Source of the DNA: Acidobacteriota bacterium
GTDB taxonomy: Bacteria > Acidobacteriota > Vicinamibacteria > Vicinamibacterales > UBA2999
DNA: 64,000 nt
NCBI GenBank assembly: GCA_030697165.1
Contig: JAUYQQ010000010.1
Coordinates: 186,001 to 250,000, forward strand
Direction of reading: 5' to 3'
Positions 1 to 64,000 of this stretch are shown here, in pieces (positions within the stretch are counted from its first letter, which is position 1; the number at the start of each line of letters is the position of its first letter). The translations under genes were made by a program, and so were the position numbers. The notes beneath the pieces were generated by a model. That model searched no databases, had not been told where the DNA came from, and saw only the letters and a list, made by a program, of their open reading frames with translations.

Positions 1-5734
<5,734 letters not shown>

Positions 5735-5736
5735 GC

Positions 5737-8700
5737 TCACGGGCGGTTTCGTGGGGTGGGCGGGGTCTCGGCCAGTAACGCCTCGGCCTGCTCGTCGGTC
5801 ATGCGGTCCAGGCGATCGAGCAACTGCGCGACGGCGCCGTGATCGTCGCCGTCAACAGCCTGGTCGAGCCAGGCGGCCGTGAGGCCGGCGATCGTCTGAT
5901 TCTCGAACAAAGCGGTGAGCTCGAGATTGGCGCCGAGGTCTTGCCGCAGGCGCGCCAGGACTTGCGTGCCAAGCAGCGAGTGGCCACCCAGGTCGAAGAA
6001 GTTGTCGTGGATGCCGACTTGGCGGATGCCCAGGACCTCCTGCCAGATCTCGGCGACCGCCGATTCCTCGGCGTTGCGCGGGGCGGCGTATTCAGAGTCG
6101 AGGTTCGGACGATCGTGACGCTGCAGCGGGTCATGCGCCGAAGGCGCCATGTCGGGCTCGTGGGCGGCGATCGCAGCACCCGGCGATGAGGGCTCGGGCG
6201 AGAAGGCCGCGGCGTCAGGCTTGCGCGGCTCGATCCAGTAGCGTTGGCGCTGAAAGGGATACGTCGGCAGCGGCACCCGAAGGCGGCGCTCGTGCTCGTA
6301 GTACGCCGGCCAATCGATTGGCACACCGGACAGCCACAGTTCGGCCAGCGCCGCGAGCACGCTCTGTTGGGAGTCGCGCGCATCACTGGCGTGCGGAAGA
6401 CTGGTAAGGCACCGAACCCGCGGTTCGGCGCCGATCTGCTTCGCCAACCCGGTCAAGGTGCCCCCCGGGCCGACCTCGAGCAGTGTCGCGGCATGGTCAC
6501 GCAGCAGGCAGGCGAGTCCGTCGGCAAACCGGACGGTGTGCCGCAGTTGTCCAGCCCAGTACTCCGGCCGCACGGCGTCCTCCGCGCTCAGCCAGCCGCC
6601 GGTTCGATTCGAAATCACGGGCACGGTGGGAGTGCTCAGGCGGATTCGGCGTAGGGCGTCAACCAGGGGCGCCAGTACCGGCTCCATCATCGACGAATGA
6701 AAGGCATGCGACGTGTGGAGTCGATGGTGCGCCACGTGGCGTTCTGTCAGCAGCGCCTCGAACTGGGCGACCAGGTCGAGGGGACCCGAGACCACACACA
6801 GCGACGGTGCGTTCACGGCCGCAATTTCGAGCTCGGGCGCGAGTTGCGCCACCTCCGCTTCGGGCAACAGCACCGCGAGCATGGCGCCCTCGGGCATGCC
6901 CTGCATCAGCCGGCCACGCGTCGCGACCACCGTCAGCGCGTCCTTCAGCGTGAACACGCCTGCCAGGCAGGCGGCCACGTACTCGCCAATACTGTGCCCG
7001 ATCATCGCCGACGGCTGGACGCCCCAGCGCATCCACAGTTTCGCGAGTGCGTACTCGATCACGAAGATCGCCGGCTGCGCGATGGCGGTCTGCCGCAGTT
7101 CGGCAGCGGCGGTCTCGGTGGCGCCGGCATCAGGGAACAACAGTCGACGCAGGTCAAGACCGATTGCCGGCTGCAGCTGTTCCGCACAGGTATCAACGTC
7201 CGCGCGGAAACTCGGTTCGTGGTCGTAGAGGTCGCGCGCCATCCCCGGGTGCTGACTGCCCTGTCCAGGAAACATGAACGCCACGCCGGCGCCGCCGGCG
7301 CTGCCCAAACGAACCCGACGGGGATCGGCAAGTGCGGCAATGGCGTCCTCCCGTGAGCTGACCGGCACCACGGCCCGGCGGTTGAACGCCCGCCGTCCCA
7401 CCTGCAACGTGTAGGCGGCATCGGCCAGGTTCACATCGGGATGCGTGTCGAGATGACGCGCCAGGCCGGCGACCGCGTCCTGCAGCGCGGCCGGCGTCCT
7501 GGCCGACAGCATCAGCAACTGGTGGCGGCGTGAGCTCGAACCGACGGTGGGCTCCGGTGCCTCTTCAACAATGGCGTGCGCATTCGTGCCGCCGACGCCA
7601 AACGAACTGATCCCCGCGCGTCGCGGATGGCGGCTGTCGCGCGGCCAGTCGGTGAGCGCGCCGACAACGTAGAAGGGGCTGTCGTCGAGCTGCAGATCCG
7701 GGTTGGGCTTCTGAAAATGCAAGGTCGGTGCGAGTTGCCGGTGCTGCAACCCGAGCACCACCTTCAGCAGGCCGGCCAGTCCCGCCGCGGTATCGGCGTG
7801 ACCGATATTCGATTTGACGGAGCCCAGCCCGCATCGGGCCTGGCGTGGCGTGACGGACCGAAGCGCCTGCGTCAGGGCGGCGACTTCAATCGGGTCACCG
7901 AGCGGCGTCGCGGTTCCGTGCGCTTCGACGTAGGAGATCGTGTCTGGCGCCACACCGGCCATGGCCAGTGCTTCGGCAATGACCGCGGCCTGGCCGGCCA
8001 CGCTCGGCGCCGTGTAGCCCACCTTGTTGCGCCCATCGTTGTTCACCGCCGTGCCCTTGATCACGGCGCAGATGCGGTCGCCGGCGGCAATCGCCTCGTC
8101 CAGCCGCTTCAGCACGACCGCGGCGACGCCGCTGCCGTCGACCAGGCCGCTGGGGGTCGCGTCGAACGGGCGGCAATGGCCATCGGGTGAATAGGCCGCA
8201 CCGGTTTCGTAGACATGCCCGGCCTTCTGCGGAAAGTGGACCGTCACGGCGCCGACCAACGCCGTGTCGCACTGATGGGCGAGCAGGCTCTGACACGCAA
8301 AATGCAGCGAGACGAGCGACGACGAACAGGCGGTGCTGACGTTGACGCTCGCGCCGGTCAGGTTCATCGCATAGGCGATGCGCGTCGCGACGAAGTCCTT
8401 GTCGTTGCAGATCGACAGGTGAAAGCCACCCACGCTGAACGCCAGCCCGGGGTGGGAACAGATGTTGAACGGCAAGTACGTGTTGAGGCCCGTGCTCGTG
8501 AATGCGGCGATGCGGCCCTGCTCACGTTCCGAGTCGTACCCGGCATCTTCGAGCGCCTGCCAGGCACACTCCATCAGCAGCCGATGCTGTGGATCCATCA
8601 ACTCGGCTTCGCGCGGCGACAAACCGAAGAACGCGGCGTCGAACAGGTCCGCGCCCTCCAGAATGCCCTTGGCGGCCACGAAATCGGGGCGGCGGATCAT

Positions 8701-8880
8701 CTCGGGCGGGAAGCCCGAATCAAGCAACTCCGCTTCGCTGAAGCGGCCGATCGACTCCACGCCGTCGCGCAGGTTGCGCCAGAACGTCTCCAGGTCAGCA
8801 GCGCCGGGAAACCGCCCGGCCATGCCGATGATTGCGATCTCGTCGCTCGCTTCGTGTGGGATGTGGGTGTTCATATTCAA
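5737..8880 (-). CDS. Type I PKS single module KS-AT-ACP
   Basis: Fourth gene of the operon, 1047 aa; its ATG overlaps the stop of the previous gene by 4 nt. Domains: ketosynthase (residues about 12-440; active Cys in TACSSSL, HGTATPLGDP and NIGH histidines intact); acyltransferase (about 515-830; FPGQGSQ, GHSIGEY nucleophile, HAFHS motif typical of malonyl-CoA selection); post-AT linker LPTYPFQRQRYW; ACP (about 925-1000, DLGGHSLLG). There is no KR, DH or ER, so it should add one C2 unit and leave a beta-keto group. Sitting straight after an Asn-like NRPS module and before a Gly module, it fits formation of a pyrrolidone-type residue from Asn plus malonate (inference). The acidic C-terminal tail (EQAEALLAETPP) could be a docking segment for the downstream NRPS. 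Confidence 0.95.
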   Translation of the reverse strand: MNMNTHIPHEASDEIAIIGMAGRFPGAADLETFWRNLRDGVESIGRFSEAELLDSGFPPEMIRRPDFVAAKGILEGADLFDAAFFGLSPREAELMDPQHRLLMECAWQALEDAGYDSEREQGRIAAFTSTGLNTYLPFNICSHPGLAFSVGGFHLSICNDKDFVATRIAYAMNLTGASVNVSTACSSSLVSLHFACQSLLAHQCDTALVGAVTVHFPQKAGHVYETGAAYSPDGHCRPFDATPSGLVDGSGVAAVVLKRLDEAIAAGDRICAVIKGTAVNNDGRNKVGYTAPSVAGQAAVIAEALAMAGVAPDTISYVEAHGTATPLGDPIEVAALTQALRSVTPRQARCGLGSVKSNIGHADTAAGLAGLLKVVLGLQHRQLAPTLHFQKPNPDLQLDDSPFYVVGALTDWPRDSRHPRRAGISSFGVGGTNAHAIVEEAPEPTVGSSSRRHQLLMLSARTPAALQDAVAGLARHLDTHPDVNLADAAYTLQVGRRAFNRRAVVPVSSREDAIAALADPRRVRLGSAGGAGVAFMFPGQGSQHPGMARDLYDHEPSFRADVDTCAEQLQPAIGLDLRRLLFPDAGATETAAAELRQTAIAQPAIFVIEYALAKLWMRWGVQPSAMIGHSIGEYVAACLAGVFTLKDALTVVATRGRLMQGMPEGAMLAVLLPEAEVAQLAPELEIAAVNAPSLCVVSGPLDLVAQFEALLTERHVAHHRLHTSHAFHSSMMEPVLAPLVDALRRIRLSTPTVPVISNRTGGWLSAEDAVRPEYWAGQLRHTVRFADGLACLLRDHAATLLEVGPGGTLTGLAKQIGAEPRVRCLTSLPHASDARDSQQSVLAALAELWLSGVPIDWPAYYEHERRLRVPLPTYPFQRQRYWIEPRKPDAAAFSPEPSSPGAAIAAHEPDMAPSAHDPLQRHDRPNLDSEYAAPRNAEESAVAEIWQEVLGIRQVGIHDNFFDLGGHSLLGTQVLARLRQDLGANLELTALFENQTIAGLTAAWLDQAVDGDDHGAVAQLLDRLDRMTDEQAEALLAETPPTPRNRP

Positions 8881-11800
8881 CTTGGTTGTGGAACCACGCG
8901 ATTGCGCTGGCTCGCGCGCTTCCGGATCGAGGCCCGCTGCCGCGCCGCGCGCTGATCGACGTCGCTGCGCACCTCGGGCACCGCCGCTTCGTCACCGAGA
9001 AAGGCCGCCAGCGCGCGAATGGTTGGATACCTGAACAGATCGATGACCTGGCACTTGCCGTTGGCGATCGTGGCCATCTGCCGGTACGCCTCGACCGCCA
9101 GCAGCGAACTGCCGCCAAGATCGAAGAAGTTGTCTCGGGCGCCGACCTCGTTCAGGTTGAGCACCGTTCGCCAGATCCCGGCCAGGGCGCGTTCCATCTC
9201 GCCCTGCGGCGCCGCGAACTCGGCAGCTTGCTCCGGACGTTCGCGGTCCGGCGCCGGGAGCGCCCCGCGATCCACCTTGCCGTTCGCCGTCAACGGCATC
9301 GACGCCAGCCTCACGAAGGCCGACGGCACCATGTATTCGGGCAGTAGCTGCTTCAGCTCATCGCGCAGCGTGACGATCGACACGGTCTCGTTCGCGGCGG
9401 CGCACACATAGGCGACGATTCGGGGGTTGCCCGGCTCGTCTTCCCGCAGCATCACGGCGGCCTCGAGGACGCCGGGCCGCTGCGCAATCACCGCTTCAAT
9501 TTCCGCGAGCTCGATGCGGAAGCCCCGCAACTTGACTTGCCCGTCGGCCCGGCCCAGGTACTCGAGCGTCCCGTCTGCCCGATAGCGCGCCCGGTCGCCA
9601 GTCCGATAGAGCCGATCGCCAGGCTGGCCGGCTCCACCACGTCCGGCGAATGGATCGGGAATGAACGAGGCCGCGGTCAGGTCGGGCCGCCCCAGGTAGC
9701 CGCGCGCGACGCCGCGGCCGCCAATGCAGAGCTCGCCCACCACGCCCGCGGGTACGAGCTCGAGATGATCGTCAAGGACGTGCAGCCGCGCGCCGCTGAT
9801 GGGCCGGCCAATCGGCACCGACTCGCCCGGCGGGCCGCTGAACTCGTAGGTGCAGCAGCCGACCACCGCTTCGGTCGGGCCGTATTCATTGATGATGCGG
9901 AGCTGATCGTGCTGTGTCCAGGCCGCGAGCGCCGGCGGCGAGATGGCCTCGCCGCCGAGCACCAGGCGCCGCGTCGCCCCGGCGGCCGGTCCGTCGGCTA
10001 ACAAGCGATTGAGCACTTCGAGATGCGCGGGGGTGATCTTGACAAACTGATAGTCGGCATCGCCGCCGAGCACCTCGGCCAGCGTTGCCAACTCGTCGCC
10101 TTCCGGCCACAGTTCCGCGAATCCGCCGGCCACGAGCGGTACGAACAAGCTCGTAATCGTGGCGTCGAAACCCACCGACCCAAGAACCGGCGCGCCGCCA
10201 TCGGCGCTCGACAAATAGGACCGCGCCGCCCACTGCAGGTAATTCGTCAGGCCGCCATGCGGCACCACGACACCCTTCGGCCGGCCGGTCGATCCAGACG
10301 TGTAGATCACGTAGGCCGGGTGGTCGAGGCTGACGGTCACCGCCGGGGTCTCGATCGATTCGGCGTCCAGCGTGGCGCGGTCGCGGTCGAGACAGCACAC
10401 TGCCGACGTGGGTGATCCCGCCAGCAGTTCCTGCTGCGTCAGCAGCATCGCAATCTGGGCATCATCCTGGATCTGCTGGCGGCGCGCGGCGGGATACTCC
10501 GGGTCGATCGGGACGTATGCGGCGCCGGCCTTCATGGTGCCAAGCAGTGCGACAAGTAAATCAGCCGAGCGCCGCAGATGGACGCCGACGCGCTGTTCCG
10601 GTCCGATGCCCGACCGTCGCAGGAAGTGCGCCAGCTGGTTCGCGCGCTCGTTCAGTTGCCGGTACGAAAGGCGTTCACCACCAGGACGTCGCTCGGAAAC
10701 GGCCACGGCGTCGGGCCGCGTGGCTGCCTGCGCCTCGAACAGCTGATGGCAGCAGTGCTCGACCGATTGCGCAGGGCTGTCGTTCCAGATCGAGAGGTGC
10801 TGCAGCCGCGACGCTTCGTCCAGCAGCGGCAAGGCGTGGACGTCGGCATCGGGATCGGCCACCACGCTCTCGAGCAGGGTCCGATACTGCGCCAACAGGC
10901 GGTCGATCGTGGCGGCGTCGAACAGGTCGGTGTTGTAGTCGCACTCGAGCACGGCGCCGTGATCGAAGACGTTGGCCGTCAGCGTCAGGTCCATGCGCGC
11001 GAAGGAGACCTGTCGCTGGTACGGGGCCAGTGTCAGGCCGCCGTCAATCGCCCGATACGACGGCCGCTCGAGATTGAACACGGTCGAAACAAGCGGGGTA
11101 CGGCTGATGTCGCGCTTGACGGCGAGCTTGTTCAGCAGCCGCGCGAACGGATAATCCTGGTGCTGAAAGGCATCGAGCAGCGTGCCGCGCAGGCGGCGCA
11201 GGTGGCCGGAGAATGACAACCGGCTGGACCCCGTGGCGGGAATAGTGCTGACGATCGGCAGCAGATGGGCGCAGTAGCCGACGACGGCTTCGCCTCGGTC
11301 GAGGCCGCGGCCGCTGCTCGGACAGCCCACCACCATGGCGTCCTGGCCGCTCACCCGGTGCAGCAGCACCTGGAACACTGCCAGCAGCAACATGAAGACC
11401 GTTGACCCCTGCGCGCCGGCACACCTGGCCGCGCGGCTGACGAGCGCCTCGTCAATTGCGAGGTGCCGCACGGCGCCGCGGAACGTCTTGACGGCCGGCC
11501 GCGGGCGATCGGTCGGCAGGTCGGCCGGCGGCGGCAGCGGCGTCATCTGCCCCACCCAAAAGGCCTCATGCGCCCGCATGGCGGCCGTCGATTCCTGTTC
11601 CTGGTGCCACCGGACGAAGTCGCGATACTGCGGCGGCGGTGCCAACGCCGGCGCGGTGCCGCGCCGCAATGCCGAATAGCTGTCGTTGAGCTCGTTGATC
11701 ACATTCACCATCGACGCGCCGTCGGTGAGCAGGTGATGCGAACCGAGCACCAGGACGTGCCGGCGCCGAGCGGTCTTGATCACGGTCACCGTAAACACCG

Positions 11801-14800
11801 GGCCGTTCACCAGGTCGATCCGGGTCGCATTCGCCTGCTGCAGATGCGCCCGCACCTCGCGGTCAGGGTCACTGGCGGTCGAGAAGTCGAGTTCGCGGGG
11901 AGTCACCGGGGCCGGCGGATGAACGATCAGGCGGTCGGCATCGGGATCGACCGTGGTGCGCAGCGACTCGTGTCGAGCGACGACCATCGTGATGGCGCTG
12001 GCGAAAGCCTCGCGATCGATCTCGCCTTCGATCGCCAGCACCGCCGGATCGTTGTAGGCGTTCGCGCCATCGTCCGAGATCCGAGCCAGCAGCCACAGCT
12101 GCCGCTGCGCCTCACTCATCGGGAATGACCGCGGCCCGGCGACGCCGACCGGACCCAACCAGCGCTTTCGCAGGTCGTTCAGAGACGACAACCCGCGCAG
12201 CGCCAGCTCGGTCGGCACGCCGAAGTCGACGAAGCAGGCGACCTCGTCAGCACCCGCCGCGATCAGTTTCTCGACGATCGGCTGGCAGGTTTCGGGCGAA
12301 CCGATCAGGGCGCTGTGCGCGACGTAGTTGTCGAACGCGGTCTGCACGATGAACTCGCGATCGGCGGCCGACAACGCGTCGAGATCGATCGCCAGGCCCT
12401 GGCTCTTGACGAGCTGCTTGAACAGGGTCATCGACGACAGCAGGTAGTCGCACAGCGGCCGGCGCGCCTCGCTGATCGCCTGCGCCGAATCATCGCGGAC
12501 ATAGGTATGCAGGAGCACGGTGACGTTGCCCGCCTCCGGATCGTGTCCGTGTGCGGCCAGCGTCTCGCGGTAGAGCGCCACGTTGGCCGCGAGTTCGTCC
12601 AACGTCTGCCCCATCAGGTTGGTCAGCACGCCCACGCCCAGCTCCCCGGCTTTCCGGTACGTCTCGGGGTTATTGACAATCGTCAGCCAGCACGGGAGCT
12701 CGGCCTGGCTCGGCAGTGGGTGCAATGTGGTGGCGATATCCTGGCCGGCGCCGTTGCGATACGAGACGGCTTCGCCCCGCCAGATCCGGCGCACGGTTTC
12801 CATGGTGTCGAACGTGATCTCGCGCTGCCGGCCGAAGTTCTGCGGCGCGAACACGAAGTCGTTCGGGTGCCAGCCGGATGCGAACGCGACGCCGACGCGG
12901 CCGCCGGCCAGGTTGTCGACCAGCGACCACTCCTCGGCGATGCGCATCGGATGATGCAGTGGCGCCACGACACTTCCCGCGCGAAGGTGCACGCGCCTGG
13001 TTTCCCGGGCCAGGGCGGCAGCGAGCACCGAGGGGTTGGGCGACAGGCCGCCGAACTCGTGGAAGTGCCGCTCTGGAATCCAGATCGCCGCGAAGCCTTC
13101 GGCATCGGCGAAGCGCGCGCCTTCAATCAGCAGGTCGTACTTGTCGGGCGAGTAGGCCGGCTCGTAGCTGCCGAAGTACGACAGGCTGAAGCTGAGCGTT
13201 TGCTCGCGCTTGCGCGCCGACGCCGCACCGCGAGCCGGCGAGCCGGTCTTTTCGCGTTGACCGAGCTTCGACTTGCCGCGGTCCCAGAACCCGGTCGCAA
13301 GGGCCTTCCCGGACGGATCCGAGGTGCCAGGTGAGGGGGAAAGGGCGGCGTCACCGGCGTTCCCGGCGGCCGGCAGGAAGCCCGCCGCCCGCAGGTCCGC
13401 GATGCTGTCCTTGACGGCGCGGATCACCCGATCGAGTTGCTCATCGGTGTGCGCGGTCGACAGGAAGCAGTTGCGCCATTCCCAGATGTAGACGCCCTTC
13501 TCGAGCATGTAATAGAAGAACAACTCGAGGTTGCCGGAGAACTCGAAGCGGAAGATCGAAGCGAAGTGCGAGACGCGAATCGGTACGCCCGCGTCGACAA
13601 AGAAAGCGTTGAGCGTCTCGGCAAAGGCGGTGGTGCGCTGGCTCAGCCGGGCCTGCAGTGCCGGCCCTTCGGCCTTGAGGTGGCGAAGAACGGCAAGCGC
13701 CGCCGCCATCGCCAGCGGATGCTGGCAGAAGGTGCCGCCAAAGTAGGTCCGCGCCGCGCCCGGGTACGAGTGGTCGCCGTAACGCCAGGTACCGCCGTCA
13801 ATTCCGTCGAGGAACCTGGGGATGCCGGCCACCGCGCCGATCGGCATGCCGCCGCCGATGATCTTGCCGTAAGTCGCGATGTCGGCCTCAATGCCGAACA
13901 GGCCCTGGCAGCCGGCCGGATGGGCCCGGAAGCCGGTGATCATCTCGTCGAAGATCAAGGCCGTGCCCGACGCCGCGGTGATCGCCCGCAACTCGCGGAG
14001 GAACTCGACTGGTTGAAAGTCCGGCCGGCGACTCTGCACCGGCTCGACCAGGACCGCCGCCAGTTCGTGGGCCCGGCTGCGAATGATTGCCAGCGACTCC
14101 GGCGTGCCGTACTCGAGGACGATCACGTCGCGCGCGACGTTGGCGGGAATGCCGGGCGCCACCGGCTCTGATGCCAGCGGCGTGTCGCCGACCGCCCGCT
14201 GCGCCAGCGTGCCATCGGAGTGGCCGTGATACGCGCCTTCAAAGATGACCACGGTCGACCGGCCCGTGGCGGCCCGCGCCAGACGCAACGCGGTCATCAC
14301 CGCTTCGGTGCCGGAGTTGGTGAACACGACGCGCGCCTTCCCTGTCACCTCGCAGAACAGGCGCGTGAGTTCATCCATCAGGTCAGAGCGCATGCCCAGC
14401 TGAATGCCACGCTGAAGTTCAGCGGCAATCGCCTGCACCACGAAATCGGGACGACTCCCGAACAACAACGACCCAAACCCCATCGTCAGGTCGATGTAGT
14501 GATTGCCATCGACGTCCTCGAGCGAGGAACCGAGCGCCGCCGCGCCGGTAATCGGGTAGAGGATCTCCTTGGTCGAAAAACGAAACCCGACAGTCGCGCG
14601 GCTGTCTGCCAGGCGATCGCGACACGCCTCGGCCAGCGCCTTCGATCGCTGCGTCCGCGCGGTGAACCGCTGGATGAACTCGTCCAGGCTGCGCTGTTGC
14701 CGCTCGGTCAATCCGCTCGGCTTGGCGGTGACCGGATGCTTGAGATCGTTGAGCGGAGATGACCGCGCCGGTGACACAGGCAACGGACTCGCCGACGGCG

Positions 14801-17224
14801 GGGTCGACGCCGCCGGCGAAGGCAGACTCATCGCCAGCGTCGGGTGAGCCGGCACCTGGGCACGCGCCAGCAGTTCCAGTTGGCGCGCCATCAGCTCCAT
14901 CTGCGCCTGGACGACGCGCATGACCTCCCCACTCGACGCGTCGGTCAACGTCGGCATGGCGGGCAGGACCGCCGCGGCAGGGGCCGCGATGGCGACGGCC
15001 ACCGGGGCCACGGGCGCCGGGGACGGCGCCGGCAGCGGCACCCGCTCGGCGACGTAATCGGCCAACGCTGCCACGGAGCTAATCTCCTCGAAGAACTGGC
15101 GAATCTCGACCTTGACCCCAAAACGCTCGTCGATGCGACGGGCGGCAAACACCAGGACCAACGAGTCGGCGCCCATTTCGAGAAACGGCACGTCGCGCGG
15201 CACGTCGGCGGGCTGTTCACGCAAAACTTCAGCGACCAGCGCAATCAGATCGGTCCGCACCGCGTCGCGATGGCGTTGCAGCGCGTCGGCAGGTGCGGCG
15301 ATCGGTGGGGTCGGCGTCAGCGGCATGATCTCTTCTCTTTCCGCGATCCAAAAGCGTTTGCGTTGAAACGGATAAGTCGGCAGGTGCACCCGGGCGTGTG
15401 GGATCGAGCCGTCGAGAGCGCTCCAGTCGACGTCGACACCATGGACGTACGCGTCGGCCAGGCTTTGCAGCCACGCCGACCACTCGGCCGGGGTGGCGTC
15501 GGGCGAGAGCGCGGCCGGGCCCGGCCACGGTGGCTGATGGCCGCGCGCCGGTTCGCCGCCCAGAAACAGCCCAGGAGCCGGCTCGCCACCGTGAATACCG
15601 GCGAGTCCGGCGCGGAACTGGTCGACCGACGAGGCACAGATCGCCGCCCGATGCTTGAAATGGCTGCGTCCGCGATTCGCGCTACTGCAGATCGCACCCA
15701 GTTCATCGTCGTGCCGGCCGGCCAGGAATGCGTCGTAGGCGGCAGCCAGCTCGGCCAGCGCGATCGGCGATTTGGCCGAGAGGGCCAACACGTGGAGCGG
15801 CCGGTCGCGCTCCGGCCGCACCATGACGATGGCCGGCGCATCTTCAAGGACCAGGTGTGCATTCGAGCCACTGACGCCGAACGCACTGAGCGCCGCCAGC
15901 CGGCGCCGGTCGCCGCCCGGCCACGCCACCGATTCCGAGACCGGCGTGAGATTCAGTCCGTCCCAATCGATTTTGGGATTGGGCTGGTGCACGTGCAGCG
16001 TCTGTGGAATCCGGCCGTGACCCATCGCCAGCACCAGCTTGATGAGTCCGATCACGCCGGCCGCCGACTCCAGGTGGCCGATGTTCGATTTGACCGAACC
16101 GATCAAGAGCGGCCGATCGCGCCCGCCGGCGCGGCCCAAAACGGCCCCGAGCGCGCCGGCCTCGATCGGATCGCCGAGCGCCGTGCCGGTGCCGTGCGAC
16201 TCGACGTAGTCGATCGCCGCGGGTGCCACGCCGGCCGCGTCCAGGGTCCGCCGGATCAACGCCTGCTGAGCGACACCGTTCGGCACGGTGAAACCGCTGC
16301 TGGCACCATCCTGATTGACGGCGGTCCCGCGGATCAGGGCGAGAATGCGATCGCCGTCCCTCGCGGCATCAGAAAGCCGCTTGAGCACGACCATCCCGCA
16401 GCCTTCGCCGCGCACGTAGCCGTCGGCCGAGGCGTCGAAGGTCTTGCAACGGCCGTCCGCGGCGACCATTTGAGCGGCGGCCAGGGTGACATGCGGCCAG
16501 GTCGCGAGCATCAGGTTCACGCCGCCGGCCAGCGCCGTGTCACATTCACGATTTCTGAGCGCCGAACACGCGAGATGAATGGCGGTCAGGGACGACGAAC
16601 AGGCCGTGTCGACGGCCATGCACGGTCCCTGCAGGCCAAGCACGTATGAGAGCCGCCCGGCACACGCATTCAGCGCCGCGCCTGAACTGAAATACGGATC
16701 GTTGGGCAGGCGGTTCTGCTCCAGCTGCAGGCAGGCGTAGTCGGCGGACGTGACGCCGACGAAGACACCGGTCGGGGTGGCTTTGAGCGACGACGGCGCG
16801 ATGCCCGCATGCTCGAGCGCGTGCCACGCAACCTCGAGCAGCACGCGCTGCTGCGGATCGATGGACGCGGCTTCACGCGATGAGATGCCGAAGAACGACG
16901 CGTCGAACAGGTCGACATGCTCGATGAAGCCGCCGAAGCGGCTGTAGACCTTGCCGGGGGTGCCGGGTCGCGGGTCGTAAAGCGCGTCCACATCCCACCG
17001 GCTGCGCGGCACTTCGGTGATGGCATCGCGGCCCTGCGACAGCAGTTCCCAAAACGCCACGGGACCGTCGGCGCCAGGCACGCGACAGCCGAGGCCGACG
17101 ATCGCAATCGGCTCGGACCGGTCGGCGTGCGCCGCGTCCAGTTCCTTGCGCAGCGTCCGGATGGTAAGCAACGCCTTCTGCAGCGGCGTCAACTCACCGG
17201 CGTTGGGGTTCGCGGGTTTGTCGG

Positions 17225-17228
<4 letters not shown>
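8877..17228 (-). CDS. Hybrid PKS/NRPS: KS-(no AT)-ACP-aminotransferase-LLM-C-A(Asn)-PCP
   Basis: Third gene of the operon, 2783 aa. Domains by residue: KS (38-460; TACSSSL near 210, ESHGTGTALGDP, NIGH); no AT, only a short linker ending in LPTYPFQRKRFW near 617; ACP (about 640-720, MGADSLVL); class-III PLP aminotransferase (about 836-1280, Lys in ATYGKIIGGGMP near 1121) as used for beta-amination in iturin- and microcystin-type systems; flavin-dependent luciferase-like monooxygenase (about 1347-1690, LSYFGSYEP); C (about 1704-2130, HHLLTDG); A (about 2160-2655, TSGSTGRPKG); PCP (LGGSSLLAVE near 2707). The A code reads D-A-T-K-V-G-E-V-G-K, close to Asn codes. In microginin and puwainaphycin pathways an aminotransferase and an oxygenase together make 3-amino-2-hydroxy acyl chains; the same is inferred here. 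The missing AT must be supplied in trans. Confidence 0.95.
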
Positions 17229-27507
<10,279 letters not shown>

Positions 27508-27511
<4 letters not shown>

Positions 27512-30500
27512 TCGTTCGACCGGTTCAACGTGTCCTTGAGCGACGCCATCCGGTCGGCCAGCAGACTGTCCAGCTCTGAACGCGACCGGGCTCCGACCAG
27601 AGGACGCTCAGGGGCGGACCCCACTGTCCCCGGCGTCGCGTCCGACTCGCGGACCAGGCCGGTCGCCAGGAAGTCCGTGAGGGTTTCGAGGCTGGGATAG
27701 TGAAACGCCAGCGCCGCCGGCAGCGATTCGCGCAAGCCGGTCTGCAGGCGATTGCGCAGGTCCAGCGTCGACAACGAGTCCATGCCGAGCGACGAGAATC
27801 CGGCGCGACGATCGGTCAGTTCGCGCGTCTCGACACCGAGCACCGCCGCGACACTCTCTCGGACAAACGACTCGAGCATGGCCCGGCGGCGGCCGGCCGG
27901 CGCGGCGTTCAGTCGATCGCGGAACGTGCGCTGTTCGAACCGATCGGCCGCGGCCGGCGCCAGCGACCGGAACAAGGGCAGCCGCCTGAACACTTCCGCC
28001 AGCCTCGACACCTCGATTGGCGAGACGCTGACCTGGGCATGGTTCGACCGCATCAGGCTGTCGAGATGCGCGAACGCCTCGTCATTGGTGAGCGCGCCAA
28101 ACCCCTCGAGGTGCCAGCCGCCGACGGCCTCAACGCCCGCAGCCAGACCCACGTCCGCCCAGCGTCCCCAGTTGATGCTCAGTGCCGGCAGATTCCGTTC
28201 GCGGCGATACCAGGCCAGGCCGTCGAGAAACGCATTGGCCGCGGCATAGTTGGCCTGGCCCGGCGAGCCGGTGACCGAGGCCAGCGAGCTGTACAACACG
28301 AAAAAGTCGAGGGCCAGATTCTGCGTGTGCACGTGGAGATTCCACGCGCCACGCGTCTTCGGTGCCAGCACCCGAGAGAACTGATCGGCCTGCTGGTTGA
28401 TCAGAATCCCGTCCTCGAGCAGACCGGCGGCGTGGATCACGCCCTTGAGCGGCGCGATCTCGGCGTTGATGCGAGCGATGAGCGCGGCCACCTGGGCTTC
28501 GTCCGTCACGTCGAGCTGGACGACCACGACGCGCGCACCGCGTTGCTTCAGCGTTTCCAGGGCCAGCTCGGACGATGCCGGCAGGGCTCGCCGGCCGGCC
28601 AGCACAATCGTGCCAGCGCCGCGCGCCGCGAGCCACCCGGCAGTCTCGAGGCCGAGCGCCCCGAGTCCGCCGGTGATCAAGTAGGCGGCATCGCCGCGAA
28701 CCACCGCGCGATCGTGCCCGGAACCCGCCGGCAGCGGCATCAGCCGCGCGACATGCCGCTGGCCGCCCCGATAGGCGACCCGGTCCTCACCGCCGCCGGG
28801 CGACGGACTCGCGGCCAACAGGACATCGTCAACCACGCCGGCCAGATCGTCTCGCCACGATCGCGGATCGACATCGACGAGCACCGGACGCCACTCGGAA
28901 TGTTCGAGCGCAATCACAGTGGCCATTCCCCACAGCGCGGTCCTGGCCGGGTCCACCGCCACCGGCGAGTCGCCGATCGGCTGGGCGCCGCATGTGACCA
29001 CGCACAGCGACGGCCCATTGACGACGTCGAATTGCGCCGCCGCCTGCACAAAGTTCAGCAGCCGCCGGCAATCGCGTTCCGCGGCATCGGGCGCGCCGGT
29101 CGCATCGCCACTGCCGCCCGAGAGAGACAGGTAGACCACGCCATCGAGCCGGTCGGGCGCGGCGACCACGGCGGTCAGCATGCGCCGGACGTCCTCAGGC
29201 TGATCCAGGTTGAGCGTAAGCCGATCGTCGGCCGGGCGGTCAAAGGCTGGCGCGTGCACGCCGACCGTGGACAGCGCACCGCGGGTGCGAAGCTGCTCGA
29301 CGACGCGAGCCGCCGCCTCCTCTGAATCCGACACGATGAGATAGCGGCGAATCTCATCCGATACCGCCACCGTCGGTGGCGACGCATCGCGGGTCCAGCT
29401 GACCCGGTAGCGGCCGGCGGCGGCCGTCACGGGCCGGATGGCTTCGCGGCGGGCCGGCCGCAACGTCAGCCCGGTGATGCGCGCGAGCAGCGCGCCGCGG
29501 TCGTCGAACATCTCGATGTCAACTTGACCCAGGCTCGAGCCGCTGCGTTCGTGCCGTCGCACGTGGCAGATGGCACGACGGCACTGCGACGATCGGATCT
29601 CACAGCGATCGAACGACAGCGGCAAGTGCACTCCGCCGTCTGGCAGCGAGGCGACCGCGGTTTGCAGCGCGCCGTCCAGCAGGATCGGATGGATGCCGTA
29701 TCCCGGCTGGTCGGCCAGATGCTCCGGGACCACGATCGCGGACGAGGTCGTGCCCGGTCCGCGATGCAACCACTCGAGCGACAAAAAGGCCGGACCGAAG
29801 GCCGCGCCCCACTCCTGGCACTGCTGATACCACGCGCGTCCGGACACGGCATCGGCAGGACGGTCCAGAGAGACGGGTCCCGCTGATGATGGCGGCGACG
29901 TTCGCGCCGAGATCTCACCGGCGAAGTGAAGCTGCCACGTGTCATCGCCGGTCGCATCGTCGAGTGCCATCAGGCGGAAGGCGGCCGAGTCGCCGACGCG
30001 CGGCTCGACCACCAGCTGCACCGTACGGCGCCCCGTGGGCGGCAGCACCAGCGCTTGATGAATGGCGCTGTTGTCGATCGAGATCGCGCTCGTCTTGAAA
30101 TGCCCGATGGCGGCGGCCCGCACCATTTCGAGCATGGCCGCGGCCGGGGTGACGACGGTGTCGAACACGCGATGGTCGCCGAGCCACGCGGGCGTGTCGG
30201 TGCCCAGCTCGGATTCATAAAGCGTCACGGCCGATCGAATCTTGCGACCGAGCAGCGGATGCGTGGTCGCCTGTGACGTACGCGCTACCGGCGGCGGGAT
30301 CTCCGCTGCCACCTGTGGCGCCGGCGCGTTCATCCAGCATTGACGCCGCTGGAAGGGATAGGTCGGCAGCCTCAGGCGCCGCCGTTCGTAGTCGTGATCG
30401 AAGGCGTGCCAGTCCACGTCGCAGCCGAGCATGTACAGCTCAGCGACGCTGGCCAGCAGGCCGTCCCAGTCGGAGTGGTTGCGGCGGCAGCTCTGCAGCC

Positions 30501-33500
30501 ATCGGGCGTCGGCGCCGGTCCAGGTCTCGCGCGCCAGCCGCAGCAACGCCGGGTGAGGACCAACCTCCAGGAATACCGAATGCCCCTGCCGTTCGAGGTG
30601 CGTGATGCCGGCCATGAACGCCACCGGCTCGCGCGCGTGCCGGCGCCAATACCCGGGCGTGGTGATCTCGTCGCCGGCCGGCAGGCCGTCGCGATTGGCA
30701 ATGACCGGAATCCGCGGAGGCGAAAACGTGACGGTGGCGGCGCGCGCCTCGAAGGCGTCGAGCATCGGCTCCACCAGCGGCGAATGGAACGCGTGCGAGG
30801 TCGTCAGCCTCTGCCACGTCACACCGGCCTTGTCGAGCTGCGCCAACAGCTGGTCGAGCGCGAGGCGCGAGCCGGAAACCACCGTGTTGGCCGGTGCGTT
30901 GACCGCCGCGACGCTGAGGTCGTTTGGGTGGGCCGCGAGAAACTGGTCGAGGGCGCCCGCCCCGGCGTGGATCATCGCCATCGCACCGTCATTCGGCAGT
31001 TGCTGCATGAGCCGCCCGCGCTCGGCCACCAACCGCAGTGCGTCCTCCAGGCTGAAGACGCCGGCGACGCACGCGGCCACATACTCGCCAACGCTGTGCC
31101 CGAGACAGGCGTCTGGACGAATGCCCCACGACTGCCACAACTCAGCAAGGGCGTATTCGATGGCAAACAGCGCCGGCTGCGTGTGGGCAGTCTCGTCAAT
31201 CCGGCTCGCGCCGCCTGCGCTCTCGGCGGCATACAGCAGATCCAGCAGCGGCACATCGAGGATGTCGCGCAGAATTTCCTGGCAGCGCTCGAGGGTGCGG
31301 CGGAAGGTCGGCTGGGTCTCGAACAGCTCGCGGCACATGCCGGCGTACTGAGCGCCCTGTCCAGTGAACAGGAACACCACCCGCGGTCTGGCCCCGGCAA
31401 CCGCCGGCACCGGCGCGCGGCCGGCCTGCTGTTGGCGCCGCTGCTCGGCCAGCGCGGCGCGCAGGTCGCTCGTGGTGGCGCCGGTCACGGCGATTCGATA
31501 ATCGAAATGATGGCGACCGGCGTTGGCCGTGAAGCAGAGATCGCCGATCACGGCGTCAGGATGGGTGTCGAGATGGTCGATGTAGCGCGACACTTGCTGC
31601 CACAGTGCCGCCTCGGTCTTGCCCGACACCGTGAGCACATGCGCGCGGCGTTCCACCGCGTTGGTCGCGGCCAGTCGCGGTGGCGCCTCTTCGAGAATGA
31701 CGTGCGCGTTGGTGCCGCCGATGCCCAACGAGTTGACGCCGGCGAGGCGCGTGCCCGTGGCGACCGTCCAGTCGGTCAGGCTGGTATTCACGTAGAACGG
31801 AGTGCTGGCGAAATCGATGGCCGGATTCGGCCGCTCGTAATGCAGCGAGGCGGGGATCTTCGCATGGTGCAGCGCCAGGGCTGTCTTGATGAACCCGGCG
31901 GCGCCCGACACGATTTGCAGGTGACCGACGTTGGTCTTTACTGAGCCGACGGCACACGAATGCGGCCGCAGCTCGGCGCCGCGAAACGCCTGCGTCAGCC
32001 CGGCAATTTCGATCGGGTCGCCGAGCTCCGTGGCCGTGCCGTGCGCCTCGACATAGGTAATCGATTCGGCCGCGACCTCGGCCACCGCCAGTGCTTCGGC
32101 GGCCACCGACGCCTGGCCATCGCCGCTCGGCGACATGTAGCCCACCTTGGTGCCGCCGTCGTTGTTGACCGCGGTGCCCTTGATGACCGCGTAGATGTGA
32201 TCGCCGTCGGCCACCGCGTCGGCGGCGCGCTTCAGGGCGACAATGCCGACGCCGCTGCCGAAAATGGTGCCCTGTGCCTTGGCATCGAAGGCGCGGCAGT
32301 GCCCGTCCGGCGAGACGATCATGCCGTCCTGGTACAGGTGCCCCGCGGCTTGCGGCACCTTGATCGACGCCCCGCCGGCCAGGCAGATGTCACATTCACC
32401 GTCGAGCAGGCTGCGGACGGCGAGATGAATGGCAACCAGGGTGGTGGAACACGCCGTCTGCACGTTGACCGCCGGACCGCGCAGGTTCAAGCGATAGGCG
32501 GCCTGGGTCGGCAGGTAGTCCTTGTCGCTGCCGATCATCAATTGAAAGCCGCCCATCGAGTCGAGCGTCGTCACGCCGAGGTCGTCGCGGCTGTCGAGCG
32601 TGCCGCGATTGGGCAAGACCTGGTTCAGCAGGTAGGTGTTCATGCTGGCGCCGGCATACACGCCAATCGGGCCGGGATAGGTCAGCGGGTCGTAGCCGGC
32701 GTCCTCCAGTACCTCCCACGCGCACTCGAGGAACACGCGCTGTTGCGGGTCCATCAGCACGGCTTCGCGGGTGCTCATGCCGAAGAAGTCGGGATCGAAG
32801 CCCGCGACGTCCGACAGGATCGAACTCGCCTTGACGTAGTTGGGGTCGCGTGCCGAACGCGAATCGATGCCCGAGCGCGCCACCTCTTCGTCGCTGAAGA
32901 ACGTGATCGACTCGACGCCGCCCGCGAGGTTGTTCCAGAAGGTGTCGAGGTCGTCGGCGCCGGGAAACCGGCACGACATGCCGATCACTGCCACGTCGGT
33001 GTCGGCGGTCGACATCGACCGCCGTGACCGGCGCCGTGCGGCCTGGTCGCGGCCCTGGGCCGCCGCCGGCGACCCCGCCGCGTGGCCGTCATCGAGAAAT
33101 TGCGCCAGGCTCGCGACCGTCGGGTACTTGAACAACTCGACCAGCGTGAACGGAGTGGTGAACTCGTCCCTCAGCCGCTCGTGCATCTGCACCAGCAACA
33201 GCGAATGGCCCCCCAGTTCGAAGAAGTTGCTGAACAGGCCGACCTGGCCGACCTCGAGCACGTCCTGCCAGATGGCGGCAATCTTCTGTTCGGTCGCAGT
33301 CGCCGGCGCGACGTCGGCCTCGCGGCCGGCAGCGCCGCGGCCGGGCACCGGAAGCAGCTGGCGGTCGATCGCGCCGTCTGCGCCGACCGGCATTTCCGGC
33401 AACCTCCGGTACAGATCGCGGCGGTAACCGTCGAGGTACAACCCATTGGGCTCGCGGCCGAACAGCCGGTCGTACAGCGGCGTGCCGCGGTAGGCGCCCT

Positions 33501-36500
33501 CGTGATGCAGCGAGTCGTGCGTAAACGCCAGCTGCTCGCCGGACGCCCGAATCAGGCGGCCACGGACGCGGAAGTCGGGATTGAGCCGGTTCTCGCACAA
33601 TCGGCGCTCGATGCTGGCGACAATGCGGTCGCCGGCCGTCACCTCGACACCAGGATCGAACACCGGCAGGAATACCGGCAACCAGCAGTATTCGTACTGC
33701 AGGGTATTGATGACCTCGCCGTCGATGGTGTGCAGATTGAGCCAGACGAGAAACCCATCGAGGCGGGCGTCGCGATCGATCACGAGCTCGATGTCGTGTG
33801 ACTCTTCGAGCGGGATTGGCCGATTGAAGTCGAGGTCCTCGAAGGTCGCGATGCTGGAGACGAGCCGCGTCTCGTCGACGTTCTTGACACACAATCGGAC
33901 ATCGAACGGCCGGCCGATTTCGTCGAAGATCTTCGGCACGTACGAGCCGGGGACATCGTTGAAGCCGGGATTGCGCAACACCGCGGCCGGCAACGTCGCC
34001 GCGGCGATGGTGGTGACGCTTCGCGCCGGGATCATGATGCCGCCGGGCTTGAGGAACCGGCGCGCATCGTTGATCAGGACGGCGGCACCTTCGCAACCGC
34101 CAATGGGGCCGACAATCTCGGAGACACAGACGTCGGCGAGCTCCGGCAGCTCGACCTGCGCCGCGTCGCCATGAATCAGCTCAATCGTGTCCTGCAGTCC
34201 GAGCTTCGCGACGAGCGCGGTGGCATCGCGAAACGCCTCGTCACCGATCTCGATCGCATACACCTTCCGCGCGCCGGCGTCGACGCAGAACCGGGCGAGG
34301 ATGGCTTCCTTGCCGGTGCCGATCTCGACGACGACCTTGTCCTTGACCGACCGCTCGATCGCGACCTTGTAGCTGTGATTGCGGCGTTCATCATGCGCAA
34401 GCACGTGATACAGCAGGTCGTCGTAGACGAAGTACTCCGCAACCGAGGGCCACAACTCGACCTGCGCCCGGCGCACCGACTCGGGCTCCTGGAGCTGCTG
34501 GAACCTCGCCAGGCTGGCGCTCCCGTGGTGGTCGCGGACGGTGAGTCCGGCCAGGGCGTCCACGTCGACTAGCGAAGGCGCGCTGAAACACACCACCGGC
34601 TGCAGCAGCGGCATCGGCCGGGTGGCCATTCTCGATCGAACCCTGGGATGCTGCGCATCGAGGCCGATCACGTAGGAATCCGGGCCACATTGCAGTCCCG
34701 CCAGCAAGCTGAACAGGCCCTGCCGGATCGACACGGGCTGAAAACCGGACGCGCGGGCCAGCTGCGAGGAATCGCCGGCGGCGCTCTCGGCCTGATGGCT
34801 CCACAGCGACCAGGCAAAGGTGTAACACGGCTGCCCGGTGTGGACCCGAAGGTCGTCGGTCATCGCTGTGACTTCGGCGGCCGCCGCCGAAGTCGCGCCC
34901 GCGGTGGCGCCGCCAAAGAAGCCCGCGGCCGAGGTGAAGGAGATGAACAACGACGAGGGACGGTTGCGGGCCACCTCACACAGGTGCCGGCAGCTGTCGA
35001 CCTCGCGAGCAAGCTCGCGCCCGAGGTCGTCCGCCGCCTCGTCCAGCAGGGCGCGCTCGCGATGCAGGCCGGACACGTGGATGATGCCGTCAAGCACGCC
35101 GCCGCTGCGCAGCTCGAAGCCGGCGATGCATTGCGGCAACTCGGCCGGCTCTCGATACTGTTCGACGGTGACGCCGGAAGGGACGCTGCTCACGGGCACC
35201 TGGTTGCTTCGTGGATCGCCGAGCAACAGCACCTGGGCGCCGTGGCGCGTGGCGAGGTACCGCGCCACCTCGGGACCGACGCCATCGAGGCCGCCGTGAA
35301 TGACATATCGGCCGCCGTTCGTGAATGGAACCGATCCGCCCAGGCCGTCGATTTGCACCTGCTCGAGGCGCGGCACGAAACGCCCACCGGCGCGCAGGGC
35401 GACTTCCTTGTCGGCCGGAGGGAGGCTGAGCTCGTCCGCCACCAGGGCAGCCGTCGACTCGTTGTCAGGAGCATCGACATGGCGGCACACCAGCCATGGG
35501 TGCTCGGCGGCAATCGTCTTCACGAGACCGGCGATCGCCGCGCGTCCGGCGACAAAGGCATCGCCGGTCGCGAGCACGCGGGCGCCCGACGTGAGCACGT
35601 CCAGTTGGATGATTTCGCCGGGCGCTTTCAACTCTGCCAGCGCGCCGATCAGCGCCAGAAATTCCGTGCTGGCGGCGCTGTCATCGCCACCGCCATGATT
35701 CCAGCAGTGAACGATCCGATCGGGAAAGGCCTGCAGGCCGCGTAACCGGGTCAACAGCTGTCGATAGCAGTCGACGTCGGCCGGCGGTAGCGAATAGCGT
35801 CCCGGCGACGTTGCACTGAAGGTGTCGGCGCGCTCGACGCGAACCACGGCCGTGCCGGTTGTCGCCATTGCCGCCCCGGCCAACTCGCCGGCGTGGGACC
35901 CGCCGGCAAAGAGCAGGGTGTTGGCAAACGCGGGACGGCCGTCGGCCGCCGGCGACTGCTTCGGCCGCCAGGTGGCACGGAAGAACCAGTTCGGCATCGT
36001 GTGCTCGTTGGCCATCAGCACGTCGACGCGACGAAGGACGCCGGCAAATTCGTCACGCTCGAACCGCGCGGCCAACTGCGACCGCAGGAGCTTCCCGATT
36101 GGCGACTTCGGAATGTCTTCCCTGCTCACCGGCAGCAGGAAATCGGGCTTCAAACCGAGCCGTCGCGCCAGCGTCGCGCGGATTTGGCCAATCAGCTCAC
36201 GGACGTCGGCATCATCAGTGGCGGGAGTATGAAAGAAGATCGCGACGGCTTCGGCGGCCGCCGGGCTCGGCCGCACCGCGCACGCCGCGCAGAAACTGAC
36301 GCTGACGCCGGGCACCTCTTCGACCGCGGCCTCGATCTCGCTGTTGTAGAAGTTTGCGCCGTTGACGATCAGGCTTTCCTTGGCACGGCCGGTGATGACG
36401 AGTTCGCCGCCAGACAGGAAAGCAAGGTCGCCGCTGTCGAACCAGCCATCGTCCCGAAACACGGCCCGGGTCGCGGCATCGTCCCTGAAGTACCCCGCCG

Positions 36501-38322
36501 AGACCGCGTCACCGGCAATGTAGAGCTGGCCGATTCGCTGTTCGGGTAACGTGTCGCCGTTCGCGTCGACGATCTTGATCGTGACACCGGGAATCGGCGG
36601 TCCCAGGCTGACGAACGGTATGGCGTCCGGGTGGCCGGGCTCGCGCATCACCAGCCCGCCAGACAGCGAATGACGGTCAACGTTGAAGATTCGGCCGGGG
36701 ATGTCGGCGGTGGGCTGGAAGTACGTGATGCCGGATCCGGTTTCCGCCATCCCGAACGCCGGCCGGATCACGGTCGGCGTCAATCCGTGAGGCGCCAGCA
36801 GTTCCCGGAATCTGTCGACGATACTAAGCGAGACGGATTCGCCGGCCGAGAGCAGGGTCGTCAGGCACGACAAGTCCCAGGTCCGATCGTGGGGCTTCTC
36901 CAGCGCGCGGTTGACCAGGGAGTACGCAAAATTCGGCGACCAGCTGTGGGTGGCGCGAAAGCGATCGATCAGGTCGAGCCATCGCAGCGGTTTGGCCAGG
37001 ACGTACTCTTTGGGCGCATACACGAGCGTGCTGCCGGTTGCGACGCAGCGCAGGTGCCAGTCAGAGATGCTGCCGATGTGATCCAGCGGCAGCCAGTTGA
37101 CCACGACGTCGTCGGAGCCCCAGCCGCACAGCTGGTCGACGCCGGCGGCGCGTTGCAGCACCGAATGGTGGGTGAGCATTACCGACTTGGGCGTGCCGGT
37201 GCTTCCGGACGTGAGGCTGAAGAACGCGACGTCGTGAGGCTGAGCGGCGTGGTGCCGATGGTCGGGTTGATGGCGGCGCAGCGACTCGAGCGTGATCAGC
37301 CTGGCCGGATCGAGATCGCGTTCCAGTGCGGACGCCGCCTGGCCGGCGGGCACGATCAGCCACGGTCGCCCGATCGCCTCCCACACGCGGCACAGCTGCT
37401 GGAACTCGCGGTCGGAGCTGAGGTACGCCTTCGGCACGGCGGCAATGACCGGCACGAAACCGCCGAGGACACATCCCCAGAAGGCCTCGAGAATGTCGTC
37501 GTTGCCAACCAATTGCAGGATGACCTTGTCGCCGGGCAAGAGCCCGTGGTCGCGCAGCCCGCCCAGAACCCGCTCGGCGCGCTGTAGCAGGTCCGCGTAA
37601 CTCAGGGCGCGCGAGCCGGATGCGTCGACGAAGAAGATGCGGTCGCCGGCGACGCGCTGCGCCGTCTGAACCAAGGAGTCGACCAGCGTCGGCGGGACGG
37701 CGTAAGCGGGATCGCGCGCGTCACCCGCGCGGAGGGCCAGCGGGAGCGGGCCGCTCCTGGCGGTGGCGGCCGGCTCGTCGAGCCGCCGCATCTGCGTTTG
37801 AACGGCCGGCGCCAGCACCGTCTTCCAGTCGGGAAGCACATCCGCCAGGTGCCACCGTTGTTCGGTCGCTTCCCGTGACCCGGCCACGACCGCTGCGCGG
37901 CTGACTTCGGGCAGTCGCGACACCGCCGATTCCCACGCCGCCAGCACTGCCTGGCCGACAACTTCAACCTGGTGGAGCGCGTCCCAATCGACCCCGCCCT
38001 GATCGGTGAAGGGGATCGTGGATACCGGGATCAGTTCGACGGCGAACGGCACGAGCCTGGTCATCTCGTCCTGAAGCCTGGCGAGCCGATCGAGGTGCAG
38101 AGGTCCGCTCGGCACGAGCCACGCTGACAGAACCTGCCCAGCCGACGCGTTGTCGCGTACCGCCACTTCGCAGAGGTCCACGCTGGGATCGCGGAGCAGC
38201 GCCGCCCGAACGGCGGCGGCCGCGGTCACGGCTGCCGCGCCCGCATCGGCCTGCGGAAGGTGGAACGGCGGAAGGATCATCGGACGGAAACCCCCAAGTG
38301 ACGCCAGTGGCTTGCTGGCCAC
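27508..38322 (-). CDS. Loading and first extension PKS: acyl-AMP ligase-KR*-PRMT-like MT-ACP-KS-AT-DH-KR-ACP
   Basis: First gene of the operon, up to 3604 aa. The start is uncertain: GTG at 38322, or ATG at 38280 preceded by a G-rich stretch. Residues (counted from 38322): about 30-150 resemble an adenylation C-terminal subdomain; acyl-AMP ligase about 205-760 (TSGSTGTPKS near 374); KR-like domain about 800-1230 with GGLDGVG but no catalytic Tyr or Asn; methyltransferase about 1290-1620 resembling protein arginine methyltransferases (VVEIGTG, paired Glu in SEIVGPIGGCE); ACP (LGGHSLLL near 1706); KS about 1755-2190 (TACSTTL); AT about 2320-2640 (GHSVGEY, HAFHS, malonyl type); DH near 2717 (H and D present, Gly of the first motif replaced by Asp); KR (GGLGALG near 3220, LED motif, YAAANAFLD); ACP (LGMDSL near 3513). 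It should activate a carboxylic acid starter, possibly aromatic, and extend it once to an enoyl chain. Confidence 0.94.
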
Positions 38323-38463
38323 CGGGCGTCGACAGACGTCTGAGAAAGTTGCAGTAGTCGCAGCCCGGGCAAAAAGGCTCGCGTCGCGCTGGTGTTAAAT
38401 GCGCGCCTTCACGGAGGCGGGCGAAATTACGACTTCACAAACACTACTTCACGGCCCGCGCCG
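38323..38463 (-). promoter_or_regulatory. Leader region of the PKS/NRPS operon
   Basis: A 141-nt non-coding stretch between the PAP2 gene stop and the first PKS gene; the only obvious place within the window for a promoter driving the 38-kb operon. On the minus strand it contains three copies of GTGAAG(T/G) within about 50 nt (plus-strand ACTTCAC at 38433 region, ACTTCAC and CTTCACG), which could be regulator contacts. I see no convincing -35/-10 pair and no clear terminator for the upstream gene, so read-through from the PAP2 gene is also possible. Confidence 0.3.
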
Positions 38464-39282
38464 TCAGGAGGCAGTCTGCTGCCCGCTGGCCGGTGCGAGG
38501 TACTTGTCGATAATCAGGCGCGAGACCATGACCGCGAACAACGCGAGGCACACGCCGATCGTACCACCCACCAGAACCTGGATGGGTGAATGCTCACGGA
38601 GGATCGGCCGCGAATAGCAGATGGCGATGCCCCATGCGAATACCAGGTAGGCAAACCACCATCGTTTGCGTGACAGGTAGCTGAAGGCCATCGCCAGTGC
38701 GAACATCGCGTTCATCATGGCGCCGACTGAATGGCCCGACGGGAATCCGTAGTCCGTCATACCCTGCCAGTGGTTGCGAATTCTCGGGTCCATCGCAGTC
38801 GCGTTGAACTCAGGCCCAAGGACCTTCTCGAGGTGGGCGCGACGGTCATTGGGGTTGTAGGCGCGCAGCTCGTAGAAGGCGTCAATCGGCATCTGCAGCG
38901 ACGGGGCGACGGCCGGCTGCGTCGCGAGTTCGACAATCACCGGGCGCGGCTGCCGCGCGAGATCCTTCAGGAGGGACTCCGCGAACATCCAACCTTGCAT
39001 GGTCCCAAACACCACGACAAAGACGGCGACGAATTCCTTCAGGCGACGGCCCCAGCTGATGCCGGGACGCGCGACCAGGAACAGGATGATGACGGTGGCG
39101 GTAAGGGGCGCGACATTGCCGGCGCCACTGAGCGTCAGGTAATAGGCGGCGATCGCGACCGACCCCGTGAGGTCCATCAACGGGGGTCGGTAGGGATTGA
39201 CGCCGGGCACGACAAACGTCAGGGCGAGCAGCGTCAGCGCGGCGGCAATATAAGGCGCCAGCTGCCGAATCACGACAGACAT
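38464..39282 (-). CDS. PAP2-superfamily membrane phosphatase
   Basis: Integral membrane protein of 272 aa with about six hydrophobic segments. The PAP2 phosphatase signature is visible: KDLARQPRP (K-x6-RP), FPSGHS, and SR-x5-H in SRPILREH. The Asp normally found four residues after the last His is Gln here (HSPIQ). The family dephosphorylates lipid phosphates such as phosphatidic acid or undecaprenyl diphosphate at the membrane. I prefer the ATG at 39282 over the in-frame ATG at 39309 because GGAAG sits 7 nt upstream of it. It reads toward the PKS operon, 141 nt upstream, but nothing links it functionally. Confidence 0.85.
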   Translation of the reverse strand: MSVVIRQLAPYIAAALTLLALTFVVPGVNPYRPPLMDLTGSVAIAAYYLTLSGAGNVAPLTATVIILFLVARPGISWGRRLKEFVAVFVVVFGTMQGWMFAESLLKDLARQPRPVIVELATQPAVAPSLQMPIDAFYELRAYNPNDRRAHLEKVLGPEFNATAMDPRIRNHWQGMTDYGFPSGHSVGAMMNAMFALAMAFSYLSRKRWWFAYLVFAWGIAICYSRPILREHSPIQVLVGGTIGVCLALFAVMVSRLIIDKYLAPASGQQTAS

Positions 39283-39401
39283 AGATGAGCTTCCGTGTTT
39301 TTGCACCATGGATGAGTTTCTCGGTAACCGGCGGCCGCTGCGGACCGTGTGGTTCGAAGTCGGGCCACGATGAACAGGCGCACGCTAACCGCCCGATTGG
39401 A

Positions 39402-39584
39402 TCAAACTCTCATTTTACCGGCAATTACCGGACGGGGCGCGGTCAGGAGCAAGACCGCACCGACCAAGATCGGGGTCAAGAGCAACGAGAACAATAACGT
39501 CCCAAAGAATCCCATGGCGCGACGCCTGCCGAAGAACGCTGCGATGAGGCAAAGCACCAGATAGATCGGGATGAGGACGTTCAT
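39402..39584 (-). CDS. Small two-helix membrane protein, 60 aa
   Basis: Two hydrophobic segments (IPIYLVLCLIAAFFG and LLFSLLLTPILVGAVLLL) flank a basic turn GRRRAMG, a common layout of short inner-membrane proteins of unknown role. A GGAG ribosome binding site lies 6 nt before the ATG, and the gene starts 12 nt after the stop of the outer-membrane protein gene upstream, so the two are probably co-transcribed. The homologous family is not characterised; no function is proposed. Confidence 0.7.
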   Translation of the reverse strand: MNVLIPIYLVLCLIAAFFGRRRAMGFFGTLLFSLLLTPILVGAVLLLTAPRPVIAGKMRV

Positions 39585-39596
39585 AGTTCGCTCCGG

Positions 39597-40475
39597 TCAC
39601 CTGAACTGGACGGCGATCATGGCCATCGTGTCGGTCGACTGCACTTGCACCACTGGTTGCGCATCGTAACGGATCTTCGCGGCCGGGCCGATCGAGATGT
39701 GCGGCGTCAGCTGATAACTGAGGCTGACGTCCCAATTCACCCGGACATCGTTGTTGTTCTCGAGATCGTAAAACAACTCGAGGTTGTGCGAGAGCAGGCC
39801 TTTCCTGGCGACTGGTGTCGCGAAGATGTTCCGCAGGTAGATCACCGGGCTTTGCTGATCCACCTCGCCGTTTTCGTTCTCCAAGTCTTCCCATTCGTAC
39901 CCGATGGCGGCCGACAGGCCGAGCGAGCGCCCGTCGCCCGGCGTGAAGTAACGAGTCAGACCTTGGAGAACTGTCCGGCGGTGGAGCACATGCTTCGGTT
40001 CATCCTTCTCCCAGATCGCGGCCGTGACCAGATCCCACGACCTGGCGATGTTGACCATGACCATGTCTGAGACCTTGGCCGTTGTCTGCTTGAAGTTGCC
40101 GTCTTGAGATCGCGATTCCTGGAGGACGAAGGACACGCCGACCTGGTTGGTGACCAGGCCCTTTCGCTGCGCAGAGAGAGTGTCAAGCGTGTATTCAAAG
40201 CCCGAGATCGAACCGGTCTGGTTCGCGAACGACCCTTGTCCTTCGATGTGGAACAGCCATCCGGGAGGCTGTGGGGTCACTTCGCGTGCATGCTTGAGCC
40301 ACCACTGGCCGTAGCCGGGCGGCTTGGCGGCGGAATCGGCGGGGGCCCCGGCAGGCTGCCCTTGAGCCGGCGGCGGCGCCGGTTGCTGCGCCGACAGGCC
40401 AGCCGACATGGCGGCACAAAGCGCGAGTGCAGACAGAACTCGTCGGGCCACGAGGCGATCGAACCTTCTCTTCAT
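39597..40475 (-). CDS. Outer-membrane beta-barrel protein, DUF481-like
   Basis: 292 aa with an N-terminal signal peptide (LSALALCAAMSAGLSAQQ), a proline/alanine-rich segment, then alternating amphipathic strands and a C-terminal strand ending AVQFR, the usual aromatic end of outer-membrane barrels. The pattern of short strands with conserved Y/F and the phrase GLLSHNLELFYDLENNND resembles DUF481/YdiY-type barrel proteins, whose function is unclear. The short membrane protein downstream is likely in the same transcript. Family assignment is by impression; the envelope location is much surer than the family. Confidence 0.7.
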   Translation of the reverse strand: MKRRFDRLVARRVLSALALCAAMSAGLSAQQPAPPPAQGQPAGAPADSAAKPPGYGQWWLKHAREVTPQPPGWLFHIEGQGSFANQTGSISGFEYTLDTLSAQRKGLVTNQVGVSFVLQESRSQDGNFKQTTAKVSDMVMVNIARSWDLVTAAIWEKDEPKHVLHRRTVLQGLTRYFTPGDGRSLGLSAAIGYEWEDLENENGEVDQQSPVIYLRNIFATPVARKGLLSHNLELFYDLENNNDVRVNWDVSLSYQLTPHISIGPAAKIRYDAQPVVQVQSTDTMAMIAVQFR

Positions 40476-40504
40476 TAATTAACTTCGCTGACGGTACAGA
40501 AGAC

Positions 40505-40535
40505 GGGCCCGCATCGCATTGTGCGACGCGGGCCC
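40505..40535 (-). terminator. Strong hairpin after the DUF697 gene
   Basis: Inverted repeat: GGGCCCGC (40505-40512) pairs with GCGGGCCC (40528-40535), one A/C mismatch, then TCGCA pairs with TGCGA around a 3-nt TTG loop. On the minus strand it follows the stop of the DUF697 gene by 17 nt and is followed by GTCTTCTGT, a weak T-rich tail. Probable intrinsic terminator separating the two genes. Confidence 0.65.
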
Positions 40536-40552
40536 TGCGATTCTCGAATCGG

Positions 40553-41005
40553 TCAGGCTCGGGCGACAGCCTTGCCCTTTTCGTACTCGCGCGTAAACAC
40601 GCTCTTGACCTTGGATGCGTCGAAGTCCAGTAGCGTGCCGCCGCCGGCAAAGTGCATGTCGAACACGCGACCCACCGCGTAGGTGGCCGCGCCGCCCGAG
40701 ACACCCATCGCCAACACTCCGCCGGCCTGGCCGATGACCGGGATGGCCTTCAGCAAGCTTCCGGCAATTGGCGCCAGCTGCCGCGACACGGCCGTGCCGG
40801 TCAACGCGCCGAGCGCAGCCTTGCCCTGGTTCTTGCTGAATGGGATCTCGTAGTGCGACGACAAATCCGCAACCATCTTCAGCTGGATGGCGGCGATGGC
40901 GGCAAGGTCAACCAGAGGCACCGGAATGAGTCCAGCACCCGCCGCAGCCAGGGTCCACTTGCGAATGATGGGGTCGGTCGCCGATGCGACGCTTTCGGTC
41001 GTCAT
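40553..41005 (-). CDS. DUF697-family membrane-associated protein
   Basis: 150 aa, starting at the ATG at 41005 where GGAGG sits 5 nt upstream; the longer open frame to 41191 has no such site. The sequence DPIIRKWTLAAAGAGLIPVPLVDLAAIAAIQ, the mid-chain LGALTGTAVSRQLAPIAGSLLKAIPVIG and a glycine-rich hydrophobic segment match the DUF697/YcjF type, small proteins with two to three membrane-associated helices often linked to GTPases or stress regulons. No GTPase gene is adjacent here. Exact role unknown. Confidence 0.75.
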   Translation of the reverse strand: MTTESVASATDPIIRKWTLAAAGAGLIPVPLVDLAAIAAIQLKMVADLSSHYEIPFSKNQGKAALGALTGTAVSRQLAPIAGSLLKAIPVIGQAGGVLAMGVSGGAATYAVGRVFDMHFAGGGTLLDFDASKVKSVFTREYEKGKAVARA

Positions 41006-41134
41006 GCTGTCCTCCAGAGAATTCTTATGATCTTGATCGATGGCGGCGGGCGATTGCCCGCGCGGGGTGTGTCCCGCAGGATTCGCTGGACGCTTCGCCG
41101 TAACAACCTTTTCGCGGCGAGACATCTCGGATGC

Positions 41135-41164
41135 ATAGTGGAGTGAATAGCCCAGCAATGTCAA
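41135..41164 (-). promoter_or_regulatory. Sigma-70-like promoter for the DUF697 gene
   Basis: On the minus strand a perfect TTGACA (plus 41159-41164) is followed after 18 bp by CACTAT (plus 41135-41140). This places the start of transcription about 120 nt upstream of the ATG at 41005, leaving a long 5' leader without an obvious reading frame. Confidence 0.45.
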
Positions 41165-41267
41165 GGTTTTGGTGCACTTCCACCTCGACAATAGAGGGAC
41201 CTACAGCTCTCAAGCCTTGGTCGAGTTTACCTCCAAGTGTGCTGGAGCTCCACAACCTGGTGCTTGA

Positions 41268-42050
41268 TCAGGGCCGCGGCGGATACAGCCACGCGAGCAT
41301 GGCGCCCGCGCGTGCCGCCCAGGCGGCTTCGCTGTGCGTCGCGCCCTCGAACTCGGCGTAGTGCAAGTCCACGCCTTCGGCGTATCCCGCCCCCACGAGC
41401 GCCGCCTTCAATAACCGCGCATCGTCCAGGCCGCGGCGCCCTTCGGCGGTACCCATGTCCACCCACAGCCGCAACGCGGGCCTGGGCCGGGCCTGGCGCA
41501 CCGTCTTCAGGACCGCGCGCCGGTCCCACCACACCGACGGCGACAGCACGGCCAGGCGGCTGAACACCTCGGGATGCGTGAAGCCCAGATGCAGCGTCAC
41601 CAGCCCGCCAAGCGACGAGCCCCCAAGGCCGGTATGGGCGGCATCCGGCAGCGTGCGATAGGTGCGATCGATGAGGGGCTTCACTTCTTCGACGATCAGG
41701 CGGCCGTACGCGCCGGCCAGCCCGCCGCCGAGCCGCGCATCCTTCGTGGGGGTGTACTCGTGAATCCGCTCGTCACCGGTGTTGTAGATACCGACGATGA
41801 TCAACGGGTGGAGCTCGCCGGCCGCGATCAGCCCGGCCGCGGTTTCGCCGACCCGCCAGTGCTCGCCCGGCTGAAAGGCGGTCTCGGGATCGAACAGGTT
41901 CTGCCCGTCGTGCATATAAAGCACGGGGTAGCGGCGGCCTGGGTCGCCGGCATAGCCGGGGGGCAGCCAGACCAGCAGGTCGCGGTCGTCGGGCAGGAAG
42001 GCGGAATGGAACTGCTCGTGCCGTTGGAGCGTGGCGTTCGGAGGGTGCAT
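41268..42050 (-). CDS. Alpha/beta-hydrolase, esterase-D-like
   Basis: 260 aa cytoplasmic esterase-fold protein. Visible: LLVWLPPGYAGDPGRRYPVLYMHDGQN near the N terminus, the nucleophile elbow GGSSLGG near residue 145, an acid candidate in LWVDMGT and a catalytic His in the C-terminal ATHSEAAW. This layout is that of the putative-esterase family (enterochelin esterase/esterase D). Substrate unknown. It is divergent from a second esterase-fold gene at 42084, 33 nt away, so the two probably share a promoter region. Confidence 0.85.
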   Translation of the reverse strand: MHPPNATLQRHEQFHSAFLPDDRDLLVWLPPGYAGDPGRRYPVLYMHDGQNLFDPETAFQPGEHWRVGETAAGLIAAGELHPLIIVGIYNTGDERIHEYTPTKDARLGGGLAGAYGRLIVEEVKPLIDRTYRTLPDAAHTGLGGSSLGGLVTLHLGFTHPEVFSRLAVLSPSVWWDRRAVLKTVRQARPRPALRLWVDMGTAEGRRGLDDARLLKAALVGAGYAEGVDLHYAEFEGATHSEAAWAARAGAMLAWLYPPRP

Positions 42051-42083
42051 CGGGCCGCACGATCAGTATAGGCTTCAGGGTGC

Positions 42084-42794
42084 ATGACCCGCGACCACCA
42101 TAAGTGGTTTTCCCGCTCGCTGAACCGCGACATGGAGCTGCTGATCTTCGGGCACGATGGCCCGCCGGTCATCGTGTTTCCTTCGTCGCAGGGGGCGTTT
42201 TTCGAGTACGAGGACCGGGGGATGGTCGGCGCCCTGGCCGACAAGCTGGAGCACGGCCGGCTACGGTTGTTTTGCGTGTCGTCGGTCGACAGCGAAAGCT
42301 GGTACTGCAAGAAGATTCACCCGCGCCACCGGGTCGAGCGGCACCTGCACTACGAGGACTACCTCCTGAACGAGGTCGTGCCGCTCGTGCGTCACCTCAC
42401 CCGCCACGACAACATCGGCGTGACCGGCTGCAGCTTTGGCGCCTATCACGCCATGGCGCTGGCGCTGCGGCACCCGTATACGTTCACGTCGTGCATCACC
42501 ATGGGCGGCGCCTTCGACATCACCCAGTTTCTCGACGGCTACCACGACGAGGACTGCTACTTCCTCAACCCGCCGGCCTTCCTGCCGGGGCTGTCGGATC
42601 CGTACTACCTGGATCAGTTCCGGCGCAACAAGTGGGTGATCGTCACCGGCGACCACGACATCTGCCGGGCCCCCAACGAACAGTTCGCGGCGATCCTGCG
42701 CGCCAAGGGCATCCCGCACGCCCTGCACGTGTGGAACGATTCCAAACACGACTGGCCGTACTGGCGCCCGATGGCCGCGGCGTATGTTCCTTGA
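42084..42794 (+). CDS. Esterase-fold protein, first gene of the ligase cassette
   Basis: 236 aa. It carries an alpha/beta-hydrolase nucleophile elbow (TGCSFGAYHAM, Ser near residue 115), an oxyanion-side segment near PPVIVFPSSQGAFFEYED, an Asp in VTGDHDICR and a His in SKHDWPYW, a plausible catalytic triad. It resembles the short esterase-like proteins encoded next to ATP-grasp genes. It is followed by an ATP-grasp gene, a GCS2-type ligase and another ATP-grasp-like protein on the same strand, which suggests that it trims, releases or hydrolyses a product of those ligases (inference). Confidence 0.8.
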   Translation: MTRDHHKWFSRSLNRDMELLIFGHDGPPVIVFPSSQGAFFEYEDRGMVGALADKLEHGRLRLFCVSSVDSESWYCKKIHPRHRVERHLHYEDYLLNEVVPLVRHLTRHDNIGVTGCSFGAYHAMALALRHPYTFTSCITMGGAFDITQFLDGYHDEDCYFLNPPAFLPGLSDPYYLDQFRRNKWVIVTGDHDICRAPNEQFAAILRAKGIPHALHVWNDSKHDWPYWRPMAAAYVP

Positions 42795-42868
42795 CGGGAG
42801 TCGGGAGTCGGGAGTCGGGGGTCGGGGGTCGGGAGACGGGAGTCGGGAGTCGGGAGTCGGGAGTCGGG
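42795..42868. repeat. Tandem heptad repeat (CGGGAGT)n
   Basis: About ten copies of the 7-bp unit CGGGAGT, some changed to CGGGGGT or CGGGAGA, immediately after the stop of the esterase gene. The same heptad recurs at 42980, 59839 and 61998. Confidence 0.9.
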
Positions 42869-42979
42869 CCCGCCTCCGCTCGGCTCAAGACGACGAGCTA
42901 CGGCGAGGTCTCGCCGAAGCGGCCCTTGGCCGCGGAGGCGGAAGTCGGGAGTAAGCTAGTGCCCATGGTCGTCAGATTT

Positions 42980-43014
42980 CGACTCCCGGTTACCGGTTCC
43001 CGACTCCCGGCAGG
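42980..43014. repeat. Dispersed GACTCCCGG repeat element
   Basis: Two CGACTCCCGG units around a GGTTACCGGTTCCC core, ending in CGGCAGG just before the ATP-grasp start at 43021. An almost identical arrangement precedes hisC at 61998-62029. The AGG at its end may serve as a ribosome binding site. Confidence 0.8.
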
Positions 43015-43020
43015 TCTTTT

Positions 43021-43962
43021 ATGAAGAAGATTGGCATCCTGTTCGGAATGGAGAACACGTTCCCCGCGGCGCTCGTCGAGCGCATCACGGCCATGAACGT
43101 GGCCGGCGTGTCGGCGGAGTTCGTGCAGATCGCCGACGTGCGCATGGCCGAGCCCTGCGGCTACGACGTCATTGTCGATCGCATCTCGCACGACATCCCG
43201 TACTACCGCTCGTACCTGAAGAACGCGGCGCTTTGTGGCGCGCGGATTATCAACAACCCGTTCTGGTGGAGCGCCGACGACAAGTTCTTCAACTACGCGC
43301 TGGCCACCAAGCTCGGGGTCGCCATTCCGCCGACCATCCTGTTGCCGCACAAGGAGCACCCGACCGGCACCACCGAGCGGTCGATGCGCAACCTCAAGTA
43401 CCCGCTCGACTGGGACGCGATCTTCGACTACGTCGGGTTTCCGGCGTTCCTGAAGCCGTTTGACGGCGGCGGCTGGCGCGACGTCTACAAGATCAACAAC
43501 CGCGAGGAGTTCTTCGCGGCCTACGACCAGACCAGAACCCTGTGCATGACGCTGCAGCGCGGCGTTGACTTCAAGGAGTACTTCCGCTGTTACGTGGTCG
43601 GTCAGGAACACGTCCGCATCATGCCCTACGACCCGCGGCTGCCCTTCCACGAGCGCTACGTGAAGAACCCGCCGGAGTACCCGAAGGCGCTAATCGAGCG
43701 GGTCGAGCGCGATGCCCGCACGCTGTGCCGGGCACTCGGCTACGATCTCAACACCGTCGAGTTCGCCGTCGAGGACGGCGTGCCCTACGCCATCGACTTC
43801 ATGAACCCGGCGCCCGATGCGGATCTGCACTCGGTGGGCCAGGCCAACTTCGACTGGATTGTGAACGCGGTGGCCGACCTGGCCGTGAAGCAGGCCGCCG
43901 AACCCGCACCCCCGGCGAGCTACCGGTGGGATGCACTCCTGAAAGGTTCAGGGGGGTTCTGA
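43021..43962 (+). CDS. ATP-grasp ligase-like protein
   Basis: 313 aa. N-terminal pre-ATP-grasp segment (KKIGILFGMENTFP), then the ATP-grasp fold: FPAFLKPFDGGGWRDVYKI (lysine and glycine-rich loop near residue 145), EYFRCYVVGQEHVRIMPYDP, and a C-terminal metal/ATP-binding stretch TVEFAVEDGVPYAIDFMNPAPD with acidic residues and Asn. Such enzymes activate a carboxylate as acyl phosphate and join it to an amine or other nucleophile. The downstream gene is a GCS2-type ligase. Substrates unknown. The start at ATG 43021 follows CGGCAGG 6 nt away. Confidence 0.85.
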   Translation: MKKIGILFGMENTFPAALVERITAMNVAGVSAEFVQIADVRMAEPCGYDVIVDRISHDIPYYRSYLKNAALCGARIINNPFWWSADDKFFNYALATKLGVAIPPTILLPHKEHPTGTTERSMRNLKYPLDWDAIFDYVGFPAFLKPFDGGGWRDVYKINNREEFFAAYDQTRTLCMTLQRGVDFKEYFRCYVVGQEHVRIMPYDPRLPFHERYVKNPPEYPKALIERVERDARTLCRALGYDLNTVEFAVEDGVPYAIDFMNPAPDADLHSVGQANFDWIVNAVADLAVKQAAEPAPPASYRWDALLKGSGGF

Positions 43963-43982
43963 ATGGTTCAGGACTGTTCCTT

Positions 43983-44033
43983 CCCCGAACCACCCCGAAC
44001 CTCACGAACCTCCCCGAACCTCCCTGAACCTCT
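43983..44033. repeat. Short tandem GAACC(N)n repeats upstream of the GCS2 ligase
   Basis: Five CCCGAACC/CTGAACC-type units spaced 9-11 nt fill the gap before the ATG at 44034. Complementary GGTTCAGG units occur just upstream (43945-43975), so the transcript could fold into several alternative hairpins over the start region. Confidence 0.75.
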
Positions 44034-45137
44034 ATGAAGCCGTCCTTTTCCATCGGCATCGAAGAGGAATACCAGACCATCGATCCGGTCACCTACGACC
44101 TGCGATCGCACATCAACGCCGAGATCATCGCCAAGGGCAAGCGGCAGCTCGACGAGCGGATCAAGGCCGAGATGCACCAGTCGGTGGTCGAAGTCGGCAC
44201 CGGGGTCTGCCGCAACATGCAGGAGGCGCGCGCCGACATCGTCAACCTGCGGCGCGCCATGGTGAACCTGGCCCGGGACAACGGCCTGCTGCTGTGCGCC
44301 GGCGCCACGCATCCGTTCGCCGACTGGCGCGCCCAGGACATCTATCCGGACGAGCGCTACCGCCAGGTCGTTGAAGACATGCAGCTCGTCGCCCGCTCGA
44401 ACCTGATCTTCGGGCTGCACGTGCACATCGGCATCGAAGACCGCGAGGTGGCCATCCACCTGATGAACCAGGTCCGCTACTTCCTGCCCCATTTGCTGGC
44501 GCTCTCGGCCAACTCGCCGTTCTGGATCGGCGACAACACCGGCCTCAAGTCGTATCGCTGCAAGGTGTTCGACAAGTTCCCGCGCACCAACATCCCCGAC
44601 ACCTACACGAGCTGGGCCGACTACGAAAGCTTCGTCAACCTGTTGATCAAGACCAACAGCATGGACAACGCCAAGAAGATCTGGTGGGACGTGCGGCCGC
44701 ACCCGTTCTTCTCGACCGTCGAAGTGCGCATCTGCGACATCCCCATGCGCGTGGACGAGACGCTGGCGCTCGCCGCCCTGATCCAGGCGACCATGGCCAA
44801 GCTCTACAAGCTGCACTCGCGCAACCAGGGTTTCCGCATGTATAGCCGCGCGTTGATCATGGAGAACAAGTGGCGGGCGGCGCGCTACGGGCTCGAGGGC
44901 AAGCTGATCGACTTCGGCCAGGAGACCGAGGTCCCGGCCAAGGACCTGATGCTCGAATACCTCGATTTCGTGGACGATGTAGTGGACGAGCTGGGCAGCC
45001 GCAACGAGATCGACTACATCAGGACCATGCTCGAACACGGCAACGGCGCCGAACGCCAGCTCGCCGTCTTCGCCGAGACTCAAGATCTCAACAAAGTGGT
45101 CGAGTACATGGTCGCCGAGACTCAGGCGGGACTCTAA
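44034..45137 (+). CDS. Carboxylate-amine ligase, GCS2/YbdK family
   Basis: 367 aa, full length for the YbdK-type branch of glutamate-cysteine ligase family 2. Seen: the N-terminal SIGIEEEYQTID (metal-binding glutamates), HQSVVEVGTG, LLCAGATHPF, a conserved GLHVHIGIEDRE, TVEVRICDIPMRVDE and RAARYGLEGKLIDFG. The family forms gamma- or alpha-amide bonds between an amino-acid carboxylate and an amine with ATP. The position between two ATP-grasp-like genes suggests a multistep amide-forming pathway. It is not the anchored gshA of a glutathione operon, as no gshB-type synthetase partner with a glutathione signature is seen. Confidence 0.9.
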   Translation: MKPSFSIGIEEEYQTIDPVTYDLRSHINAEIIAKGKRQLDERIKAEMHQSVVEVGTGVCRNMQEARADIVNLRRAMVNLARDNGLLLCAGATHPFADWRAQDIYPDERYRQVVEDMQLVARSNLIFGLHVHIGIEDREVAIHLMNQVRYFLPHLLALSANSPFWIGDNTGLKSYRCKVFDKFPRTNIPDTYTSWADYESFVNLLIKTNSMDNAKKIWWDVRPHPFFSTVEVRICDIPMRVDETLALAALIQATMAKLYKLHSRNQGFRMYSRALIMENKWRAARYGLEGKLIDFGQETEVPAKDLMLEYLDFVDDVVDELGSRNEIDYIRTMLEHGNGAERQLAVFAETQDLNKVVEYMVAETQAGL

Positions 45138-45200
45138 AAAGGGACCTGCTCCCATTTTAGAGGACTTACGTAAACCGTAAAATGGGAGCAGGTCCCTTTT
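45137..45200. repeat. Perfect 23-bp inverted repeat, REP-like
   Basis: Arm 45137-45159 begins AAAAGGGACCTGCTCCC; arm 45178-45200 is its exact complement. The 18-nt loop contains the palindrome TTACGTAA. The element begins at the stop codon of the GCS2 ligase and ends at the TTG start of the next gene. It may work as a terminator/attenuator hairpin and looks like a non-autonomous dispersed repeat. Confidence 0.85.
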
Positions 45201-46395
45201 GATTCCACAGTTACGCCGGTCGTTCAACGAGTCGTGGTCAGAGCGCTCGTACCGCGGCCTCCTCGCTCGGCTCGAAACGCGCACCGTCGCCTCGATCGGC
45301 TTTCCGATCAGCGAAACGCCCTGCTTCTTCCCGCGCTCGCTGATGGACGAACTGTCGGCGACCGGCCTCGAGCTGGCCAGCCAGATTCTCGATCGCCCCG
45401 ACGCCCGCGCCGCCGCGCTCGCCGCGGTGCCCGACCGGTTCAGGGGGCCGAACGCCGAGACGCATCCCACGTTCCTGCAGGTGGACTTCGGCCTGGTGCT
45501 CGGGCCATCGGGCGCGATCGAGCCGAAGCTCGTCGAACTCCAGGCGTTCGCTTCGCTGTACGGGTTTCAACTGGCGGTGGCCGAGGCCTATCGCGACGCG
45601 TTTGCGCTGGACCCGTCGCTCGGCATGTTCCTGGCGGGCCTGCAGGCGGCGCAGTACCACGACCTCGTCGGCCAGGCGTTGCTGAACGGCCACGATCCGA
45701 AACACGTGGTGCTGATGGAGATCGAGCCGCGCAAGCAGAAGACCTGGCCCGACTTCGTCGTCTCCGAGGACATGTGGGGCGTGCGCGCGGTGGACACGTC
45801 GGAGATCGAACGCGACGGCCGGCGCCTGTTCTACCAGCGCGATGGCCAGCGGACTCCGATCGCGCGGATCTACAACCGCGTCATCCCCGACGAGCTCGAA
45901 CGCAAGAACGTGCCGCTGCCGTTCGACTACCGCGACGACCTCGAGGTGGAGTGGGCCGGCCATCCGTCGTGGTACTTCCAGATCAGCAAGTTCTCCATTC
46001 CGTGGCTGAAGCACCGCGCGGTCCCCGAGACGACGTTCTTGCACCAGCTCGATCGACTGCCGGCCGACCGGGAGCGCTACCTGCTGAAGCCGCTGTTCTC
46101 GTTCGCCGGCGGCGGCATCATCTTCGCGCCAACCGATGCGCAGGTCGCCGCCATTCCCGCTGACGAGCGGGCGAACTACATCCTGCAGGAACGCATCCGG
46201 TTCGAGCCCGTGATCGACACGCCCGAGGGCCCGACCCAGGCCGAGATCCGGATCATGTATGTACGATCTGCCAAGGGGTTTCAGCCGGTGCTGCCGTTGA
46301 TCCGCATGGGGCGCGGCAAGATGATGGGCGTCGATCACAACAAGGGGTTGCGATGGGTGGGCGCCTCGGCCGGGCTGATCGCCGACGGTCAGTAG
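45199..46395 (+). CDS. ATP-grasp-like protein of unknown function
   Basis: Up to 398 aa starting at TTG 45199, which lies inside the right arm of the inverted repeat and has no ribosome binding site; a later start is possible (ATG at 45343), but conserved-looking residues precede it. Features suggesting an ATP-grasp-like ligase: acidic TQAEIRIMYV near residue 352, YLLKPLFSFAGGGIIFAP (lysine and glycine-rich loop near 295), and NKGLRWVGASAGLI at the C terminus. Early segments such as FPISETPCFFP and FLQVDFGLV contain potential catalytic Cys/Asp. The protein probably acts with the ATP-grasp and GCS2 enzymes encoded upstream. Family name not recognised with certainty. Confidence 0.75.
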   Translation: MIPQLRRSFNESWSERSYRGLLARLETRTVASIGFPISETPCFFPRSLMDELSATGLELASQILDRPDARAAALAAVPDRFRGPNAETHPTFLQVDFGLVLGPSGAIEPKLVELQAFASLYGFQLAVAEAYRDAFALDPSLGMFLAGLQAAQYHDLVGQALLNGHDPKHVVLMEIEPRKQKTWPDFVVSEDMWGVRAVDTSEIERDGRRLFYQRDGQRTPIARIYNRVIPDELERKNVPLPFDYRDDLEVEWAGHPSWYFQISKFSIPWLKHRAVPETTFLHQLDRLPADRERYLLKPLFSFAGGGIIFAPTDAQVAAIPADERANYILQERIRFEPVIDTPEGPTQAEIRIMYVRSAKGFQPVLPLIRMGRGKMMGVDHNKGLRWVGASAGLIADGQ

Positions 46396-46396
46396 C

Positions 46397-47419
46397 GTGA
46401 GTTCGTACGGCATCGCCGGGATCTCGGTCGCGGTGACCATTGTCGTGGGCCTGGCGATTCAACAGTTCACGCCCACCAACCCGATTGCGTTCCTGCTGTT
46501 CGTGCCGCCGATCCTGGTGACGGCGATGTGGACCGACCTGCGCGCCAGCCTGGTGGCGACGTTGATGGGTGGGTTGGCCGCCGAGTTTTTCTTTCGGTTG
46601 CCGTACCTGGCCTTTCCCCGGGCATCGGACGAGGTCGTGCCGCTGTCGCTGTATCTCGTGATCGGCGCCGGCATCTCGGTGCTGGCGCACCGGCTGGCCA
46701 AGGCGCGCGCCGATGCGCAGGCGGCCAATCACCTCAAGGACGAGTTCCTCGCCTCGTTGTCACACGAACTGCGAACACCCCTCAACGCATTGCTGGGCTG
46801 GATCCAGCTGCTGCGGTCGGGCCAGCTGTCGGAGGTCAAGCGGGCCCGCGCGCTCGATGCGATTGAACGCAGCGCCGAGCTCCAATTCCGCCTGATTGCC
46901 GACCTGCTGGACGAGTCGGCGGCCATGACCGGCAAGCTGCGGCTCACCCGAGAGACCGTGGACGTGGCGCCGTTGATCGAGGGGGTCGTGGAGTCGATGC
47001 GGGCCGCCGCCGAGGACAAGGGCCTGGAACTTCACGCCACGATCAGCCAGGTCGGCACCAGGAACCTGGACCCCTCGCGGCTGCAGCAGATCGTGGCCAA
47101 CCTGCTGTCGAACGCCGTCAAGTTCACGCCGTCGGGCGGCCGCGTCGACACCGTCGTCAGCGACGTCGCCGGCGACCTGTGCATTGTCGTGGCCAACACC
47201 GGCCCGGGGATCCCGCCCGACTTCCTGCCGTTCGTGTTCGATCGGTTCCGGCAGGCCGATGCCAGCCCGACGCGCGAGCAGGCCGGACTTGGCCTGGGGC
47301 TGGCGATCGTGCGCCACCTCGTCGAACTGCATGGCGGCACCGTCGAGGCCAGCAGCACGCCCGGCGAGGGCGCCACGTTCACCGTGCGGCTTCCGGCGAG
47401 CGCACCGTCACGTTCGTGA
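46397..47419 (+). CDS. Membrane sensor histidine kinase
   Basis: 340 aa, GTG start 1 nt after the stop of the preceding gene, so probably translated from the same transcript. N-terminal region with three to four membrane segments (about residues 5-100) resembles the DUF4118/KdpD-type sensor; then HisKA with the phosphoacceptor SLSHELRTPLNALLGW near 125; HATPase with N box NLLSNAVKFTP near 237, G1 NTGPGIPP, G2 GLGLGLAIV. No response regulator gene is adjacent. The last 41 nt overlap the 3' end of the convergent modC-like gene. Confidence 0.92.
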   Translation: MSSYGIAGISVAVTIVVGLAIQQFTPTNPIAFLLFVPPILVTAMWTDLRASLVATLMGGLAAEFFFRLPYLAFPRASDEVVPLSLYLVIGAGISVLAHRLAKARADAQAANHLKDEFLASLSHELRTPLNALLGWIQLLRSGQLSEVKRARALDAIERSAELQFRLIADLLDESAAMTGKLRLTRETVDVAPLIEGVVESMRAAAEDKGLELHATISQVGTRNLDPSRLQQIVANLLSNAVKFTPSGGRVDTVVSDVAGDLCIVVANTGPGIPPDFLPFVFDRFRQADASPTREQAGLGLGLAIVRHLVELHGGTVEASSTPGEGATFTVRLPASAPSRS

Positions 47420-48065
47420 CCTGTCCGGCCTCGAGGTGCAGAACGCGATCGGCAATCGCGGTGAGCTCGGCTTCGTCGTGCGTCACGTAGACAAGGGGCA
47501 CGTGCAGGTCGCGGCGAATGCGCAGCACATACGGCAGGATGCGATCGCGGCGCGCGCGATCGACGCCGGCCAGCGGTTCGTCCAGTAACAGCACCGCCGG
47601 CTGCGTCATCAGGGCGCGGGCAATGGCGACCCTCTGTTTTTCGCCTCCCGACAGCTTCTGCACCCGGCGCCTCAGTAACGGCTCCAGATCGAGGATCTCG
47701 ACGAGTGCCGAGCGCAAGCGTGACTCGTCGTCGCCCGCCAGGTTACGACGGCTGTGGTGGACGCCGTAGTTGATGTTGCCGTCGACGTCGAGGTGGGGAA
47801 ACAGCAGCGCGTCCTGGGGCACGTAGCCGATCTGGCGATCGCGAGGCGGCAGGTTGATGCCGGCGGACGACGAGAACAGCACGCGATCGCCAACGCGAAT
47901 CTCTCCGGCATCGGGCGTGCGAATGCCGGCAATGACCTCGAGCAGGGTCGTCTTGCCGCTGCCCGACGGCCCGAACAGGCCGAGCACTTCGACCGACGAG
48001 GCGTCGCGAACGCGCAGCTCGAAGGCCTGCTGGCGCAGCGTGACGTCAAGAGTCAGCTGGATCAC
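47379..48065 (-). CDS. modC: Molybdate-type ABC transporter ATP-binding protein
   Basis: 228 aa. Walker A GPSGSGKTTL, Q-loop YVPQD, signature LSGGEKQRVAIARAL, Walker B VLLLDEP and H-loop VTHDEAE are all intact. The GTG start at 48065 overlaps the stop of modB (GTGA). It lacks the C-terminal TOBE/Mop domain usual in ModC; a Mop-like domain instead occurs in the regulator at 49616. Energises molybdate (or tungstate) import at the inner membrane. The end overlaps the histidine kinase gene. Confidence 0.88.
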   Translation of the reverse strand: MIQLTLDVTLRQQAFELRVRDASSVEVLGLFGPSGSGKTTLLEVIAGIRTPDAGEIRVGDRVLFSSSAGINLPPRDRQIGYVPQDALLFPHLDVDGNINYGVHHSRRNLAGDDESRLRSALVEILDLEPLLRRRVQKLSGGEKQRVAIARALMTQPAVLLLDEPLAGVDRARRDRILPYVLRIRRDLHVPLVYVTHDEAELTAIADRVLHLEAGQVTNVTVRSPEAAR

Positions 48066-48724
48066 GGGCCCGCCGCCACGAGCCGGTTGGAGAGATAGAT
48101 GGCACCAAACGCCAGCAGCGCCGACAGCAGCAACAACCCCCACGCCGCCTCTTCGCGACCGGTCTCGACAAAGGTGTAGATGCCCACCGCCAGCGTTTGG
48201 GTCTGCCCGGGAATGGCGCCGGCGACCATGATGGTGGCGCCGAACTCGCCGAGCGCGCGCGAGAAGCCCAGCACCGCGCCGGCGATGATCCCCTTCGAGG
48301 CGAGCGGCAGCGTGATGGTCCGCAGAATGCGGAAGCGGCCCGCGCCAAGCGTCGCCGCAAGGTCTTCGTAGCGGCGATCCACCTGCTCGATACCCGAGCG
48401 CACGCTGCGGGCGAACAGCGGGAAGCTCACGACCATCATCGCGATCACTACCGCCTTCCACGTGAAGATCACCTCGATGCCCATGGCATCGAGCGCCTGG
48501 CCCACGGGGCTGCGGCGGCTGAACAGCCACAACAGCAGCAGGCCCGTCGCCACCGGTGGCAGGACCAAAGGCAACGACACCACCGTTTCGACCAGCGCCT
48601 TGCCGCAAAACGTGCCACGCGCCAACAGCCAGCCCGCGGCAACGGCAAAGGGCAGCGTCAGCGCCGTGGCGACAACCGCCATCAGCACCGTGAACTGCGC
48701 GATCTGCCAGGTCTCAGCGCTCAA
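48062..48724 (-). CDS. modB: Molybdate-type ABC transporter permease
   Basis: 220 aa with about five membrane segments. The EAA loop (DLAATLGAGRFRILRTITLPLASKGIIAG) that contacts the ATPase is present, followed by GFSRALGEFGATIMVAG, highly typical of ModB/CysT-like permeases. The TTG at 48724 overlaps the stop of modA by 11 nt and gives the expected N terminus; a longer frame to 48820 lacks sequence support. Works with modA and modC. Confidence 0.88.
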   Translation of the reverse strand: MSAETWQIAQFTVLMAVVATALTLPFAVAAGWLLARGTFCGKALVETVVSLPLVLPPVATGLLLLWLFSRRSPVGQALDAMGIEVIFTWKAVVIAMMVVSFPLFARSVRSGIEQVDRRYEDLAATLGAGRFRILRTITLPLASKGIIAGAVLGFSRALGEFGATIMVAGAIPGQTQTLAVGIYTFVETGREEAAWGLLLLSALLAFGAIYLSNRLVAAGP

Positions 48725-49517
48725 TCGTGCGGAATCCTCTCCGCTCAAACACGGCGCGGGCGGCAGGCCCTTGCAGGAATTGCAGGAAGCGGCGGCCGTC
48801 GGCTTCATTGGGCCCGGCAATCACCGCCGCCGGCTGCACGATGTTCAGGTACGCGTGCTCCCTGGCCGAGACACGGCCGACCACCCGCACCGCCGCTTCG
48901 CGCGCGTCGGTGGCGTAAACAATGCCGGCATCCACCCGGCCCGCTTCGACCGCCGCCAGCACGGCTCGTACGGTTGGGAACGGAATCACCTTCGTCTGCA
49001 GCCGCGCCCACGCGCCTTCATGCTCGAGCCAGCGGCGCCCGTAAACACCCGCGGGGACGCTGGCGGTCTCACCCATCGCGAGCCGCGCCACACCGCCCTG
49101 GAGCAGCTCGGCGAGACCGGCCGGGGCCGGGCGATCGTTCGGGGCCACGACGGCGAGTTCGTTGGTCACCAGGGGCGTGCGGGTGCCGGCGACGACGCGG
49201 CCGGCCGTTTCGACCACGTCCATCTGCACCTCGTCTGCGCTGACGAACACCGCCGCCCGCGCACCCGCGACAATCTGCCGGGCCAGCGTGTTGGAACCGC
49301 CGGTGTTGAGGGAAACAGACACGCCCGTCGCCGCACGGTACAAGCCGGCGATCTCGGCGAGCGCCGCATGCAGGCTCACGGCGACTGACACGACCAGGCC
49401 GGGGGGCTGTGCGGCAACGGGCGCGCCTCGCGCCACAAGCGACGCGCTGAGGCCGAGAACTGTAATCCCGGCCACCAGCCAGTTCACGAACTTTGTGGTC
49501 CGGCTGGATCTCGTCAT
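48714..49517 (-). CDS. modA: Molybdate-binding periplasmic protein
   Basis: 267 aa with a signal peptide (LVAGITVLGLSASLVARGAPVAAQ). The ModA pattern is visible: VAVSLHAALAEIAGLYRAATG, the ligand-contacting LNTGGSNTLARQI, ADEVQMDVV, AMGETASVPAGVYGRRWL and VDAGIVYATDA near the C terminus. Binds molybdate/tungstate for modBC. First gene of the mod operon, divergent from a MerR/Mop-type regulator with an AT-rich repeat-bearing spacer between them. Confidence 0.9.
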   Translation of the reverse strand: MTRSSRTTKFVNWLVAGITVLGLSASLVARGAPVAAQPPGLVVSVAVSLHAALAEIAGLYRAATGVSVSLNTGGSNTLARQIVAGARAAVFVSADEVQMDVVETAGRVVAGTRTPLVTNELAVVAPNDRPAPAGLAELLQGGVARLAMGETASVPAGVYGRRWLEHEGAWARLQTKVIPFPTVRAVLAAVEAGRVDAGIVYATDAREAAVRVVGRVSAREHAYLNIVQPAAVIAGPNEADGRRFLQFLQGPAARAVFERRGFRTIER

Positions 49518-49536
49518 CGAATAGGTAATTTAGTAT

Positions 49537-49564
49537 GATTTACTACGATTTAGATAACGATTTA
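49537..49564. promoter_or_regulatory. Triple GATTTA repeat between modA and its regulator
   Basis: GATTTA occurs at 49537, 49547 and 49559 (spacing 10 and 12 bp, one helical turn each) in the 98-bp AT-rich divergent spacer. Good candidate operator for the MerR-HTH/Mop protein encoded at 49616. It is unlike the palindromic ModE box. Confidence 0.5.
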
Positions 49565-49615
49565 GAGTGAGTTTGCGGTGTTGGGAAGAACTGAGAAGAC
49601 GGTGAGGGATGTGAC

Positions 49616-50047
49616 ATGAGCGATCTGCTCACGGTGCGGGCGGCGGCCGATCGGCTGGGGGTCGCGTACTCGACGCTCAAACAGTGGATCTACGACGGCT
49701 CGGTCCGCACCACCCGAACCAACGGCGGTCACCATCGCATTGCCGAGTCCGAAGTGCTGCGGTTGCAGATGGCCCCGGCTGGCGGCAAGGCCGTCAGCCG
49801 CGCGCCGCGTCGCGCGCCCGCCACGCGCGGTGTGCTGGTCGCGCTCAGCGGCCGCAACCAACTGCGCGGCATTGTCGACGAGGTCCGCAGCGACGGCTTG
49901 TTGTCGCAGGTACGGCTGCGCATCGGCGATCAGATCCTGACGGCGGTGATCACGCGCGATGCGGTGAACGAGTTGAAGCTGAAGAAGGGCGACGAGGCCG
50001 TCGCTATCATCAAATCCACCGAAGTGATGATCGGCCGGCTGCGGTGA
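49616..50047 (+). CDS. MerR-type HTH / Mop (TOBE) domain regulator
   Basis: 143 aa. Residues 1-55: winged helix DNA-binding domain of the MerR/excisionase type (TVRAAADRLGVAYSTLKQWIYDG, TNGGHHRIAESEV). Residues about 72-140: a single Mop/TOBE domain (ALSGRNQLRGIVDEVRSDG, QILTAVITRDAVNELKLKKGDEAVAIIKSTEVMIG), a molybdate-binding fold. Divergent from modABC. The pairing suggests molybdate-responsive control of transport by a ModE-like but non-homologous DNA-binding domain. A GGGA ribosome binding site lies before the ATG. Confidence 0.85.
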   Translation: MSDLLTVRAAADRLGVAYSTLKQWIYDGSVRTTRTNGGHHRIAESEVLRLQMAPAGGKAVSRAPRRAPATRGVLVALSGRNQLRGIVDEVRSDGLLSQVRLRIGDQILTAVITRDAVNELKLKKGDEAVAIIKSTEVMIGRLR

Positions 50048-50050
50048 TCC

Positions 50051-50068
50051 CGTTGAGGTGCCTCAACG
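50051..50068. promoter_or_regulatory. Perfect palindrome CGTTGAGG-TG-CCTCAACG
   Basis: 8-bp arms around 2 bp, 18 bp upstream of the -35 element of the next promoter and 4 nt after the Mop regulator stop. Could be an operator for the small gene pair downstream or a tight terminator stem; no T-tract follows. Confidence 0.4.
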
Positions 50069-50085
50069 AAGCGACGCATCTCAGA

Positions 50086-50115
50086 TTGACGCTTCGGGGC
50101 ATGGGGCGTGACAAT
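50086..50115 (+). promoter_or_regulatory. Promoter for the small gene pair, leaderless start
   Basis: TTGACG (50086-50091), 18-bp spacer, GACAAT (50110-50115). The expected transcription start falls at about 50121-50123, on the ATG at 50122, implying a leaderless mRNA. Confidence 0.45.
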
Positions 50116-50121
50116 GGCCCT

Positions 50122-50349
50122 ATGGATGCGCCAGTGGAGCCCACGCGCAAGAGCGATCAGGAGGTGCTGGCAACGGCCCTCGCGGATGCCGGTGACCTGC
50201 TCCGGGAGGTCGCGGCGGCACTTCAGCGCAGTCCGGGGCTCGACCCCGACACCGTCCGCCACACGCTCGCACTCCTTCGCCTGGACCCGCTGACCCGCCT
50301 CAATCGAAGCCTGCTCCGTGGCCGAGCTGCCGCCGCTTACCGAACGTGA
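50122..50349 (+). CDS. Small helical protein, partner of nucleotidyltransferase-fold gene
   Basis: 75 aa, rich in helix-forming residues (DQEVLATALADAGDLLREVAAAL), ending LLRGRAAAAYRT. The ATG at 50122 matches the predicted transcription start; another ATG at 50101 is in frame. It overlaps the next gene by 32 nt, which suggests translational coupling. The arrangement of a small protein followed by an MNT/AbiEii-like protein resembles toxin-antitoxin or phase-variable defence pairs, but the sequence itself is not recognised. Confidence 0.5.
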   Translation: MDAPVEPTRKSDQEVLATALADAGDLLREVAAALQRSPGLDPDTVRHTLALLRLDPLTRLNRSLLRGRAAAAYRT

Positions 50350-50788
50350 GCTCCGCTTTGTGCGGGAGCTCGTCAATCAGCAGGTCCGCTTCCTGATTGT
50401 CGGTCTCTCAGCCGCGGCGTTGCAGGGCGCGCCGGTCGTCACTCAGGACGTGGACCTGTGGTTTGGCAGTCTTGATGATCCCAAGCTGGCCGCTGTCCTC
50501 CGGCAGGTCGGTGGCGCCTACGTCGCGCCCACGCTCCATACGCCACCGATGCTCGCCGGCGAGGGGCTCGAGTTGTTCGATGTCGTGCTCAGCATGAGCG
50601 GGCTCAACAGCTTTGATGAAGAGTGGGCCAACGCCATCGACGTCACAGTGGGTGATGTGGTCACGAGGGTACTGCCCCTGGCACGCATTCTAGTGAGCAA
50701 GAAGGCTGCTGATCGCCCGAAGGATCGGCTGGTCGTGCCCGTGCTTGAAGAGGTCGTGGCGATACAAGCAGCGCGATCAGGGCAATAG
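50318..50788 (+). CDS. Nucleotidyltransferase-fold protein (AbiEii/DUF6036-like)
   Basis: 156 aa, GTG start. Visible: FLIVGLSAAALQGAP followed by TQDVDLWFG, the hydrophobic strand plus D-x-D pattern of minimal nucleotidyltransferases, and VSKKAADRPKDRL at the position where family members have a Lys/Asp pair. The first-motif G-S/G-G is degenerate (VGLSAA). Members include type IV toxin AbiEii and uncharacterised DUF6036 proteins. Partner: the 75-aa gene that it overlaps. Activity uncertain. Confidence 0.65.
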   Translation: MAELPPLTERELRFVRELVNQQVRFLIVGLSAAALQGAPVVTQDVDLWFGSLDDPKLAAVLRQVGGAYVAPTLHTPPMLAGEGLELFDVVLSMSGLNSFDEEWANAIDVTVGDVVTRVLPLARILVSKKAADRPKDRLVVPVLEEVVAIQAARSGQ

Positions 50789-50813
50789 CGCAATAACGGT
50801 GAGCTGACCGTGT

Positions 50814-51524
50814 CTAGGGGTGCCGCTTCGACGCCTCGTAGCGCGCCTGGTTCTCGGCGTTGGCCGGATACAACCCGGGCAGCGCCGCCCCGCCCTTGAC
50901 CTCGTCCATGATCCAGCCCTCGAGACGTTCCTGCTCGACGGCCAGGGCGACGACCTCTTCGAAGAGCGCGGCCGGGATCACCACCGCACCATCCCCATCG
51001 GCCACGATCACATCGCCAGGAAACACCGCGACACCGCCGCAACCGATCGGCTGCTGCCAATCGACAAAGGTCAGGCCGGCCACCGACGGCGGCGCTGCCG
51101 TGCCGTTGGCCCAGACCGGCAACCCGGTGGACAACACCCCCGCGAGGTCGCGGACCGCGCCGTCGCTCACGAGCCCGGCCACGCCGCGCACGGCCATGCG
51201 CGCGCACAGGATGTCGCCCCAGAAACCAGCGTCCTTGACGCCGTTGGCGTCGATCACCGCAATGCAGCCGGCCGGCATTTCTTCGATCGCGGCGCGCGTG
51301 GACTTGGGCGAGCTCCACGACGCGGGTGTGGCGAGATCTTCGCGCGCGGGAATGAAGCGAACCGTGAACGCGCGACCGACGATGCGCGATTGGCCGCTGG
51401 TGAGCGGGAACGACCCGCGGATCCAGACGTTGCGAAGGCCCTTCTTGAGCAGGATCGTGGTGAGCGTGGCGGTGGTGACGGTCGCGAGGGCGGCGAAGGC
51501 CGCGGAATCGTTGGCAGCGGACAT
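50814..51524 (-). CDS. RraA-like / 4-hydroxy-4-methyl-2-oxoglutarate aldolase family protein
   Basis: 236 aa. The ATG at 51524 has GGAAG 5 nt upstream and is preferred over the upstream GTG at 51548. Conserved RraA-fold elements: IAVIDANGVKDAGFWGDI, ARMAVRGVAGLVSDGAVRDL and PGDVIVADGDGAVVIP. The fold serves both RNase E inhibitors and aldolases of oxaloacetate/hydroxy-methyl-oxoglutarate; the G-x-R-D motif points to the aldolase-like, metal-binding branch. Lies 43 nt after an aminotransferase-fold gene on the same strand, so probably one transcript. Confidence 0.82.
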   Translation of the reverse strand: MSAANDSAAFAALATVTTATLTTILLKKGLRNVWIRGSFPLTSGQSRIVGRAFTVRFIPAREDLATPASWSSPKSTRAAIEEMPAGCIAVIDANGVKDAGFWGDILCARMAVRGVAGLVSDGAVRDLAGVLSTGLPVWANGTAAPPSVAGLTFVDWQQPIGCGGVAVFPGDVIVADGDGAVVIPAALFEEVVALAVEQERLEGWIMDEVKGGAALPGLYPANAENQARYEASKRHP

Positions 51525-51567
51525 GACATCTTCCTTTTGTGCGTTCACGGGGCGAGACCGGGGTTGT

Positions 51568-52590
51568 TCATGACGGGACCGCGATGGTCACGCTGTCAAG
51601 CGCGCGGCAGAACCGCGCGTTCTCTTCGGGCAGCCGCACCGCCACGCGCAGGCGCGGCAGGGCCGGACGCAGGCGGTACGACGCATCCGCAACGCCGATG
51701 TTGTGCTGCGCCAGCAACTCGGTCTTGATCGCACCGGCCATGGTGGGGTCGTGGCCCCTCAGCGACGCCAGCAGGAAGTTGCCACCGCCCGCATGCACGC
51801 GGGCCACCACCGGCACCTTGGCAAGAATCTCGGCAAAGGCCGCGCGGTCGGCTTTGGTCGCGGCCAGCGAGCGCTCGAAGTCGGCTCGGTGCGCCAGCAT
51901 CAGCTCGAGAAAGAACTCGGCCGGCCGGCTCAGATTCCACAGGGGAATCTCATCGTCCAGCACCCGAATGACCTCGGGATTGAGGCAATAGACGTAGCCC
52001 AGGCCAAGCCCCGGCACGCCGAAGGCGTTGCCCAGGCTCTTGATGACGATCACGTTCGAGACGGGGTCGGCCTTCAGCCGCTCGACCATCGGCGTCTCAT
52101 CGCAGAAGTCAGCCAACGACTCGTCGACCACGAACAGGGTATGCGGATGCCGCCGAACGCACTCGTCGACCCACGCCGTGGGCACGACCGTACCGGTGGG
52201 ACTGTTCGGCGAGGCAATCACCACGACGCCGTCGCCCGGAATGGCGGCGTCGAACGCGGCGAGGTCGAAGCCGGCAAGGGCATCGGCGTACGTCTTCGCG
52301 CGCGGGAAGATCCGCGCGTACTCACCGAGCGACGGTTCTGGCCGCAGCACCGGCCTGACGCCCACCAGTCGCTTCAAGATCGGGAAGATCTGCGAGGCGC
52401 CCTGCAGCACCTGCACATGCTCCGGCTCGCAGAGCAGGTACCGCGCCAGCGTCCGATTGAGCTCTGCCTGGGTCGATCCGCGCGTCTGCGCCACCGCCGG
52501 CAGCGCCCGCCGGATTGCCTCGACCATGGCATCGGTCGGAAAGTGCTGGTTGCGCAGGGAATCGAAGTCGGTGAATTCGGGGCTCGTCAT
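51568..52590 (-). CDS. Aminotransferase-fold protein lacking the PLP lysine
   Basis: 340 aa, class I/II (HisC/CobD-like) aminotransferase fold: SPNSPTGTVVP, FVVDESLADFCDE and IKSLGNAFGVPGLGLGY. In active homologues the last motif reads S-x-S-K-x-x-G-x-x-G-x-R-x-G; here the Lys position is Asn (codon AAC) and the Arg position is Gly. The DNA was checked on the reverse strand and the reading frame is intact, so this looks like a conserved but non-transaminating relative rather than a decayed gene. A neighbouring Lys three residues earlier could in principle substitute. True hisC is at 62040. Confidence 0.8.
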   Translation of the reverse strand: MTSPEFTDFDSLRNQHFPTDAMVEAIRRALPAVAQTRGSTQAELNRTLARYLLCEPEHVQVLQGASQIFPILKRLVGVRPVLRPEPSLGEYARIFPRAKTYADALAGFDLAAFDAAIPGDGVVVIASPNSPTGTVVPTAWVDECVRRHPHTLFVVDESLADFCDETPMVERLKADPVSNVIVIKSLGNAFGVPGLGLGYVYCLNPEVIRVLDDEIPLWNLSRPAEFFLELMLAHRADFERSLAATKADRAAFAEILAKVPVVARVHAGGGNFLLASLRGHDPTMAGAIKTELLAQHNIGVADASYRLRPALPRLRVAVRLPEENARFCRALDSVTIAVPS

Positions 52591-52632
52591 GGGTCCTGGA
52601 GAGGCTCTGGAAACTGTATCAGAGCCGGTCTT

Positions 52633-52663
52633 TTGACATTTCGCCGGCGCGACTGGTCATAAT
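52633..52663 (+). promoter_or_regulatory. Promoter for the metalloprotease gene
   Basis: Perfect TTGACA (52633-52638), 19-bp spacer, CATAAT (52658-52663). Expected transcription start about 52670, only a few nt before the GTG at 52673; no ribosome binding site is seen, so a near-leaderless transcript is likely. Confidence 0.5.
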
Positions 52664-52672
52664 CTGTGACCC

Positions 52673-54733
52673 GTGCCACCTCTGCCTTTCATTCGCCGTC
52701 ACCCGTCGCCCCGCTGGGTGGTGGCCGGCCTTGCCGCCGTATCGCTGCTCGCGCTCGTGCCGTGGCATCCCACCGCCCAGGCGCCGGCCCGGCCCGTGCA
52801 CTGGGAAGGCACGCTCACATCGGTCGCCACCGAGGACTTCGCGCGGCAGGAGAACCCGTTTGCCGATGGCGTGTGGACGGCCACCTTCCAGGTGCGCGTC
52901 AAGTGGCTCGAAAAGCAGCGCATCGACGTGAAAGATCCGAGCGGCCGCACCACGGGACAACTGGTGTTGCTGGTTGACGATGGGTCGTCGTGGACGGCCG
53001 AGGCAAGCGGCGTCGCGGTGACGCGGCGCCGTCCCGAGCGCCTGCAGCTGTCGGGATCCGGTTCGGGCGGCAGCGTGCTGCAGGCGGGATGGGTGTATCA
53101 ATCGATGGCGGACGACGATCCGCTGAAAGACATCCTGCCGAGCGGTGCTTATGCACTCTGGACCGCCGCCGACCTGCAGGTGCTGCACACCTTCACGGCC
53201 ACCGACGGCACCGTCATCCTGCAGCGCTCGCCCGCCGAGGTCCCGCCCCAGCAGATGCTGAACGCCATCGGCACTCGCCTGCCGGTGTTCTTCTGGAACG
53301 GACAGACGCCCGCGCCGGCCTCGATCGACACCACGGGCCTGCGCCGCCTGATGGCCAACACGCTGGCCGACTATCCCTATGCCGACCGCGAGCGCCGCGC
53401 CCTGATCGACGGCCGCATGCAGGGATCGTTCGCCGCGAGTGGGCGCGCATCGGAGGCCGGCATCACGCGCACGGTCAAGTGGGATCTGCGCCGCCGTCTC
53501 GGCATCACCGGCACGCTCGACGCCGTCGACGCGACGTGGCGCCCCAAGCTGGCCGAGCAGGTCACGGTGCGGGCCTCGATCGATCCCGCCCTTGGCGTGG
53601 CCGGCCGCTTCCGCTTCACGCTGTTCGACGTGTCTCGAGAAAAAGGCTACGCGCTCAATGCCGGGGGCAGCGGCACCGGACTCGACCTGAGATTCTCGGG
53701 AGAACAGCCGCAGCCCATGAGCGCGCCGGTGGAACCGCCCGGCAGCGATACCCTCATTATCGAAACCAATGACGCCACCACCTCGGCCAGCGTGACCCTG
53801 GCCGCGTTCGACTATGGCGCCTCGGGCAAGCTTAAGGCCGAAGTGATCGTGGACGGTGAATGGTACCTGCTCGATGCCGCCGGCGGCGGCTCATCGATCA
53901 CGGTTCCGCTCGACGCCAACGGCAACCGCATCTGGGACGGGTGGGAGCGCAACGCCGGCGTGTGGGGCCAGGCGGCGTCGGCGGACCAGGACGACGAGCC
54001 GGCGGGCGAGAACCGCGGCGACGGCTTCTCCAACTTCGAGGAGTACCGCGGGTTCATGGTGGGTGGCGACTGGGTAACCACCAGCCCCAGGCACAAGGAG
54101 CTCTTCATCTACGATGCCTATGCCAGGGGCCTGGGCTCCTTCAGCGCCAGCGGCGTGCTGACCTACACCATCCAGCAGACCCAGTACGACACCTCGCGCG
54201 TGGTCAACTTCAACCGCGGCTACGCATCGGCCGGCGCGCAGAAGGGCCTGCTGCTGACCGGCGATTGCGGCCTCGACGAGACCACGGCCGGCGAGGTGTT
54301 TCCCGACGTGGGCACACCCAACGACGTCGAAAAGGTGTGCATCAACGGGGCGGTGATGCGTACCAGCTCCTCCGAAGAGGAAGCCCACACGATTGCGCAC
54401 GAGCTGGGCCACGCCGTGTCGGTGGAACACCACGGCGACTACGACGAAGGCAAGTGTAACGGGGGCGACGACGGGGTGATTGCCATCTGGGGCGGCGCGA
54501 CCAGCGGCCACCGCGGCTGCGTCATGGCCTATTCGGACGCCGCCTACTACCGCGGCTGGGACGGTCGGTGCCATGCCTGGACCTTCCCCGCCGAGTTCGG
54601 CGACCAGTTCTGCACGTCGAAGGCCGGCACCAGCATCAACAGCGGTGCCCGGCGCATGGAGGACGGCCACCCGATGCCCGTGTCAGGCAGCAGCACGGTC
54701 GGCAACTGCCAGCACCAGGTGAAGCTTAAATGA
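52673..54733 (+). CDS. Secreted zinc metalloprotease with EF-hand-like calcium loops
   Basis: 686 aa. N-terminal signal peptide (WVVAGLAAVSLLALVPW, then AQAPA). Long N-terminal region of unrecognised type (about 45-400). A calcium-loop segment DANGNRIWDGWE near residue 420 and DQDDEPAGENRGDGFSNFEEYRG soon after have D-x-N-x-N spacing of thrombospondin-3/EF-hand loops. Zinc motif HELGHAVSVEHHGD near residue 570: HExxHxxSxxH, metzincin-like with Ser in place of the usual Gly. Six or so Cys in the C-terminal third suggest disulphides and export. Overlaps the next gene by 4 nt (ATGA). Confidence 0.75.
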   Translation: MPPLPFIRRHPSPRWVVAGLAAVSLLALVPWHPTAQAPARPVHWEGTLTSVATEDFARQENPFADGVWTATFQVRVKWLEKQRIDVKDPSGRTTGQLVLLVDDGSSWTAEASGVAVTRRRPERLQLSGSGSGGSVLQAGWVYQSMADDDPLKDILPSGAYALWTAADLQVLHTFTATDGTVILQRSPAEVPPQQMLNAIGTRLPVFFWNGQTPAPASIDTTGLRRLMANTLADYPYADRERRALIDGRMQGSFAASGRASEAGITRTVKWDLRRRLGITGTLDAVDATWRPKLAEQVTVRASIDPALGVAGRFRFTLFDVSREKGYALNAGGSGTGLDLRFSGEQPQPMSAPVEPPGSDTLIIETNDATTSASVTLAAFDYGASGKLKAEVIVDGEWYLLDAAGGGSSITVPLDANGNRIWDGWERNAGVWGQAASADQDDEPAGENRGDGFSNFEEYRGFMVGGDWVTTSPRHKELFIYDAYARGLGSFSASGVLTYTIQQTQYDTSRVVNFNRGYASAGAQKGLLLTGDCGLDETTAGEVFPDVGTPNDVEKVCINGAVMRTSSSEEEAHTIAHELGHAVSVEHHGDYDEGKCNGGDDGVIAIWGGATSGHRGCVMAYSDAAYYRGWDGRCHAWTFPAEFGDQFCTSKAGTSINSGARRMEDGHPMPVSGSSTVGNCQHQVKLK

Positions 54734-55500
54734 AGGGCGCCAGGCTGGTGGTATACGGCTTGGGCCTCGTAGCGCTGCTCGGAGCAGTCTTGTGGTTCTG
54801 GCTACGAATGCAAGCCCCCCCTGGCACCCTTGGCACCCCTGGCACCCCTGGCACCTTAGACCTGATGGCCCGTCTCGCGATCGAAACCGGCGCGCCTGGT
54901 GACGAGGCCCTGGGCATCGTGAGCCTGTTCGACGGGAGGCTGCGCAACCGCATCACGACCGAAGGCGATCTGGTCACCTTCTCGCGCGCGCAACTCGACG
55001 CCGGCGTCCGGATCGAGGTCGAACAGCCGGACGGCACTGCCACGGCCGGGCCACCGGTCTCAATAGTAAGGGCGGCAGACGAAGCACCCATCCGCATGGA
55101 GGCGACGACGACGCTCGAAGTCTGGGTCACCATGACGACGTTGCCCCCGGCGGGGCAGCGCATTCGCGTGTCGCTCCCGGTGAGCGGAAGAACCGTCACC
55201 ACCGACTGGGTGATGATGCCGGCGCCGCCTACGACCCCGGCAGATCAACTGGCCGCTCGCGCCCGCGTCCAGCAGATGCGGGGGGCCGACACGCTGGCTG
55301 CCACCGCCGATGCGCTCGTAGCGCAGGCGCCGGAGGACGCCCGCGGCTATTACTATCGCGGTCTTGCGCTGGAGTCGCGGGGCGACCGTGCCGGCGCCAT
55401 TACCGCTTACGAAGCGGCGCTCGAGCGCACACCCAACAACCGCCGCGAGCCGCCCTCGGCGCTTTATCGACGGTTGGCCCGCCTGCGCCGTGCGCCGTAG
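54730..55500 (+). CDS. Membrane-anchored TPR protein
   Basis: 256 aa. One N-terminal membrane anchor (LVVYGLGLVALLGAVLWFWL), a GTLGTPGTPGT linker encoded by a 9-bp tandem repeat, a beta-rich middle part and a C-terminal tetratricopeptide-like pair (ALVAQAPEDARGYYYRGLALESRGDRAGAITAYEAALER). Coupled to the metalloprotease gene by an ATGA overlap, so it may assist its export or complex formation. No enzymatic motif. Confidence 0.65.
   Translation: MKGARLVVYGLGLVALLGAVLWFWLRMQAPPGTLGTPGTPGTLDLMARLAIETGAPGDEALGIVSLFDGRLRNRITTEGDLVTFSRAQLDAGVRIEVEQPDGTATAGPPVSIVRAADEAPIRMEATTTLEVWVTMTTLPPAGQRIRVSLPVSGRTVTTDWVMMPAPPTTPADQLAARARVQQMRGADTLAATADALVAQAPEDARGYYYRGLALESRGDRAGAITAYEAALERTPNNRREPPSALYRRLARLRRAP
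54823..54858. repeat. Four tandem 9-bp units in the TPR gene
   Basis: Units GGCACCCTT, GGCACCCCT, GGCACCCCT, GGCACCTTA; in frame they encode Gly-Thr-Pro/Leu repeats in the linker after the membrane anchor. Copy-number change would keep the frame. Confidence 0.85.
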
Positions 55501-55567
55501 CGCCGCGTGGCCCGAATGGGGCTAATATCTGTGCCTCAGTCCGAGTCACTCGAAGGAGGAACACCGT

Positions 55568-57622
55568 ATGCGTCGTCTTCTTGTCGCCCTTGCCCTGGCC
55601 GCCCTGCCCGCCGCGATCGCCGCACAGAACGCGACGACCTCGAACACCGCCGCCAACGACCGGCTCAATCTCGATCTGTACTGGGAGTTCGAGACCGTCT
55701 CGGACCCGCAATTGTCCCCCGATGGCGCGCAGATCATCTACACCCGCGGATGGATCGACAAGGTCAACGACAAGCGTGAGTCGTCCCTCTGGATCATGAA
55801 CGCCGATGGCGGCAAGAACCGCTTCCTCGCGCGCGGCAGCAATGCGCGCTGGTCGCCGAGCGGCGACCGCATTGCCTACACCGCCCAGGGCGAGCCCAAG
55901 GGCTCGCAAATCTTCGTCCGCTACATGGACGCGGAAGGCGCGACCTCGCAGGTGACGCGTGTGGAGAAGGCGCCCACCGGCGTGGCATGGTCGCCCGACG
56001 GCACCAAGCTCGGGTTCGTGATGAGCGTCGAGTCGAAGAACTCGTGGCCCATCAAGATGCCTCGCGCGCCCGAGGGCGCCAAGTGGACCGAGGCGCCGCG
56101 CATTGTCGAACGGCTCGACTACCGCTCCGACGGCGTCGGCTTCGATGACGATGCGTTCCGGCACGTGTTCGTGGTGCCGGCGACCGGCGGCACGGCCCGC
56201 CAGTTGACCGACGGCCAGTGGCACCACAACGGCATCGAGTGGACGCCCGACAGCAAGCAGATCCTGTTCGGGTCGAACCGCGTCGCCGACGCGGAGTACC
56301 AGTTCCGCGAATCAGACATCTACTCGGTCGCCGTCGACAGCGGCGCCATCAAGCAGCTGACCACCCGCAAGGGGCCCGACGGCAGCCCGCGGGTCTCGCC
56401 CGACGGCAAGCGCGTGGCTTACGTCGGTTACGACCAGTCGCGCAACACCTGGCAGGACAGCAAGCTCTACGTCATGAACATCGACGGAACCAATCACCGC
56501 ATGGTGTCGGGCGAGTGGGACCGCTCGCCGCAGAACGTGATGTGGAAGGAAGACGGCACCGGTCTCTTCTTCACCGCGCAGGACCAGGGTTCGCAGAACC
56601 TGTACGTGCTGCCCATGGCCGGCGACCGTAGCGACGTGGTACAGCCGTTGACCAAGGGCACCTACATGCTGACCACCGCAAGCGTGGTCAAGGGCAAGGC
56701 GGTGGGCGTGCTCACTTCGCCCAACGCGCCGGCCGACATCATCTCGTTCGACGTCGCCGCGCCCGAGAAGATCCGGCAGCTCACTAGCGTCAACGAGGAC
56801 ATCCTCGCCGGCAAGAAGCTCGGCGCCGTCAAGGAGATGTGGTACACCTCGTCCGACGGCATGAAGATCCAGGGCTGGTACATCACGCCGCCCGACTTCG
56901 ACGCCACCAAGAAGTACCCGCTGCAACTGCACATCCACGGCGGCCCGCACAGCATGTACGGCGTCGGCTTCAATTACGGCTGGCAGGAACAGGCCGCCAA
57001 CGGTTACGTCGTGCTCTACACCAACCCGCGCGGCAGCACCGGCTACGGCTCGTCGTTCGGCAACCAGATCAACAACGCCTATCCCAGCAAGGACTACGAC
57101 GACCTGATGGCCGGCGTGGACGAGGTCCTGAAGCAGGGGTTCGTCGACGAGCGCAACATGTTCGTGACCGGCTGCAGCGGCGGCGGCGTGCTGACCGCGT
57201 GGATTGTCGGCAAGACCGATCGCTTCGCGGCCGCCTCGGCCAACTGCCCGGTGATCGACTGGGTCAGCTTCGTCGGCACCACCGACGGCGCCGGCTGGTA
57301 CCACAACTTTGCGAAACTGCCGTGGGAGGACCCGTCCGAGCACATCCGCCGCTCGCCGCTCACCTACGTTGGCAACGTCAAGACCCCGACGATGTTGATG
57401 ACCGGCGTCAACGACCTGCGCACGCCGATGCCACAGACCGAGCAGTTCTACAGCGCGCTGAAACTGCTGAAGGTGCCGACCGCGATGCTGCGCTTCAACG
57501 ACGAGGCGCACGGCACGTCGAGCAAGCCGTCGAACTTCGTGCGCACGCAGTTGTACCTGCGGCACTGGTTCGATAAATACAAGCGCGGCCCGGCGGTCAC
57601 GACCACGGCCGCGCAGCAGTAA
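55568..57622 (+). CDS. S9 family prolyl oligopeptidase-type peptidase
   Basis: 684 aa, secreted (signal MRRLLVALALAALPAAIAAQ). N-terminal beta-propeller repeats of the WD40/TolB type (LSPDGAQIIYT, SPSGDRIAYT, SPDGTKLGFV, SPDGKRVAYV) and a C-terminal alpha/beta-hydrolase: nucleophile in TGCSGGGVLTAW, Asp in GVNDLRTPM, His in DEAHGTSS. The layout is of the acylaminoacyl-peptidase/DPP (S9C-like) branch. The start has a perfect AAGGAGGA, 7 nt before the ATG. Confidence 0.93.
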   Translation: MRRLLVALALAALPAAIAAQNATTSNTAANDRLNLDLYWEFETVSDPQLSPDGAQIIYTRGWIDKVNDKRESSLWIMNADGGKNRFLARGSNARWSPSGDRIAYTAQGEPKGSQIFVRYMDAEGATSQVTRVEKAPTGVAWSPDGTKLGFVMSVESKNSWPIKMPRAPEGAKWTEAPRIVERLDYRSDGVGFDDDAFRHVFVVPATGGTARQLTDGQWHHNGIEWTPDSKQILFGSNRVADAEYQFRESDIYSVAVDSGAIKQLTTRKGPDGSPRVSPDGKRVAYVGYDQSRNTWQDSKLYVMNIDGTNHRMVSGEWDRSPQNVMWKEDGTGLFFTAQDQGSQNLYVLPMAGDRSDVVQPLTKGTYMLTTASVVKGKAVGVLTSPNAPADIISFDVAAPEKIRQLTSVNEDILAGKKLGAVKEMWYTSSDGMKIQGWYITPPDFDATKKYPLQLHIHGGPHSMYGVGFNYGWQEQAANGYVVLYTNPRGSTGYGSSFGNQINNAYPSKDYDDLMAGVDEVLKQGFVDERNMFVTGCSGGGVLTAWIVGKTDRFAAASANCPVIDWVSFVGTTDGAGWYHNFAKLPWEDPSEHIRRSPLTYVGNVKTPTMLMTGVNDLRTPMPQTEQFYSALKLLKVPTAMLRFNDEAHGTSSKPSNFVRTQLYLRHWFDKYKRGPAVTTTAAQQ

Positions 57623-57711
57623 AGAAGAATTACAGGAGGTCAGGAGGTCAGGAGTCTTTACATTTCTGTTCTCTTGATCTCTTGGTCTCCTGTCGATCTT
57701 TAGAGGGATTC

Positions 57712-59292
57712 ATGAATCGGACGTTTGCAGTTGTTGTTCTTGCTCTTGTTCTCTCCTTAGCTCGCGGCGCCGCTCAGGCGCCGGCCGGCGTTGACCAGAA
57801 CACCGTCAACCGCATTCGCGGCGAGGCCGTCACGCGCTCGCAGGCGATGGAGACGCACTGGTGGCTGTCGGAGGTCTACGGCCCTCGCGCCACCGGCACG
57901 CCGGGCTACCAGCAGGGCGCCGACTGGGTGATGAAGAAGTTCGCCGAGTGGGGACTGCAGAACATTCACATCGAGCGCTTCCCGTTCGGCCAGGGTTGGA
58001 CGATTGAACGCTTCTCGGCCCACATGACCACGCCGCAGGCGTCGGTCGTGATTGGCCAGCCGCGCTGGAACTCGCCGTCCACCAGGGGAGCCGTCACCGC
58101 CGACGTCGTTCACGTGCAGGCGGCAACCGAAGGCGACCTCGCGAAGTACCGGGGCCAGTTGCAAGGCAAGATCATCGTCAGCCAGGCCGTGCGCCCGGTG
58201 CGCATGCTCGACGGCCGCATCGTGCTGCAGATGAACGACGCCGATTGGGCCGAGGCCATGCAGGTGCCGGCACCGGTGGCAACGCCGACCGCCACGCCGG
58301 CGCCACCCGCGACCGGCCCCACCGCGCCACTCACGCAGGCGGCGCTGCAACGGTTTCTCGTGGCCGAAGGCGCCGCGGTGTATCTCGACCGCGGATCCGA
58401 CAGCGACGCGCCGCTTGGCGGCAGCAACCTGTCGTGGCGGACGCAAGTGGTCGACGGCGGCACGGTCTTCCCGGGCAACGGCGGCAGCCGCGACCCCAAG
58501 GTGCCCGCCCAGGTGCCATCGGCCACCCTCGCCGTCGAACACTACAACCGCATCGTCCGCCTGCTGGCGCGCGGCCAGGCGGTGCGGATGGAAGTGGACA
58601 TCCAGACGAAGTTCCATCCGGAAACGGATCCGGCGGGCAACGCCTTCAACATCATTGCGGAAATCCCGGGCACCGACCTCGCCAGGGAGGTCGTGATCAT
58701 GGGCGCGCACTTCGACACCTACCCGTACGCCACCGGCGCCACCGACAACACCACTGGCTCGGCGGCGATGATCGAGGCGGTGCGGGTGATCCAGTCGCTC
58801 GGGCTGAAGCCGCGCCGGACGATTCGCATTGCGTTGTGGGCGGCCGAAGAACAGGGTCTGCTCGGGTCGCGGCTCTACGTCGAACGCCACTTCTTTGACC
58901 CCGCGACCAAGACACCCCGGCCGGGCCACGAGAACGTGCAGGCCTACTTCAACCTCGACAACGGCACCGGCCGCATTGTCGGCATCTGGGGCCAGGGCAA
59001 CACCGGCGCCATGAAGATGTTCGAGGAGTGGGGCAAGCCGCTGAAGGACATCGGCTGGAAGAACGTGAGTCCGCGCTCGGTCGGCCAGACCGATCACGGT
59101 TCGTTCGACGCGGCCGGCCTCCCGGGGTTCCAGTTCATCCAGGAGCGGCTCGAATACAACTCGCGGACCCACCACTCGAACATGGACACGTTCGATCACG
59201 TGCAAAAAGACGATGTGATCCAGCAAGGTGCGGTGGCGGCGGTGTTTGCGTGGTACGCGGCGAACACAAACGAACGGTTGCCGCGCAAGTAA
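57712..59292 (+). CDS. M28 family zinc aminopeptidase/carboxypeptidase
   Basis: 526 aa from the ATG at 57712 (GAGGG just upstream); an in-frame ATG at 57682 would only add ten non-signal residues. Signal peptide (VVVLALVLSLARGAAQ). A PA-like insertion in the middle, then the M28 zinc site: MGAHFDTYPYATGATDNTTG (His and bridging Asp) and LWAAEEQGLLGS (catalytic and zinc Glu), HHSNMDTFD near the C terminus. Hydrolyses peptides in the periplasm or outside. It ends 24 nt before the his leader peptide; read-through into the his leader is possible. Confidence 0.92.
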   Translation: MNRTFAVVVLALVLSLARGAAQAPAGVDQNTVNRIRGEAVTRSQAMETHWWLSEVYGPRATGTPGYQQGADWVMKKFAEWGLQNIHIERFPFGQGWTIERFSAHMTTPQASVVIGQPRWNSPSTRGAVTADVVHVQAATEGDLAKYRGQLQGKIIVSQAVRPVRMLDGRIVLQMNDADWAEAMQVPAPVATPTATPAPPATGPTAPLTQAALQRFLVAEGAAVYLDRGSDSDAPLGGSNLSWRTQVVDGGTVFPGNGGSRDPKVPAQVPSATLAVEHYNRIVRLLARGQAVRMEVDIQTKFHPETDPAGNAFNIIAEIPGTDLAREVVIMGAHFDTYPYATGATDNTTGSAAMIEAVRVIQSLGLKPRRTIRIALWAAEEQGLLGSRLYVERHFFDPATKTPRPGHENVQAYFNLDNGTGRIVGIWGQGNTGAMKMFEEWGKPLKDIGWKNVSPRSVGQTDHGSFDAAGLPGFQFIQERLEYNSRTHHSNMDTFDHVQKDDVIQQGAVAAVFAWYAANTNERLPRK

Positions 59293-59306
59293 AAATCGGC
59301 TACCCT
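59278..59306 (+). promoter_or_regulatory. Possible promoter of the his operon
   Basis: TTGCCG (59278-59283), 17-bp spacer, TACCCT (59301-59306), overlapping the 3' end of the M28 gene. Transcription would begin about 59312, just before the leader ATG at 59317. Weak match, chosen for its position. Confidence 0.35.
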
Positions 59307-59316
59307 TTTTCAGGTC

Positions 59317-59400
59317 ATGTCGCTCGTCCACCACGCGCACCGCAGCCATCACCACCGTTCACCGAAACGGCACGGCAGGAGTTTGCGCGTAGAGACCTGA
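59317..59400 (+). CDS. hisL: his operon leader peptide, 27 aa with seven His
   Basis: ATG at 59317, TGA at 59398-59400. The peptide begins M-S-L-V-H-H-A-H and contains seven histidines (residues 5, 6, 8, 11, 12, 13, 19) among 27, far above chance. It lies directly upstream of a terminator hairpin and the his genes, the layout of classical histidine attenuation: ribosomes stall at His codons when charged histidyl-tRNA is low, letting RNA polymerase pass the terminator. A TTTGCG run at 59382-59387 can pair with CGCAAA of the terminator's 5' arm and may form the antiterminator. Confidence 0.85.
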   Translation: MSLVHHAHRSHHHRSPKRHGRSLRVET

Positions 59401-59424
59401 CGACATCCACCAGGATTCGCTTCA

Positions 59425-59463
59425 CGCAAAGAGCCCGCCGGCAACGGCGGGCTCTTTGCGTTT
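59425..59463 (+). terminator. his attenuator terminator
   Basis: Perfect 16-bp stem, 59425-59440 (CGCAAAGAGCCCGCCG) with 59445-59460, GCAA tetraloop at 59441-59444, then TTTA. Located 24 nt after the leader peptide stop. Confidence 0.85.
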
Positions 59464-59524
59464 ATGACGGGACAGCACTCCTTGACGGGGGGCACCACTT
59501 GACGGGATGGAACTTCTTGACGGG
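59464..59524. repeat. Phased TGACGGG repeats upstream of hisI
   Basis: TTGACGGG at 59482, 59499 and 59517, plus ATGACGGG at 59464; spacing 18, 17, 18 bp. They lie between the attenuator and hisI. Role unknown; could be a protein-binding array or a recent tandem duplication. Confidence 0.75.
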
Positions 59525-59531
59525 GCCGAAT

Positions 59532-59888
59532 ATGGATTTCACGAAACTGGACGGGTTGATACCGGCGGTCGTGCAGGACGAGACCAGCCACGAGGTGTTG
59601 ATGGTGGGCTTCATGAATGACGAGGCGTGGCAGCTGACGCAGCAGAGCGGCTACGTCACCTTCTTCAGCCGCACCCGCAACAAGCTGTGGATGAAGGGCG
59701 AGACGTCCGGCAACCGCCTGGCGGTCAAGCAGGTGTTCGTCGATTGCGACCAAGACACCGTGCTGATCAAGGTGGCGCGCGAGGGCGACGGCAACGTCTG
59801 CCACACCGGCGAACGATCGTGCTTTTACACGGAACTGCCGGGAGTCGGGAGTCGGGAGTCGGGAGTCGATCAGAAGGGGACACGATGA
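59532..59888 (+). CDS. hisI: Phosphoribosyl-AMP cyclohydrolase
   Basis: 118 aa, start ATG 59532. Third step of histidine synthesis: opens the purine ring of PR-AMP. Family residues seen: [51 protein letters not shown] and [10 protein letters not shown] with metal-binding Cys and Asp. The fused HisE (pyrophosphatase) domain of many HisIE proteins is absent. The last 16 or so residues are encoded by the CGGGAGT heptad repeat and look like an added tail. Overlaps hisG by 4 nt. Confidence 0.93.
59839..59868. repeat. CGGGAGT heptads inside the hisI 3' end
   Basis: Four tandem heptads (59839-59868) within the C-terminal codons of hisI, giving Gly-Val-Gly-Ser-Arg-Glu-Ser-Gly. Same unit as the array at 42795. 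Confidence 0.85.
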
Positions 59889-60772
59889 AGTTGAAGCTTG
59901 GTATACCGAAAGGGTCGTTGCAGGATGCGACGATCCAGTTGTTCCAGCGCGCCGGCTACCAGATGCGCGTGGACTCGCGCTCGTACTTCCCGTCGATCGA
60001 CGATCCCGAGATCGAGTGCATGCTGATCCGGGCGCAGGAAATGGCCCGCTACGTCGCCGACGGCGTGCTCGACGCGGGCCTGACCGGCCAGGACTGGATT
60101 GCCGAACACGAGATTGGCCACCCCGAACAGACGCCGCTCGCGCGCATCTGCGACCTGGTCTACGCCAAGCAAAGCTTTGGCAAGGTGAAGTGGGTGCTGG
60201 CCGCCCCCGAAGACTCGGCGTTCAAGACCGTCGCCGACTTGAACGGCAAGCGCATCGCCACCGAGCTGGTGCGCGTGACCAAGCACTACTTCACCACCAA
60301 GGGCATGGACGTGGACGTCGAGTTCTCGTGGGGCGCCACCGAGGTCAAGCCGCCGGTGCTGGCCGACGCCATTGTCGAAGCCACCGAAACCGGCTCGACG
60401 CTCCGCGCCAACCGCCTGCGCATTCTCGAAACCATCATGGAGTCGAACACGCAGCTGATTGCCAATCAGTCGGCCATGGCCGATGCCTTCAAGAAGAACA
60501 AGATCGAGAACCTGGCGCTGCTGCTGCGCGCCGCCATCGATGCCCAGGGCCGCGTCGGCCTGATGCTGAACGCGAAGCGCACCGACCTGGAGAAACTGAT
60601 CGCCCTGCTGCCGGCGTTGCAGCGCCCGACCGTGTCGTCGCTGAGCGATCCGGAGTGGGTCGCCATCAACACCATCCTCGAGGAGAAAGTGGCGCGCGAC
60701 CTGATTCCGCGGCTCAAGGCCGCCGGCGGCCAGGGCATCGTCGAATACCCGCTGACGAAGATCGTTCTATGA
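59885..60772 (+). CDS. hisG: ATP phosphoribosyltransferase, long form
   Basis: 295 aa. First committed step: ATP + PRPP to phosphoribosyl-ATP. LGIPKGSLQ at the N terminus, [42 protein letters not shown] with the PRPP loop (ETGSTL), and a C-terminal ACT-like regulatory domain (about 220-295), marking the long HisG that is inhibited by histidine and needs no HisZ. ATGA overlaps at both ends. Confidence 0.95.
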
Positions 60773-62043
60773 ACTTCGTGAACTCCACCAACCGCCGTGC
60801 GGTCAACGAGCTGCTGTCGGCGACGCGCATTCGCGATCGCGTCACCGAGACGCGCGCCGCCGCGATCGTCGAACACGTCCGAAAGGGTGGCGATGCCGCG
60901 CTGTCGAAGTACGCCCGGAAGCTCGATGGCCTGACGGGCGGCATCGAGGTGCCCAGGCGAGCGTGGGAATCGCAGGCGCGCACGCTCGCGCCCGCGGTGC
61001 GAACCGCGATCACACGCGCCGCCGCGAACATCCGCACCGTGGCGAAGGCGCAGGTGCCGAAAGGCTGGCGCAAGGCCGTCGGTGCCGGAATCAGCGTCGA
61101 GCAGCGGGTGATCCCGCTGTCCCGGGTCGGCTGTTACGTGCCGGCCGGCCGGTATCCGCTGCCGTCTTCGTTGCTGATGACCGCGATTCCCGCGCGCGCG
61201 GCCGGCGTGCCCGAAGTGATCGTGGCGTGCCCGCGGCCCGATGCCGCGGTGTTTGCCGCGGCGGTCGAGGCTGGCGTTGATCGGCTGTTCCAGGTGGGCG
61301 GCGCCCACGCGGTAGCCGCCATGGCATACGGCACCCGCACGGTGCCGAGGGTCGACAAGATCGTCGGGCCCGGCAACCGTTGGGTGTCGGCCGCGAAGTC
61401 GCTGGTCTCGGCCGATTGCGGCATCGACTTCTACGCCGGGCCCACCGAGATCCTGATCGTCACCGCCACCGGATCGGCGGCGGCCATTGCCGCCGACCTG
61501 ATCGCCCAGGCCGAGCACGACCCAGACGCGCGCGCGGTGTTCATTACCTGGAATGCCCGCCTGGCGGACCAGGTGGCACGCGAGGTCGCCACCCAGATGC
61601 CCAGCTCCGGGCCGGCGCTGCAGTCGCTCGAGCGCCACGGCGGCATCATCGTGTGCCGCACCATGACCGAGGCGATCGATCTGGCCAACCAGGCCGCCTC
61701 AGAACATCTCGTCGTGGGAACCGAGGCGCTGGCCAGGCGCGTATGGAATGCTGGAGCCGTGTTCGTGGGCGAGTGGACGGCACAGGTCGCCGGCGATTAC
61801 GCCATCGGCTCGAATCACGTGCTGCCGACCGCCGGTGCGGCCCGCTATCGCGGCGGGCTGAACGCCGCTGATTTCGTGAAGCTGGTCTCGGTCCAACGTA
61901 TGACGAAGCGCGGACTCGCGAGCATTGCGGGCACGGTAACCACACTGGCGCGCGCCGAAGGCCTCGAGGGCCACGCGCGATCGATTGAAGCTCGATCGAC
62001 TCCCGACTCCCGGTTCCCGACTCCCGGCAGGAAACAATCATGA
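60769..62043 (+). CDS. hisD: Histidinol dehydrogenase
   Basis: 424 aa; start ATG 60769 overlapping the hisG stop. Last two steps, histidinol to histidine with two NAD+. Seen: [90 protein letters not shown] (zinc/substrate His). The final 16 or so residues ([15 protein letters not shown]) are encoded by the dispersed GACTCCCGG repeat and exceed the usual length. Overlaps hisC by 4 nt. Confidence 0.96.
61998..62029. repeat. Dispersed GACTCCCGG repeat at the hisD 3' end
   Basis: CGACTCCCGACTCCCGG, GTTCC, CGACTCCCGG, nearly the same order as at 42980-43014 in front of the ATP-grasp gene, and again followed by CAGG and a start codon (hisC). Confidence 0.85.
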
Positions 62044-63116
62044 CCACCATTCAAGGAGTGCCTGATCTGGGCCCCGGCCTTCGCCTTCACCTCAACGAGA
62101 ACACCGCCGGCTGCTCGCCGAAGGTGGTCGAGGCCGTCCGGGCATTCGACGGCCAGCGGCTGGCGACCTATCCCGATTTCCGCGACGCGATCTTCGAGAC
62201 GGCCGCTTTCCTCGGTGTCGAACCGGACCGCATCGTGCTGACCAATGGCCTGGACGAGGGCATCCTGCTCGCGTCGATCGCCTACCTGGGCCACCGGACA
62301 CCCGAGGCACTGGTGGAGCTCGGCGCGCCGATCACGGCCCTCTCCGGCGCCGCAGAGGTCATCGTCTCGCAGCCGGCATTCGAGCCGTACCTGCATGCGG
62401 CACACGCCCTTGGCGCGCGCGTCGTGTCGGTACCAGCCGGTCCCGACTACGCCTATCCGCTCGAGGGGGTGCTGAAGGCCATCACGCCCAACACCCGGAT
62501 CGTCTACGTGAACAACCCGAACAACCCGAGCGGCCAGCCGGTGCCGCAAGAGGCGATTCGCCGCGTGGCGCGCGCGGCCGGCCATGCGCTGGTGTTCGTG
62601 GACGAGGCGTATCACGACTTCCTGGGCGAGAACTTCCTGAGCGAGGCGGCCGACTACGCGAACGTGATCGTCGGGCGCACGTTCTCGAAGGCGTTCGGCC
62701 TGGCCGGCATGCGCGTCGGCGTGATGATGGCGTCGCCGGCCATCCTGGCGCCGATTCGCCGCGCCATGCCGCTGTTCAACCTGAACGTGGTCGCGGTGGC
62801 CGCCCTCCGCGCCGCGGTCGGCGATACCGAGTTTCGGTCCTGGTATGTGGCGCAGGCGAATGAATCGAAAGAGCTGGTTTACGCGGCGTGCGGCCGCGCG
62901 GGCCTGCGCTACTGGAAGAGCGGGGCCAACTTCGTGTTGATTGATGGCGGCGATCGCGCGCGCGCGCTGGTGGACGGAATGATCGCGCAAGGGGTGTTCG
63001 TGCGGGACCGCACCAAGGACCCGGCGTGCCCCAACTGCTTCCGTCTCACGACCGGGGTCGTCGAGCACACGCGTCACGCGGTGGCGACATTGGAGGCATT
63101 GTGCCACCTTCGCTAA
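62040..63116 (+). CDS. hisC: Histidinol-phosphate aminotransferase
   Basis: 358 aa. PLP enzyme making histidinol phosphate from imidazole-acetol phosphate and glutamate. LNENTAG at the substrate end, [21 protein letters not shown] and the PLP lysine in [14 protein letters not shown] are all present, in contrast to the degenerate relative at 51568. Overlaps hisB by 16 nt. Confidence 0.95.
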
Positions 63117-63718
63117 AGCTACGGCGGCCAAGGCGCAGTGCGGTAATCGATCGGCGCACAGCCGAGACGCAGATCAAGGTCACGCTGAAGCTCGATGGCA
63201 AAGGCAATTACGAGAACAGCACCGGCATCCGCTTTCTCGATCACATGCTGGACCTGGTGGCGCGGCACGGCGGCTTCGACCTCAAGGTCAAGGCCACCGG
63301 CGACCTGGACGTGGATCAGCACCACACCGTGGAGGACGCCGGCATTGCCCTGGGCGAGGCCGTGCTGGCCGCCATCGGCAACAAGCGCGGCATCAACCGC
63401 GCCGGGTACTTCGTGATGCCGATGGACGAGACCCTCGCGGTCGCGGCCATCGACTTGAGCGGCCGGCCGCACTGCGTCGTGGACACCAAGGTCACGGTGC
63501 GGGTGGTCGGCGATCTGCAGACCGAACTGGTGCACGACTTCTTCGACGGCTTCGCCATGGCCGCGCGGGCCAACGTGCACCTGAAGGTGATGTACGGGCG
63601 GTCGAACCACCACAAGATCGAGGCCTGCTTCAAGGCGTTCGCGCGCGCGCTGCGGGTGGCGTGCGCGAAGGACAAGCAGATGGCGCGCAGCCTGCCGAGC
63701 ACCAAGGGCCTGCTGTGA
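63101..63718 (+). CDS. hisB: Imidazoleglycerol-phosphate dehydratase
   Basis: 205 aa from GTG 63101, with GGAGG 4 nt upstream inside hisC. Sixth step. Metal-binding motifs [33 protein letters not shown] and [17 protein letters not shown] are complete. Monofunctional; no phosphatase domain. GTGA overlap with hisH. Confidence 0.95.
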
Positions 63719-64000
63719 TCGCACTCGTCGATTACGGCGCCGGCAACCTGGCGTCTGTGCGAAAGGCGCTGGCCGCTCTCGGCGCGGACGTCTGGACGCC
63801 GTCGGCCCCTGCCGAACTGGCGCGCGCTACCGGCGTGATCGTTCCTGGCGTAGGCCACTTCGACGCCACCAGGGGCATCACCAGCGACTGGCGCACCGCG
63901 ATCAGCGGGTCGATCGCGGGGGGCGTGCCGATGCTCGGCATCTGCGTCGGACTGCAGTGGCTGTTCGAAGGCAGCACCGAAGCCCCGGACGTAAACGGGC
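63715..64000 (+). CDS. hisH: Imidazole glycerol phosphate synthase glutaminase subunit, 5' part
   Basis: GTG at 63715 gives [19 protein letters not shown], then VIVPGVGHF and the glutaminase nucleophile region [13 protein letters not shown]. Class-I glutamine amidotransferase that feeds ammonia to HisF. Open frame runs past the right edge; hisA and hisF are expected beyond. Confidence 0.94.

Follow-up and report, generated by a model that had tools for sequence, protein, structure and literature searches.

The window analyzed here is a 64,000-nt stretch (contig 10, positions 186001–250000) of a 5.4-Mb genome whose closest named relatives are MAGs of Acidobacteria and Vicinamibacterales. It contains a histidine biosynthesis operon preceded by a short His-rich open reading frame and a hairpin (Table 1). 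The gene next to the hairpin had been predicted to be hisI, which agrees with its match to PF01502. The genes hisI, hisG, hisD, the hisC-type gene, and hisB, named from Pfam models, overlap end to start, and hisH, hisF, and hisA, named by reading the sequence without a Pfam scan, are located just beyond the window edge. Owing to this layout, one leader can serve most of the pathway, and, as in classical his attenuators, the leader is located before the histidine biosynthesis genes. The upstream gene, encoding an M28 peptidase, ends at 59292. Several repeats were noted around hisI. The stretch from the terminator to hisI (59464–59524) contains four copies of (A/T)TGACGGG with a spacing of 17–18 nt; a similar array is present in a genus mate (L015), and akin arrays occur at several other places in the genome (five pattern matches, none in the control). 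The 3' end of hisI (59840–59868) carries a tandem GGGAGTC repeat, and in some other genera the region preceding hisI is filled with similar GTCGGGA repeats. Elsewhere in the window, the minus strand contains four abutting very long ORFs of 1047, 2783, 3428, and 3604 aa (5737–38322).

Table 1. Coordinates of the predicted leader elements and his genes in the window
Feature	Position	Strand	Comment
-35 box TTGCCG, predicted promoter	59278..59283	+	within the M28 peptidase gene upstream, at its 3' end
-10 box TACCCT, predicted promoter	59301..59306	+	spaced 17 nt from the -35 box and 10 nt from the leader start codon
His leader peptide ORF, 27 aa	59317..59400	+	reads MSLVHHAHRSHHHRSPKRHGRSLRVET and a stop codon; leader in 41/41 family loci
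Seven His codons of the leader ORF	59329, 59332, 59338, 59347, 59350, 59353, 59371	+	
Region 1 core, His-Ala-His codons CACGCGCA	59332..59339	+	ACGCGCA pairs with TGCGCGT 59384-59390 (1:2)
Region 2, leader end, pairs with region 1 or region 3	59373..59390	+	
Region 3, terminator 5' arm and antiterminator 3' arm (2:3)	59424..59440	+	
Region 4, terminator 3' arm, with and before imperfect U-tract (CTCTTTGCGTTTAT)	59445..59461	+	
hisI, phosphoribosyl-AMP cyclohydrolase, first operon gene	59532..59888	+	PF01502
hisG	59885..60772	+	PF01634 and PF08029
hisD	60769..62043	+	PF00815
hisC-type aminotransferase	62040..63116	+	PF00155
hisB (IGP dehydratase)	63113..63718	+	PF00475

The original prediction described a leader peptide of 27 aa with seven His codons, and the ORF found is exactly as claimed. 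Among the window ORFs of 7–60 aa, one has six His in 14 aa and one has five. The leader region folds 5.9 s.d. below shuffled sequences. In the genus mates, the leader peptide ends in ..GTAGVCA or ..RPAGVCA and mostly has six His. The end of the window peptide (..HGRSLRVET) is shifted by 1 nt relative to them, which adds the seventh His. This shifted end, or the perfect stem and poor U-tract of the window's terminator, may be either real drift or an assembly error.

A search for the leader upstream of hisI in related genomes, proposed as a check, was performed in a family set of 43 genomes, including the window's own, of which 41 had a hisI match. ORFs within 330 nt upstream of hisI were scored by the number of His per 14 residues. 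A His-rich leader (at least five His in 14 residues) was found in all 41 loci, so that conservation of the His codons, the absence of which in relatives had been named as refuting evidence, proved to be very strong. The reverse strand gave no such ORF in any of the 41 loci even at four His, and 820 dinucleotide shuffles gave none at five His and 1.6% at four. Most leader peptides have 5–9 His, often arranged as HH-A-H and HHH. The hisG gene directly follows hisI in 40 of the 41 loci.

For the rest of the order, 89 genomes gave a hisI match, and loci from 73 of them were analyzed. At least four His were found upstream in 67 loci and at least five in 60, compared with 4 and 0 loci, respectively, on the reverse strand and 1.9% and 0.2% in shuffles. 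Six loci were missed. L137 and L186 have three His upstream, and in both genomes matches to the RNA model described below adjoin hisI. L158 has merely 102 nt of upstream DNA, and the genome of L175 carries a four-His leader farther upstream (L287). The last two, L141 and L151, belong to one genus. Three loci of this genus (L280, L281, and L282) have a leader ORF and a promoter in the same register between hisI and hisG, which places hisI outside the switch there; L151 has a weak model match between these genes and no four-His ORF. An RNA model built from the family matched 41 of the 43 family genomes, its own training set, and 80 of 119 other genomes of the order, with a few of the 80 matches being weak or away from hisI; in other orders, it matched 2 of 31 genomes, both weakly. 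The weak model matches in G054, G058, and G186 (L284–L286) had no his gene in the surrounding 2.6–2.8 kb.

In named genome records (L050–L129), a four-His ORF was present within 450 nt upstream of hisI in 76 of 80 cases; many of these are the same genomes as in the numbered family and order sets, so that the sets are not independent. Two of the four misses have less than 120 nt of upstream DNA, and the four-His match of L107 looks spurious. The leader-bearing named records include Bryobacterales and a Granulicella, while the named distant set (L089–L129) also includes some loci of the window's order. Among the best HisI matches were records titled Acidimicrobiia, Bifidobacterium, Nanoarchaeota, Acidimicrobium, and Verrucomicrobia (L071, L100, L125, L127, and L128); L071 and L100 appear to be the same-order genomes G110 and G093, and at least these two titles look wrong. 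Forty hisI loci of the same phylum were picked by hand, the first 20 being mostly better HisI matches. The leader was found in 20 of 20 loci of f26, f72, and one of f43, which we take to be of Terriglobia type, and in none of the other 20, which represent 15 families and include one more f43 locus. Within the same class, none of 16 hisI loci from other orders (16 of 24 fetched) had a leader. Both strands of the hisG surroundings in 14 of these 16 genomes also lacked one; the single four-His ORF there (L226) was judged not to be a leader. Where hisI is not the first gene, a leader may lie elsewhere. Six same-genome loci of trpE-, ilvB-, and leuA-type enzymes, identified with Pfam models, had no attenuator of such form. 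The sole promoter-plus-start match among them (L277) was rejected as a 50-codon ORF without a run of leucines. Judging from these comparisons, the putative switch accompanies a single form of the his operon, found in two lineages.

The leader is preceded by a predicted promoter. A -35 box beginning with TTGC is usual in the family, and TTGACA is frequent in the order; in relatives, a TTG... box is followed after 16–19 nt by a TANNNT-like box and then by the leader. In 38 of 40 family loci, the best-scoring -10 box ends 8–13 nt ahead of the chosen start, L017 being left out of this count because of too little upstream DNA. In the remaining two loci, it is 18 and 19 nt off, and both have an earlier possible start. 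With script-chosen starts, the distance was 8–12 nt in 35 of 40 family loci, 6–11 nt in 56 of 67 order loci, and 6–10 nt in 17 of 20 Terriglobia-type loci. Promoter scores in these three sets were 12.39, 13.99, and 14.43, versus 9.94, 9.70, and 10.50 for simple shuffles. According to the accessible text of PMC3160421, a gene with a TANNNT signal about 10 bp before its start is most probably leaderless, and such a signal occurs here at this distance. The transcript would begin about 0–4 nt before the start codon, too close for a Shine-Dalgarno site to fit in between. The promoter spacing therefore suggests a leaderless mRNA as the probable template for translation of the leader.

The terminator had been described as a 16-bp stem with a GCAA loop. 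The loop is correct, while the stem (59424–59440/59445–59461) has 17 bp and is a perfect palindrome. Folded alone, the hairpin has an energy of -36.4 kcal/mol. The U-tract of the window's copy, with 4 T in 9 nt, is the weakest in the family (5–8 in the other 40 loci), and a simple terminator scan found none at the window's own copy; the 17 perfect stem pairs appear to have been gained at the cost of the U-tract. Family-wide, hairpins with at least 5 T in the 9 nt past their core, present in 40 of 41 loci, would provide a Rho-independent terminator between the leader and the first gene. It could be proposed that the hairpin is just a plain terminator of the M28 peptidase gene, which ends nearby, and that the His-rich ORF arose by chance in GC-rich DNA; the palindromic stem in the window's genome and a similar 29-nt stretch found once more in this genome would fit. 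However, a relative of the M28 gene was found in just 10 of 41 family loci within the DNA fetched per locus, yet the leader, hairpin, and his operon stay; the promoter keeps a fixed register just before the leader, and the His controls are empty at five His. This explanation is extremely unlikely. Translational attenuation, in which the structure would govern how accessible the hisI start is instead of acting on termination, would accommodate the weak U-tracts of some copies, namely that of the window and those of two order loci (L157 and L171) with no T run behind the hairpin. It is very unlikely considering the T runs of the other family copies and the distance from the hairpin to hisI, which varies widely among relatives over a stretch often filled with repeats. 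Transcription termination is thus the preferred role of the hairpin.

The RNA follows a four-region plan, in which the His-codon run (region 1) pairs with the leader end (region 2), region 2 pairs with the terminator 5' arm (region 3), and region 3 pairs with region 4. The pairing of TTTGCG at 59382 with the CGCAAA arm of the terminator had been predicted; both motifs are as stated, but they form just 6 bp of a longer antiterminator. The 1:2 pairing of the codon run with region 2, a classical attenuator feature, is an addition to the original prediction, as are the promoter and the probable leaderless start. The best duplex of region 2 involves the terminator 5' arm in all 41 family loci. Compared with shuffled region 2, the 2:3 duplex is better by 2.3 s.d. 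on average in the family, by 0.9 in the window, and by less than 1 in several loci.

Coordinated change of the pairing partners was assessed by pairing region 2 of each genome with its own region 3 and with that of every other genome (family, n = 39; order, n = 57; named distant set, n = 30; permutation p values ignore relatedness). For 2:3, own pairs were better by 2.7, 3.7, and 1.9 kcal/mol in these sets, respectively (p = 0.0002, 0.0002, and 0.0006). The own-pair gain for 1:2 was 3.8, 2.3, and 2.8 kcal/mol (p = 0.0002 each). The control pairing 1:3 gave no own-pair gain and was not significant in any of the three sets, and reversed controls were null, except for 1:2 in the family (p = 0.024). 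Left out of the test were 29 of 155 loci, 7 without a leader according to a simple finder and 22 without a mismatch-free hairpin followed by enough T; visual inspection reveals a hairpin with interruptions in most of the 22, but no hairpin in L107 and no T run in L157 and L171.

When RNAalifold was applied to plain MAFFT alignments, the 2:3 antiterminator was missed, apparently owing to a register mismatch there between the window's genus and the others. Single-sequence duplexes, the within-versus-between-genome tests, and a structure derived from single sequences were used instead. The covariation score was 0.151 for 2:3 (0.107 ± 0.008 shuffled, at most 0.080 slid) and 0.139 for 1:2 (0.107 ± 0.008 shuffled, at most 0.109 slid). 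Since a structure derived from the same sequences favors itself on the slid control, weight is placed on the shuffles and the within-versus-between test. In the 2:3 columns, 34 cells were changed on both sides versus 18.9 in shuffles (0 of 500 shuffles as high), and 8 pairs were changed on both sides versus 5.9 (27 of 500), while the number of pair types was not raised. Examples are C-G to U-A at A2 33:94 in nine sequences and G-C to U-A at 32:95 in seven. The 1:2 columns gave a weaker signal, with 10 both-side-changed cells versus 4.9 in shuffles, neither pairs changed on both sides nor pair types raised, and one core pair mostly unpaired. The covariation of the alternative stem, suggested as a check, was thus observed for 2:3 in both the within-versus-between test and the column scores; its use of the terminator 5' arm would make the antiterminator exclude the terminator.

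The frequent HH-A-H and HHH runs could also be taken to mean that the leader product is itself a functional His-rich small peptide that binds metal, the hairpin merely ending its mRNA. Such a role is hardly credible for a leader that sits at the his operon, including a position before hisG in one genus, and in which both 1:2 and 2:3 covary. Moreover, the end of the peptide changes frame: region 2 is much alike at the RNA level though it is read as ..RPAGLRA, ..VRQDCAR, or, in the window, ..HGRSLRV, which indicates that the RNA is kept rather than the peptide end.

In 37 of 41 family loci, 2:3 has a higher stability than the 3:4 hairpin taken in isolation. Nevertheless, 3:4 is the minimum-energy fold of the 2-3-4 stretch in 35 of 41; therefore, the choice must fall during transcription, as in known attenuators. 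The window's copy is among the four loci in which 2:3 is the less stable one, with a 3:4 hairpin of -34.7, the second strongest of 41, versus -25.6 for its 2:3, and antitermination there must win kinetically. The ribosome covers about 15 nt downstream of the P site. With this footprint, region 2 would stay accessible while a ribosome is stalled on the first six His codons (up to 59355), and a ribosome at the stop codon (59390 in the genus-mate frame, 59398 in the window) would cover most of region 2.

The element is very probably a ribosome-mediated transcription attenuator of the his operon, as argued by its parts, their conservation, the linkage to the his operon, and the coordinated change of the 1:2 and 2:3 partners. 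The original proposal of ribosome-mediated his attenuation in a probable acidobacterium is thus supported at the sequence level by conservation, covariation, the Acidobacteria relatives, and the his operon. Transcription would start at the leader start codon or a few nucleotides before it, and the ribosome would load on an essentially leaderless mRNA. At low levels of histidyl-tRNA, the ribosome would stall on the His codons and cover region 1, so that the free region 2 could capture the terminator 5' arm (2:3) and RNA polymerase would read into the his genes. If histidine is abundant, the ribosome would reach the stop codon and cover region 2, allowing the 3:4 terminator to form; in the absence of translation, 1:2 would form, leading to termination.

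We lean toward the broader reading that Vicinamibacterales and Terriglobia-type bacteria possess a leaderless his attenuator, in which RNA polymerase would start at the leader's start codon, the ribosome would have to load directly at the 5' end, and histidyl-tRNA would be sensed within about the first 40–60 nt. No similarity to the proteobacterial attenuator was detected, and an independent origin is probable. If this is true, tight transcription-translation coupling and efficient leaderless initiation would operate in the phylum. To our knowledge, both processes have been little studied in Acidobacteria, and the leader, if leaderless, would be a natural reporter for them. Its signal, target, and mechanism are open to base-by-base testing, and 128 natural copies (41 + 67 + 20) are available for covariation.

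Attenuation of this kind is a textbook principle, but the element seems to be the first clear acidobacterial case, and the probably leaderless form is also new to the literature searched. The accessible text of PMC4833913 reports that short leader genes lying near structural genes are overrepresented in Acidobacteria and other groups; his leaders are mentioned there for gamma-proteobacteria and some Firmicutes only, and the reference list adds a search in Actinobacteria. No acidobacterial histidine leader was found in the titles, abstract openings, and text passages covered of the literature on histidine attenuation and leader peptides, including PMC2965389, PMC10272879, and PMC1262725; the comparative survey of Lopatovskaya and others (Mol Biol 2010, 44:128) could hold acidobacterial predictions.

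The Rfam matches of the window did not include RF00514 (His_leader) even at E up to 10, the nearest entry being Thr_leader RF00506 over the hairpin (24.4 bits versus a threshold of 55). In 20 relatives, no Rfam family reached the gathering score, and there was no T-box entry for the window or these relatives. The element differs from proteobacterial hisL in having a different peptide, hisI as the first gene (the E. coli his operon begins with hisG), and a probably leaderless start. Like hisL (RF00514), as described in the available part of PMC9413887, it combines a leader rich in His codons, alternative hairpins, and a terminator before the his operon. A leader peptide ORF at the transcript 5' end is reported, in the accessible text of the respective papers, for S. 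meliloti trpL (PMC7298713), S. lividans LeuL, TrpL, and IlvL (PMC8079986), and C. glutamicum ilvBNC (PMC11857589). These leaders respond to other amino acids and belong to other phyla, and the S. meliloti and S. lividans starts come from transcript data, while promoter spacing alone is used here. The same principle and pathway, also predicted by genome comparison, appear in the His leaders that the available part of PMC9413887 lists for the Bacillus cereus group, Eubacteriales, and Erysipelotrichales, with three to five consecutive His codons and a spread of six, five, and six species, respectively. Compared with these Firmicutes leaders, the one described here occurs in 41 of 41 family loci and in most of the sampled loci of the order.
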